Of a stretch of DNA of 64,000 nucleotides, positions 1 through 64,000 are shown one piece after another. The position numbers were made by a program, and so were the translations under genes. The DNA comes from Asaia bogorensis. GTDB lineage: Bacteria > Pseudomonadota > Alphaproteobacteria > Reyranellales > Reyranellaceae. Where the stretch lies: the NCBI GenBank assembly GCA_945889625.1, contig CAMDCE010000023.1:1-64000 (forward strand), written 5' to 3'. The first letter of the stretch is position 1. Every line of letters starts with the position of its first letter. A model generated the notes under the pieces. That model searched no databases and was not told the DNA's origin. It saw only the letters and a program-made list of their open reading frames with translations.

Positions 1-139
1 GGACCTGACGCTAACCAAACGGGTCCGTATTTGGTGGTTCGGGGAGGTCCTTCGCTTCGCTCAGGACGACAGGTATTCGCTAGGGCGGCGGAGTAAATTC
101 CGCCTTGAGTGGCGCGCCCCCAGCAAAGAAGACCGCGGC

Positions 140-718
140 TCAGTTCACCGGCACACCGAACGCCAGCTGATGCAGCCAGAACATGGCGGCATAGGCCACT
201 GTGCCCGCGGCGACGGCGATGGCATCGCCCGCCGTGACGTCCGACGCCGGCGCGCCCGTCTGGCCGCGGCGTTTGACGGAAATGCGGTCGTAGACCGCCC
301 AGGCGAGCAGGCCGCCAAACAGCAGGATCGAGCCCAGGTCGCCGTTCACCAGCAGATGGGCCAGCGCCCAGGCCTTGACGCCGGCCAGCATGGGATGGCG
401 GAGCAGTCCCCTGATCTTGCCGGCCGGCGAATAGGCGGCGGCCAGGGCCACGAAGGACAGCCACATCAGCACCAGCGCGACCGGATGCAGCCAGCCCGGC
501 GGGTCCCATACCGCGACATAGCCGCCGCTGCGGTAGCGGGCGAACCCCCAGACGATCAGCACCAGTCCGACCGCCGAGGCGAGGGAGTAAAGTCCTTTAT
601 AGGGACCTTCGCCCAGCCGCCCGATCAGCGCCGCCCGCGGCTCGCTGAGCGTCGTCAGGGTGTGGATACCGAGGAAAACGAGAAGGCCCGCGACCAGGAT
701 TGTCATGTTGGGCTCCAC
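140..718 (-). CDS. NnrU-like integral membrane protein
   Basis: 192 aa multi-TM ORF; pattern LVFLGIHTL...RAALIGRLGEGPYKGLYSLAS...RHPMLAGVKAWALAHLLVNGDLGSILLFGGLLAWAVYDR is typical of the NnrU family. Confidence 0.85.
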   Translation of the reverse strand: MEPNMTILVAGLLVFLGIHTLTTLSEPRAALIGRLGEGPYKGLYSLASAVGLVLIVWGFARYRSGGYVAVWDPPGWLHPVALVLMWLSFVALAAAYSPAGKIRGLLRHPMLAGVKAWALAHLLVNGDLGSILLFGGLLAWAVYDRISVKRRGQTGAPASDVTAGDAIAVAAGTVAYAAMFWLHQLAFGVPVN

Positions 719-762
719 AGCAACTTTTTGCCCTCTGCCGGCGTTTGCTCAACGGAGGGGCG

Positions 763-1329
763 ATGCGTCTTTCATCCTACATTTTGGTGCTGTTGATCGC
801 AGCCGTTCATTCGGCCGGCGCGGGCGCGTTTGCCCAGCAGCTGGCGCTGGCGCCCGCGGTGCCGGACAGCCTGCTCGACGAGCCCGATTCGGTGCAGATC
901 AGCTGGGTCGCGCCCTGCGAGGACGGCAACTGGCTGCTCGACACCGAGACCGGCTGCCGCATGTGGGACTGGCATCCCGATCTGAACGACAAGGCGGTGT
1001 GGAGCGGTGCTTGGCGGGAGGGGCTGAAGGACGGGCCGGGCGTCGCGCAATGGACCGAGCACGGCCAGCCGATCGATCGCTTCGAAGGCACCTATCGCAA
1101 CGGCCGGCGCGAGGGCTTCGGCCGCTATGCGTGGAATGCGACCGACCGCTTCGAGGGAAATTATGCCAACGACGTGCCGCACGGCTTCGGCACCGCGCAA
1201 CTGGCGGGCGAGACCTTCGCCGGCGACTGGCAGAACGGCTGCATGAGAAAAGGCGAACAGGTGGTGGCGATCGGCGTGCCGCGGCAATCCTGCGCGGTGG
1301 CCGTTTCGGCCGAAGCCGCACCGCGCTAG
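763..1329 (+). CDS. MORN-repeat secreted protein
   Basis: Signal peptide MRLSSYILVLLIAAVHSAGAGAFAQQ, then MORN-type repeats (FEGTYRNGRREGFGRYAW, FEGNYANDVPHGFGTAQL). Confidence 0.75.
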   Translation: MRLSSYILVLLIAAVHSAGAGAFAQQLALAPAVPDSLLDEPDSVQISWVAPCEDGNWLLDTETGCRMWDWHPDLNDKAVWSGAWREGLKDGPGVAQWTEHGQPIDRFEGTYRNGRREGFGRYAWNATDRFEGNYANDVPHGFGTAQLAGETFAGDWQNGCMRKGEQVVAIGVPRQSCAVAVSAEAAPR

Positions 1330-2054
1330 AACCCCGCGACGCCGTATTTGGCGAACTCCTCGGCGATGCCCGGCGCCTTGGCCTTGGCCCGCGCCATGTC
1401 GGCATTGCCGCCGGACACGTCGCCGCGCCTGCGCCGCGCCACGCCGCGGCCGTACAGCGAGTAGGGACGGTCGGCCTCGATCTGCAGCGCGATGGTGTAG
1501 TCGGCGATCGCGGCGTCGAGCATGCCGAGCTTGAGATAGGTGAAGGCCCGGCTGTCGAAGGCATACTGGTTTTTCGGGGCGAGCCGCAGCGCCTCGTTGC
1601 AGTCCTGCAGGGCGGCCTGCAGGTCGCCGACGATGGCGCGCAGATAGCAGCGCGAGTTCAGCACGTCGACATGCCCGGGCCTGAGCTTCAGCGCCTGGTC
1701 GTAGTCCTTCATGGCGAGGTCGTTCTTGCCCGAGCGGCGATTGGCCAGGCCGCGCTGGTAGAAGGCGTCGGGGTACATTGGCCGGAGCTTGATCGCCTGG
1801 TTGTAGTCCTCGATCGCGTTCTCGAACTGGCCTTTGCCGTGAAAGGTGACGCCGCGATTGAAGTAGGCGATGGCCAGGTTCTCCGGCGTTTCGCGGCCGG
1901 CCTTGATGAGGCCCTCGCAGCCGCGCAGCGTCTGGTCGGGGGTCGCTTCCTCGTAGCACCACCGGCGCTGCTGTTCGTAATCCTGCGCTGCGGCGGACCC
2001 GGCGCCCACCATCATCAGCGCCGCGCCGATAATGATGATCCTGTGCCGCATCAC
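1326..2054 (-). CDS. TPR-repeat protein
   Basis: 242 aa with signal peptide and repeated AIxDYxxAIKLRP TPR units; paralog of the next gene. Confidence 0.8.
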   Translation of the reverse strand: MMRHRIIIIGAALMMVGAGSAAAQDYEQQRRWCYEEATPDQTLRGCEGLIKAGRETPENLAIAYFNRGVTFHGKGQFENAIEDYNQAIKLRPMYPDAFYQRGLANRRSGKNDLAMKDYDQALKLRPGHVDVLNSRCYLRAIVGDLQAALQDCNEALRLAPKNQYAFDSRAFTYLKLGMLDAAIADYTIALQIEADRPYSLYGRGVARRRRGDVSGGNADMARAKAKAPGIAEEFAKYGVAGF

Positions 2055-2072
2055 ACATGCACTCTCTCTGGC

Positions 2073-2864
2073 CTAGTTGGCAGCGATGCCGAGTTTGGCA
2101 AAGTAGTCCGCGACGGCGCCGCTGGCTACCTTGGCCGAGGCGATGTCGGAGTCGCCGCCGCCGGCGTCGCCTTTCTTGCGCCGCGCGATCCCGCGCCCGA
2201 ATAGCGCAACCGCGTCCTTGGGGTCGCGCTTAAGCGCCGCCTCGAAATCGGCAAGGGCGGCATCGACACGGCCGAGCTTCAGGTAGACGAGGCCGCGGCT
2301 CTGCAAGGCGCTGTCCGGCTTCAGCCGCAGCGCTTCATTGCAGTCGGCCAACGCCGGCTCGAGCTGCTTCAGCGCCACGCGCGCGGTGCAGCGGCCTTCG
2401 AACGCGGCGGCCACGTCCAGTTTCAGCTTGATGGCCTGGTCGTAATCCTTGATGGCGCGGTCGAACTGGCGCTTGTTGGCCCAGGCCTGGCCGCGGAGCT
2501 GGAACGCACGGCTGAAGTTGGGACTGAGCTTGATGGCCTGGTCGAAATCCTGGATGGCGCGTTCGTACTGGAGCTTGCCGGCGTAGGCGGCACCGCGGTT
2601 GAAGTAGGCGTTGGCCAAGTCCTGCGGCGTCTCGCGGTTTGCCCGCAGGACGGCCCCGCAACCCTGGATCGTCTGATCGTTGGTGGCGTCCTCGAAGCAC
2701 CATTTGCGAAGCTGGTCGGGACTCTGCGCCCAAGCTGGCGTGATGAGGGCAGGCCAGACGTTCACGGCGGCCAACAACACGCCAACGAAGACTTTGACGT
2801 ATCTGGACGTGTTGCTGCGGCCTGCCATGGGCGGCAGTTTTTCAGATCGCATCACCGAGGGCAA
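2073..2864 (-). CDS. TPR-repeat protein (paralog of 1326-2054)
   Basis: 263 aa with TPR units AIQDFDQAIKLSP, AIKDYDQAIKLK; shared DQTIQGC and RRKKGDAGGGDSDIA blocks. Confidence 0.8.
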   Translation of the reverse strand: MPSVMRSEKLPPMAGRSNTSRYVKVFVGVLLAAVNVWPALITPAWAQSPDQLRKWCFEDATNDQTIQGCGAVLRANRETPQDLANAYFNRGAAYAGKLQYERAIQDFDQAIKLSPNFSRAFQLRGQAWANKRQFDRAIKDYDQAIKLKLDVAAAFEGRCTARVALKQLEPALADCNEALRLKPDSALQSRGLVYLKLGRVDAALADFEAALKRDPKDAVALFGRGIARRKKGDAGGGDSDIASAKVASGAVADYFAKLGIAAN

Positions 2865-2867
2865 ACC

Positions 2868-3605
2868 TCAGGTGCTGTTTCGCCGCGCCCAGCTCTCGAG
2901 GTAGTCGGTGCAAAAGGCGCGATCGACGACGTCGACATAGCGCCGCCCGATGTCGCGCAGGTTGTCGCGGTGCGGCTGCTCCTCGATGTCGCCGACGCAG
3001 TCCTCGGGCACCAGGGTGCGGTAGCGCAGGCTGAAGCTGTCAAGCGCGGTGCCCCTGATGCAGCCCGAGGTGTTGCAGCCGGTGACGATCACGGTGTCGA
3101 CCCGCTCCTTGGTGAAGTAGTTGGCGACGCCGGTCTCGAAGAAGATAGACGGGCCCTTCTTGGTAACCTGCAGGTCGTATGAAGGATCATGGATGCGCGG
3201 ATCGATCCTGGTGCTAGGGTGGCTGTGCAGGAAGGTCTCGCGCACCGCCGTGATCTTCCAGTAGGGCATCTCGCGCTCGTTGAGGTAGGCGGTGTTGCAT
3301 ACCGCGACCGGCACGCCGTGCTTGCGCGCGACCTTCAGAAGCTTCGCCGTGTTGTCGAGCGCCCGCATCACTAAAGCGCGATGACTTTCAATCGAATTGC
3401 GCCGTCGGCCCGGCCCATGCGCCGCCTAGCTGCGGGAGCCGGGCCGACGGCCAAAGCAAAAGTCATCGCGCTGTAGCGGCGCGCCGCCCAGGGGATATTG
3501 CGGGTCGGTGAAGCCGAGCTGGAAGTCGACCACCACGATGCCCGGCTTTTCTCCCGTGCCAACGGGAATGGCGCCATAGCTGCGGCGTTGATAGTCGTCG
3601 GTCAT
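2868..3605 (-). pseudogene. Isochorismatase-family cysteine hydrolase split by a 102-bp palindromic insertion
   Basis: N-terminal part MTDDYQRRSYGAIPVGTGEKPGIVVVDFQLGFTDPQYPLGGAPL (from 3605) runs into the element and stops at TAG 3426-3428; C-terminal part resumes MRALDNTAKLL...TGCNTSGCIRGT...ARRNST. Removing 102 bp restores one 211-aa frame. Confidence 0.85.
3372..3475 (-). mobile_element. MITE-like palindromic element, copy 1 (100 bp plus TA/TA duplication)
   Basis: Terminal inverted repeats CTACAGCGCGATGACTTT...AAAGTCATCGCGCTTTAG (minus strand), inner GCCGTCGGCCCGGC/GCCGGGCCGACGGC-type arms; near-identical second copy at 49882. Confidence 0.85.
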
Positions 3606-3647
3606 GCAGAGACTCCGTCGATCTGGAATCAGGCGGAGGACGCCGCC

Positions 3648-4178
3648 CTAGAGGTTGACCGCGTGAGCGGCAAGCCCGATCAGGCCCGATGCCACGATCG
3701 GGTAAGCCGGATTGATCTTGGTCCGCAGCAGCAGGAAGAACACCACGACCGCCAATGCGATATAGAGCAGGTGGGTGAGCGCGCCGCGGCCCATGACGAT
3801 GGCGCCGGCCAGCACCAGGCCGACCGCGGCGGAGCCCAGCCCGGTTTGGATCGCCGGCCGCCAGCGCCAGGATGAAAGACGCGTCCACAGGCGGCCGACC
3901 GCGAAGGTGAGGACACCGGTGGGCAGGAAGAAGGCGATCAGAGCAACGGCGGCACCTGGCAGGCCGGCGACGACGGCGCCGATCGAGGCAACCATCATCA
4001 TGTTGGGTCCGGGAGCGAGCTGGCCGAAGCTGTAGAAGTGCAGCAACTCGGGAAAGGTCACCCAGTGATAATCGTCGACCGTCAGCGTCTTGAGCTCGGG
4101 GAACGCCGCCATGCCGCCGCCCACGGTGAGCAGCGAGAGGTAGGCGAAGACGCCCGCGATGTCGACGAGCTGCTTCAC
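3648..4178 (-). CDS. Chromate transporter (short-chain, subunit)
   Basis: 176 aa; LLTVGGGMAAFPELKTLTV...FSFGQLAPGPNMMMVASIG pattern of ChrA half-proteins. Confidence 0.85.
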   Translation of the reverse strand: MKQLVDIAGVFAYLSLLTVGGGMAAFPELKTLTVDDYHWVTFPELLHFYSFGQLAPGPNMMMVASIGAVVAGLPGAAVALIAFFLPTGVLTFAVGRLWTRLSSWRWRPAIQTGLGSAAVGLVLAGAIVMGRGALTHLLYIALAVVVFFLLLRTKINPAYPIVASGLIGLAAHAVNL

Positions 4179-4753
4179 TTGCGTTCCTTGTCACGTGGGC
4201 GATGCCACCAGATGGCGACGGCGCCAGCCCCCAGCAGGGCGATGAGCACCGGCACGTGGAAGAAGGCGACGGCGCCTGCGGTCGCCACCACGAAGACGTA
4301 GTCGGCGACGGTCTTCAGGACCTTGGCGCCGAGCTGCACCATCACCACCACGATCAGGCCGACCGCGCCGGCGGCGATGCCGTGCAGGAAGGCCTTCGAC
4401 CAGGGATCGTCGCCGATGCCGCCGTAGGCGTAAGCGGCCGCCGTCATGAGCGTGGCGCCGGGCAGGCACATCCCCAGCATGGCAACGACGGCGCCCCACG
4501 TGCCGCGCAGGCGGTCGCCGACCAGGATCGACATGTTGGTGGCGTTGAGCCCGGGCAACGTCTGGCTGATCGACAGCAGTTCGACAAAGGTGACATCGTC
4601 CAGCCAGCGCTGCCGGACGACCAGGCCGGTGCGCAGATAGCCGACCACCCCGCCACCCAGGCTGGTTCCGCCCATCACCAGGAAGACCCAGAAGATCCGC
4701 CCGAGCGACGGCGGGGAGGGCAACGGCGGGGAGGGTGATGACGACTCGGTCAT
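4175..4753 (-). CDS. Chromate transporter (short-chain, second subunit)
   Basis: 192 aa; FLVMGGTSLGGGVVGYLRTGLV...LLSISQTLPGLNATNMSILVGDRLRG; overlaps the partner gene by 4 bp. Confidence 0.85.
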   Translation of the reverse strand: MTESSSPSPPLPSPPSLGRIFWVFLVMGGTSLGGGVVGYLRTGLVVRQRWLDDVTFVELLSISQTLPGLNATNMSILVGDRLRGTWGAVVAMLGMCLPGATLMTAAAYAYGGIGDDPWSKAFLHGIAAGAVGLIVVVMVQLGAKVLKTVADYVFVVATAGAVAFFHVPVLIALLGAGAVAIWWHRPRDKERK

Positions 4754-5700
4754 TCGTGGGCTTGCGGCGGATTGCCCTTCAGGCGGTAGACCGCGCCGGT
4801 CTTGGTGGTGGTGAGCGCAAGCCAGTCTGCAGCAACCTGCTGCAGCTCGAGGAAGAAGCGCTCGCAGGTGTGCAGCGCCTTGTGACTGATGTCGTTAGGC
4901 CCCGTGAAGCGGAGCTGGAAGGCGAACTCGCCGACGAAGGCGTGATGGTCGCCGCGCGAGCGCCACAGGCCGAGATTGGCGGTGGCGGCCGTGTGATGGC
5001 CGAAATCGAGCAGGCAGATGTCCTGCAGCAGTTCCTCGACGATGGTCTGATTGACCAGCGAGACATCGTCCGGCCCGTCACAGGAGATTGCCGAGAGCGC
5101 CGGGAAGATCTGGGTAAGTTCAGGCAGCGACATGTGGCCGAGCGACGACATTACAACGCGCGCTGCCTGGGGCGCCTGGCTCAGACCAAACTCGACATTG
5201 TGCGACAGCAGCCGGCGCAGGCCGCCGATCCGCTCCTTGAGCGGCATGACCTCGAGCTTGAACTTGATCTTGTACTTGCCGTCGATGTGCGGCCGCACAT
5301 CGATCGCCTGGGCCTTCTCCATGTTGTCGCTGCGGTACTTGAAGACGATCTCGGGATCGCCGATCGCGAAACCGTCCTCGTAGGCGATGCGCCGGCGCAC
5401 GATGAACGAGTTGTTGTAGAGATGGTACGCGCCGGTATCGAGGAACAGCACTTCGCGGACCTCAGGCCGCTGCACCGACTTCGGCGTATGGTGATAGGTG
5501 ACGCCGGTCGTCTCGGCGGCACGATGCACCAAGCTGGCGAATTCCTTGAAGACGTGGGCCGAGGTGAACCGCTCGGGTTTCAGGATCAGCTTGCACTGCA
5601 GGTAGCCCAGTTCGTCGCAGCGACGTCCGTCGTCGTAGGTGCTGTGATACTGCTCGGCCAGCCAAGCCTGCATCAGCGATTCTTTGGTGTCGTCTGTCAT
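4750..5700 (-). CDS. Hypothetical protein, possibly CYTH/triphosphate-tunnel-like
   Basis: 316 aa; VLFLDTGAYHLYNNSFIVRRRIAYEDG...PEIVFKYRS...KYKIKFKLEV resembles a CYTH strand pattern; 4-bp overlap with chromate genes. Confidence 0.5.
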   Translation of the reverse strand: MTDDTKESLMQAWLAEQYHSTYDDGRRCDELGYLQCKLILKPERFTSAHVFKEFASLVHRAAETTGVTYHHTPKSVQRPEVREVLFLDTGAYHLYNNSFIVRRRIAYEDGFAIGDPEIVFKYRSDNMEKAQAIDVRPHIDGKYKIKFKLEVMPLKERIGGLRRLLSHNVEFGLSQAPQAARVVMSSLGHMSLPELTQIFPALSAISCDGPDDVSLVNQTIVEELLQDICLLDFGHHTAATANLGLWRSRGDHHAFVGEFAFQLRFTGPNDISHKALHTCERFFLELQQVAADWLALTTTKTGAVYRLKGNPPQAHE

Positions 5701-5921
5701 GTCCCCGCCTCGGCCATACCGTATCGCGAGGTCATCTGTCTGTCATCCGAACGTTGGCGTGGCGATCCCGCCGTTCTTCGCCTCCACAAGCTGCGCCGGG
5801 GCGAGCTGCTTCGACCTGACGGTTTGGCGTACCGTCGCCTTCTCTCGGGTGCGCGGCCCGAGCGTCATCGCCGGCACGAGCAGTAGCGACGCGACTCTCA
5901 ACAATTCCCCCCAAACGACGT

Positions 5922-6203
5922 CTAGTGGCCGTCGGCGCGAGTGTACGACTGAACCTTGTCGTCGGCGAAGCAGACATAATAGCGGTTGGTCATATTCCAG
6001 GGCACGCGGCTCCAGAAATCCTTTGTCACTCTGTAGACGTCGCACTCCCGGCCCGAATCGCGGATCGCGGCTTCGGGCTCGCCCATCAGGGAGGCTACCT
6101 GATTGCGGCTCATGCCCAGTTGTACCTGTTCGAATTTATCGCCGGGCACGCCGCAGGCGCTGGCCAGGCCGGCGATCAGCAGTACGAATGCGGCGCGTTT
6201 CAT
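5922..6203 (-). CDS. Small SmpA/OmlA-like lipoprotein
   Basis: Lipobox LIAGLASAC; VQLGMSRNQVASLMGEPEAAIRDSG...VYRV pattern. Confidence 0.65.
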   Translation of the reverse strand: MKRAAFVLLIAGLASACGVPGDKFEQVQLGMSRNQVASLMGEPEAAIRDSGRECDVYRVTKDFWSRVPWNMTNRYYVCFADDKVQSYTRADGH

Positions 6204-6318
6204 CGGTCCACCTCCAGTGTTGTGGATATAACGATAAGATAGGCTTGGGGTGCCCAGCAACAATAGTCGGGGTGGCGGACGGGTGGCGAATTTCCGGCCA
6301 ATGCGCTAGGTCCGACGG

Positions 6319-7515
6319 ATGCAGACCGAGTCCCGTTTCCAGCCGCCCGGCCTTTCCGCCACCCTGAGCGGCCCCATTGCGGGCATGTCCGACACGCCGA
6401 TCACCGAGGTGGCGATGAGCGTGTTCGGCGATCCTGATGTCGTGCCGCTGTGGTTCGGCGAGGGCGATCTCGTCACGCCCGATTTCGTGCGCGATGCGGC
6501 GGCCAGGGGGCTGCAGGCCGGCGAGACCTTCTATACCTGGCAGCGCGGCCTGCCTGACCTGCGCGCCGCACTCAGCGCCTACACTGAGCGGCTCTACGGC
6601 ATCAAATGCCCGGTCGATCGGCTCTCCGTCACGACCGGCGGCATGCAGGCGATCCTGCTCACCTGCTAGCTGCTGCTCGATCCCGGCGACAATATCGTCA
6701 TCGTCTCGCCGATCTGGCCGAACATCACCTCGGCGGTGAGACTGGTCCGCGGCGAGCCCAAGTACGTGGCGCTCGACCGCAGGCCCGACGGCGGCTGGAA
6801 GCTCGACCTGCAGCGCCTGTTCGATGCCGTCGACGCCCGCACGCGCGCCATCTTCGTCAATTCGCCGGGCAATCCCACCGGCTGGACGATGTCGTCCGAC
6901 GAGCAGCGTGCGCTTCTCGACTTCGCGCGGTCGCGCGGCCTGTGGATCATGGCCGACGAGGTCTATGCGCGGCTGATCTACACGCGTGCCGTCGCGCCCT
7001 CGTTCCTCGAGCTGGCCGGGCCCGACGATCCGCTGATCGTGCTCAACAGCTTTTCCAAGCCGTGGGCGATGACCGGCTGGCGGCTGGGCTGGCTGACGCA
7101 CCCCGCAGCTCTGGGCGAGCAGCTCGCCAAACTGGTGCAGATCAACACGTCCGGCGTGCCGGCGTTCCTGCAGAGGGGCGCGGTCGCGGCCCTGGAAAAG
7201 GGCGACGGCTTCGTCGATCAGATGGTCGAGCGCTGCCGCGCCGGCGGCGAACTGGTGTTCCAGCGCCTGTCGGGCATGCCGCGGATCACCATCGCGCGGC
7301 CGGAGGCGGCGTTCTACGCCTTCTTCTCCGTCGACGGCGTGCAAGACACCATGGCCTTCTGCAAGAAGCTCGCGACGGAATACAAGGTGGGCCTGGCGCC
7401 GGGCGAGGCGTTCGGGCCGGGCGGGCAGGGCAATGTCCGGCTGTGCTTCGCCTCGGGTGCCGATCGCCTCAGCAAGGGGCTGGATCGTATCGAAGCTGCC
7501 GTGAAAGCGTTGTGA
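6319..7515 (+). pseudogene. PLP-dependent (class I/II) aminotransferase with an in-frame TAG
   Basis: 6319-6669 and 6736-7515 share one frame; ...GGMQAILLTC[TAG]LLLDPGDNIVIVSPIWPN...; downstream NSPGNPTGWTMS and SFSKPWAMTGWRLGW (PLP lysine) motifs. Confidence 0.85.
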
Positions 7516-7519
7516 TGAC

Positions 7520-8308
7520 ATGGCGAACGCCCCCTCCATCAATGTCCGGCACCTGCGCAAGGTGTACGGCGAGGTCGTCGCCGTCGATGACCTGACCTTC
7601 GCGGTGCCGCCTGGCGCCGTGCTTGGGCTGCTGGGCGGCAATGGCGCCGGCAAGACCACGACCATCGCCATGCTGCTCGGCCTGCTCGAGCCGACCGCGG
7701 GCGAGATCGAGGTGCTGGGCGTCGACATGCGCCGCCGCCGCTACGCAGCGCTTCCGCGTATGAATTTCTCTTCGCCCTATGTCGACCTGCCGCATCGCCT
7801 CACGGTGCGCCAGAACCTCGCCTTCTACGGCCGGCTCTACGGCGTGAAGGATCTCAAGGGGCGGATTGCCGAGATCGCCGATCACATGCAGGTGGCGCCG
7901 TTCCTCGATCGGCCGACCGGCAAGCTGTCGGCTGGACAGAAGACGCGCGTGGCGCTCGCCAAGGGGCTGATCAACCGGCCCGAGGTGCTGCTGCTCGACG
8001 AACCGACCGCCTCGCTCGACCCCGACACCGCCGACTGGGTGCGTTCCTATCTCAAGGAGTATCAGAAGAGGAGCGGGGCCACGATCCTGCTTGCCTCGCA
8101 CAACATGGGCGAGGTCGAGCGGCTGTGCGACGACGTCGTCCTGCTGCAGGCCGGCCGCGTCTTCGAACGCGGCAGCCCGCGCGAGCTGATCGAGCGGTTC
8201 GGCCGCGAGGACATGGAGGAGGTGTTCCTTGACATGGCGCGCGGCCGTGGCCGCGGGCTCGACTCGCTGAAGAAGAATAGCGATGACGCCAAGAGGGCGG
8301 CGCAATGA
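7520..8308 (+). CDS. ABC transporter ATP-binding protein
   Basis: Walker A GGNGAGKTTT, signature LSAGQKTRVALAKGL, Walker B VLLLDEPTASLD. Confidence 0.95.
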   Translation: MANAPSINVRHLRKVYGEVVAVDDLTFAVPPGAVLGLLGGNGAGKTTTIAMLLGLLEPTAGEIEVLGVDMRRRRYAALPRMNFSSPYVDLPHRLTVRQNLAFYGRLYGVKDLKGRIAEIADHMQVAPFLDRPTGKLSAGQKTRVALAKGLINRPEVLLLDEPTASLDPDTADWVRSYLKEYQKRSGATILLASHNMGEVERLCDDVVLLQAGRVFERGSPRELIERFGREDMEEVFLDMARGRGRGLDSLKKNSDDAKRAAQ

Positions 8309-9102
8309 GCGGATCGGTCCAGAGGATCTACGCACTCGTGCTGCGCCACATCAACATCTGGCGCAGCTCGGTGATGCGGCTGGTCGATTCCATCTATTGG
8401 CCGGCGGTACAGATGGTGATGTGGGGCTTCATGACCCAGTACCTGATGCCACAGGCCTCGTTCGTGGCGCAGGCGGCGGGCGTGCTGCTCTCCGGGTTGA
8501 TGCTGTGGGAGGTGGTCGTACGCGGCAACCTTTCGCTCAGCATCGCCTTCCTCGAGGAGATGTGGTCGCGAAACCTCGGCCACCTGTTCGTGAGCCCGAT
8601 CCGCTCCTGGGAGATGGCGACCGGCATCATCATCGCAGCACTCCTGCGTACGCTGCTCGGCTTGATTCCGGTGTCGCTGCTGGCCTGGCTGTTCTTCGGC
8701 TACTCGATCTATTCACTCGGCCTGCCGCTGATCGCCTTCTTCGCCATCCTGCAGATGTTCTCGTGGTCCATCGGCCTTGCCATGTCGGGGATGATCATGC
8801 GGGTCGGCCAGAGCGCGGAAAGCTTCGCCTGGGCCGCGGTTTTCATCCTGATGCCGGTGAGCGGCGTCTTCTATCCGGTGTCGGTGCTGCCGCATTGGCT
8901 GCAGGTCATCGCCTGGGGGCTGCCGCCGGCCTACGTCTTCGAGGGCATGCGCGCCATCCTGATGGAAAAGACCGTGCACTGGGACATGCTGGCCATCGCT
9001 TTTGGCCTGTCGGTGGTCTACCTCGTCGTCGGCTTCCAGGTCTTCCAGTGGTTCTTCCGCCTGTCGCGTCGCGCCGGCACCTTGCTGGGTCAGGGTGAGT
9101 AG
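8305..9102 (+). CDS. ABC-2 type transporter permease
   Basis: 265 aa multi-TM protein, 4-bp overlap with the ATPase gene; FILMPVSGVFYPVSVLPHWLQ motif. Confidence 0.9.
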   Translation: MSGSVQRIYALVLRHINIWRSSVMRLVDSIYWPAVQMVMWGFMTQYLMPQASFVAQAAGVLLSGLMLWEVVVRGNLSLSIAFLEEMWSRNLGHLFVSPIRSWEMATGIIIAALLRTLLGLIPVSLLAWLFFGYSIYSLGLPLIAFFAILQMFSWSIGLAMSGMIMRVGQSAESFAWAAVFILMPVSGVFYPVSVLPHWLQVIAWGLPPAYVFEGMRAILMEKTVHWDMLAIAFGLSVVYLVVGFQVFQWFFRLSRRAGTLLGQGE

Positions 9103-9107
9103 CGGCG

Positions 9108-9929
9108 TTACGGCGCCTTCAGCACTGCCGCGCAGGCGGCGGGCAGCTTCGGCCGGTAGGGCTTGGGCGGCGTCGCGGTAACGGGCGGCGGGGTGATCGG
9201 CGCCTTGCGGAACCACGAATCGAGCGCCTCGCCGCAGCCGTCATCGTGTGGATAGTCGGCCTGCGGTTGGCAACTTGGATTGCCCGGTGGGCAATAGAGC
9301 CGGATGTGGAAATGCTCATCATGGCCGTACCACGGCACCAGTTTGCGCAACCAGGCACGATTGCCGGTGGCGGTGTGACAGAGCCGCTCCTTGATCCATT
9401 TGCTGACGAACATGCGGTCGAGGTTCGGCATTTCGGCGGCCGTCTTCAGCAGGGTGACGTGCTGCTGGGAGAAGACCGTGTCGTCGATGCCGCCGTCGCC
9501 GGCCTGCACCAGCGAGCGCAGCATGACCTGTTCGCGCTCGGCCGGCGCCAGGCGCGGCCGCGGCGCGCGCTCGAACCAGATATCGACGTCGAGACCCATT
9601 TGGTGGCTGGCGTGTCCGAAGCTCATCGGGCCGCCGCGCGGCTGGCCGATGTCGCCGATATAGAGGTGGGCCTGGCCCGTGGCGCGCATCCTGTCGGCCA
9701 GCGTCCTGACGAACTCGATCGTCACCGGCTGGCCCCAATAACGGTTGCGGCTGACCCGGATCGCCTCGTAGCCCGGCCCGTCGAGCGCCAGCGCCTGGGC
9801 GCCCTGCAGGCAGCCGGCACTGTAGAAACCGATCGACTGAGCGGGCCCGGGCGCCGGCGTGGCGACGTCGGCCCAGTCCGCGCCGCAACACAGCAACGCC
9901 GCGATCAGCGAAACAATGACACGCCTCAT
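9108..9929 (-). CDS. mepA: Penicillin-insensitive murein endopeptidase
   Basis: IGDIGQPRGGPMSFGHASHQMGLDVDIWF and WYGHDEHFHIRLYCPPGNPSC are MepA/LAS metallopeptidase motifs. Confidence 0.9.
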   Translation of the reverse strand: MRRVIVSLIAALLCCGADWADVATPAPGPAQSIGFYSAGCLQGAQALALDGPGYEAIRVSRNRYWGQPVTIEFVRTLADRMRATGQAHLYIGDIGQPRGGPMSFGHASHQMGLDVDIWFERAPRPRLAPAEREQVMLRSLVQAGDGGIDDTVFSQQHVTLLKTAAEMPNLDRMFVSKWIKERLCHTATGNRAWLRKLVPWYGHDEHFHIRLYCPPGNPSCQPQADYPHDDGCGEALDSWFRKAPITPPPVTATPPKPYRPKLPAACAAVLKAP

Positions 9930-9960
9930 CTTGTTGCGAGGATAGTCGCTCGCTAAGACT

Positions 9961-10767
9961 TTGCCCATGGCCGACTACGCCAATATCCAATTGAGCCGCG
10001 AAGGCGCCGTGGCGCGGCTGCTGCTCGACCGGCCGGACCGGCGCAACGCGCTGACGCATGCCATGATGCTGGAGCTCGAGAATGCGTTCGGCCGCGTGCG
10101 CGACGATCCAAGCTGCCGCGTCCTGGTGCTGCGTGGCGCCGGCGGGCATTTCTGCGCCGGTGGCGATCTCGAGGCCATGGCCGACATGCCGCCCAAGCCC
10201 AACGGCGCGCTCGATCCACTGGTGCCCGCCTATCGTCAGTTCGGCGATGCGCTGCTGGCGCTCAACAATTTGCCGCAGGCGACGGTAGCGATCGTCGAAG
10301 GCTCGGCGGTCGGTGGCGGCTTCGGCATGGCGTGCTGCTCGGACGTGGTGATCCTGCACGACAGCGCCCGCTTCGGCATGCCCGAGCCCAAGGTCGGGTT
10401 CATCCCGTCGCAGATCATCCCCTTCGTGGTGCGCCGCATCGGCGAGGGGCCGGCGCGCGACCTTGCGGTGACCGGCCGCGTCATCGACGCCAAGGAGGCC
10501 CATCGCCTGGGCATCGGGGCGCATTTCTGCGCCAACACCGCCGATCTCAATCGCACGATGAAGGTGGTGCTCGACGACATCCTGCGGCTCGAGCCGCAGG
10601 CGCTGGCAACGGTGAAACGTCTGGTGCTGTCCGGAGCGACGGCCGATGATAGGGCGGTGCTCGACGACGCGGCCGAGAGCCTGGTCGGACTGCTGCGCCG
10701 TCCCCAGGCGGCGGAAGGTATCCGGCACTTCATGGCCAAGACGACACCGCCGTGGGCAAAGGGTTAG
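9961..10767 (+). CDS. Enoyl-CoA hydratase/isomerase family protein
   Basis: LLLDRPDRRNALTHAMMLEL...GAGGHFCAGGDLEAM...GSAVGGGFGMACCSDVVI. Confidence 0.9.
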   Translation: MPMADYANIQLSREGAVARLLLDRPDRRNALTHAMMLELENAFGRVRDDPSCRVLVLRGAGGHFCAGGDLEAMADMPPKPNGALDPLVPAYRQFGDALLALNNLPQATVAIVEGSAVGGGFGMACCSDVVILHDSARFGMPEPKVGFIPSQIIPFVVRRIGEGPARDLAVTGRVIDAKEAHRLGIGAHFCANTADLNRTMKVVLDDILRLEPQALATVKRLVLSGATADDRAVLDDAAESLVGLLRRPQAAEGIRHFMAKTTPPWAKG

Positions 10768-10772
10768 AGACG

Positions 10773-11609
10773 ATGCGCAACTATCGCCATATCGAAGTGA
10801 GACCGATCGCCGGTGCGCTGGGCGCGGAGATCCATGGCATCGACATGGCGCACGATCTTGCCGCGGAGGTCGTGGGCGAGATGCGCCAGGCGCTGCTCGA
10901 TCATCTGGTGATCTTCCTGCGCGAGCAGAACGCCACGCCGCATCAGCAGCTCGCCTTCGCCCGCAAGTTCGGCGAGCCGATCGAATATCCGCAGCTCAAG
11001 GGCCTGCCGGAATCGCCGATGATCACGCCGGTCGTGAAGCTCGAACATGAGCGCAACAATTTCGGCGGCATCTGGCATTCCGACACGACCTATCTGGCGG
11101 CCCCGCCGATGGGCAGCATGCTGCTCGCCCGCGAGGTGCCGCCGGTGGGTGGCGACACCATGTTCGCCAACCAGTATCTCGCCTACGAGGCGCTGTCCGA
11201 CGGTCTGAAGAAGACGCTCGACGGGCTGGTCGGCGTCAGTTCATCGGTCAAGGCAGACACCACCAAGACCCGCGAGGACCGACAGAAGGCTCAGGGCGAC
11301 ACCCTGAAGGTGCTGACGGCCGAGCATCCCCTGGTGCGTACGCACCCAGAGACCAGTCGCAAGGCGCTCTACACGTCGGTGGCGCACACCGCCCACATCA
11401 AGGGCTGGACCGAGAAGGAAAGCCTGCCGTTGCTGGAATTTCTCTGGGAGCACCAGACCCGGCCGGAATTCACCTGCCGCTTCCCGTGGCGCGTCGGCTC
11501 GCTCGCCTTCTGGGACAACCGCTGCGCCATGCACTATCCGATCAACGACTATCACGGCTTCCGCCGCGTCATGCACCGCATCACCCTGGCGGGCGACAGG
11601 CCGCGTTAG
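10773..11609 (+). CDS. TauD/TfdA-family Fe(II)/2-oxoglutarate dioxygenase
   Basis: GIWHSDTTYLAAPPMGSML, WDNRCAMHYPINDYHGFRRVMHRITLAG. Confidence 0.92.
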   Translation: MRNYRHIEVRPIAGALGAEIHGIDMAHDLAAEVVGEMRQALLDHLVIFLREQNATPHQQLAFARKFGEPIEYPQLKGLPESPMITPVVKLEHERNNFGGIWHSDTTYLAAPPMGSMLLAREVPPVGGDTMFANQYLAYEALSDGLKKTLDGLVGVSSSVKADTTKTREDRQKAQGDTLKVLTAEHPLVRTHPETSRKALYTSVAHTAHIKGWTEKESLPLLEFLWEHQTRPEFTCRFPWRVGSLAFWDNRCAMHYPINDYHGFRRVMHRITLAGDRPR

Positions 11610-11621
11610 CGACAGGCCGCG

Positions 11622-14057
11622 CTAGCGGCTGGGCGGCGACAAGGTGATCGTGCCGATAGCGCCGCGGGCGACCTCGGCATGGGTGCCGGTAATTTCGATG
11701 TAGCTGAGGCTCCGCCAGCGTTCGACGAAGTTGCGCGACCAGCGCGACAGCATGTTGCCCGATTCGCCGAGCGGTATGGCGAAGCGGCTGTTGTCGAGGT
11801 CGCTGAAATCGTAGACGGCGCGGTAGGCCGGGCCATGCACGGCCTCGAAGGGACGCGGGCCGCGATACGACGGTTGGGCGCGATTGAGCGTATGGGCACC
11901 GCCGTCGGAGGCAAAACGCACCGAAGCGAGGTCGCGCAGCAGCGGTATGCCATCGAACATCGGATGGCGATGCGCGGCGCGATGCTCGCGGCCCCATTGC
12001 CAGTTGTCGATCTCCGGTCCCTGACGTGCCGCGATGCCGGCCAGCGCCCGCTCGAGCGCCGCGGCGATGACGTCGTCGCAGCTCTCGACGGGCTTGGTCG
12101 AGCGGTCGTCGCACCATTGCGGACGATCGCGCAGGACGCGCAGCAGGTTCGTGACGTTGGGCGTGGCGAGGTCGGCGTAGAGTTCAGTGCCCAGCTCGTC
12201 GGCAATCAGCCCGCGCTGCAGCTCGGTGAGCCAGGCCGTATAGATCAAAGGCTCGGGCCGGTTGGCCAGCATGAAGCGGTTCCAGCGGCGCATCAGCTCG
12301 ATCACCCGGACGGCGCGCGGATTGCGCGGCGCAGGATTCAGCAGCACCGGCAGGACTTCGGCGGCATCGGGCGAGAGATTGTCGGCCTGGATGGCGATCA
12401 TGCCATAGACGGGATGACGCTCGACCTCGCGCAGGAGCTGGTTGGCGCGGCGCTGGCGATAGGGCTCGGCCCAGTCGCGGCTGATGAAATGGCGATAGTC
12501 GTCCGGCACCAGGCGGGCGTTGGCGTTAACGATGATGCCGCTCGCCGGGTTGTAGATCCGCGGCAGCTCGTCAAACGGCACGAAGCTCGCCCAATCGTAT
12601 TCGCCCGTCCAGCCCGGCTGCGGCAGCGAGCCGTCACCCTTGCGCCGGATCGGCACGCGCGCCGGCGCCACCAGGCCGATGTTCCCCGACGTGTCGGCAT
12701 AGACGATGTTCTGCATCGGCGAGACGACCTTGCGCGCCGCGGCGAGGAAGTCGTTCCAGTTCTGCGCGAGGCCAATCCGGACCAACGCCTCGATCGTGGT
12801 GTCCTGGCTGTCGAGCGCCGTCGCCTGCAGGGCGAGCACGTGGCCCGCCGGCGCGAGGTCGTCGGGCTTGCTGACGAAATCGTTGATCACCGCGCCGTGC
12901 CGCGTTTCGCGCAGCCGCAGCTTCACCGGCTCGCCCCACAGGACGTTGATGGTCTCTTCGCGAATGCTGAACGGCCGTGCGCCATCGGGCGTGATGTAGC
13001 GGTTGGGATCGGTCGGATCGACTCGCTCGACGAACAGGTCCTGGCTGTCGAGGTTCGTCGTCGTGAAGCCCCAGCCGATCGAGGAATTGTGGCCGAGCAC
13101 GATTGCGGGCGAGCCGGGCGCCGAGGCGCCCCGGATGTCGAAGCCCGGCCCGACCAGGCGCGCGAGATACCAGATGCCGGGAAAGCTGAGGCCGAGATGC
13201 GGATCGTTGGCGAGCAGCGGCTTGCCCGACACCGTGTGGGCACCCGACAGCACCCATTCGTTCGACGCCTGGCGCTTGGCGGTGCCTTCACCGTCGGTCG
13301 CGCGATAGAGCCGCTCGAGGTCGAGCCCGTTCAACGCCTCGTTGACCAGCGAAAGCGTGGCGTCCCGGCTGTCACCCGGCGGTGCGGTGAGCAGCTTCAG
13401 GCCATCCTCGCCCAGCTTGCGCACCAGCTTCAGGCGCAGCAGTTCGGAGCGCCAGTTGCCGTCGAGCGTCAGCGCCATGAGCTTGGTCCACACCAGCGAA
13501 TCGGCAGGCTGCCAGCGGTCGGGGCGGTAGCGGCCGCCCGACAGAAGCTTGATCACGGTGAGCTCGAGGCCGAACTGCTGGTCTTCGTCGCTGAGCCAGG
13601 CATTCACGCCGGCCGAATAGGACTCGAGCGTGGCGCGCGTGCCGGGCGAAAGCGCGCTCAGGCTGTCGATGGCATGACTGTAGACGCCCAGTCCGCGCAT
13701 CGTGCGGTCGCCGTTGAGGATGCCGTCGCCGAGCAGCATCGGTGGCAGCAGTTCGGAGAGCCGGCCCTGGCCCAGCCGGCGCAGCAATTCCATCTGCCAG
13801 AAGCGGTCCTGGGCATGCACATAACCCAGACCGAACGCGGCATCCTCGATCGAGCCGGCAATGATGTGAGGCACCGCGTTCTTGTCGCGCAGGATCTCGA
13901 CAGGAGCTTTCAGCCCCGCCGCTTCGGCGTGGCCGCTATAGGCCGGCAATGCGCCGCGCACCTGGAAGTAGGTGCCGAGGAGGAACACTGCGAGCGCAAG
14001 GGCAAGCGCGGCCATGACTTTTGCTAGGCCGGCGCCAAGGCGGACGAGTGTCCGCAC
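11622..14057 (-). CDS. Penicillin acylase family protein (Ntn hydrolase)
   Basis: 811 aa; VEILRDKNAVPHIIAGSIEDAAFGLGYVHAQDRFWQMELLRR; processing-site SNEWVLSGAHTVSGKPLLANDPHLG. Confidence 0.93.
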   Translation of the reverse strand: MRTLVRLGAGLAKVMAALALALAVFLLGTYFQVRGALPAYSGHAEAAGLKAPVEILRDKNAVPHIIAGSIEDAAFGLGYVHAQDRFWQMELLRRLGQGRLSELLPPMLLGDGILNGDRTMRGLGVYSHAIDSLSALSPGTRATLESYSAGVNAWLSDEDQQFGLELTVIKLLSGGRYRPDRWQPADSLVWTKLMALTLDGNWRSELLRLKLVRKLGEDGLKLLTAPPGDSRDATLSLVNEALNGLDLERLYRATDGEGTAKRQASNEWVLSGAHTVSGKPLLANDPHLGLSFPGIWYLARLVGPGFDIRGASAPGSPAIVLGHNSSIGWGFTTTNLDSQDLFVERVDPTDPNRYITPDGARPFSIREETINVLWGEPVKLRLRETRHGAVINDFVSKPDDLAPAGHVLALQATALDSQDTTIEALVRIGLAQNWNDFLAAARKVVSPMQNIVYADTSGNIGLVAPARVPIRRKGDGSLPQPGWTGEYDWASFVPFDELPRIYNPASGIIVNANARLVPDDYRHFISRDWAEPYRQRRANQLLREVERHPVYGMIAIQADNLSPDAAEVLPVLLNPAPRNPRAVRVIELMRRWNRFMLANRPEPLIYTAWLTELQRGLIADELGTELYADLATPNVTNLLRVLRDRPQWCDDRSTKPVESCDDVIAAALERALAGIAARQGPEIDNWQWGREHRAAHRHPMFDGIPLLRDLASVRFASDGGAHTLNRAQPSYRGPRPFEAVHGPAYRAVYDFSDLDNSRFAIPLGESGNMLSRWSRNFVERWRSLSYIEITGTHAEVARGAIGTITLSPPSR

Positions 14058-14060
14058 GTC

Positions 14061-15221
14061 TCAGCCGCCGAGGTAGGACAGGATGGCGTCCCGGTCGGCG
14101 TCGAGATCGGGCGCGGCTGGCCGCGTCGGTGGATCGGCGAAGGCCGACATCTTGATCGGATTGCCGGCAAGCTTGAGCGTGCCGCCGCTGCCGTCGGGCA
14201 CCGAGACCAGCATGTTGCGCGCCGCCACCTGGGGATGCTCCAGCGCCTGCTTGATGTTGTTGATGGGCCCGCAGGGAATGCCGGCCTTGCCGAGGACGTC
14301 GATCCAGTGCGTCGCGGACTTCGCGCCAAGCACCGTTTCGATCTCGCGCTCCAGCTTGCCGTGATGCTTCTGGCGCAGCGCATTGGTCTTGTAGTTCGGA
14401 TCGGCTGCCCAGTTGGCCTTGCCCAGCGCCTCGCACATCTTGACGAACAGGCTGTCGTTGCCCGCCGAGATGATGATGGAGCCGTCGGCGGTGCGGAACG
14501 CCTGGAAGGGCGTGATGGTCGGGTGCCGCGCACCGAGCGGGCCGGGAATCTCGCCTTCGACCGTGTAGCGCATGATGGCGTTCTCCAGCAGCGCCAGCTG
14601 GCAATCGAACATGCCGATATCGACCTTGGTCGATTCGCCGGTCTTGAGGCGATGGATCAGCGCGGCGTTGACCGCGACTGCGGTATAGAGGCCGGCGCCG
14701 ATGTCGCCGATCGACATGCCGACGCGGGCCGGCGGTTGGCCTTCGTGGCCGGTGATGCTCATGACGCCGCCCATGCCCTGCATGACCATGTCGTAGGCTG
14801 GATCCTTTGAATTGGGCCCGCTGTGGCCGAAACCCGACGCCGAGGCGTAGATCAGCTTGGGGTATTTGGCGTGCAGCGTTTCCCAGCCGTAGCCCAGCTT
14901 CTCCATCGTGCCGGGCCGGAAGTTCTCGACCAGCACGTCGGCCTTGGCGAGCAGCTTCTCGAAGACGTGCTTGTCGGCATCCTTCTTGAGGTCGAGCGCG
15001 ATGCTTTCCTTGCCGCGATTGACCGAGGCGAAGTAGGTCGACTTGCCCTTGACGTACGGCCCGTAGGCGCGCGCATCGTCGCCGCCCTTGGGCGGCTCGA
15101 CCTTGATCACCCGCGCGCCCATCTCGGCCATCAGCAGGGTGCAGTAGGGGCCGGCGAGAATGCGCGACAGGTCGATGACGAGGAAGCCCGACAGCGGGCC
15201 CTTGGTTGTGCTTTGGGTCAT
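14061..15221 (-). CDS. CaiB/BaiF family CoA transferase
   Basis: GPLSGFLVIDLSRILAGPYCTLLMAEMGARVIKVEPPKGGDDAR...ENFRPGTMEKLG. Confidence 0.95.
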   Translation of the reverse strand: MTQSTTKGPLSGFLVIDLSRILAGPYCTLLMAEMGARVIKVEPPKGGDDARAYGPYVKGKSTYFASVNRGKESIALDLKKDADKHVFEKLLAKADVLVENFRPGTMEKLGYGWETLHAKYPKLIYASASGFGHSGPNSKDPAYDMVMQGMGGVMSITGHEGQPPARVGMSIGDIGAGLYTAVAVNAALIHRLKTGESTKVDIGMFDCQLALLENAIMRYTVEGEIPGPLGARHPTITPFQAFRTADGSIIISAGNDSLFVKMCEALGKANWAADPNYKTNALRQKHHGKLEREIETVLGAKSATHWIDVLGKAGIPCGPINNIKQALEHPQVAARNMLVSVPDGSGGTLKLAGNPIKMSAFADPPTRPAAPDLDADRDAILSYLGG

Positions 15222-15230
15222 GTGCGGTTC

Positions 15231-16106
15231 TTAGCCAGTGGATCGCCGCGAATCCAGCCAGACATTGACGGCGGCGGCACTGATCACGATGGCGCCGCCT
15301 AAAAGCGTCAGATAGCCCGGCTTCTCGCCGTCGATCGCCCATACCCAGATCGGCCCCAGGACGAGCTCCAACAGCCCGAGCAGCGCGGCACGGCCGGCCG
15401 GAATGCGCTTGAGGCTCGCCATATAGAGCAGAAGGCCGCAGGCGAGCTGGCCCGGGCTCAGCGCCAGCAGCCACGGCACTTGCGACAATGTGACGTTTTC
15501 GGGATGAGCGAACGGCAGCGCTACTACGCCCGAGATGACGCCGGCCAGCAGAATTGCCGGCGCCATGCCGACATCGCGGCGATGGCGCACGACCACGTAG
15601 TTGGAACTCATGCACAGCACCACGATGCCCGCCACCGCCATGCCGAGCACGGCGCCAGCCTGCAGCGAGCCCGCGACGCTGAGCGCGAGCCCTGCGATGG
15701 CGGCAACCATGGCGAAGATCGTATGGCGGTGCAGCGGCTCTCCGAGGAACAGGCGGGCGAGCAGCGCCGTGATGAACGGCGTGGCGCCAAACATGATCAA
15801 CACGTTGGCAACCGGCGCTAGTCCCAGTGCCAGGATGAAGGCGACGAAACTGCCGGCCAGCGCCAGTGCGCTCAGCAGCAGTGCCGCACCGGCATTGCGC
15901 ACGTCGATCCACACGCGGCGGCGTTGCCAGAACAGGAATGGCAACATCGCAGCCACGAGAAACGCCGAGCGCCAGAACGAGACATCCCAGGCAGGAAGAT
16001 CGATGCGGCGGACGATTACGCCTGCCGTGCTGAAAACGGTTGCGGCGCTGACGGCGTATAGAACGCCAAGCGTGGCCGAACGGGAGGGAGAGGAGGGCGT
16101 TGCCAT
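15231..16106 (-). CDS. EamA/DMT-family transporter
   Basis: ~291 aa, 10-TM pattern; LLELVLGPIWVWAIDGEKPGYLTLLGGAIVI. Confidence 0.85.
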   Translation of the reverse strand: MATPSSPSRSATLGVLYAVSAATVFSTAGVIVRRIDLPAWDVSFWRSAFLVAAMLPFLFWQRRRVWIDVRNAGAALLLSALALAGSFVAFILALGLAPVANVLIMFGATPFITALLARLFLGEPLHRHTIFAMVAAIAGLALSVAGSLQAGAVLGMAVAGIVVLCMSSNYVVVRHRRDVGMAPAILLAGVISGVVALPFAHPENVTLSQVPWLLALSPGQLACGLLLYMASLKRIPAGRAALLGLLELVLGPIWVWAIDGEKPGYLTLLGGAIVISAAAVNVWLDSRRSTG

Positions 16107-16136
16107 GTCGGTGCCGGCCGTGAATAAGGAGTCGCC

Positions 16137-17129
16137 GTGCCCCCGTCCACCGCTTCTCTCGATCTGCCGCCATTCCGCCAGCGCTTTCCATGGTGGGGTG
16201 GCGATTTGCAGACCTTGGCCAACCGGCTGCGACCGGTGCGCGCAGATCTGGCGCCGCATCGCAGCGAGCGCCTGTCCTTTCCGCTGAAAGACAGCACAGG
16301 CGACACTCTGCTGGCGATGCTCGACCGGCCTGCCTCCCCGAGGGCGGGCCGTCCGTTGGCGATCCTGATCCACGGCCTCACCGGTGCCGAGGACAGCCTC
16401 TACATTCTCAGCATGGCGCGGAGGCTGCTCGACGGCGGCCATTCCGTGCTGCGGATGAACCTCCGCGGTGCCGGTCCGTCGCGCGCGATCTGCGGCGGCC
16501 ACTATTACGCCGGGCGTAGTCAGGATTTCCGCAGCCTGCTCGCGGTCCTGCCGCCGGAGCTGGCGAAGGACGGCATTGTGGCTGTGGGCTATTCGCTGGG
16601 CGGCGCAATGCTGCTGAAATATCTGGGCGAGGAGGGTGCAAACGCGCCGCTCGTTGCCGCCGCAGCGGTGTCGGCGCCGATCGACCTTTCCGCCACCTGC
16701 GCCCGCATGATGCGCCCGCGCAACACCTTCTATCATCGCTTTCTTCTCCGCCAGATGAAGAGCGAGGCGACGGGCGAGGGGGCAGTGCTGTCGAGGGAAG
16801 AGCGTGCCGCCATTCTCGGTTCGGCCACGATCTGGGACTACGACGAAGTCTTCATCGCGCCGCGCCACGGCTTCGCTGGCGCCGAAGATTATTACGAACG
16901 CTGCAAGCCGGTGCGATTCATGGGCGCCATCCGCACTCCCACCTTGGTGCTGGCGGCGATGGACGACCCGTGGATCCCAGGTGCACTCTATGGCGGCTAT
17001 GACTGGGCAGCCAACAGGATGCTGCAGCACCTATTGCCCGAGGGCGGTGGCCATGTCGGCTTCCACGGGCAAGGCGGCGCCGAGCCGTGGAGCGACATGG
17101 TGGTAGCGAGGTTCTTCGATGACGGGTGA
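16137..17129 (+). CDS. Alpha/beta hydrolase, YheT-like
   Basis: ILIHGLTGAEDSLYILSMARRLLDGGHSVLRMNLRGAGPS, nucleophile elbow GYSLGGAML; GTG start. Confidence 0.85.
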   Translation: MPPSTASLDLPPFRQRFPWWGGDLQTLANRLRPVRADLAPHRSERLSFPLKDSTGDTLLAMLDRPASPRAGRPLAILIHGLTGAEDSLYILSMARRLLDGGHSVLRMNLRGAGPSRAICGGHYYAGRSQDFRSLLAVLPPELAKDGIVAVGYSLGGAMLLKYLGEEGANAPLVAAAAVSAPIDLSATCARMMRPRNTFYHRFLLRQMKSEATGEGAVLSREERAAILGSATIWDYDEVFIAPRHGFAGAEDYYERCKPVRFMGAIRTPTLVLAAMDDPWIPGALYGGYDWAANRMLQHLLPEGGGHVGFHGQGGAEPWSDMVVARFFDDG

Positions 17130-17265
17130 GGGGCAAGAGATGGCAATCATCGTGGGCGTCGCGTGCTCGCTCGTCTGCCTTGTTCTGGCGTGGCGTGCCT
17201 ATCGCGGGGCGGCGGCCGACCACGAGGCGCAGAAGCGGGAAAAAGAGGACCGGGACGGCCGCTAG
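17119..17265 (+). CDS. Putative 48-aa single-TM small protein
   Basis: MTGEGQEMAIIVGVACSLVCLVLAWRAYRGAAADHEAQKREKEDRDGR; overlaps both neighbours. Confidence 0.4.
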   Translation: MTGEGQEMAIIVGVACSLVCLVLAWRAYRGAAADHEAQKREKEDRDGR

Positions 17266-17750
17266 CTGAGCGAGGTCGGCTGCGATGGCGGCCCCTCTCG
17301 CAGCAGGACCTTCAGTCGCGCTCCGAGATCGAGCGGCTCGAAGCGCTCTGTGGATGCTGAGATCTCGTCAGCCGTCCACCAGCGATGGTCGAGGGTCCAG
17401 GCTTGTTCGCCAGCATCGAGGCCCGATGTGTCGATGTGGGTCGAATTGGCGCGGCCGAGGAAGAAGCGCTCGCGATGCAGGACCAGTCTGTCGCGCCATT
17501 GCATGATGCGCTCGCGCTTCCACACCCAGCGCACGTCGCCCGTGACAACGAGCCCGGTTTCCTCGCGCGCCTCGCGGATCGCGGTCTCGACGAAGTCCTC
17601 GCCGGGATCGACCAGGCCCCCCAGCAACACCCAGAATGGATCGAGGAACGGATCGGCGGGATCGTACACCGCCGGGTTGTGCACCTTGAACAGGAACAGG
17701 CGATCCTGCGGGTCGAGCAGGATCAGCCGCGCCGACGGCCGCTCAATCAT
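17262..17750 (-). CDS. NUDIX hydrolase
   Basis: Nudix box GGLVDPGEDFVETAIREAREETGL. Confidence 0.93.
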   Translation of the reverse strand: MIERPSARLILLDPQDRLFLFKVHNPAVYDPADPFLDPFWVLLGGLVDPGEDFVETAIREAREETGLVVTGDVRWVWKRERIMQWRDRLVLHRERFFLGRANSTHIDTSGLDAGEQAWTLDHRWWTADEISASTERFEPLDLGARLKVLLREGPPSQPTSLS

Positions 17751-17759
17751 CCGTGGCGA

Positions 17760-20009
<2,250 letters not shown>

Positions 20010-20012
20010 TCG

Positions 20013-21080
20013 ATGTCGGAAGCTGAAATCCTGTTCGAGGTCCGGGACGGCCTGGGTCTGATCACGCTCAATCGGCCCAAGGCGCTGAACGCGCTGACGC
20101 ATGGCATGATCCTGGAGCTGGAGCGGGTCATCCCTGGCTGGGAGAAGGACCCCGCCGTCAAGGCCGTCGTGCTGCGGGGCGCGGGAGACCGCGCCTTCTG
20201 CGCCGGCGGCGACGTCACCAACCTCTATCGCGAGAGCCGCGAGAATCCCAAAGGGACGCTGCGCCGCGATTTCTTCCGCGACGAGTACATCGTCAATCGC
20301 CGCATCTACCGCTTCGCCAAACCGTGGATCTCGCTGATCGACGGCATCGACATGGGTGGTGGCGTCGGTCTCTCGGTGCACGGTTCGCATTCGGTGGCGA
20401 GCGAGAAGTTCCTGTTCGCCATGCCCGAGACGACCATCGGGCTCTTCCCCGATGTCGGCGGCGGCTATTTCCTGTCGCGCCTGCCGGGCGCGCTGGGCAC
20501 GTTCCTGGCGCTGACCAGCCATCGCCTGAAGGTGGCCGATGCGGTGTGGGCCGGCATCGTCGATGGCCATGTGCCGAGCGCGAAGATCAACGAGCTGCAG
20601 GCTGCTCTCGGCGCCGCCGACCTTGCTGGCTCCGACGCCAACCGAAAGGTCGATGCTGTGATCGCCGGTTTCGCCGCGGACGCCGGACCTCCGACTTTGC
20701 CGGCTATGATGACGGACATCGACCGTTGCTTCTCGGCCGAGTCGGTCACCGAGATCGAAGCAAAGTTGAAGAACCATCACGGCGAATGGGCGCACAAGCA
20801 GCTCGCCGCCCTGCTGAAGCTCTCGCCGCTTGCCATGGCGATCACGCTCGAGCAACTCAAGCGCTGCGCCAACCGCTCGTTCGAGGACTCGATGACCATC
20901 GAGTACCGCATGGCGCAGCACTGCATGCGGCCCGATCACGACTTCTTCGAGGGCGTGCGCGCGCTCTTGATCGACAAGGACCAGAAGCCGAAGTGGAATC
21001 CGTCGACGAATGAGGGCGTCACCCGTCAGATGGTCGAGGCGCATTTCAAGCCGCTGTCGAACGACCTGTTCTTCGACTGA
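20013..21080 (+). CDS. Enoyl-CoA hydratase / 3-hydroxyisobutyryl-CoA hydrolase family
   Basis: GAGDRAFCAGGDVTNLYRESRENP...MGGGVGLSVHGSHSVASEKFLFAMPETTIGLFPDVGGGYFLSRLPG. Confidence 0.93.
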   Translation: MSEAEILFEVRDGLGLITLNRPKALNALTHGMILELERVIPGWEKDPAVKAVVLRGAGDRAFCAGGDVTNLYRESRENPKGTLRRDFFRDEYIVNRRIYRFAKPWISLIDGIDMGGGVGLSVHGSHSVASEKFLFAMPETTIGLFPDVGGGYFLSRLPGALGTFLALTSHRLKVADAVWAGIVDGHVPSAKINELQAALGAADLAGSDANRKVDAVIAGFAADAGPPTLPAMMTDIDRCFSAESVTEIEAKLKNHHGEWAHKQLAALLKLSPLAMAITLEQLKRCANRSFEDSMTIEYRMAQHCMRPDHDFFEGVRALLIDKDQKPKWNPSTNEGVTRQMVEAHFKPLSNDLFFD

Positions 21081-21119
21081 GTCGCGCGGATCAGATCCGC
21101 GCTCAAGAGGGAGGGAAGT

Positions 21120-22001
21120 ATGGCGAAAATCGCCTTCATTGGTCTTGGCAACATGGGCGGTCCGATGGCCGCCAATCTCGTAAAGGCGCAGCACCAGGTG
21201 GCGGCCTTCGACCTGTCGGGTCCTGCCGTCAGCGCCGCGGTCGAGAAGGGCGCACGGAAGGCAGCTTCGGCGGCCGAGGCGGTGAAGGATGCCGAGGTGG
21301 TGATCACCATGCTGCCGGCCGGCAAGCATGTGCGCGGCGTCTACGAGACCGACGTGCTGCCCAACGTCGCCAAAGGCGCCCTGCTGATCGACTGCTCGAC
21401 GATCGATGTCGAGAGCGCGCGGCATGTAGCAAGCCTGGCCGAGAAGTTGGGCTTCGCCATGGTCGATGCGCCGGTCTCCGGTGGCGTCGGCGGTGCGACA
21501 GCGGGCACGCTCACCTTCATGGTGGGCGGCCCCGACGCAGCCTTCGCCAAGGCCAAGCCATTCCTCCAGCAGATGGGCAAGAACATTGTTCATGCCGGCG
21601 GCGGCGGCAACGGCCAGGCTGCCAAGATCTGCAACAACATGATCCTCGGCGTTTCGATGATCGCCGTCAGCGAGGGCTTCATGCTGGCCAAGCGGCTGGG
21701 TCTCGACGCCCAGAAGCTGTTCGACGTGGCCTCGACGGCGTCGGGACAATGCTGGTCGCTTACCAACTACTGCCCGGTGCCGGGACCGGTTCCGACCTCG
21801 CCGGCCAACCGTGACTATCAGGCGGGCTTCACCGCGGCGATGATGCTGAAGGACCTGATGCTCGCCCAGCAGGCCGCCAATGCGGCGGGAGCCAGCACTC
21901 CGCTCGGCGCCGAGGCGGCCCAGCTCTTCAATCTCTACGTCAACGCCGGCAACGCGGCCAAGGACTTCTCGGGAATTATCAAGATGCTGGACGGCAAATG
22001 A
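21120..22001 (+). CDS. mmsB: 3-hydroxyisobutyrate dehydrogenase
   Basis: IAFIGLGNMGGPMAANLVKAQHQV...DAPVSGGVGGATAGTLTFMVGG; follows ACAD and HIBYL-CoA hydrolase. Confidence 0.93.
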   Translation: MAKIAFIGLGNMGGPMAANLVKAQHQVAAFDLSGPAVSAAVEKGARKAASAAEAVKDAEVVITMLPAGKHVRGVYETDVLPNVAKGALLIDCSTIDVESARHVASLAEKLGFAMVDAPVSGGVGGATAGTLTFMVGGPDAAFAKAKPFLQQMGKNIVHAGGGGNGQAAKICNNMILGVSMIAVSEGFMLAKRLGLDAQKLFDVASTASGQCWSLTNYCPVPGPVPTSPANRDYQAGFTAAMMLKDLMLAQQAANAAGASTPLGAEAAQLFNLYVNAGNAAKDFSGIIKMLDGK

Positions 22002-22687
22002 TCACGCTCTACGACCTCACCTTCGACAGGGATCTGCGCCCCAGCCCGTATTGCTGGCGCGCCAAGCTCGCGCTCAAGCACAAGGGGCTCGGCTGGCGCG
22101 ACGAGCCGATGGGCTTCAATGAGAAGCACAAGATCGCCTTCGCCCAGTCGCAGACCGTCCCGGTCATCCACGATGGTACCGCCGTGCTAAAGGACAGCTG
22201 GGCGATCGCGCTGCATCTCGACCAGGCCTATCCCGACAAGCCGCTGTTCCCCAACGATCCGGCCAAAGCCTATGCGCGCTTCGTCAACGGCTGGGCCGAC
22301 ACGTCGGTCAACCCCACGATCTTCCCCATGGTGGTCGCCGACATGGTCCAGGCCGTGCGGCCGCAGGACAAGGACTACGTTGTCGAATCGCGCAGCAAGC
22401 GCATCGGCACGACCGAGTTTGCGTCCTTCCAGAATAACGCCCGCGAGAAGGGACTGACGACCTTCCGCGCAGCACTCGAGCCGGCGCGACGCATCCTCAG
22501 GGAGCAGGCGTTCCTGTCGGGCGGGACGCCGGCCTATGCCGACTACATCCTGTTCGGGACCTTGCTGTGGCCGCGCACGATGAGTCCGACGCTGGAACTC
22601 CTGGAAAAGGACGATCCGGTCTACGCCTGGCGCGAACGCCTGCTCGACCTGTTCGACGGTATGGGACGCAAGGCGAAGGCTGCGTGA
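21998..22687 (+). CDS. Glutathione S-transferase family protein
   Basis: N-terminal thioredoxin-like SPYCWRAKLALKHKGL...QTVPVIHDGTAVLKDSWAIALHLDQAYP. Confidence 0.85.
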   Translation: MITLYDLTFDRDLRPSPYCWRAKLALKHKGLGWRDEPMGFNEKHKIAFAQSQTVPVIHDGTAVLKDSWAIALHLDQAYPDKPLFPNDPAKAYARFVNGWADTSVNPTIFPMVVADMVQAVRPQDKDYVVESRSKRIGTTEFASFQNNAREKGLTTFRAALEPARRILREQAFLSGGTPAYADYILFGTLLWPRTMSPTLELLEKDDPVYAWRERLLDLFDGMGRKAKAA

Positions 22688-22783
22688 ACGACGCCGCCGG
22701 ACCATCCCGAACGCTCGCTCGACAAATTGACCGATCTGTTTGCCGAGGCGTAAGGAGGGGGACCAAAGCACGGGAGAAGTCTG

Positions 22784-23275
22784 GTGGGCGACGCTGAGAG
22801 CAAGCCGTTCAATCCGGCGGAGCATCGCTTCGGGCCGACCCATTGGTTCGAGGATCTCGCGGTCGGCCAGAAGTTCTACATCAACTCGCGCACTCAAACG
22901 GAGTCGATGTTCGCGGCCTTCCAGCTGGCCAGCGGCGACAACCATCCGATCCACTACGACCGAGAATATTGCAAGGCACGCGGCCACCGCGACATGCTGG
23001 CCCACGGTCTGCAGGTGGCGATCCAGGGCGCCGCCGGCGCCGGCATCTTCCCGCACGTCATCGGCGATTCGCTGATCGGATTCCTCGAGCAGTCCTCGCG
23101 GTTCCTCAAGCCGGTCTATTGCGGCGACACGCTCTATCCCATGCTGGAAGTGAGCGGACTGAACCCCGGCCGCACGACCGGCGTCGTGATCATGAAGCTC
23201 ACCATTCACAACCAGTCGGGCGAACTGGTGTGCGACGGCGAACACAAGTACCTTGTGAAGAAGCGGCCTCAGTAG
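22784..23275 (+). CDS. MaoC-like dehydratase / hotdog domain protein
   Basis: HRFGPTHWFEDLAVGQKF...FQLASGDNHPIHYDREYCKARGHRDMLAHGLQV; GTG start. Confidence 0.85.
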   Translation: MGDAESKPFNPAEHRFGPTHWFEDLAVGQKFYINSRTQTESMFAAFQLASGDNHPIHYDREYCKARGHRDMLAHGLQVAIQGAAGAGIFPHVIGDSLIGFLEQSSRFLKPVYCGDTLYPMLEVSGLNPGRTTGVVIMKLTIHNQSGELVCDGEHKYLVKKRPQ

Positions 23276-23293
23276 AATTCAAAGGAAACGACC

Positions 23294-23578
23294 ATGATCG
23301 GCCTCATTGCCAAACTGACCATCAAGCCGGGCACCAATGCCGATTTCGAGGCGACCATGAAGGCGCTGCAGGCCAAGGTTCGCGCCGATGAGCCCGGCAA
23401 CAAGCTCTATGCCCTGCACAAGACGGCCGACGCTAATGTTTATGTCATGTTGGAGCGCTATGACGACGATGCGGCACTGGCGGCCCATCGGGCGGCGCCG
23501 CACTTCAAGGAGCTGGGGCGCAAGCTCGGCGACTACCTCGCCGGCCGTCCCGACGTCCAAGTGATGCAGGAAGTCTGA
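23294..23578 (+). CDS. Antibiotic biosynthesis monooxygenase (ABM) domain protein
   Basis: 94 aa; LIAKLTIKPGTNADFEATMKALQAKVRADEPGNKLYALHKT...HRAAPHFKELGRKL. Confidence 0.85.
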   Translation: MIGLIAKLTIKPGTNADFEATMKALQAKVRADEPGNKLYALHKTADANVYVMLERYDDDAALAAHRAAPHFKELGRKLGDYLAGRPDVQVMQEV

Positions 23579-23588
23579 CTGAGGGATC

Positions 23589-24656
23589 ATGGACGGCATC
23601 GTTCATCGCCATACCAAGCCGGGCACCGCGCCGGGTACGCTGGCCGGCCGCGCGCCGGTGCCGGACGAGGCGCTCGACTTCACCTTGGTCGAGTACACGC
23701 CGGAGGACGTCCAGGTTCTGCACGGCGTCGAAGTCGACGAGTGCCGCTTTCATCTCGGCACGCCGGGCCGCACCTGGATCGACGTGTCGGGTCGGCCCAG
23801 CTCGGACATGCTGCGCGACCTCGGCATGGCCTTCAACCTGCATCCGCTGGCGCTCGAGGACGTGTTCCACGCCCACCAGAGGAGCAAGCTCGATCTCTAT
23901 GAGGGTCAGGGCTTCATCGTGCTGAACGATCCGGCCTACGAGGACTGCGAGCTGCATCCGCGCCAGGTCAGCATCTTCTTCGGCGAGAACTACGTGATCT
24001 CGTTTCACGACCACAAGATGGACATCTTCAAGCCGGTGCGTGATCGCGTGCAGACCGCGGGCTCCAGGCTGCGCAGCTTCGGCATCGACTATCTCGTCTA
24101 TGCACTGATCGATCTCGTGGTCGACCGCAAGTTCCCGCTGATCGAGGCGCTTTCGAGCCATCTCGAGGAGCTCGAGGACGAGGCGCTCGGCCATCCCACC
24201 GAGGAGACTTTGAACCACATCCACCAGGCGCGCCGCGCGCTGGTGGCGTTCCATCGCATCGAATGGGCCGAGCGAGAGACAGTACTGGCGGTGATGCGGC
24301 CGGAAGTGCCTTTCATCATGCCCGAGACGCGCACCTACCTGCGCGACTGCTTCGACCATGCGGTGGCCGTGCTCGATCTGGTCGAGAGCTACCGAGAAAT
24401 GACGAACGGCCTGATGGAAGTCTATCTCATGCACTCGTCCAACCGCATGGCCGAGGTCATGAAGACGATGGCCATCATCACCGTCTTCTTCATGCCGCTC
24501 AGCTTTCTGGCCGGCATCTACGGCATGAATTTCGACCGCGGCGAAGGCAACATGCCTGAACTCGGCTGGAAGTACGGCTACCAGTTCTTCTGGTTCCTGG
24601 TCGCGTGCGTCGTCGGTGGCCTGCTGTTCTGGCTGAAACGCAAGCGCTGGATCTGA
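23589..24656 (+). CDS. CorA-family magnesium/cobalt transporter
   Basis: C-terminal TM with YGMNFD...MPELGWKYGYQFFW signature and KTMAIITVFFMPLSFLAGIYGMNF. Confidence 0.95.
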   Translation: MDGIVHRHTKPGTAPGTLAGRAPVPDEALDFTLVEYTPEDVQVLHGVEVDECRFHLGTPGRTWIDVSGRPSSDMLRDLGMAFNLHPLALEDVFHAHQRSKLDLYEGQGFIVLNDPAYEDCELHPRQVSIFFGENYVISFHDHKMDIFKPVRDRVQTAGSRLRSFGIDYLVYALIDLVVDRKFPLIEALSSHLEELEDEALGHPTEETLNHIHQARRALVAFHRIEWAERETVLAVMRPEVPFIMPETRTYLRDCFDHAVAVLDLVESYREMTNGLMEVYLMHSSNRMAEVMKTMAIITVFFMPLSFLAGIYGMNFDRGEGNMPELGWKYGYQFFWFLVACVVGGLLFWLKRKRWI

Positions 24657-24663
24657 TCCGGCC

Positions 24664-25677
24664 GTGAGCACCTACCGGATCTTCGGCTCGGAGCTGTCGC
24701 CTTACTCTGTCAAGGTCCGCTCCTACTTCCGCTACAAGAATATTGCCCATGAATGGGTGGTGCGTTCGCCGGCCAATCCGACTAACCAGGCCGAGTTCCA
24801 GAAATACGCCAAGTTGCAACTGGTGCCGCTGGTCGTGACGCCGCCCAATGAAAAGGGCGAATGCGAAGGCATTCAGGATTCGACGCCGATCATCGAGCGA
24901 TTCGAGAAAGCCTCTGCCGTACTCGCGCCGGACGATCCCGTGCTCGGCTTTCTCTCTGCCTTGCTGGAAGAGTACGGCGACGAATGGGGCAACAAGTGGA
25001 TGTTCCACTATCGCTGGAACTATCCGGCCGATTGCTGGGCGACTGCCGAGCGGATCGCGCTGCAGATGGCGGGCGCCCAGGGACCGCTCGCGGTGGCCCA
25101 GGCGCGCTCCGCTGTGGCCGAGCGCATGAGCGGCCGGCTGGGTTTCGTCGGCTCCAACCCCGGCACGAGGCCGCTGATCGAGGCGTCGTTCAAGCGCGCG
25201 CTGGAAATCCTGAACGCACATCTCGGCACGCGCCCCTATCTGCTGGGCGGCCGCCCGGGGCTGGCCGACTTCGGCCTGTGGGGTCAGTTCTATGAGGCTG
25301 CCACCGATCCGACCGCGGGCGCACTGATGCGGGCGTCCTCGCCCAACGTCATGGCCTGGGTGCAGCGCATGGTCTCGCCAAAGGCCGAAGGTCCGTTTGA
25401 GGCATGGGCTACTCTGTCGGCGGGTTTGATGCCGCTGCTGAGCGAAGAGGTCGGCGCGCGGTTCCTGCCCTGGTCGGCGGCCAACGCGGCGGCGATCGAG
25501 AAGGGCAACAAGAGTTTCGAGGTCAAGCTCGCGGGTGCCGCCTGGTCGCAGGAGCCGCAGAAGTACCATGCGCGGTCACTGGCCGAGATCCGCCGCAAAT
25601 ATGCCGCCGCCAAGGGCGTAGCCGGTCTCGATGACATCCTGGCCAAGACCGACGCCTTGCACTGGCTGGGCGCCTGA
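24664..25677 (+). CDS. Glutathione S-transferase family protein (long)
   Basis: 337 aa; GTG start; FGSELSPYSVKVRSYFRYKNIAHEWVVRS...DSTPIIERFE. Confidence 0.8.
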   Translation: MSTYRIFGSELSPYSVKVRSYFRYKNIAHEWVVRSPANPTNQAEFQKYAKLQLVPLVVTPPNEKGECEGIQDSTPIIERFEKASAVLAPDDPVLGFLSALLEEYGDEWGNKWMFHYRWNYPADCWATAERIALQMAGAQGPLAVAQARSAVAERMSGRLGFVGSNPGTRPLIEASFKRALEILNAHLGTRPYLLGGRPGLADFGLWGQFYEAATDPTAGALMRASSPNVMAWVQRMVSPKAEGPFEAWATLSAGLMPLLSEEVGARFLPWSAANAAAIEKGNKSFEVKLAGAAWSQEPQKYHARSLAEIRRKYAAAKGVAGLDDILAKTDALHWLGA

Positions 25678-25680
25678 TCG

Positions 25681-26547
25681 TTAGCGCGCCGGCTCGTAGC
25701 GCGGGCGCGGTTTCGACTGCAACAGGGCCGCGAGATTCCAGGCGTCCTGCCGGCTGAGCTGCGGGTGCGCGGGATCGACGCCGCGCGGCATGTTGTGCCT
25801 GATGAAGCCGACGGCGTGTTCGAAACGATCCATCCCGGCGCCGTCGTTGAAACTGTCCGGGCCCCATAGCGGCGGGAAGTCGTAGCCGAGCGTGCTGGTG
25901 GCCGAACCTCGCAGGCGGCCCAGCCCATCAGGTTGGTGGCAGACGGCGCAGACGCGGCCGAAGACTTCGGCGCCGCGGACGGCGCTCGCCTCTTGCGGCG
26001 CTGCCGGCGCGGGCTCGCTCTTGATGGGCTCGGGTCCACCGATGAAGCGCATGTAGGCGAGGCTAGCAACCATCTCGCGCGAGTCGCCGGGCAGCTTCCG
26101 GCCGTTCATCGACCGGGTCATGCATTCGTCGAGGCGTTCGTCGAGCGATATCGTCCGGCCGCTGCGCGCCGAGAATTTCGGATAGGTCTTGAACACGCCG
26201 ACCAGCGGCAGGCCCGAGCGTTTGGTGCCGCCATCGAGATGGCAGTTCTGGCAGGAGAGGTTGTTGCCGGCGAAGCGCTTGGCCGGATCGGAAACTTGGG
26301 GGCCGATGGCGGCGAAGGTCCGCGACACCAGCTTGTAGCCCTCGGCGATCAACTCGCCGTCCGACATCACCGGCGTGATGAAGCCGGGACCGTTGGCGCT
26401 GTAGTCGGGCCAAGACGAGGGCGGCGCCGTCGGTCCGGCCGGCGCGAAGACAGTCGACGTCGAGATGGGCCGGTGGAGTACAAGCATTATCACGCCGATC
26501 GCGGCACATACCGCAAGAAAGCCGGCGGCGAATATCTTGAGGTTCAT
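25681..26547 (-). CDS. Diheme cytochrome c, TsdA (thiosulfate dehydrogenase)-like
   Basis: Two CxxCH motifs (CQNCH, CAVCH); NLSCQNCHLDGGTKRSGLPLVGVFKTYP...CMTRSMNGRKLP pattern. Confidence 0.75.
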   Translation of the reverse strand: MNLKIFAAGFLAVCAAIGVIMLVLHRPISTSTVFAPAGPTAPPSSWPDYSANGPGFITPVMSDGELIAEGYKLVSRTFAAIGPQVSDPAKRFAGNNLSCQNCHLDGGTKRSGLPLVGVFKTYPKFSARSGRTISLDERLDECMTRSMNGRKLPGDSREMVASLAYMRFIGGPEPIKSEPAPAAPQEASAVRGAEVFGRVCAVCHQPDGLGRLRGSATSTLGYDFPPLWGPDSFNDGAGMDRFEHAVGFIRHNMPRGVDPAHPQLSRQDAWNLAALLQSKPRPRYEPAR

Positions 26548-27290
26548 TGCAAGGACGACGCGATCAGGATTACACCCGAGAGGGCGAGCAGCGCCAGTAC
26601 CAGCTTACGAAACTGCACCTCATCGACGCGACCATAGAGCATCAGGCCCAGACGCGCACCGACGAGCGTCGTCGGGAACGCAATCACGGCCCAAACCAGA
26701 AAAGTGCGGTCGAGCAAGCCGGCGACTGCCGCCGAGAGCAACGCCGCGCCGAGGATCGCCATGTTGTAGGGTTGATTGAGGCCACGTTGCTCGGCCATGC
26801 CCCAGCCCCGCAGCTGCACCCACATGATCGGTACGGGCCCGCTGAGACTTGCCATGCCGCCCAGCACGCCGCCGATGAAACCTACCGCGCCGTCGGCGAC
26901 CCGGCCGCCGGCCGCCACGACCGGCGGCCTGCGCACGAAATACATCCAGACGCAGTAGACGAGCAGCAAGGCGCCAACGCCGATCTTCAGCGGCTGGACG
27001 CGGACATGCTCGAGCAGGACGGTGCCGATCGGCACGCCGACCAGGCCGGCGGCGAGGAATGGCCACAGGCGCGGCCAGCGCACGCCGCGCCAGATATGAC
27101 GCAGGGCCTGCACGTGGCCGCCGACGGCGCAGAGTGCCACCAGCGGCGCGGCGGTGAGCGGCGACATGGCGTGCAGCCAGAAGCCGAGGGCCGCCAGCGC
27201 ATAGGCAGTGCCGGTAAGGCCGTTGACGAATCCCGCCGCGAGTGCGCCGGCGACGACAAGGACGATGTCGCCGGTCGGCGGCAGGTCCAC
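26544..27290 (-). CDS. TauE/SafE family sulfite exporter-like permease
   Basis: 248 aa multi-TM; GFVNGLTGTAYALAALGFW...GFIGGVLGGMASLSGPVPIMWVQLRG; 4-bp overlap with the cytochrome c gene. Confidence 0.85.
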   Translation of the reverse strand: MDLPPTGDIVLVVAGALAAGFVNGLTGTAYALAALGFWLHAMSPLTAAPLVALCAVGGHVQALRHIWRGVRWPRLWPFLAAGLVGVPIGTVLLEHVRVQPLKIGVGALLLVYCVWMYFVRRPPVVAAGGRVADGAVGFIGGVLGGMASLSGPVPIMWVQLRGWGMAEQRGLNQPYNMAILGAALLSAAVAGLLDRTFLVWAVIAFPTTLVGARLGLMLYGRVDEVQFRKLVLALLALSGVILIASSLQ

Positions 27291-27294
27291 GCGC

Positions 27295-28530
27295 CTAGGC
27301 TCCGGAGGAGAAGGCCTGGATGCCGGTGATGGCGCGGCCGAGGATCAGGGCATGCACGTCGTGCGTGCCCTCGTAGGTGTTCACCGCCTCGAGGTTCATG
27401 GCGTGGCGGATCACGTGATATTCGTCCGACACGCCGTTGCCGCCGTGCATGTCGCGGGCGACGCGGGCGATGTCGAGCGCCTTGCCGCAGTTGTTGCGCT
27501 TGATCAGCGAGATCATTTCCGGCTGGGCATGGCCCTGGTCCTTGAGACGGCCGACGCGCAGGCAGGCCTGGAGGCCCAGCGCAATCTCGGTCTGCATGTC
27601 GGCCAGCTTCTTCTGGATGAGCTGGTTGGCGGCCAGCGGCCGGCCGAATTGCTTGCGGTCCATCGTGTAGTTGCGCGCCTGCTTCCAGCAGAATTCGGCG
27701 GCGCCCATGGCGCCCCAGGCGATGCCGTAGCGGGCGTTGTTGAGGCAGCCGAACGGGCCGCCCAGGCCCGAGACGTTGGGCAGCATGTTCTCGGTCGGCA
27801 CCATGACCTCGTCGAGCATGATGGCGCCGGTCACCGAGGCGCGCAGGCTGAACTTGCCCTCGATCTTGGGCGTGGCGATGCCCTTCCATCCGCGCTCCAG
27901 GATGAAGCCGCGGATCGCGCCGCCGTCGAGCTTGGCCCAGATCACCAGCACGTCGGCGATCGGCGAATTGGTGATCCACATCTTGGAGCCCGAGAGCCTG
28001 TAGCCGCCGGGCACCGTGACCGCGCGGGTCAACATGCCGCCGGGATCGGAGCCGTGGTCGGGCTCGGTGAGGCCAAAGCAGCCGACCCATTCACCGGTCG
28101 CGAGCTTGGGCAGATACTTCATGCGCTGCTCTTCGGTGCCGTAGGCGTAGATCGGATGCATGACCAGCGAGGACTGGACGCTCATCGCCGAGCGGTAGCC
28201 CGAATCGACGCGCTCGACCTCACGGGCGACCAAGCCGTAGGTCGTGTAGTTGGCGGCGGCGCAGCCGTACTTCTCGGGCAGGGTCGAGCCGAGCAGGCCG
28301 AGGGCTCCCATCTCGTTCATGATCTCTCGGTGGAACTTCTCGTGCCGGTTGGCTTCCAGCACGCGCGGCATCAGCTTGTCCTGGCAGTAGTCGCGCGCGG
28401 CGTCGCGGATCGCGATCTCCTCCTCGGTGAGCTGGTCGTCGAGAAAGAACGGATCCTCCCAGTCGAACGGCTTGGCGTCGGCGGCGATGCCCTTGGCGGC
28501 GCTTTTGATCGGGGTGGCGGCGATGGCCAT
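27295..28530 (-). CDS. gcdH: Acyl-CoA dehydrogenase, glutaryl-CoA dehydrogenase-like
   Basis: [35 protein letters not shown]...[21 protein letters not shown]...[22 protein letters not shown]. Confidence 0.92.
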
Positions 28531-28680
28531 GTTCTCTCCTGGCGTTGTCCGCCGGGTCTTATCAGCCGGCACCGGCCTCGCCAACCCGGGCCAAGGGCAT
28601 GGAAAGCCCCTTGTTCCCACTGGCGGCGCAGCGGGAGCGGGCGCATCCTTGGGCAGGCAAACGAACTCGGGGGGATCATC

Positions 28681-29124
28681 GTGAACAACACTGCTATGCG
28701 CATCGTCGTCGCCGGCTTTCTGGCCGGCGCCATCGGCGTCCTCGTTTTTCATCAGGTGGGCTTCTGGCTCGCCACCCAGCTCAAGCTCTCCACCGCGACC
28801 TTCTACAACATGCGCGGCGTTCCGCCGTGGGGCGTGCCGACCATCGTCTCGCAGGCCTTCTGGGGCGGGCTGTGGGGGATCGCCGCGGCGTTCGTCGTGC
28901 CGCGCCTGCCCGGCGTGCTGGGCGGCGTGCTCGGCTGGGTGCTGTTCGCCGGCGTCGTCGTCATGGCGGCCAACTGGTTTATCGTGCTGCCGATCAAGGG
29001 CCTGCCCGTCGGCGGTGGCTGGCGCATGCCGGGTACGGTGGTCGTGCCGATCGTCTATGCCTTCTGGGGGCTCGGCATGTGGGTGGTCTACAACCTCGTG
29101 CGCCGCACGATGAAATGGGCGTGA
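28681..29124 (+). CDS. Hypothetical 4-TM membrane protein
   Basis: 147 aa hydrophobic ORF, GTG start. Confidence 0.7.
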
Positions 29125-29131
29125 TCGCGCC

Positions 29132-29968
29132 ATGCTGATCGCTGACGCCCAGGTTCATATCTGGGCGGCCAGCACGCCCGAGCGGCCGTGGCCGGCGCGG
29201 CACCCGCCGCACCGCGAGCCGCTCGACAAGCATGAGCTGCTGGCCGAGATGACCAAGGCGGGCGTCGATCGCGTGGTGATCGTGCCGCCGTCCTGGGAGG
29301 GAGATCGCAACGATATCGCCAACGATGCGGCCCTTAGCCATCCCGACCGCTTCGCCACCATGGGCCGCTTCGACCCCGATGCGCCCGGCGCGCGCGAGGC
29401 GATCAAGGGCTGGAAGAAGCAGCCCGGCATGCTCGGCGTGCGCTTCACCTTCCATACCGACGTGCTACGCCAGCCGCTGATCGACGGCCGGTACGACTGG
29501 GTGTGGGGCGAAATGGAGAAGGGCGGCATTCCGGCGATGGTGCTGTTCCACCACGAGTACATGCACCTCGCCGACAGGCTGGCCGAGCGCTACCCCGGCC
29601 TGCGCCTGGTGCTCGATCACCTTGGGCTGAAGAGCGGCAAGGATGTCAGCGAGGCCACCAACTTCGCCACCCTCGACAAGGCGCTGGCGCTCGCCAAGCG
29701 GCCCAACGTGGCGGCCAAGGTCTCGGCCATGCCGTGCTACGCCGACGACAAGACCTATCCCTTCAAGTCGGTACATCGGCACATCAAGCGCGTGTTCGAC
29801 GCTTTTGGGCCCAAGCGGACCTTCTGGGGCACCGACTGGTCGCGGCTGCCCTGCAGCTACCGCCAGGGCGTGACCATGTTCACCGAGGAGATGCAGTGGC
29901 TGAAAGGCCAGGACCTCGAATGGGTGATGGGCCGCGGCATCTGCGAATGGATCGGCTGGAAGGCCTGA
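29132..29968 (+). CDS. Amidohydrolase family protein (amidohydrolase_2)
   Basis: [11 protein letters not shown]...[16 protein letters not shown]-like...LVLDHLGL...[15 protein letters not shown]. Confidence 0.88.
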
Positions 29969-30016
29969 GAGCGGGAGCCGATTCTCGCCTTTCCGCTCCA
30001 CTCCCTCAGTGGTGTC

Positions 30017-30988
30017 CTAGAGCTTGCGCATCACCATCTGCGAGCCGCCGCCCCAGATTGGCAGATAGCTCATCTTGTAGCCGGCACCGCCGGTGACGAT
30101 GGGATGGATCGCCTCGGGCGACTTGGCAACGCCCTGGCCTTGGTCGAACACGTAGCGTTGCACACGGCCGATATCCCAGCCGTCGTGACGCACGATTTTC
30201 TGCGCCATTTCGAGCGGCAAGAGGAAGACCTGCTCGCCGCGCTCGTTCTTGCGGCTGATCCCCGACATGACGATGGCGGCACGCATGCCGGCGACAATGG
30301 GCGACAGGATCGCCTCCGGCGTCGCGCCCTCGCCGTCGCCCGGCAGGACCTCGGCGGTGCCGGAGATGCCCATCACCGTGATCGCGCTCACGTCGTCGCC
30401 CAGACCATGGCGCGCCGTCAGGGTGGGGAAGGGCCCGTCGTTCCTCTCGGCGAAGCAGAGGGTGTATTTGCCGGGCTGGCCCATGGTCGCCATGTCGCCG
30501 GTATCGGAGCGCGCACCGCCGATGTTGCGGATGCAGAGCTGCAGCGCCCGGCCGATCGATGCATTGGCGCGGCTGCCGGGGCCGAGGCAGTTGGTTCCCG
30601 CATTGACCTCGAGCTTGCGGGCAATAGGCCCGTGCACACAGAGTGCCACGCAGGCGGTGCCGGTCGTGGTGGCAATGCCCAGCAGGTTGAAATCGGCTTC
30701 CAGCGTGGCCTCGGCAGCCGCCAGCACGACCGGTAGCTCGGCCGGGCGGGCGCCGGCGATCACGCATTGATAGGCGATGGACTCAGGGGTGATGTCGCCG
30801 AACATCGGCGCCATCATGCCGTGTGATCTCATGCGGTCGGAAATTCCGGCGACCATCGCCTCGAGGCGGCGCCGTGTCGGCGGCACCAGCGGCAGGCCGT
30901 CCGACAGCTCGGAGTCGGTCAGGATCTGTTGGGCGCTCTCCCAACCAGTCGTCTCCTCGACGACCGGCCAGCCGCACCACTCGGTCAT
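30017..30988 (-). CDS. Unrecognised-family protein, paralog of 30985-32022; UGSC-operon member
   Basis: 323 aa; NAGTNCLGPGSRANASIGRALQLCIRNIGGA...GKYTLCFAERNDGPFPTLTARHG parallels the upstream gene. Confidence 0.8.
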   Translation of the reverse strand: MTEWCGWPVVEETTGWESAQQILTDSELSDGLPLVPPTRRRLEAMVAGISDRMRSHGMMAPMFGDITPESIAYQCVIAGARPAELPVVLAAAEATLEADFNLLGIATTTGTACVALCVHGPIARKLEVNAGTNCLGPGSRANASIGRALQLCIRNIGGARSDTGDMATMGQPGKYTLCFAERNDGPFPTLTARHGLGDDVSAITVMGISGTAEVLPGDGEGATPEAILSPIVAGMRAAIVMSGISRKNERGEQVFLLPLEMAQKIVRHDGWDIGRVQRYVFDQGQGVAKSPEAIHPIVTGGAGYKMSYLPIWGGGSQMVMRKL

Positions 30989-32022
30989 CGCGCGATGCGC
31001 GTGCAGGCGACGGTCGTGCCGCCGAACGAAGGGATGAAGGCCGAGTGCTTGCCCGGGCCGCCCGCCACAGTGATGTGGATGTCGTTCGGATTGCGCCCGA
31101 TCGTCAACCAGTCGCCGTCCGGCTTGTGGCCGGTCGAGGCGTAGGTCTCGAGGTTTTCCTTCGAGACGCGCGACAGATGCACGCGCGAGCGCTTCCACAG
31201 CTCCTCGCGGATGCTCTCGATGGTGTAGCCATCGCGCTTCAGGGTCGCGGCATGCTCTGGACCGATGATCACGAACATCGGCCCCTTGCCATAGATCGTG
31301 TTGGCGCCGGGGTTGGCCATGCCGCCGGCGAAGGTCGTCAGGAGGCCAATGCCGGTGGTGCTGCCGTGGTCGTTGAGATTGTGCGGGCCTTCGCCCGACA
31401 TCACCGTGACCACATTGTCGGTCGGCGCAAAGCCGCGCTGCACGTGATAGGGCGGCCAGGGATTCTCTTCCTCGTTCTCGCCGAAGCAGAAGGTGTACTT
31501 GGCGGGATTACCCTGGGTGGAGCGATCCATCTCGCCCGGCTTGGCGCCGGCGACGTTGAGCAGCATCAGCCCCAGCGCGCGGCCGATCGTAGCGTTCGCC
31601 TGCCAGCCCTGGCCGAAGCAGTTGGAGCCGCAGTTGATGTTGAGTTCCTTGCGGATCGGTCCACTCACCATGACCATCGGCGCGCAGGAATGGGTGGTCG
31701 CGAGCGTGCCGTGCAGATTGTATTCGGGATCGAGCACGCCGCGCATCGCAGCCGTCGCCACCGGGAAGTATTCCGGCTTGCAGCCGGCCATCACGGCGTT
31801 GGCCGCGAGCGCCTGGATGGTCGGCACGACCTGGCGCGGCGGCACGGGCGGGTAGGGGCGGTTGTCGCCGCGCACCGTCTCGACGAACTTCGCCACCTTG
31901 GCCTCGGTCGGCACATAGAGCGGCATGCCGTCGCTCCAGCCCTGCGTGGTGGCGAACTCATTGAAGGTCTCGACGTCCATGTCGTCGAGATCGATCACTT
32001 CCTGGTCGGCGATGTCCTTCAT
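30985..32022 (-). CDS. Unrecognised-family protein, paralog of 30017-30988; UGSC-operon member
   Basis: 345 aa; NCGSNCFGQGWQANATIGRALGLMLLNVAGA...AKYTFCFGENEEENPWPPYHVQRG; ATG overlaps the TGA of the upstream selenoprotein gene (ATGA). Confidence 0.8.
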   Translation of the reverse strand: MKDIADQEVIDLDDMDVETFNEFATTQGWSDGMPLYVPTEAKVAKFVETVRGDNRPYPPVPPRQVVPTIQALAANAVMAGCKPEYFPVATAAMRGVLDPEYNLHGTLATTHSCAPMVMVSGPIRKELNINCGSNCFGQGWQANATIGRALGLMLLNVAGAKPGEMDRSTQGNPAKYTFCFGENEEENPWPPYHVQRGFAPTDNVVTVMSGEGPHNLNDHGSTTGIGLLTTFAGGMANPGANTIYGKGPMFVIIGPEHAATLKRDGYTIESIREELWKRSRVHLSRVSKENLETYASTGHKPDGDWLTIGRNPNDIHITVAGGPGKHSAFIPSFGGTTVACTRIAR

Positions 32023-32537
32023 TTCTTCGTCGCCTCGAAAAGGCCCTTGGTTGCGGTTTCGATGCGCTCGCGCAGCTCCTCGGCATTGAGACCGCCAACC
32101 GGATGCTTCACGACGATAAGCTTCGGCTCGATCTTGCGGGCTTTCGCCTGGGCAAGAACCAGCGGCTTGAAGGTCTCAGTGGCGATCACGTAGGCCGTGA
32201 TGCCGAGCTTCTCGAGTTCGATGCTGTCGTGGAAACTCCACGATGAACAGCTTCCTCAATCACCTAGCGCAAGGAGCGCCCCGCGATACTTCCCGGCGAC
32301 CGCTGCGATCAGATCCTTGGGAGCGGGCTGGCTCGCGCTGTTCTTCGCGTGAAACTCGATGTTGTCGACATTGCGGGTGGCGCCGAGCTTCTCGCGGATG
32401 CCCATCAGCAGCTCGCGCGCATTGGGCTTGGAATTGGAGACGAGGGCGATGGCATCGGTCGCCCAGTTGATGGGCTTCAGCGCCACACTCGGCCCCCCGG
32501 CAGCGGCAAGACCGAAGGTCGGATTGTAGATACGCAT
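32019..32537 (-). CDS. Probable UGSC-motif selenoprotein (172 aa including Sec at UGA 32256-32258)
   Basis: MRIYNPTFGLAAAGG...KYRGALLALGD-[TGA]-GSCSSWSFHDSIELEKLGITAYVIATETFKPLVLAQAKARKIEPKLIVVKHPVGGLNAEELRERIETATKGLFEATKK*; frame open for 78 codons past TGA; downstream hairpin; SD GAGGAGAAACCGCC before ATG. Confidence 0.85.
32223..32251 (-). promoter_or_regulatory. Candidate bacterial SECIS element
   Basis: mRNA: UGA-GGAA-GCUGU-UCAU-CGUGG-AGUUU-CCACG-ACAGC; two perfect 5-bp stems, 4-nt bulge, 5-nt loop with G at position 2. Confidence 0.7.
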
Positions 32538-32549
32538 GGCGGTTTCTCC

Positions 32550-33421
32550 TCAACTCTTCTTCAGGACCGCTACGACAGCCTGCGCGGCGCGTTGTCCGTC
32601 GGCGATCGCCTCGGATAGATAATGCCGCGCCCCGGCCCGCACGTCGCCCACGGCAAAGACCGTCGGCGCCGAGGTGCGGCCCTCGGCGTCGACAACGATA
32701 TGCCCTGAAGCGTCACGCGCAAGCGAATCCGGCAGGAATTCCGCAGCGGGAGATTGGCCGACATAGACGAACACCGCGCTCGCCGGCACGGTCTGTCGCA
32801 CTCCGGCGGCCTCGATGACGACCGACTGCAGGCCATCTCTGCCTTGCAGTGCCACGATGCGGCCATCGACGCGCGAAATCCCGGCAGGCGTCTCGGCCGG
32901 CGAGGTGTCGATCACGGTGACGCCGCTTGCGATGCCGAGCAGCTCGCGCGCTTCGAGTGCCGCCCAGCCGGCTGCGCCGGCCACGATGACAGGCAGGCCG
33001 GCATAGAGCGGGCCGTCGCAGGCCGCGCAGTGGGAGAGGCCGCGGCCTTCGTAGTCGGCCTCGTTGGGCAGGCCAAGCTTGCCCTTGCTGAGGCCGGTGG
33101 CGATCACCACGGCGCGGGCGGTGTGTTTTTCACCCTCGGCGGTCTCGACTGTCCATGGGCCGTTGCCTGCGATGCGCACGACTTCGCCAAAGCCCATTTC
33201 AGCGCCGGCGACGACGGCCTCGTCGGTCAGGCGTGCCGCCATGTCCGGCCCATTCCAGGGCTCCTCGAATTCGTGCAGTTCGCCGAGGTTGATCAGCACC
33301 CCACCGGGCGCCAACTTGTCCAGGCACAGGCACTTCAGGCCGGCGCGGGCGGCTTCGGTGGCGGCAGTGAGGCCGGCGGGGCCGCCGCCGATGACGATGA
33401 GGTCGTAAGAGGGTGTGTTCA
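32550..33421 (-). CDS. Thioredoxin reductase-like FAD/NAD(P) oxidoreductase
   Basis: YDLIVIGGGPAGLTAATEAARAGLKCLCLDK, active-site-like LSHCAACDGPLYAGLPVIVAGAAG, VFAVGDVRAG; 12 nt upstream of the selenoprotein start. Confidence 0.9.
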
Positions 33422-33450
33422 TCGCGGTACTAATCGGTTTTCGCGGCCGA

Positions 33451-33582
33451 TTAGGCAAGTCGCTTGTGCAAACGCAGCACGCGTCTTGATGTCGATGCCG
33501 GCACAGAAGCATTGCCCTTGCCGGTCAGCACCGTCGCGATGTGGTCCGCGATTTGCACACGGATCATTTTGAGATCGTCCAT
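33451..33582 (-). CDS. Putative 43-aa small protein (possible crotonase N-terminal remnant)
   Basis: MDDLKMIRVQIADHIATVLTGKGNASVPASTSRRVLRLHKRLA with GGGGAGGATT upstream. Confidence 0.35.
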   Translation of the reverse strand: MDDLKMIRVQIADHIATVLTGKGNASVPASTSRRVLRLHKRLA

Positions 33583-33667
33583 TTCAATCCTCCCCGGAAG
33601 GCCGGTACATTGCTCTGTAGTCCCGTTGGAACCGTCGTAGGTCGCAGGACCGGGGGAAGGCAAGGGC

Positions 33668-34582
<915 letters not shown>

Positions 34583-34586
34583 AACG

Positions 34587-36004
<1,418 letters not shown>

Positions 36005-36008
<4 letters not shown>

Positions 36009-36800
36009 CTGCAGAGCCGCTGATCGAGGTCGAGCATCTCACCATGCGCTTCGGCGGGTTGGTGGCGGTCGACGACGTCTCGTTTGCCGCCCGGCCGCGC
36101 GAGATCACGGCGATCATCGGACCCAACGGCGCGGGCAAGACGACGGTGTTCAACTGCATCACCGGTTTCTACAAGCCGACGATCGGCCGCCTCACCCTGC
36201 GCGGCGGCGAGCAGGCATATCTGCTGGAGCGCATGCTGGGCCACGAGATCGGCCAACGTGCGAGGGTCGCGCGGACCTTCCAGAACATCCGGCTGTTTCC
36301 CGGCATGACCGTGCTGGAGAACCTGCTGGTCGCCCAGCACAACAAGCTGATGCTGGCGTCGGGCTACAGCGTGTTCGGCCTATTGGGCTTGAAGCGCTTC
36401 CGTCTGGCCGAGCAAGCCGCGATCGAGTTGGCGCGCGGCTGGCTCGATCGCATCGGGTTGGTCGTCGATGCCGACCGGCCGGCCGGCGAGTTGCCCTATG
36501 GTGCCCAGCGGCGACTGGAGATCGCCCGCGCCATGTGCACCGGACCTCGGCTGCTGTGCCTCGACGAGCCAGCGGCCGGCCTCAATCCGCGCGAGTCGGC
36601 TGAGCTCAACCAGCTCCTGGTCTCGATCCGCGAGCGCGACGAGGTCGGCGTGCTGCTGATCGAGCACGACATGAGCGTGGTCATGAACATCTCGAACCAC
36701 GTCGTCGTCCTCGATTATGGCCGCAAGATCGCCGAGGGATCTCCGGCCGAGGTGCAGCGCGATCCGGCGGTGATCCGCGCCTATCTCGGCACCGACGAGG

Positions 36801-36817
<17 letters not shown>
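36005..36817 (+). CDS. livG: Branched-chain amino acid ABC transporter ATP-binding protein LivG
   Basis: Walker [44 protein letters not shown]. Confidence 0.95.
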
Positions 36818-37519
<702 letters not shown>

Positions 37520-37523
<4 letters not shown>

Positions 37524-37882
37524 GCCCGCTCGACACCTTCATGTTCGACTGGTTCGGCGACACGCTGCTCAACGTGGTCCTGTTCAACCTGGTGCTGTTC
37601 TGGCCTGCTTCCTTCGCGACCGGCCAGGGCATAGCCAGCACCTGGCGCCACTGGGTCAAGATTGTCTTCTACACGGGGCTTCTTTCGGCCACGTTGCGCT
37701 TTCTCGACTATGCGCTGGGCGGCGGGGAATTGTGGTCGCCAGGAGGCTTTTTGCTCGGTTGGGCGCTGCAGCTTGCCATGGGCGTCTTTGCCTACCGGCT
37801 GACCCGGGCGCGCCAGATGACCCGGCAATATCCATGGCTCTACCGACGCAAAGGCTTGTTGAGTTGGGAGGAGCGGCACTAA
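37520..37882 (+). CDS. Small membrane protein embedded in the liv operon
   Basis: 120 aa, 4-bp overlap with livF; hydrophobic MSPLDTFMFDWFGDTLLNVVLFNLVLFWPASFATGQGIASTWRHWVK. Confidence 0.75.
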
Positions 37883-37933
37883 TCTAACCGCCTTGCTCCA
37901 CCGTGGTGGAGGGGGTCAACGAGGGAGACTTGC

Positions 37934-39046
37934 ATGAGAATTACCTACGGCACGCTCGCTGCCGCAGCCGTCGCTTTGATGGCCACGCCGGCGTTCGCGC
38001 AACTCAAGATCGGCTCGGCCGGCCCGATGACCGGCCAGTACGCGGCGTTCGGCGAGCAGCTGAAGCGCGGCGCCACCATGGCGGTGGAAGAGATCAACGC
38101 CGCCGGCGGCGTGAACGGCCAGAAGCTCCAATTGATCATCGGCGACGATGCCTGTGATCCCAAGCAGGCGACGGCCGTGGCCAACAAGATGGTGTCGGAC
38201 AAAGTTGCGTTCGTGGCCGGACATTTCTGCTCGGGCTCGTCGATCCCGGCTTCGGACATCTACAAGGAAGCCAAGATCCTGCAGATCACGCCGGCCTCGA
38301 CCAATCCCAAGCTTACCGACGACGCGGCGGCCAAGGGTAACACCACTGTGTTCCGCACCTGCGGTCGTGACGACGTGCAGGGCGCGACGGTTGGTTCCTA
38401 CATCCTGAAGTTCCACAAGGGTGCCAAGGTCGCGATCCTTCAGGACAAGTCGCCCTACGGCAAGGGCGTGGCCGACGAGACCAAGAAGGCCCTGAACGCG
38501 GGCGGCCTGCGCGAGGTCATGTATGAGGCCTACAACGACACCGACAAGGACTTCACCGCGCTGATCAACAAGATGAAGCAGGCGAAGATCGACATCATCG
38601 TGCTCGGCGGCTACCACACTGCCGGCGCGCTGATCATCAAGCAGGCCCGCGAGCAGGGCCTTGGCGCGCAGATGGTCGGCTTCGACTCGCTGGAGACCGC
38701 CGAGTTCGCCCAGCTGGGCGGCGCGGCCACCAACGGCGTGCTGATGTCGTTCCCACCCAAGGCCGAGGACGACCCCAAGAATGCGGCACTCGTGAAGAAG
38801 TTCCGCGACGCCAAGTACAATCCCGAAGGCTACACGCTGTTCAGCTACGCCGCGGTCAAGGTGTGGGCCGACGCGGTCGCCAAGGCCAAGTCGACCGACG
38901 CGGCCGCCGTCGCCGCGGCGCTGCGCGCCAACAAGTACGACTCGGCCGTCGGGCCGCTCGCCTTCGACAAGAAGGGCGACATCCTGAATCCGGTCTACGA
39001 CATCTACGTTTGGAAGGACGGCAAGTCGTTCCAGACGGTCAAGTAG
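37934..39046 (+). CDS. livK: Branched-chain amino acid ABC transporter substrate-binding protein
   Basis: Signal peptide; LKIGSAGPMTGQYAAFGEQLKRGATMAVEEINAAGGVNGQKLQLIIGDDACDPKQA. Confidence 0.93.
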   Translation: MRITYGTLAAAAVALMATPAFAQLKIGSAGPMTGQYAAFGEQLKRGATMAVEEINAAGGVNGQKLQLIIGDDACDPKQATAVANKMVSDKVAFVAGHFCSGSSIPASDIYKEAKILQITPASTNPKLTDDAAAKGNTTVFRTCGRDDVQGATVGSYILKFHKGAKVAILQDKSPYGKGVADETKKALNAGGLREVMYEAYNDTDKDFTALINKMKQAKIDIIVLGGYHTAGALIIKQAREQGLGAQMVGFDSLETAEFAQLGGAATNGVLMSFPPKAEDDPKNAALVKKFRDAKYNPEGYTLFSYAAVKVWADAVAKAKSTDAAAVAAALRANKYDSAVGPLAFDKKGDILNPVYDIYVWKDGKSFQTVK

Positions 39047-39066
39047 GCTTCATTTGCTTGCGGAAG

Positions 39067-39096
39067 AGGCCCGGTTTTTGCCGGGCCTTTTTCTTT
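39067..39096 (+). terminator. Rho-independent terminator downstream of livK
   Basis: aGGCCCGG-tttttg-CCGGGCCtttttcttt. Confidence 0.85.
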
Positions 39097-39204
39097 GCGA
39101 TCAGTGTCTTGTAGGCCGCTTCCCACGATTTTGGGGGACCGTGACATCTCAGCCCCGGATATGGTATCCCCAAACTCAACAGCTAGAGGGGATCACACGG
39201 CGAG

Positions 39205-39639
39205 ATGGCGGGGGCCACCATCGCGGTCGCGTCGGATCATGCCGGCTTCGACCTCAAGGAAATTCTCAAGCGTGACCTGCAAGACGCGGGTCACGACGTG
39301 CTCGATCTTGGCACCAATTCCACGGCTTCGGTCGATTATCCCGATTTTGGCAGGGCAGTGGCCGACGCCATTGCCTCGGGCAAGGCCGCGCGCGGCGTGC
39401 TGGTTTGCGGCACAGGCATCGGCATCTCGATCGCCGCCAATCGCAACCCCAAAGTGCGCGCCGCCGTTGTCCACGATGTGACTTCGGCGCGCCTGTCGCG
39501 CGAGCATAACGACGCCAATGTCGTGGCTTTCGGCCAGCGCCTGATCGGATTTGAGACGGCGCGCGAGGCGCTGAAGACCTTCCTCAGCGCCAAATTCGAA
39601 GGCGGCCGGCACGCGGGCCGCGTCGCCAAGCTTTCGTGA
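39205..39639 (+). CDS. rpiB: Ribose 5-phosphate isomerase B
   Basis: [34 protein letters not shown]...[24 protein letters not shown]. Confidence 0.95.
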
Positions 39640-39649
39640 GGCCGAAGAG

Positions 39650-40957
39650 ATGAGCCAAGCCGCCGCCAGGATACAAGACGGACCGTTGCCGATGTTCACG
39701 CAAAGCCTCGCCGAGGCCGATCCCGCGGTTTCCGCCGCCGTGCGGGGCGAACTGGCACGCCAGCGCGAGCAGATCGAGCTGATCGCCTCGGAGAACATCG
39801 TCTCGCGCGCCGTCCTCGAGGCGGCGGGATCGGTGCTCACCAACAAATATGCCGAGGGCTATCCCGGCCGGCGCTACTACGGCGGCTGCGAGGAGGTCGA
39901 CAAGGCCGAGCAGCTCGCCATCGAGCGCGCCTGCAAGCTGTTCAACTGCTCCTTCGCCAACGTACAGCCGCACTCCGGCGCGCAGGCGAACCAGGCGGTG
40001 TTCATGGCGCTGCTCAAGCCCGGCGATACCTTTCTCGGCATGGCGCTCGACCAGGGCGGCCATCTCACGCATGGCTCGCCTGCCAACCAGTCGGGCAAGT
40101 GGTTCAAGGTCGTGTCCTACGGTGTGAAACCCGACAGCCACCTGATCGACTACGAGCAGATGGAAGCCGTGGCGCGCCGCGAGAAGCCCAAGCTCATCCT
40201 GGCCGGCGCCTCGGCCTACTCGCGCCAGATCGACTGGGCGCGCTTTCGCAAGGTCGCCGACGAGATCGGCGCCTATTTCATGGTCGACATGGCGCACTAT
40301 GCCGGCTTGGTCGCGGCCGGTGTCTATCCGAGCCCGCTGCCGCACGCCCATGTCGTGACCACGACGACGCACAAGACGCTGCGCGGTCCGCGCGGCGGCA
40401 TGGTGCTGTCGAACGACGCCGAGATCGGCAAGAAGATCAACTCGGCGGTGTTCCCTGGCCTGCAGGGCGGGCCGTTGATGCACATCATCGCGGCCAAGGC
40501 GGTGGCCTTCGGCGAGGCGCTGCGGCCGGACTTCAAGGTCTACGCCCAGAACGTGATCGACAATGCCCGCGCACTTGCGTCGGTGCTGACCGAGCGCGGG
40601 CTCGCGATCGTCTCGGGCGGCACCGACAGTCACGTCATGCTGGTCGATCTGCGCCCCAAGAGGGCGACCGGCGTGGCGGCCGAGAAGGTGCTCGACCGCG
40701 CCGGCATCACGGTCAACAAGAACAGCATTCCGGGCGACCCGGAGAAGTACACGATCACCTCGGGCGTGCGGCTGGGATCGCCGGCCGGCACGACGCGCGG
40801 CTTCGGCACGGCCGAGTTCCGCCAGATCGGCCATCTGTTCGCCGACGTGCTCGATGGTATCGCCAAGAATGGCCCGGACGGCGACGCCCAGGTCGAGGCC
40901 GAGGTGCGTGGCAAGGTGCGCGCGCTGTGTGCCCGCTTTCCAATCTACCGCGACTGA
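39650..40957 (+). CDS. glyA: Serine hydroxymethyltransferase
   Basis: [48 protein letters not shown]...[15 protein letters not shown]. Confidence 0.98.
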
Positions 40958-40987
40958 AATAGCGCCAAGACAAAACAGGGGGACGAG

Positions 40988-41452
40988 ATGCGCTGTCCAT
41001 TCTGCGGTCACGAGGACACCCAAGTTAAGGACTCGCGACCGACTGACGACAATTCGGCAATTCGCCGGCGGCGCTACTGCCCGTCCTGCGGATCGCGCTT
41101 CACCACCTTCGAGCGCGTGCAATTGCGCGAGCTGACGGTAATCAAGAAGAACGGCCAGCGTGTGCAGTTCGACCGCGACAAGCTCGCGCGCTCGATCTCG
41201 GTGGCCTGCCGCAAGCGACCGGTCGATCCCGAGCGGGTCGAGCGCGTGGTCAACGGCATCGTGCGCCGCCTGGAAAGTTCCGGCGAAAGCGAGATCCCCT
41301 CGACGCAGATAGGCGAACTGGTGATGGACGCGTTGCGCGCCCTTGATCCGGTGGCCTATGTGCGGTTCGCCTCGGTCTATCGCAATTTCCGCGAGGCCAA
41401 GGACTTCGAGGAGTTCATCTCCGACCTCGCCGAGACCAACCTCAAGGACTGA
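40988..41452 (+). CDS. nrdR: Transcriptional regulator NrdR
   Basis: [49 protein letters not shown]. Confidence 0.98.
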
Positions 41453-41456
41453 GGCG

Positions 41457-42539
41457 ATGATGCGCGCAGCGCTCGCGCTGGCGCGCCGATCGCTCGGGCG
41501 CACCTGGCCCAATCCGGCCGTCGGCTGCGTGATCGTGCGCGATGGCCAAGTGGTCGCCCGCGGCCGCACCCGGGATGGCGGTCGCCCGCACGCCGAGGCA
41601 GATGCACTCGCACAGGCCGGCGAGGCTGCCCGCGGCGCCACGGTGTACGTCACGCTCGAGCCCTGTTCGCATCACGGCAAGTCGCCGCCCTGTGCGGACG
41701 CGCTCATAAGAGCGGGCGTGGCGCGTGTCGTCTCCGCGATGGAAGATCCCTATCCCGAGGTCAACGGTCGTGGCCATGCCCGGCTCAAGGCGGCAGGGAT
41801 CGTGGTCGAGGTGGGCGAGGGCGCCAAGGAGGCGGCCGAGATCAACGCCGGCTTCCTGCTGCATGTTCGCGAAGGCCGGCCGCTCTTTCATCTCAAGCTG
41901 GCAACCTCGCTCGATGGTCGAATCGCGACGGCATCGGGCGAGAGCAAATGGATTACCGGAGAAGCCGCGCGCGCTGACGGCCATCGATTGCGCGCCACGC
42001 ATGACGCCGTGCTGGTCGGGGTGGGCACGGTGGGCGCCGACGATCCCGATCTCACCTGCCGGCTGCCGGGACTCGGCGCCCATTCGCCGTTGCGCGTAAT
42101 CCTCGATTCCAAGGCGCGTCTGACGCCGACGTCGAAGCTCGCGCAGACGGCGCGCATCACGCCCGTGTGGCTGCTCTGCACTCCGGCGGCAGCGACGGCG
42201 CCACGACAGGCGTTGAGCTCGTTGGGTGTCGAGGTCGTGGAAGTCGCCTGCGGTCCCGACGGTCGCGTCGACGCCGCAGCCGCTGCCCGCGAACTCGGCA
42301 GCCGGGGGCTTACGCGTGTGCTGGTCGAAGGTGGCGGCGAAATTGCATCGGCGTTCCTGAAGGCGGACCTGGTCGATCGCGTAAGTTCCTATCGCGCGGG
42401 TCTGGCGCTCGGCGCTGATAGCCGCTCTGCGGTTGGACCTTTGGGTATCGAAAAGCTCGATTTCGCGCCCCGGTTCAGGCTGGTGTCGAGCCGGGTTGCG
42501 GGCGGAGACACGCTGGAAACCTGGCGGCGGCGGACTTAA
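41457..42539 (+). CDS. ribD: Bifunctional diaminohydroxyphosphoribosylaminopyrimidine deaminase/reductase
   Basis: TWPNPAVGCVIV...PHAEADAL...VYVTLEPCSHHGKSPPCADALI...LKLATSLDGRIATASGESKWITG. Confidence 0.96.
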   Translation: MMRAALALARRSLGRTWPNPAVGCVIVRDGQVVARGRTRDGGRPHAEADALAQAGEAARGATVYVTLEPCSHHGKSPPCADALIRAGVARVVSAMEDPYPEVNGRGHARLKAAGIVVEVGEGAKEAAEINAGFLLHVREGRPLFHLKLATSLDGRIATASGESKWITGEAARADGHRLRATHDAVLVGVGTVGADDPDLTCRLPGLGAHSPLRVILDSKARLTPTSKLAQTARITPVWLLCTPAAATAPRQALSSLGVEVVEVACGPDGRVDAAAAARELGSRGLTRVLVEGGGEIASAFLKADLVDRVSSYRAGLALGADSRSAVGPLGIEKLDFAPRFRLVSSRVAGGDTLETWRRRT

Positions 42540-42547
42540 GTAGAATT

Positions 42548-43150
42548 ATGTTCACAGGCATCGTCACGGATATCGGCGAGATCGCATCGGTGAGCCCCGG
42601 GGGGCAGGCGGGTGACCGCCGCTTCGTGGTGCGCACCAAGCATGACCTCAAGCCGATCGCCATCGGGGCCTCGGTCGCCCATTCCGGCTGCTGCCTGACT
42701 GTGATCGAGAAGGGTGCCGACTGGTTCGCCGTCGAAGCCTCGGGCGAGACGCTCGACAAGACCCACCTCGGCGACTGGCAGGCCGGGACACGCATCAACC
42801 TCGAATTGTCCCTGAAGCTTGGCGACGAACTGGGTGGCCACCTGGTCTACGGCCATGTCGACGGTGTGGGCAAAATTGCCTCGATGACGCCGAAGGGCGG
42901 CAGCGTACGGTTCGTTTTCGAGGCGCCGGGCGAGCTGGCGCGCTTCGTCGCGGCCAAGGGTTCGGTCGCCATCGACGGCATCTCTCTTACGGTCAACGAG
43001 GTAACCGGCAACCGCTTCGGCGTGAACATCATTTCACATACCCAGGCGGTAACGACCCTCGGGCAGGCCAAAGTCGGCCAGCGGGTCAACCTTGAGGTCG
43101 ATATGCTCGCGCGTTACGTTGCACGACTGTTGGAGTACCCAAAATCATGA
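42548..43150 (+). CDS. ribE: Riboflavin synthase alpha chain
   Basis: MFTGIVTDIGEIASV...GCCLTV...GDELGGHLVYGHVDGVGKI...ITGISLTVNEV-like. Confidence 0.96.
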   Translation: MFTGIVTDIGEIASVSPGGQAGDRRFVVRTKHDLKPIAIGASVAHSGCCLTVIEKGADWFAVEASGETLDKTHLGDWQAGTRINLELSLKLGDELGGHLVYGHVDGVGKIASMTPKGGSVRFVFEAPGELARFVAAKGSVAIDGISLTVNEVTGNRFGVNIISHTQAVTTLGQAKVGQRVNLEVDMLARYVARLLEYPKS

Positions 43151-44298
43151 GCGCGCTCGAAAAGGACGCCTGGCGGGTCACCTTCTCTGAAGTGAAGGCG
43201 GCGGCCGAGGATATCATCGAGGAAGCCCGCAAGGGCCGGATGTTCATCCTCGTCGATGACGAGGATCGCGAGAACGAGGGCGACCTGGTGATCCCGGCCC
43301 AATGGGCGACGCCCGAGGCCATCAACTTCATGGCCAAGCACGCCCGTGGCCTGATTTGCCTGGCGCTGACCCGCGACCGGGTCGAGCAGCTTGGCCTCTC
43401 GCTGATGGCGCAGAACAACGGCACCCGGCACCAGACCGCATTCACCGTCTCGATCGAGGCTCGTGAGGGCGTGACCACGGGCATCTCGGCGGCCGATCGT
43501 GCGCGCACCGTCTCCGTGGCGATCGATCCGTCGTGCGGCCCGCAGGATATCGTCACGCCTGGCCACGTCTTCCCGCTGGTGGCGCGCGACGGCGGCGTGC
43601 TGGAGCGTACCGGCCACACCGAGGCCGCCGTCGACCTCGCGCGGCTCGCCGGCATGACCCCCGCCGGCGTGGTCTGCGAGATCATGAACGACGACGGCAC
43701 CATGGCCCGCCGCAACGATCTCATCACCTTCGCCCAGCGGCATGGGCTGAAGATTGGCACCATCTCCGACCTGATCGCCTATCGCCGGCGCTACGACTCG
43801 ATCGTCAAGCGCTTGAGCGAAAGCACTTTCACCAGCGCCTACGGCGGCGGCTTCCGCTGCGTCATCTACGTGAACAAAGTGACGATGGCGCAGCACATCG
43901 CGCTGGTGAAGGGCGATCCGGCGGCGGGCGGACCGGTCATGGTGCGCATGCATGCCGTCAACATCTTCAACGATGCGCTGGGCGAGCGGAACCACGGCCG
44001 CGGCGGCGAGATCGAGGCGTCGATGCGCGCGATCGCCAAGGAAGGCAGGGGCGTGATCGTGCTGATTCGAGAGCCGCTCACCGTCATGCTGTCCGAGCAG
44101 CGCCGCCGCAGCGGCGAACCAATCCAGCCGGCGGGCGGCGAGCTGCGCGACTACGGCGTCGGAGCCCAGATCCTGATCGACCTCGGGGTCAAGGAAATGG
44201 TGCTGCTGACCAACAGCACCAAGAGCGTGGTCGGCCTCGAGGGCTTCGGCCTCAAGATTGTCGGCCAGATGCCGGTACCTGGCCGCACGGCGCCCTGA
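43147..44298 (+). CDS. ribBA: DHBP synthase / GTP cyclohydrolase II-like (RibBA)
   Basis: VDDEDRENEGDLVIPAQWATPEAINFMAKHARGLICLAL...GHTEAAVDLARLAGMTPAGVVCEIMNDDGTMAR. Confidence 0.95.
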   Translation: MSALEKDAWRVTFSEVKAAAEDIIEEARKGRMFILVDDEDRENEGDLVIPAQWATPEAINFMAKHARGLICLALTRDRVEQLGLSLMAQNNGTRHQTAFTVSIEAREGVTTGISAADRARTVSVAIDPSCGPQDIVTPGHVFPLVARDGGVLERTGHTEAAVDLARLAGMTPAGVVCEIMNDDGTMARRNDLITFAQRHGLKIGTISDLIAYRRRYDSIVKRLSESTFTSAYGGGFRCVIYVNKVTMAQHIALVKGDPAAGGPVMVRMHAVNIFNDALGERNHGRGGEIEASMRAIAKEGRGVIVLIREPLTVMLSEQRRRSGEPIQPAGGELRDYGVGAQILIDLGVKEMVLLTNSTKSVVGLEGFGLKIVGQMPVPGRTAP

Positions 44299-44300
44299 TC

Positions 44301-44777
44301 ATGTCGACGCGGACGGAAACCCCGACGACGCGGCCCGCGGTCGACGGCGTCAGGGGCGCGCGCATCCTGATCGTGGAGTCGCGCTTCTATTCCGATATCG
44401 CCGACGAGCTGATCGCCGGAGCCGAGCGCGAGATCAAGAAGAATGGCGCCCTCTCCGAGCGCGTCGTCGTGCCGGGTGCTTTCGAGATCCCGGGCGCCAT
44501 CGCACTGGCGGCGGGCCGCTATGACGGCTTCGTGGCGCTGGGCTGCGTTATCCGCGGCGAGACCACGCACTATGACTATGTCTGCGGCGAGAGCGCGCGC
44601 GGACTGATGGATCTTTCCGTCCACAGGAAGCTCGCCGTCGGCTACGGCATCGTCACCGTCGATACCGCCGAGCAGGCCTGGGCGCGCGCCGCCACCGACC
44701 GCGGCGACAAGGGTGGCGACGCCGCGCACGCCTGCCTCGCCATGGTGGCGCTCGGGCGTCGCTGGCGAAATTCGTGA
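44301..44777 (+). CDS. ribH: 6,7-dimethyl-8-ribityllumazine synthase
   Basis: VVVPGAFEIPGAIALAAG...FVALGCVIRGETTHYDYVCGESARGL. Confidence 0.95.
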   Translation: MSTRTETPTTRPAVDGVRGARILIVESRFYSDIADELIAGAEREIKKNGALSERVVVPGAFEIPGAIALAAGRYDGFVALGCVIRGETTHYDYVCGESARGLMDLSVHRKLAVGYGIVTVDTAEQAWARAATDRGDKGGDAAHACLAMVALGRRWRNS

Positions 44778-45253
44778 GCGAGCAATCGACTCCGAAGCCC
44801 ACACCAAGCCGTCGTCAGGCCGCTCGGCTGGCGGCAGTGCAGGCGCTCTATCAGTGGCAGGAAGGCCAGCACGGTCCGGCCGAAATCGTCGAGCAGTTCC
44901 TGAACGTGCGGACCGGCGAGGCGGGCGAGGGCGGCATGCGGCGCGATGCCGACCGGCCGCTCTTCAAGGACGTCGTCGAAGGCACCGCCCAGAACAAGGA
45001 AGAGCTCGAGCAGATCGTGTCGGCGGCGCTGGCCGAGGACTGGAACTGGGCACGTGTCGATCGTCTGGTGCGCGCCATCCTGCTGGCTGGCGCCTACGAA
45101 CTCGTGCACCGCCGCGATGTCCCGCCACGCGTGGCCATCAATGAATATGTCGAGATCGCCCACGCCTTTTACGACCAGGGCGAACCCAATTTCGTCAATT
45201 CGGTGCTCGACCGCGTGGCGCGCCAGGTGCGTCCGGCCGAACTCGTGAAGTAG
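44774..45253 (+). CDS. nusB: Transcription antitermination factor NusB
   Basis: RRQAARLAAVQALYQW...LAGAYELVHRRDVPPRVAINEYVEIAHAFYDQGEPNFVNSVLDRVAR. Confidence 0.96.
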   Translation: MSEQSTPKPTPSRRQAARLAAVQALYQWQEGQHGPAEIVEQFLNVRTGEAGEGGMRRDADRPLFKDVVEGTAQNKEELEQIVSAALAEDWNWARVDRLVRAILLAGAYELVHRRDVPPRVAINEYVEIAHAFYDQGEPNFVNSVLDRVARQVRPAELVK

Positions 45254-45258
45254 CCCGC

Positions 45259-46227
45259 ATGGTGCGCGGCCGGCGGATCGGTGAGTTCGAGCTGATCGCG
45301 CGATATTTCGCGCCGCTTGCCCGCGACTTCAAGGGCGCCGCCGGCCTGCAAAGCGACAATGCCTACCTGACTGTGGATGCCCGGCACGATCTCGCGGTAA
45401 AGACCGACACGATCGTGGCCGGCGTGCATTTTTTATCTGACGAGAAACCCGAACTCGTGGCGGCCAAGGCGCTGCGCGTTTGTCTGTCCGATCTCGCCGC
45501 AGGTGGCGCCGTGCCCTTCGTCTATCAACTGTCGCTGTCTCTTGCGAAAGGCTGGAAGGAGAGCTGGGTCGCAGGGTTTGCCCGAGGTCTCGCCGCCGAC
45601 CAGCGCCGCTACGGCATCGTCCTGTCGGGCGGCGACACGGTGGTCTCGCCGGGTCCGCTCACGGTCACCATCACCGCGATCGGCAAGGTCGCCCGCGGCA
45701 AGGGACTGGGACGCGGCAGTGCACACGCCGGCGACGAGCTATGGGTGAGCGGCACGATTGGCGATGGCGCGCTCGGCCTTCTGGCGTCGCGCGGTCGGTT
45801 GAAGAGCGCCGCCTTGGAAGACCGCTATCGTCGGCCGCAGCCACGCACGACCTTCGGCCCGCGCCTCGTCGGCATCGCAAATGCCACGGCCGATGTCTCC
45901 GACGGGCTGCTGGCCGATGTCGGCCACATCGCTGCCGCGTCGCGTCTTGCCGCGCACATCGAGCGCGATCGCGTGCCGCTTTCCGTCGCCGCCCGGCGGG
46001 TGGTGACGAGCGACCCATCGCTGTGGGCCAACGTGCTGGGCGGTGGCGACGACTATGAACTTGTAGTCGCCGTGTCGCCGCACAAGCGTGCGGCGTTGTT
46101 GGCTGCCGCCCGCGCTGCCCGTGTAAAGGCAACGGCGATCGGTTGCTTCACATCCGGGCAGGGCGTGCGCCTCACCGTGACCGGTCGGACGATTCGCGCA
46201 CCCCGAATGGGATACGTTCACTTCTAG
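45259..46227 (+). CDS. thiL: Thiamine-monophosphate kinase
   Basis: GEFELIARYFAPLA...VKTDTIVAGVHF...ALRVCLSDLAAGGAVP...DVSDGLLADVGHIAAAS. Confidence 0.95.
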   Translation: MVRGRRIGEFELIARYFAPLARDFKGAAGLQSDNAYLTVDARHDLAVKTDTIVAGVHFLSDEKPELVAAKALRVCLSDLAAGGAVPFVYQLSLSLAKGWKESWVAGFARGLAADQRRYGIVLSGGDTVVSPGPLTVTITAIGKVARGKGLGRGSAHAGDELWVSGTIGDGALGLLASRGRLKSAALEDRYRRPQPRTTFGPRLVGIANATADVSDGLLADVGHIAAASRLAAHIERDRVPLSVAARRVVTSDPSLWANVLGGGDDYELVVAVSPHKRAALLAAARAARVKATAIGCFTSGQGVRLTVTGRTIRAPRMGYVHF

Positions 46228-46313
46228 ATTCATAGCTGCACTGCAAACGACGCCTTTGGCAGCCTGCCTATTCGCTTGGGCGCACGGAGGCGGACGATTA
46301 GAGTGCCGGCCCA

Positions 46314-47543
46314 ATGGACGGCTCGATCAAAGTGGAGGAAGCGCAGGCGGTATCCGGCGGCATGCCGCGCCGCTCGCTGCGCAACATCGCCCTGCTCGCG
46401 ATCTGCCAGGCGCTGACGCAAAGCAGCAACACGCTGATGTTTGCCTCCTCGGCGCTGGCGGTCCTCACCATCGTTTCGCCCGACATGCGCATGTGGGCCA
46501 ACACGCCCGTCACCATGCAGCATGTCGGCGTTATGCTGTCGGTTTTTCCTGCCTCGATGCTGATGATGCGGCGCGGCCGCCGCTTCGGATTTCGCACAGG
46601 TTCGCTGATGGGCGTGGCGGGCGCCTCGTGCGCCGCGCTGGGCCTCGGCCTCGGCAGCTTCCTGGTGATGTGTCTGGGCGGTCTGATGCTGGGCTTCGCT
46701 ATCGCCAGCATGCAGCTCTACCGCTTCGCCGCCGTCGAGCTGGCGCCCGGCCCGTATCGCGCCCAGGCGATCTCCTATGTCACGGCGGGCGGCGTGCTGG
46801 CGGGTGTCATCGGTCCGGCTCTCGCTCGCTATACGCCGGATCTCTGGCTGCCGACCTTCCAGGCGAGCTTCGTCGCGGTGATCGTCGTCCACATCATCGT
46901 GTTCTTCGTCCTGAGCTTCATAGAGTTTCCAAGGGTGAAGCCGGAGGATGCCGCCGGCCCACAACGCTCGCTGCGAGAGATCGTCACCCAGCCGGCCTAC
47001 ATGGTGGCTTGCGCCGGAGCGATGATCGCCTTCGGCGTGATGTCCTTCGTCATGGCCGCCTCGCCGCTCGCCATCGTGCAATGCGGCCTCGACAAGACCG
47101 AGGCGCCGGTCACCATTTTCGTGCATGTCATGGGCATGTTCGTGCCGGCCTTCTTCACCGGCCAGCTGATCGCCCGCTACGGCATTTTCAACATCATGAC
47201 GGCAGGCATTGCACTGCTGATCGGCGGTGTCGCCGTCGCCCTCATGGGCATCACCGAATGGCACTTCCGTATCGCGCTTGGCCTGAACGGGGTCGGCTGG
47301 AATTTCATGTTTGTCGGCGCCACGACCTTGCTCACCACCACCTACCGGCCGGCGGAGCGCGGCAAGGCACAGGCCTTCAACGACTTCATGGTGTTCGGCA
47401 CCACGGCGACGGCGAGCCTCATGGCCTCCGTGGTGCTCGAGCTGAAGGGCTGGGCGGTCCTGAACTATGTGGCGTTCGTCCTGGTCTGCGTGGCGCTCCT
47501 GGTGATCGGCCTCTATCGCCTGAGGCCGTCGGGGCGCGCGTAG
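46314..47543 (+). CDS. MFS transporter
   Basis: 409 aa, 12-TM pattern; MMRRGRRFGFRTGSLMGVAGA loop. Confidence 0.9.
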   Translation: MDGSIKVEEAQAVSGGMPRRSLRNIALLAICQALTQSSNTLMFASSALAVLTIVSPDMRMWANTPVTMQHVGVMLSVFPASMLMMRRGRRFGFRTGSLMGVAGASCAALGLGLGSFLVMCLGGLMLGFAIASMQLYRFAAVELAPGPYRAQAISYVTAGGVLAGVIGPALARYTPDLWLPTFQASFVAVIVVHIIVFFVLSFIEFPRVKPEDAAGPQRSLREIVTQPAYMVACAGAMIAFGVMSFVMAASPLAIVQCGLDKTEAPVTIFVHVMGMFVPAFFTGQLIARYGIFNIMTAGIALLIGGVAVALMGITEWHFRIALGLNGVGWNFMFVGATTLLTTTYRPAERGKAQAFNDFMVFGTTATASLMASVVLELKGWAVLNYVAFVLVCVALLVIGLYRLRPSGRA

Positions 47544-47711
47544 GTTGCGGTCCTTGTAGCTCCAAGTCTTTGAGGCGATGGGTCTTTTCCCATCGGCGAG
47601 TTGCGGAGAGGGGGGCGTTCTGTCATTTTCCGCCCGCCTCGCGCCGGGGGAGATCTTCATCTCGGTCTGCGACAGGCTGGAAAATGCTGCAGAAACAATA
47701 GGTTATCCACT

Positions 47712-49814
<2,103 letters not shown>

Positions 49815-49835
49815 AGCGGCGGCAATCGCCAACGG

Positions 49836-49870
49836 AAAAGCCCCGGTCGCAGGACCGGGGCTTTTTCTTT
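49836..49870 (+). terminator. Rho-independent terminator downstream of hppA
   Basis: AAAAGCCCCGGTC-gcag-GACCGGGGCTTTTT followed by CTTT. Confidence 0.9.
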
Positions 49871-49881
49871 GCGATCGAGGC

Positions 49882-49963
49882 TACAGCGCGATGACTTTTA
49901 CTTCAGCCGTCGGCCCGGCTCGCGCGGCTATGGCGCGATTCGAGTGAAAGTCATCGCGCTTTA
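49882..49963 (+). mobile_element. MITE-like palindromic element, copy 2 (78 bp plus TA/TA duplication)
   Basis: CTACAGCGCGATGACTTTTACTTCAGCCGTCGGCCCGGCT...GCGATTCGAGTGAAAGTCATCGCGCTTTAG; same family and polarity as copy 1, lacking about 22 bp internally. Confidence 0.85.
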
Positions 49964-50443
49964 GATGCCGCCACCGGTGGGCGCACCCGGATTGGCGTCC
50001 TGACGCGGCCCGCTGAAGCGGCCCACGTTGCCCATGATCTGCTCGAGCACGGTCAACTGCTTGCCGGCGGTAGGTGTGATGCGCGAGACCATGTCGATGT
50101 CCTTGGCGTCCTTCAGGTCGTAGCTCTTGATGGTCTGCAAGCGGCCGGTCTCGTTGAACTGAAGCTGCATCACGTTCTGGGCAACGATGGCCGGCTTGAA
50201 GAAGGCGTAGTACTCCTGCTTCTGACTGACGTAGTACCAAACATTCGGATTGAACGTGGCGACCGACGACGGCGAGCCGATCAGGCGGATGACGTCTTCG
50301 CGGCTTTGCGCGCCGATCTCGAGTTTCTCAATCGAACCCGGCGTCGCCGCAAAACCGCGCAGGTCGATGATCGAGTCGCAGCCCGCAAGTACCAGCGGGG
50401 CCAAGACGGCGCCTACAAGGATAAGCGGGACGGTGCGACGCAT
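49961..50443 (-). CDS. bamE: Outer membrane protein assembly factor BamE-like lipoprotein
   Basis: Lipobox LVLAGC; IEKLEIGAQSREDVIRLIGSPSSVATFNPNVWYYVSQKQEYYAFFKP. Confidence 0.9.
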   Translation of the reverse strand: MRRTVPLILVGAVLAPLVLAGCDSIIDLRGFAATPGSIEKLEIGAQSREDVIRLIGSPSSVATFNPNVWYYVSQKQEYYAFFKPAIVAQNVMQLQFNETGRLQTIKSYDLKDAKDIDMVSRITPTAGKQLTVLEQIMGNVGRFSGPRQDANPGAPTGGGI

Positions 50444-50532
50444 GGACGGCTTCTTGGGTTCCGGGGAAAGAGGGTGCACAAGATGTCGCGGTGCAGGCTT
50501 GGGGTCAACCGAAGCTAATTGTCGCTGAAGCT

Positions 50533-50586
50533 ATAGTCCGTCCGGCTGAGGCGCGTAAACGCGCCGCGGTCGGCCGCACGGACTAT
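50533..50586. repeat. Long imperfect inverted repeat (hairpin 1)
   Basis: ATAGTCCGTccGGC...GGCGCGTaaACGCGCC...GCCgcACGGACTAT. Confidence 0.75.
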
Positions 50587-50617
50587 GCCGTTGAAGGAAT
50601 TGCTTCGTACGTCGCGT

Positions 50618-50661
50618 TTCCGGTCAAATGGAACCTGCTCCGCGGTTCCAATTGACCGGAA
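50618..50661. repeat. Long inverted repeat (hairpin 2)
   Basis: TTCCGGTCAAaTGGAACCtgctccgcGGTTCCAaTTGACCGGAA. Confidence 0.85.
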
Positions 50662-50680
50662 GCCGCATTAGGGAGAGCGC

Positions 50681-51172
50681 GTGTTCCGACGCAAGAAACC
50701 TGAAGCCGAGTTCGCCGCCGCTGTCTATGCTCGTACGGCCGAACAGGCGCGGGCACCGGAACTGTTCGAGGCCCGCGGCATTCCCGACACGCTCGACGGG
50801 CGGTTCGATTCGCTGGCCCTGCACGCGGCTCTCGTGATCGACCGACTGCGCCGCGAGCCGGACGGCGAGGAACTGGCGCAGGCGTTCTTCGACGCCATGT
50901 TTCGCCATCTTGATCTGGCCTTGCGCGAAATCGGCGTGCAGGATCTCGGTGTCGGGCGGCGCATCAAGATCATGGCGGAAGGGCTGCATGGCCGGGCGCT
51001 GGCCTACCGTGAAACCCTGGCCGGCGGGGCGACGCCCCTCGACGAGGTCTTGCGCCGCAACGCTTATGGCGGTAGTCCGCCTGCCGCCGAGGCTGTGGCA
51101 CGGCTTGAAGCCCATGTCCGCCAATATGCCCATCACCTGGCTCTGGCGTCGCGCCATGACCTGCTGAAGTAA
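50681..51172 (+). CDS. Ubiquinol-cytochrome c chaperone (CBP3) family protein
   Basis: GIPDTLDGRFDSLALHAALVIDRLR...FDAMFRHLDLALREIGVQDLGVGRRIKIMAEGLHGR. Confidence 0.88.
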   Translation: MFRRKKPEAEFAAAVYARTAEQARAPELFEARGIPDTLDGRFDSLALHAALVIDRLRREPDGEELAQAFFDAMFRHLDLALREIGVQDLGVGRRIKIMAEGLHGRALAYRETLAGGATPLDEVLRRNAYGGSPPAAEAVARLEAHVRQYAHHLALASRHDLLK

Positions 51173-51193
51173 ACTGTCCGGAACCGTACTGAG

Positions 51194-51778
51194 ATGTCCC
51201 AATCGACCGACAAGTCCCTGAAATCCGAGATCGAACGACTGGTCGATCTGGACCGCATGGGCAATCGCGGCGCAGCGCTGGATATCGTCGCCAGCGACGC
51301 CGAGCGGGCGGCGCTTGCCAAGCGCTTCGGGTTTCTCGGCCTGCCGGTATTTTCAGCCCGTGTGACGCTGGATCTCAGGCCCGGCAGGCAAGTCGTGGTC
51401 GAGGGCCGCTTGCGCGGGAAAGTCATCCAGGCCTGCATTTTGACCCTCGATCCGGTGACGCAGGAGCTCGACGACACTTTCCGCATCGTTTTCCAGCAGG
51501 ATATGGCCGAGGAGCGCGATCCCGAGAGCGGCGAGGCCCTGTTGAGCGCCCAGGCCGATGCGCCGGAGCCCTTGGTGGGAAATATGCTCGATGTCGGCGA
51601 AATCGTTGCCGAGCAGCTATCGTTGGCAGCCGACCCCTATCCCAGGCGGCCAGGCGTGAAATTGGAAGACGTGCTTCCCAAGCCCCGCCATAGCGGGCGG
51701 CCTGCCCGGAACGAGCAACGGCGGCACCCTTTTGCCGGTCTCGCGGCGCTCAGAGACAAACCGCGCCGCGGACGCTAA
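51194..51778 (+). CDS. DUF177 / YceD family protein
   Basis: VVVEGRLRGKVIQACILTLDPVTQELDDTFRIVF...LDVGEIVAEQLSLAADPYPRRPG; upstream of rpmF. Confidence 0.88.
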   Translation: MSQSTDKSLKSEIERLVDLDRMGNRGAALDIVASDAERAALAKRFGFLGLPVFSARVTLDLRPGRQVVVEGRLRGKVIQACILTLDPVTQELDDTFRIVFQQDMAEERDPESGEALLSAQADAPEPLVGNMLDVGEIVAEQLSLAADPYPRRPGVKLEDVLPKPRHSGRPARNEQRRHPFAGLAALRDKPRRGR

Positions 51779-51907
51779 ATTGTTGCGGCGGTGTAACGTT
51801 TTGGCTAGAGAAGTCGGCCCGCCGCGCTGCTAGAGCGCGGCCGCAGCGTTTTTGGGGCAGGCGCCGGTTTTGTGGAACCAGGGGCCGCCCCGTCGTGGAG
51901 ATCGTTT

Positions 51908-52102
51908 ATGGCAGTTCCCAAGAAGAAGGTTTCGAAGTCGCGCCGCAATATGCGTCGCTCCCATCACGGCATCGCGCCGATGGCCTATATCGAATGCAAG
52001 AATTGCGGCGAACTGAAGCGGCCGCATATGGTGTGCTCGCATTGCGGTTACTATCGCGAGGACATGCCGGTCCTGGCCGACAGCGCGTCGGCCGAGAAGT
52101 AG
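51908..52102 (+). CDS. rpmF: 50S ribosomal protein L32
   Basis: [52 protein letters not shown]. Confidence 0.98.
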
Positions 52103-52154
52103 CCCGCAGCACGCCGCCGGCAATGCGCTGGCACCCGACAGACGGAGAACCCCG

Positions 52155-53231
52155 GTGAGCACGGGCAAGGTCGTGCTCGCGCTCGATGGCATGGGCGGCG
52201 ACCACGCCCCCGAAGTCATCGTCAACGGCGCGGACATCGCGCGCGAACGCTATCCCGGTACGACCTTTCTGCTGTTCGGCGATTCTGCCAAGCTCAAACC
52301 TCTGGTCGATCGCCGCAAGGGACTGGCGCAGGCGCTCGAGATCGTGCCGGCCGAGGACGTCGTCACCGGCGACGACAAGCCGAGCTACGCCCTGCGTCGG
52401 CGCCGCAAGTCGAGCATGTGGCTGGCCGTTGAAGCCGCAGCCGAGGGCCACGCCGACAGTGTCGTGTCGGCCGGCAACACGGGAGCGCTGCTTGCCATCT
52501 CGATGGTTGCCATGCGGATGCTGGAAGGCGCGCATCGTCCGGCGCTTGCCTCGTTCATGCCGACCAGCCGCGGCGAGACGGTGATGCTCGATCTCGGCGC
52601 GAATCTCGAATGCGACGCCGATAATCTCGCGGAATTCTCCGTTATGGGCAGCGTCTTCGCCCAGGTTCTGCTCGGCCTCGACCAGCCGAAGGTTGGCCTG
52701 CTGAATGTTGGCTCCGAGGAGTTCAAGGGTCACGAGGAGCTGCGTCAGGCCGCGGCATGGCTGCGCCGCGACGGCTCGCCGGTGAACTTTCACGGCTTCG
52801 TCGAGGGCAACGATATCGGCACTGGACTGGTCGACGTCATCGTCACCGACGGCTTCACTGGCAACGTCGCGCTGAAGGCGATCGAGGGCACGGCCAAGCT
52901 CTATAGCAGCTTCGTGCGCGATGCCTTCCGGACCTCGACCTTTGCCAAGATCGGCTACCTCTTCGCCTCGGGCGCCTTGATCAAGATGCGCAAGCGCGTC
53001 GATCCGCGGCGCTACAATGGCGGCGTCTTTCTCGGGCTCGACGGGGTCTGCGTTAAGAGCCATGGTGGCACCGACGAATTGGGCTTCGCCTACGCCATCG
53101 GCGTGGCCGTCGACCTCGTTCGCTACGAGTACAAGAATAAGCTGGTCGAAGGGCTGGCCAAGCTGAGCCAGGTCACCTCGGCCGCCGAGGCGCCGTCGGC
53201 GGCGCTGCAGGCAACAGGGGGAGCCGAGTGA
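52155..53231 (+). CDS. plsX: Phosphate acyltransferase PlsX
   Basis: [19 protein letters not shown]...[17 protein letters not shown]...[20 protein letters not shown] start. Confidence 0.97.
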
Positions 53232-54199
53232 TTCGTTCCGTCGTTCAGGGGTGTGGTGCCTACCTGCCGGAAAAAGTCATTACCAACGCCGACCTGGCCA
53301 AGACGATGGACACCTCGGACGAGTGGATCCAGCAGCGTACCGGCATCAAGCAACGTCACATCGCGGCCGACGGCGAGTTCACCTCCCACCTGGCGCTCAA
53401 GGCTTCCGAGCGCGCGCTCGCCCATGCCGGCCTGAACGCCGCCGATCTCGACCTCATCGTGCTGGCGACCGCGACCCCGGACGAGACCTTTCCGGCCACC
53501 GCTACACGGGTGCAGCAGGCGCTGGGCATGACGCGCGGCGCGGCGTTCGACGTCCAGGCGGTGTGCGCCGGCTTCGTCTATGGCGTGGCGGTCGCCGACA
53601 GCATGATCAAGACCGGCCTCGCCTCGACGGCGCTGGTGATCGGCGCCGAGACATTCTCGCGCATCCTCGACTGGGACGACCGCGGCACCTGCGTGCTGTT
53701 CGGCGACGGGGCGGGAGCCATCGTGCTCAAGGCCGAGCAGGGCAAGGGAACCTCGGCCGATCGCGGCATTCTCGCCAATGCCCTGCATTCCGACGGCCGC
53801 CAGCACGACATCCTCTATGTCGACGGCGGGCCGTCCTCGACCAAGACGACCGGCTTTCTGCGCATGCACGGCAAGGAAGTCTTCAAGCATGCGGTGGTCA
53901 ACATGGCGGCCGTGGTCGGCGAGGTGCTGGGCAAGGCAGGTCTCCAGCCCCAGGACATCGACTGGCTGGTCCCCCACCAGGCCAACAAGCGGATCATCGA
54001 CAGCACCGGCCGCAAGCTCGGCATGGCCCCGGAACGGGTGGTAGTGACCGTCGACAAGCATGCCAATACCTCCGCAGCCTCCATCCCGCTGGCCCTGGAC
54101 AGCGCGGTCAAGGATGGGCGCATCAAAAAGGGCGACCTTTTGCTGCTCGAGGGCATCGGTGGCGGGCTGGCCTGGGGCGCCTCGCTGGTCCGCTGGTGA
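53228..54199 (+). CDS. fabH: 3-oxoacyl-ACP synthase III
   Basis: [37 protein letters not shown]...[14 protein letters not shown]...[10 protein letters not shown]. Confidence 0.98.
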
Positions 54200-54346
54200 C
54201 GGCTCCGCCAGGCCTAAATGATTGAAACAAAACAGTTCGCAACGGAACGAGAACAGACGGCGATTCAAGTCTCGCCTCTATCCTCCTGATATTGACCGCT
54301 TTCCATCCTTAGAGTATGGATTAAGTGGGGGAAGGAAGGGTGCCGG

Positions 54347-54664
54347 ATGGAAGGCCGGACTATCACGCGTGCTGATTTGAGCGAGTCGGTGTTCCAGGAA
54401 GTGGGACTGTCTCGCAACGAATCCAGCGATCTCGTCGAGACGATTCTCGCCGAGGTCGTTGAGGCATTGGCTCGTGGCGAGTCGGTGAAGATCTCCTCGT
54501 TCGGGAGCTTCACGGTCCGCGACAAGGGCCAGCGCGTGGGTCGAAATCCGAAGACCGGGCAGGAGGTACCAATCCTGCCGCGGCGCGTTCTTGTCTTCCG
54601 AGCGTCGAACGTCCTGAAGGGTCTAATCAACGGGGCGCCCGGCGAAAGCGTGGTCGAGGGCTAA
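54347..54664 (+). CDS. ihfA: Integration host factor subunit alpha
   Basis: [36 protein letters not shown]...[29 protein letters not shown]. Confidence 0.97.
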
Positions 54665-54706
54665 GAGCCAAGGGTTAAGTACCAGGGGCTAAGAGCCAAG
54701 GGGTAA
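54661..54706. repeat. Two imperfect 18-bp direct repeats, 28-bp period
   Basis: CTAAGAGCCAAGGGTTAA (54661) and CTAAGAGCCAAGGGGTAA (54689). Confidence 0.8.
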
Positions 54707-54730
54707 TTGGGGAAGTGTGGGGGATGTGTC

Positions 54731-55258
54731 ATGGCCGTATCGGTTCAGACCGTCGAAAGGCGGGTTGAGAAGTCGGCGCAGGCATTTCGCACGATCAGCG
54801 AAGTGGCGACCGAGCTCGATGTGCCGCAGCACGTGCTGCGGTTCTGGGAAAGCAAGTTCTCGCAGGTCCGTCCGCTCAAACGGGGCGGCGGCCGGCGTTA
54901 TTACCGGCCGGAGGACATCGATCTTCTGCGCCGTATTCGTACGCTGCTCTACGACGACGGCTACACCATCAAGGGCGTCCAGCGCCTCTTGAAGGAGGGT
55001 CGTGGCCGGCTGCCGCAGCAGCGCATGGACCTCGCCGCGGAAAGCGCCCTGGAAAGCCTGCGCATCGTCTCGGCCCGTGCCGAAGCGATGACTGCCGGCT
55101 CTCGCCAGCCGCTGCCGCGCACCGGCCCGCAGCCGTCGACCACGACGCCGCGCGCCGCCATGCTCGACCTGCACAAGCGGCGCGAAATCGAGACCGTGCT
55201 CGAGGACCTCGAGCAGGCGCTGACGCAACTGCGCAGCACGCTCAAGGCGCAGAACTAG
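54731..55258 (+). CDS. MerR-family transcriptional regulator
   Basis: [69 protein letters not shown]. Confidence 0.95.
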
Positions 55259-55474
55259 GCCAAGTGTCAGTCCGCCGGCGCCGGGGGGCGCCGGTCGGCG
55301 GAACATGGACGCGATCTTTACGATGACTAGTCGCTAGCCGACTAGCGCCAGTAGGTCGGGTGGTTACAGTAACAATTGTTGCCAACCACCTGATTTTCTT
55401 TCGATTTTTCTCCGACAAGCGTATCCTGCCGGAGAGGGATCCGTGCAACGGCAACGTCAGAGGGGGACGACGCC

Positions 55475-55780
55475 GTGTTTGCTGACCGAGAGTCCGTGCG
55501 CCAACAGGCGCGCCCATTCGACGCCTATGCGTTGAATGACAATGCGTTGGAGGGAACCCTTCCGACGCTTCCTGAAATGCTTTACCTGCGCCGCGCGCTC
55601 ACCCAGCCCGGGGGCAAGCTGCCGCTGTTCGACCTCGACGGCCAGTCCGTCGACGCCGACGTGGTGCAGCGCTGCCTGGAGTGCGGCTGGGCCGAGCCGT
55701 GGTTCAACAACCCGCTGAAGCCGGACTGGCTGGTCTGCAAGCTCACTGAAGCTGGTCGTCGGCTGGCGACGGCGCTGTAA
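55475..55780 (+). CDS. Hypothetical protein
   Basis: 101 aa ORF, GTG start, preceded by AGAGGGGGA. Confidence 0.6.
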   Translation: MFADRESVRQQARPFDAYALNDNALEGTLPTLPEMLYLRRALTQPGGKLPLFDLDGQSVDADVVQRCLECGWAEPWFNNPLKPDWLVCKLTEAGRRLATAL

Positions 55781-55789
55781 CGGCCCGTG

Positions 55790-56005
55790 TCACGCCCGCC
55801 GCCGCCAGCAAGGCAGCGGCGAGCACAGGAACTGCATTCGGCCCCACACGGTGGCGAACAGGCCGAACACCTCGGCGGCACTCGCGGTGTCGCCGCCCAT
55901 GGAGCCCAGCACGAGCGTGGGTGGCACCGGAATCATCAGGCCGAGCGCCATCACGTCCAGCGGCACGGCGCAGAAGATGAAGGCGAGGGCGCGCCGGGCG
56001 TTCAT
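55790..56005 (-). pseudogene. N-terminal remnant of a TCR/Tet-family MFS transporter
   Basis: MNARRALAFIFCAVPLDVMALGLMIPVPPTLVLGSMGGDTASAAEVFGLFATVWGRMQFLCSPL then frame loss; about 65 aa of an expected ~400 aa. Confidence 0.65.
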
Positions 56006-56086
56006 TGGGGCTGCAAACGTCAAAAACGGAGGAAGCCTGACCGGCGCATGCTAGCATGCCGATCACGGAGGGATTCTATTACCGCG

Positions 56087-56551
56087 ATGCCCGCACCTGT
56101 TCGTCTCATTGCCATTGCCTCACTGGCGCTCCTCGTGTTGTCGGGTACGGCGCTTGCTCAAACGGTCGTCGCGACCGCTACCAAATGGGGTCTGCTTGGC
56201 ACCTGGCAGCTCGACTGTGGGGCGCCGGTAAGCCGAAGCAATGCCGCATTGAAGTATGTGGTGAGAGGCGGAAAGCTCTTCCACGATCGCGACTTCGGTG
56301 ACGGCACGAAGGATTCCAGTGCGATCACGGCAGCAGGGGCAGGGGCGGACGGGACGTTCGAGCTCACCGTCCCCTTCGCCTCGATTTCGCAGACGCGGCA
56401 GTTCGCCTTCATCAAGGGAGCCGATGGTCGAATTCGCGTCCTGCGCAACAGGAACGTCGATACCGACGAATATTCCATTAAGGACGGGAAATTCGTGGCC
56501 AACGGCAATGCCTCGCCGTGGCAGAGCCGATGCTCGAAAGCGACGAATTGA
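56087..56551 (+). CDS. Hypothetical secreted protein
   Basis: 154 aa with signal peptide MPAPVRLIAIASLALLVLSGTALAQ; single-domain body with Cys pair. Confidence 0.75.
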   Translation: MPAPVRLIAIASLALLVLSGTALAQTVVATATKWGLLGTWQLDCGAPVSRSNAALKYVVRGGKLFHDRDFGDGTKDSSAITAAGAGADGTFELTVPFASISQTRQFAFIKGADGRIRVLRNRNVDTDEYSIKDGKFVANGNASPWQSRCSKATN

Positions 56552-56557
56552 AGAAAT

Positions 56558-56634
56558 TGGTCGGGGCGACAGGATTTGAACCTGCGACCTCCAGTCCCCC
56601 AGACTGATGCGCTACCAGGCTGCGCTACGCCCCG
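56558..56634 (-). tRNA. tRNA-Pro (anticodon GGG)
   Basis: CGGGGCGTAGCGCAGCCTGGTAGCGCATCAGTCTGGGGGACTGGAGGTCGCAGGTTCAAATCCTGTCGCCCCGACCA; cloverleaf and encoded CCA. Confidence 0.95.
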
Positions 56635-56738
56635 ACCGACGCCGCGGCGAACCGCGGCAGGGGGGGCTTTAGCGCGAATGGCAGCGATGCCGCAAGCAGG
56701 GTTGCCTGGCACCCCCGGCAGGGCGGATATAGACCGCC

Positions 56739-58028
56739 ATGATTGCCCAATCCGCCCTTGAGGCCACGCCGGCGCTCGGCCGGCGCGTGCTGCTGTTTTC
56801 CTCGATCGGGCACGCCCTGATGCACATGATGACCGCGTTCTATGCGGTGATCGTGCTGACGCTCGCCATCGCCTGGGACCTGCCGCCCGAGAGCCTGCTC
56901 GAGCTCTATGCGCCCTCCGCCATCCTGCTCGGCGTCATGTCGCTGCCGGCGGGCTGGGCGTCCGACCGCTTCGGCGCGCCCCTCATGATGGTCGTCATGT
57001 TCGTCGGCCTCGGCCTGTCCTCAATCGCCTGTGGGCTGGTCGCGAAGGGTGACACCGTCGCTCTGGCGCTGGCGCTTTGCGGGCTTGGCGTATTCGGCGC
57101 CATCTATCACTCGGTCGGCATCGGCTGGATCATTCGCACCGCCCGCGAGCAGGGCCACGCCATGGGCGTGAACGGCCTGTGGGGCAGCGCCGGGCTCGCC
57201 CTCTACGGCGTCGTGCCGGGCGTGCTTATCACGCTCGCTTCGTGGCGCGCCGCCTTCATCGTGCCCGGTGTCGTCTGCCTCGTGGTCGGTGCTGTGCTCG
57301 CCTGGCAGATCAGGCGGGGCAAGGTGGGCGACCGCGCCATGCCCGCGACGCCCGGCGTGCAGCCCGGCCGTCGCGAGTTCTGGCGAGTCTTTTCCGTGCT
57401 CTCCGTTACCATGGCGATGGAAGGTGTCATCTGGGCGGCCGTGATGTTTGGCGCCGCCCTGGTGTTCGAGACGCGCCTGGCCGGCGACATCGCGCAGCTG
57501 CGCGAGGGCCTGGCCTCATGGGGCGTGTTCACCCAGGCCGTGCTGTGGGTCGGGCTCGCGACCTCGATGATCTACGTCGTCTCGGGCATCGCGCAATACG
57601 CGATGGGCCGGCGCATCATCGATCGCTATCCGCTGAAGTCGATCTATGTCACGGCCTCGGCGCTGCAGCTCTTCGCGATGCTGGCCCTGGCCTTCGGCAA
57701 CGGCTACGTCGCGCTTCTGGGCGCCATCGCCTCGGCGGTTCTGAGTTCGGCCTCCGGCCCGGTCGAGAACATCCTGATCGCACGCTATACGCCCAGCCGC
57801 TATCACGGGCTGGGCTTCGGCGCGAAGTTCGTCGTAGCCCTGGGCGCGAGCCCGCTCGCCATCCTGCTGATCGCCTGGGTGAGCAAGACGACCGGAAGCC
57901 TGGAGCTGCTGTTTCTCGGCCTAGCCGGTGTCTCCGTACTGATCACCCTGGTGGCGCTGCTGCTGCCGGGACGCGAGCAGGCGCAGGCAAGGGCCATGCC
58001 GGCGTCGCAGCCGGCACCGGCCGAATAG
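56739..58028 (+). CDS. MFS transporter
   Basis: 429 aa, 12-[30 protein letters not shown] loop. Confidence 0.92.
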
Positions 58029-58037
58029 CGGCGCCGC

Positions 58038-58646
58038 CTACTTCGTCGTGCGCGCTGCCTTGTAGGCCGGCCGCGCGAGGCAGCGGTCCAGCCACGCTCC
58101 GGCATTGGGGAAGGGCGCGAAGTCGAACTTGATCGGCTTGGCCCAGCTGCAGATCGACGCGAGGTTGAGGTCGGCCACGGTGAATTTCGAGCCCAGCAGA
58201 TAGTCGCGGCCCTGCAGCGCGCCGTTCAGCACGGCGAATGGCTTGGGCAGCGCCTTCTGCGCTTCGGCGACGGCATCGGGCTTGCGCTTGTCGGGCGCCG
58301 TCATGAACATGTCGATCAGGATCGTGAGCAGGGGCTTCTCGACTTCCGTCATGCCCCAGAAGCTCCACTGGTGGCAGAACGCCTGGTCCTCGAAACTCGC
58401 GGGCAGGAAGCCGTCCTTGTTGTACTTGGCGGCGAGATAGAGATTGATCGCCATCGATTCGAACAGCTTGAACTCGCCGTCGACGAGTGTCGGCACCTTG
58501 CCGTTGGGATTGATCTTGAGATAGTCGGGCCCCTTCAGGTCCTTCATCTCCATCGCCACATGCTCGAACGGGATGCCGAGCTCGTGCACGATCCACAACG
58601 CGCGGGCAGCGCGCGACGCCGCGGGACCGTAGATTTTGATCGTCAC
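58038..58646 (-). CDS. Glutathione S-transferase
   Basis: KIYGPAASRAARALWIVHELGIPFEHVAM...NPNGKVPTLVDGEFKLFESMAINLYLA. Confidence 0.93.
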   Translation of the reverse strand: MTIKIYGPAASRAARALWIVHELGIPFEHVAMEMKDLKGPDYLKINPNGKVPTLVDGEFKLFESMAINLYLAAKYNKDGFLPASFEDQAFCHQWSFWGMTEVEKPLLTILIDMFMTAPDKRKPDAVAEAQKALPKPFAVLNGALQGRDYLLGSKFTVADLNLASICSWAKPIKFDFAPFPNAGAWLDRCLARPAYKAARTTK

Positions 58647-58708
58647 TGTGAAGTCTCCCCAAACCCAAGTTCATCGCAACGATAAAGCAGCGGACCGCGG
58701 CGGTCTAA

Positions 58709-60046
58709 CTATTCCCCAAGCCCGTGCTCGGTGCCGACATAGCCGTGCGGATGGCCGAATCGCTCTGTCATAACGACTGAAAAATCCTTGGACGGTCCGG
58801 CGATCCAGCCGCCGGCGCGGACGGCATATTTCTTCGCAGCGACTGCCGCTTTCGGCTCGACGCTGTGCTGCAGGGCTCTGGCGGTGCCCATCACCATCTT
58901 GCGGAACTCGACGATGCCAACGTCGGTCGGACCGAGATGCTCCCTGGTGCGGTCCTGCACCACGCCTTGGCTGTCCTGGATCGCGGCGTCCTGTTCGCTC
59001 ACACCGGCGACGCCGGTGAAGCTCGTCGTCTTCTGCAGCGCGCGGTCGAGCATGTAGTCGTTGCGGATGTTGCGCAGCGGCATGTAATTGGCGTCGACGG
59101 AGGCGTGCAGGCTGAGGCCCGAGGCATATTTCTCGCGCTCGGCGTTGCTGAGCGGCCGGTCGGGCACCCAGCTGTAGGTGTAGATCCAGCAGGTTACGTC
59201 ATCGACCGGCACCCAGCACTGACCGTGATAGACGTCGCCCGGGAAGGCGACCGGCACGAGGGCGTGGTTGGGCATCAGGAACTGCGAGATGCGCCAGTAG
59301 CGGTCGGCGCTGTCGGTCTTGCGCGAGGCGCCGATCGCCAGGCCCGTGTCGTGGCCGGTAATGGCGAACTTCGGCCGCGGATCATCCATTACCCAGCGGA
59401 TGCGATCCTGCAGCTCGCTGCCGGCGCCGATCGCCGACGTGCTGCGGAAGACCTCGAGCTTCGTGGCTTCGTCCTGGGTTGGGACCTTGTGCAGGAACGA
59501 GAAGTGCGCGGTGTCGATCGCGCCCTCGAGGCTTTGCACCCAGTTGCAGTCCTGCCACTTCTTGGAGACGTAGCGGTGCGTCGCCGGCACCAGCCCGAGC
59601 TCGAGCTGGGGCAGCTCCGGCATGTTCTCGCGCGGACCCATATAGACCCACACAATGCCGGCCCATTCGCGCGTCGGGTAGGCCAGCAGCTTGATGGTGT
59701 CCTTGTACGAGGACTCCGGCGGCGACGTCGGCAGGTCGACGCAGTTACCGTCGACGTCGAACTTCCAGCCATGATAGCCGCAGCGTAGTCCGCACTCTTC
59801 ATTGCGGCCGAAAAAGAGATTGGCGCCGCGATGCGGGCAGTGCGGTTCGACGATGCCGATGCGGCCGTTGCTGTCGCGGAAGGCCAGCAGCTCCTCGCCC
59901 AGGATCCTGATCTTCTTCTGCGGCCCGTCGCGCTCGGGGAGCTCTTCGGACAGCAGCGCCGGCATCCAGAAGCGGCGCAGCAGATCGCCCATCGCCGTGC
60001 CGGGGCCGCTCCGGGTGAGGAATTCGTTGTCGGACTTGCTCAGCAT
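58709..60046 (-). CDS. Rieske [2Fe-2S] aromatic ring-hydroxylating oxygenase alpha-like subunit
   Basis: Rieske motif CPHRGANLFFGRNEECGLRCGYHGWKFD; WMPALLSEELPERDGPQ. Confidence 0.92.
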   Translation of the reverse strand: MLSKSDNEFLTRSGPGTAMGDLLRRFWMPALLSEELPERDGPQKKIRILGEELLAFRDSNGRIGIVEPHCPHRGANLFFGRNEECGLRCGYHGWKFDVDGNCVDLPTSPPESSYKDTIKLLAYPTREWAGIVWVYMGPRENMPELPQLELGLVPATHRYVSKKWQDCNWVQSLEGAIDTAHFSFLHKVPTQDEATKLEVFRSTSAIGAGSELQDRIRWVMDDPRPKFAITGHDTGLAIGASRKTDSADRYWRISQFLMPNHALVPVAFPGDVYHGQCWVPVDDVTCWIYTYSWVPDRPLSNAEREKYASGLSLHASVDANYMPLRNIRNDYMLDRALQKTTSFTGVAGVSEQDAAIQDSQGVVQDRTREHLGPTDVGIVEFRKMVMGTARALQHSVEPKAAVAAKKYAVRAGGWIAGPSKDFSVVMTERFGHPHGYVGTEHGLGE

Positions 60047-61350
60047 CAGGAAGTCGCCTTGGCCAGAGCTTGCTCCAGATCGGCGATGATGTCGTCAGCC
60101 GTTTCGATGCCTATCGACAGGCGAACCACGTCGGGACCGGCGCCGGCGGCCACGCGCTGCTCGTCGGAGAGCTGGCGATGCGTCGTCGAGGCGGGATGGA
60201 TGATCAGGCTCTTGGCGTCGCCGATATTGGCGAGGTGGGAGAACAGCTCGACGCTGTCGACGACTTTCACGCCGACCTCGTAGCCGCCCTTGACGCCGAA
60301 GGTGAAGACCGAGCCCGCGCCCTTGGGCATATAGCGGCGGGCCAGCGCATGATACTTGTTGGTCGGCAAGCCGGCATAGTTCACCCAGGCGACCGCCGGA
60401 TGCTTCTCGAGATATTGCGCGACCTTCATGGCGTTGGCGCAGTGGCGTTCCATGCGCAACCCCAGCGTCTCGATGCCGAGCATGGTGAGCCAGGCATTGA
60501 ACGGAGCCTGGCTCGGCCCGAGGTCGCGCAATCCCACGGCATGGCTGTGGAAGGTGTAGGCCATGTCGCCGAATGTCTCGAAGAAGTTGAGGCCGTGGTA
60601 GGCGGGCTCGGGTCCGGCGAGGCTGGGGAACTTGCCGCCCCCATTCGTTCCTTTGACCGCCCAGTCGAACTTGCCCGAATCGATCACCGCGCCGCCCATC
60701 GAGGTGCCGGTACCGCTCAAGAACTTGGTGGTCGAGTGCACGATCAGGGTGGCGCCATAGTCGATCGGTTTGCACAGCCAGGGCGTGGCCAGCGTGTTGT
60801 CGACCAGCAGCGGCACGCGCGCATCGTCGGCGATCCTGGCGATCGCCTCGATGTCGCTGATGACGCCGCCCGGATTGGCCAGGCTCTCGATGAAGAAGGC
60901 CTTGGTGTTGGCCGTGACCGCGCGCTTGAAGTTCTCCGGATCGTCGGCATCGACGATGTGCGCCTTCCAGCCGAACTTCGGATAGGTGTTCCTCATCTGC
61001 TGCAGCGAGCCGCCATAGAGGCGCGAGGAGGCGACGATCTCCGCGCCCGGGCTCATCAACGAGAACAGCGCGAGCACCTGTGCTGCATGGCCGGACGAGG
61101 CGACGGTGCAGCCGCGACCGCCTTCCAGGGTCGCCAGCCGTGTCTCGAGGGCGGCGTTGGTCGGATTGGTCAGCCGCGAATAGATGAAGCCCACGGTCTG
61201 CAGGTTGAAGAGCGCTGCGGCGTGGTCGGCGTCCTCGAAGACATAGGCCGTGGTCTGATAGATCGGTTGGGCGCGGGCGCCGGTCGCAGGATCGGGCGCG
61301 GCGCCGGCATGCACCGACAGGGTATCGAAACCGTAGGTCTTGTTGCTCAT
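60046..61350 (-). CDS. O-acetylhomoserine aminocarboxypropyltransferase / Cys-Met PLP enzyme
   Basis: FDTLSVHAGAAPDPATGARAQPIYQTTAYVFEDADHAAALFNLQ...VHSTTKFLSGTGTSMGG. Confidence 0.93.
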   Translation of the reverse strand: MSNKTYGFDTLSVHAGAAPDPATGARAQPIYQTTAYVFEDADHAAALFNLQTVGFIYSRLTNPTNAALETRLATLEGGRGCTVASSGHAAQVLALFSLMSPGAEIVASSRLYGGSLQQMRNTYPKFGWKAHIVDADDPENFKRAVTANTKAFFIESLANPGGVISDIEAIARIADDARVPLLVDNTLATPWLCKPIDYGATLIVHSTTKFLSGTGTSMGGAVIDSGKFDWAVKGTNGGGKFPSLAGPEPAYHGLNFFETFGDMAYTFHSHAVGLRDLGPSQAPFNAWLTMLGIETLGLRMERHCANAMKVAQYLEKHPAVAWVNYAGLPTNKYHALARRYMPKGAGSVFTFGVKGGYEVGVKVVDSVELFSHLANIGDAKSLIIHPASTTHRQLSDEQRVAAGAGPDVVRLSIGIETADDIIADLEQALAKATS

Positions 61351-62438
61351 GAGGAAGCTCCGCCGCTGAAGACGATACAGGCCGGACTGGCGACACTCAG
61401 CTTTCGTCCGGCCGGGCTCAATAGCCCATCTTGTTCGACCTTGTAGGTGACGATCGAGTGGCCGCCCTGGTTGGCGACGTAGAGGAAGCGCTGCGCCGGA
61501 TCGAAGGCGAAGAAGCGCGGGACGCTGCCCTTGGTCGGCACCCATTGCCGGGGCGACAACGTGCCCTTGGCGGGATCGACGGCGAACACGCCGATACTGT
61601 CGTGACCGCGGTTGGAGACGTAGACGTTGCGGCCGGCACGATCGATCGAGATTTCGGCGCCGGTGCTGTAACCGGTGAAGTCTGACGGCGTGGAGGGCAC
61701 GGTCTGCAGCGGCTTGAGCGCTCCGGTGGCGCGGTTCTGGCGGTAGGTGCTGATCGTCGAATCGAGCTCGTTGATGACGTAGGCCAGCGCTCGGCGCGGA
61801 TGGAAGTCGATGTGGCGCGGACCGGCGACGGGCCGCGCGGTGACCTCGCCGACATAGATCGCCAGGCAGCGCTTCCTGTCGAGCCGGTAGGCGATGACGC
61901 TGTCGGCGCCCTTGGTCGGCGCATAGAAGAACTTGCCCTGCGGATCGAGCGGGATGTGGTGCGGCCGCACGTTCTTCTGCTCGGTGCGGTGTGGTCCCAG
62001 CGTTCCCTTGACCGTGGTGAGCGTGGGGTAGGGGCCGAGCGAGCCGTCGCCGAAAACCGGCAGCACGGCGATCGAATCGGTGCCGTAGTTCAGCACGACC
62101 AGGAAGCGTCCGGTCGGATCGAACGCCAGATGAATGGGATTGTAGCCGCCGGTCGGTTGGCGATTGAGCACCGCCAGCCGGCCGGTGCGCGGATCGATCG
62201 TGTAGGAGGTCGCTTCGCTGCGATCGCCATGCACCGAATAGAGGCGTGTGCCTGCCCTGTTTATGGCGAGGAAGGACGGGTTCTCCAGTCCACCAAGAAG
62301 CTGCACATGGGTGAAGGCTCCGGTGCGGCGATCGACCTTGTAGACATTGATGCCCTTGCCTCGGCCGTGGCGTTCCGGCGTCGTGTAGCAGCCGACATAG
62401 GCGAAGAGCGGGCGGATCGTGCGGGATGTCTTCTTCAT
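61347..62438 (-). CDS. Lactonase family protein (7-bladed beta-propeller, 6-phosphogluconolactonase-like)
   Basis: FAYVGCYTTPERHGRGKGINVYKVDRRTGAFTHVQLLGGLENPSFLAIN...NELDSTISTYR...VSNRGHDSIGVF. Confidence 0.9.
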   Translation of the reverse strand: MKKTSRTIRPLFAYVGCYTTPERHGRGKGINVYKVDRRTGAFTHVQLLGGLENPSFLAINRAGTRLYSVHGDRSEATSYTIDPRTGRLAVLNRQPTGGYNPIHLAFDPTGRFLVVLNYGTDSIAVLPVFGDGSLGPYPTLTTVKGTLGPHRTEQKNVRPHHIPLDPQGKFFYAPTKGADSVIAYRLDRKRCLAIYVGEVTARPVAGPRHIDFHPRRALAYVINELDSTISTYRQNRATGALKPLQTVPSTPSDFTGYSTGAEISIDRAGRNVYVSNRGHDSIGVFAVDPAKGTLSPRQWVPTKGSVPRFFAFDPAQRFLYVANQGGHSIVTYKVEQDGLLSPAGRKLSVASPACIVFSGGASS

Positions 62439-62478
62439 CCCGTGAGCATGCCGTCAGCCGCCGGGAATTGCGAGGGCG

Positions 62479-63858
62479 CTATCGCGCGATGACGACCCGC
62501 AGTCCGGGCTTGCCGTCGTCGAGCCGCAGCGACAGCCCGTGCAGGTTGGCGATGGCCTTGACCAGCGCGAGGCCAAGGCCGCTGCCGGCGGTCGTGCGGC
62601 TGCGGTCGAGGCGGTAGAAGCGGTCGAACACCTTGTCGCGCTCGGCTTCGGGAACGCCGGGGCCGTTGTCGGTCACTTCGGCCTCGAAGCCCGTCGCGGT
62701 CTTGCGCAAGGCCAGGCGAACCGACGTGCCGGCCGGCGTGTGGTGCAAGGCGTTCTCGACCAGGTTGGAGAACATCTGTGCCAGGAGCTGGCGGTCGCCG
62801 GTCAAGGTCACGCTGTCCGCGATCTCGATGTCGAGCTTGTGCTGGGAGTCCTCGGCCGCCGGCGCATAGGCGTCGCCGATGCTGCGGACGAGGGCGGAGA
62901 AATCGAGCTCGGCAAAGGCGCTCTTTTGTGCGCCGGCCTCGATCTGGGCGATACGCAGCAGGGCGGAGAAGATTTCCAGGAGCGAATCGGCCTCGGCGAT
63001 GGCGGCGTCGGTCGCGGCCGCATATTCACCCGTCGTTGTGGCGCGCTCGCGGGCGTCTTCCAGATGCTGGCGCAGGCGGTCGAGCGGCGTGCGCAGATCG
63101 TGGGCGATATCGTTGGAGACCTGGCGCAGCCCCTCCATGAGCTGCTGAATGCGGTCGAGCATGGCGTTGAGGCTGGTGACGAGCTGGTCGATCTCGTCGT
63201 TGGTGCCACGCACGGGAATGCGCGCCGAAAGATCGCCCTCCATGATAGCGCGGCTGGTGCGGGTGATGGCGTCGATGCGGCGCAGGAACTGTCCGCCGAG
63301 CAGCACGCCGCCGGCGATGGCGAGCAGAAGCGTGAGCCCACCGGCCCAGGCGAAGGCGCGCACGATGGCGCGCTGCATGTCGGACAGGCGATTGGCGTCC
63401 TGGGCGACCAGCAGGAACGAGCCGTCCGACAAAGTGAGACCGAAGCCGGTGAGCTTGGGGTGCTGCTCGCTTTCAGCCTCAGCGGCATTGGGCTCGGGGG
63501 CGAAATCGACGACACCGTTGACCGGCGGCATGCCCGGCAGGTTGCCGACCACGACGCGGCGGTTGGGCGCCTGCAGAAGGTAGAAGATCGGGCCGCGCGT
63601 GCGGAAGTTCATGCGCCGCGCGATCTGGTCGGCCAACCCGTTGAGGCCGCTGCGGCGATGGACCTCGGCGAGCTGCAGCGCTTCGGTGCGCAGGACGGCT
63701 GCCATGTCGGCCTGCATCGCCGCCGTCGCCGTCCAGTAGACGGTGGCGAACAGCGCGCCGGCCGAGAACACGAACAGCACGGCGTAGATCAGCGTCAGCC
63801 GGAAGCTGGCGGACCGCAGGATCCTAGTCAGGCGCGCGGATGACATATCCGTAACCAA
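62479..63858 (-). CDS. Sensor histidine kinase
   Basis: HAMP region, DIAHDLRTPLDRLRQHLEDA H-box, LVENALHHTP N-box, DNGPGVPEAERDKVFDRFYR, GSGLGLALVKAIANLHG. Confidence 0.95.
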   Translation of the reverse strand: MVTDMSSARLTRILRSASFRLTLIYAVLFVFSAGALFATVYWTATAAMQADMAAVLRTEALQLAEVHRRSGLNGLADQIARRMNFRTRGPIFYLLQAPNRRVVVGNLPGMPPVNGVVDFAPEPNAAEAESEQHPKLTGFGLTLSDGSFLLVAQDANRLSDMQRAIVRAFAWAGGLTLLLAIAGGVLLGGQFLRRIDAITRTSRAIMEGDLSARIPVRGTNDEIDQLVTSLNAMLDRIQQLMEGLRQVSNDIAHDLRTPLDRLRQHLEDARERATTTGEYAAATDAAIAEADSLLEIFSALLRIAQIEAGAQKSAFAELDFSALVRSIGDAYAPAAEDSQHKLDIEIADSVTLTGDRQLLAQMFSNLVENALHHTPAGTSVRLALRKTATGFEAEVTDNGPGVPEAERDKVFDRFYRLDRSRTTAGSGLGLALVKAIANLHGLSLRLDDGKPGLRVVIAR

Positions 63859-64000
63859 TGCGTTCGCCAGCGTCCGCCATAATCCGAATGGTTAACAAAG
63901 AGGCCGCTACGGCGCTGGCTTTTCCACCGCGTATGTTCGTATTCATTCGTGCAAAGCCGCCACGCGTTGGCGGGTAGGTTGGAGGGTAGGGCAATGGCTC

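Follow-up and report, generated by a model that had tools for sequence, protein, structure and literature searches.

For one minus-strand gene in the window, the whole stretch of 64,000 nucleotides analysed here, the standard ORF list holds a 93-aa product alone, ending at a TGA. The locus raises the question of whether this TGA closes a short protein or encodes selenocysteine (Sec) in a longer one, and of what the longer protein would do. The frame starts with the ATG at 32537, comprises 93 codons up to TGA 32258-32256, continues with 78 sense codons and ends at TGA 32021-32019. The codons GGA AGC TGT (GSC) lie immediately 3' of the first TGA, which places U-G-S-C at codons 94-97. The ATG of the following gene, here termed partner gene 1 (32022-32020), shares the tetranucleotide ATGA with the distal and not with the proximal TGA. 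The open frame, the GSC and the position of this overlap had been put forward in the original prediction, and all three were found again when the sequence was re-read. As the stop codon of partner gene 1 likewise overlaps the ATG of partner gene 2 (ATGA), the trxB-like gene, the UGSC gene and the two partner genes look like a coupled operon (Table 1). With good confidence, the 93-aa ORF is regarded as the first half of a predicted selenoprotein of 172 residues, the Sec enzyme of what may be a thioredoxin-fed system composed of UGSC and partner.

Table 1. Coordinates of the features discussed in the text, with the evidence for each assignment
Feature	Position	Strand	Remarks	Evidence
UGSC-family selenoprotein gene (predicted)	32019..32537	-	172 residues if the UGA at codon 94 is Sec	profile match, orthologs, pN/pS
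In-frame TGA at codon 94, predicted to encode the U of U-G-S-C	32256..32258	-		sequence and codon counts in relatives
SECIS-like hairpin	32227..32243	-	7-bp stem, 3-nt loop G-U-U (32236-32234)	computed
Partner gene 1	30985..32022	-	345 aa, no Pfam or NCBIfam family	shares ATGA with the Sec gene
Partner gene 2	30017..30988	-	323 aa from the ATG at 30988	homologous to partner 1 (28% identity) and in tandem with it; ATGA shared between the two
Thioredoxin-reductase-like flavoprotein	32550..33422	-	immediately 5' of the Sec gene, contains CAACD (CxxC)	profile match
Amidohydrolase (PF04909)	29132..29968	+	convergent to the operon	Pfam match
Branched-chain-amino-acid-type ABC importer	33668..39046	+	permeases, ATPases, DUF6867 protein, substrate-binding protein (37934-39046); divergent	profile matches

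When the 172-aa read-through product was compared with profiles, it matched the Pfam UGSC family (PF24696) with 121.1 bits (E 7e-35; curated cut-off 25 bits). The match covers residues 3-166 of 172, 164 residues across the TGA, and the protein carries the U/C-G-S-C motif that characterizes the family. The assignment to a recognised UGSC family, made earlier from the sequence, was thereby borne out. The NCBIfam model NF041046 ('UGSC-containing protein') gave 112.5 bits, below its equivalog cut-off of 125, so that the window copy represents a divergent subfamily and is placed in the Pfam family only. The expected loss of the C-terminal half in automated annotation is seen in the ORF list, and owing to the score below the cut-off, annotation by NF041046 may miss the gene as well. 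With the rest of the family the window protein has in common the full-length Pfam match, U-G-S-C, the in-frame UGA and a host with Sec machinery, whereas its W-type motif UGSCSSWSFHD is divergent. The gene is a further member of a known, uncharacterised selenoprotein family, which ranks among the abundant selenoprotein families of ocean and freshwater metagenomes (PMC2398784). The literature found on the family assigns no function to UGSC proteins, and neither the partner nor the trxB context is described there. A literature search combining Reyranella and selenocysteine returned nothing relevant.

A first sample of 37 Reyranella genomes contained 2-5 UGSC copies per genome, nearly all with exactly one in-frame TGA. 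Orthologs of the window copy with an in-frame TGA are present in 40 of 41 Reyranella genomes (78-91% identity, the window itself excluded), and the one genome without an ortholog is 73% complete. Orthologs normally contain exactly one in-frame TGA; the two to three found in genome G033 are probably due to sequence or assembly errors. Homologs continue beyond the TGA position, and the 78-codon part is the better conserved half of the gene: the median pN/pS of 25 orthologs and the window was 0.14 for codons 95-172 and 0.31 for codons 1-93, which indicates stronger purifying selection downstream of the UGA than upstream of it. Outside the genus, the Sec column was inspected in the 81 relatives found through a scan with the partner profile; it is occupied by TGA in 76 of them, by TGC or TGT in four and by TAG in one. 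Hence Sec and Cys homologs occur at the same column, which the original prediction had proposed to check. The TAG relative, from Geodermatophilus poikilotrophus (L092:5468-5965), has the same hairpin and a partner gene. A tRNA-Sec with CUA anticodon and selenoproteins with a UGSC motif have been reported for the Geodermatophilaceae (PMC5330540). There the Sec codon of a UGSC member lies at the same column and has changed together with the tRNA, which lends independent support to Sec; Reyranella, in contrast to the system described in that report, has an ordinary UGA and a UCA tRNA-Sec. Second, distant UGSC-like stretches with an in-frame TGA and the motif U-G-S/A-C-x-P-A-V were observed near three UGSC loci (L093:2920-3321, L122:9574-10014 and L149:190-396); they perhaps form a separate selenoprotein subfamily.

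The Reyranella host genome contains all four genes for which a search had been proposed, selA, selB, selC and selD. Profile searches identified selA with 547 bits, and selD was found with 297 bits. The gene of tRNA-Sec (selC; anticodon UCA, 71 bits) is located in the same cluster as selA, and between the two sits the selB ORF, identified from its translation. Formate dehydrogenase is a classical selenoprotein, and its gene in the sel cluster (1402 bits) contains exactly one in-frame TGA. UGA 94 is almost certainly a Sec codon, predicted to be read by the host's own SelA, SelB, SelC and SelD. Regarding the organization of the sel cluster, the formate dehydrogenase gene with its single in-frame TGA is grouped with genes for a cytochrome b subunit, an fdhE-like protein, SelA, a Sel1-repeat protein, SelB and SelC (G000:C4:142162-145215 and L042), and an integrase-like gene follows the tRNA-Sec gene.

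A SECIS-like hairpin begins at a fixed position in the family, 15 nt downstream of the UGA's first base. Its loop reads G-U-N in 102 of 102 distinct Sec genes; G-U is present in none of the four Cys genes, which have G-C-N. One stem pair switches between GC and CG (74 and 28 genes), and the mean number of pairs is 6.87 of 7, compared to 4.64 +/- 0.12 after synonymous recoding, in which codons were exchanged for synonymous ones according to local codon usage. At the loop, serine is encoded by AGT in all 26 Reyranella genes, a codon that accounts for 5 of the 146 serine codons in the window genes. For the window gene taken alone, a full stem is expected in about 12% of the recodings, so that the case for the hairpin rests on the family, whose members share descent and are not independent of each other. 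A search of the SECIS region against Rfam gave no relevant match. Taken at the family level, there is strong computational support for a predicted element in which this short hairpin, directly downstream of UGA 94, would direct the insertion of Sec.

These observations bear on two other readings of the TGA. It might be a true stop, the gene being a pseudogene or coding for a truncated protein of 93 aa with the downstream frame as a relic. This would agree with the end of the called ORF at TGA 32258-32256. Against it stand the stronger conservation of the downstream half compared with the upstream one and the start of partner gene 1 at the distal stop. The TGA is moreover kept across phyla, and where it is replaced, Cys codons or, in Geodermatophilus, TAG take its place instead of random codons; a true stop is thus very improbable. 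Still less can be said for decoding of the UGA as tryptophan or by unspecific read-through, towards which nothing points beyond the open frame itself. TGA serves as stop in the neighbouring genes and as distal stop of the UGSC gene, relatives have Cys and not Trp at the site, and a complete Sec system and the SECIS-like hairpin are present, which makes this reading improbable in the extreme. The decoding of UGA as Sec is, by comparison, strongly supported by the Sec genes of the host, the family match, the Cys homologs and the conserved hairpin.

The proteins encoded next to UGSC form a family of about 320-375 aa with DG-P close to the N-terminus, Cys81 and Cys179 as near-invariant positions, and the residues R148 and E182. 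Sequence searches of the partner against Pfam, NCBIfam and the PDB yielded no match, and 'hypothetical protein' is its annotation in the plasmid records examined. The partner adjoined the UGSC gene at 60 of 60 UGSC loci from the first two family searches, and 59 of these loci were from Reyranella. A scan in which the partner profile was run against species genomes returned 80 loci across several phyla, of which 77 contained a UGSC gene within 6 kb; in 95% of these 77 the distance was at most 250 nt, and the order was mostly UGSC-partner. Conversely, a partner was found alongside 15 of 15 UGSC loci outside Reyranella that had been sampled regardless of the partner. At the remaining three of the 80 loci (L138, L143 and L094, the latter a contig of 4.2 kb) no UGSC gene was detectable near the partner; in these cases the partner may function on its own or together with a UGSC gene located farther away. 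More than one partner copy was present at 20 of the 80 loci, and such multiple copies may give rise to heteromeric assemblies. In 25 cases UGSC and partner are joined in one read-through frame that includes the Sec codon. A 574-aa UGSC-partner fusion on the Sporomusa termitida plasmid pSPTER (L163:7323-9047) has GDMGTSS at the site, with neither Sec nor Cys, and is possibly a non-redox derivative.

A UGSC/Unknown_1 fusion has been reported from the Global Ocean Sampling data (PMC2398784). There, too, a UGSC domain is joined to a conserved domain without an assigned function, and the fusions found here are probably of the same kind; PMC2398784 describes it only as a fusion, with an assumed Trx-like fold. 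The partner relation goes beyond what the literature we found says of the UGSC family. Given the linkage and the fusions, it is highly probable that UGSC and partner constitute a functional pair, which would assemble into a physical complex. The partner is not a homolog of UGSC, as a control profile comparison of the two resulted in a probability of 0.1%.

In the window the trxB-like gene precedes UGSC, and the same arrangement was found at 30 of 30 orthologous Reyranella loci fetched; no such gene stands beside the other UGSC paralogs fetched in this genus. In other lineages, trxB follows UGSC in Roseovarius, trxB and trxA precede the UGSC-partner pair in Arthrobacter, and trxB is located three genes upstream in Variovorax. 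The amidohydrolase near the operon recurs in other Reyranella contigs, and amidohydrolases and an amidase are also among the neighbours of UGSC loci. Frequent neighbours elsewhere are solute-binding proteins of the TctC type, CoA transferases and enoyl-CoA hydratase-like genes, some of them named from inspection of the sequence. The importer, TctC, CoA transferase and amidohydrolase neighbours point to the catabolism of imported small molecules, and a possible role of the ABC importer in the window would be to supply the substrate of the operon. The neighbouring genes differ between lineages, and no common substrate emerges.

The structure model of the UGSC protein (pLDDT 91.7) consists of alternating strands and helices, with Sec94 between strand 86-92 and helix 95-110. 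A Rossmann-like sandwich with the Sec at the end of a central strand is predicted from this model. A likely Trx-like fold has been suggested for UGSC (PMC2398784); this assignment was rejected, as the model lacks the beta-alpha-beta-alpha-beta-beta-alpha topology and the 50 PDB matches listed contain no thioredoxin. Among these 50, the matches were generic, of flavodoxin-like type with TM below 0.6, and the PDB search returned no structure close to either the UGSC or the partner model. For the partner (pLDDT 81.6, pTM 0.85), the best matches were class I fumarase and cyclic amide hydrolases with E of 2e-3 and above and TM of about 0.2; they were too weak for a fold assignment and were discarded. 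Profile comparison by hhalign of UGSC with the Sec domains of GrdB (selenoprotein B of glycine/sarcosine/betaine reductase) and of the proline reductase protein PrdB, represented by GrdB-like and PrdB-like sequences from Chloroflexota and Entotheonella, gave scores of 46.5 (probability 91%) and 38.3 (probability 72%), respectively, in both cases with Sec aligned on Sec. Controls with shuffled columns reached at most 24.2, the maximum for the GrdB comparison being 19.6. Since the scores exceed those of the controls, UGSC is probably a remote relative, and not a member, of the GrdB/PrdB superfamily, related to the Sec domain of the glycine and proline reductases. Neither this fold assignment nor the proposed relation to GrdB/PrdB appears in the literature found on UGSC.

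In the mechanism proposed for the operon, UGSC would be the catalytic half of an enzyme made of two proteins, the second being the partner encoded next to it and often fused to it. Sec94 would attack a small organic substrate that has been imported and that the partner helps to hold in place, and would then form a selenenyl-sulfide with Cys97. Such a cycle is suggested by the conserved UxxC together with the trxB and trxA neighbours in several lineages. The selenenyl-sulfide would be reduced by thioredoxin via the thioredoxin-reductase-like protein of the operon. That UGSC and partner act as a thioredoxin-fed reductase appears somewhat more plausible than not; that the reaction is a reductive cleavage, as in the glycine and proline reductases, is the most speculative part and is offered tentatively. 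The same UxxC motif and trxB/trxA neighbours would fit the redox work of a thioredoxin-like general thiol oxidoreductase or antioxidant, with the partner as client or redox regulator, and the fold stated in PMC2398784 would favour it. The parallel Rossmann-like sandwich predicted here speaks against such a role, as does the absence of thioredoxins among the 50 matches, and importers and catabolic genes nearby as well as the number of UGSC copies per Reyranella genome suit substrate-specific enzymes better; we consider it unlikely. In a non-redox pair, the Sec would act as a nucleophile on an imported acid or amide, in a reaction of transferase, lyase or hydrolase type. The CoA transferases, amidohydrolases and amidase in the neighbourhood are in line with this, as are the partner's faint resemblances to class I fumarase and cyclic amide hydrolases, but the selenenyl-sulfide cycle suggested by UxxC and the thioredoxin-related neighbours argues against it, and we regard it as quite improbable.

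The near-obligate partner, the fusions, the trxB-like gene nearby and a predicted fold akin to that of glycine and proline reductases give an orphan selenoprotein a concrete biochemical hypothesis. The UGSC-partner relation makes the function of the family testable, since the two proteins lend themselves to co-expression and assay. In its widest form, which we consider conceivable though somewhat doubtful, the proposal is that UGSC and partner represent an undescribed class of two-subunit or fused selenoenzymes, a counterpart of glycine/proline reductase outside the clostridia, which would use thioredoxin electrons to cleave imported substrates, with paralogs for different substrates within one genome. 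The class would extend over Proteobacteria, Chloroflexota, Actinobacteria, Bacillota and, in the Cys form, haloarchaea.

GrdB and PrdB (PF07355) share with UGSC an alpha/beta domain and a Sec in a UxxC motif following a strand, and the thioredoxin genes near some UGSC loci are counted as a further likeness. In contrast to them, UGSC belongs here to an alphaproteobacterial genus and not to amino-acid-fermenting clostridia, and the window protein had no match to PF07355 at E <= 10. The partner profile showed no similarity to GrdE, for which a single sequence was compared; GrdE and PrdA are the pyruvoyl subunits that accompany GrdB and PrdB. In the phylum of the host only two relatives of GrdB were found, both weak. 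Among the PrdB-like sequences, many short proteins were noted in Chloroflexota (L168, L171, L173-L174 and L178-L199) in which the PF07355 match ends at an in-frame TGA that is followed by xxC and a conserved continuation; these are likely selenoproteins shortened by standard ORF calling.
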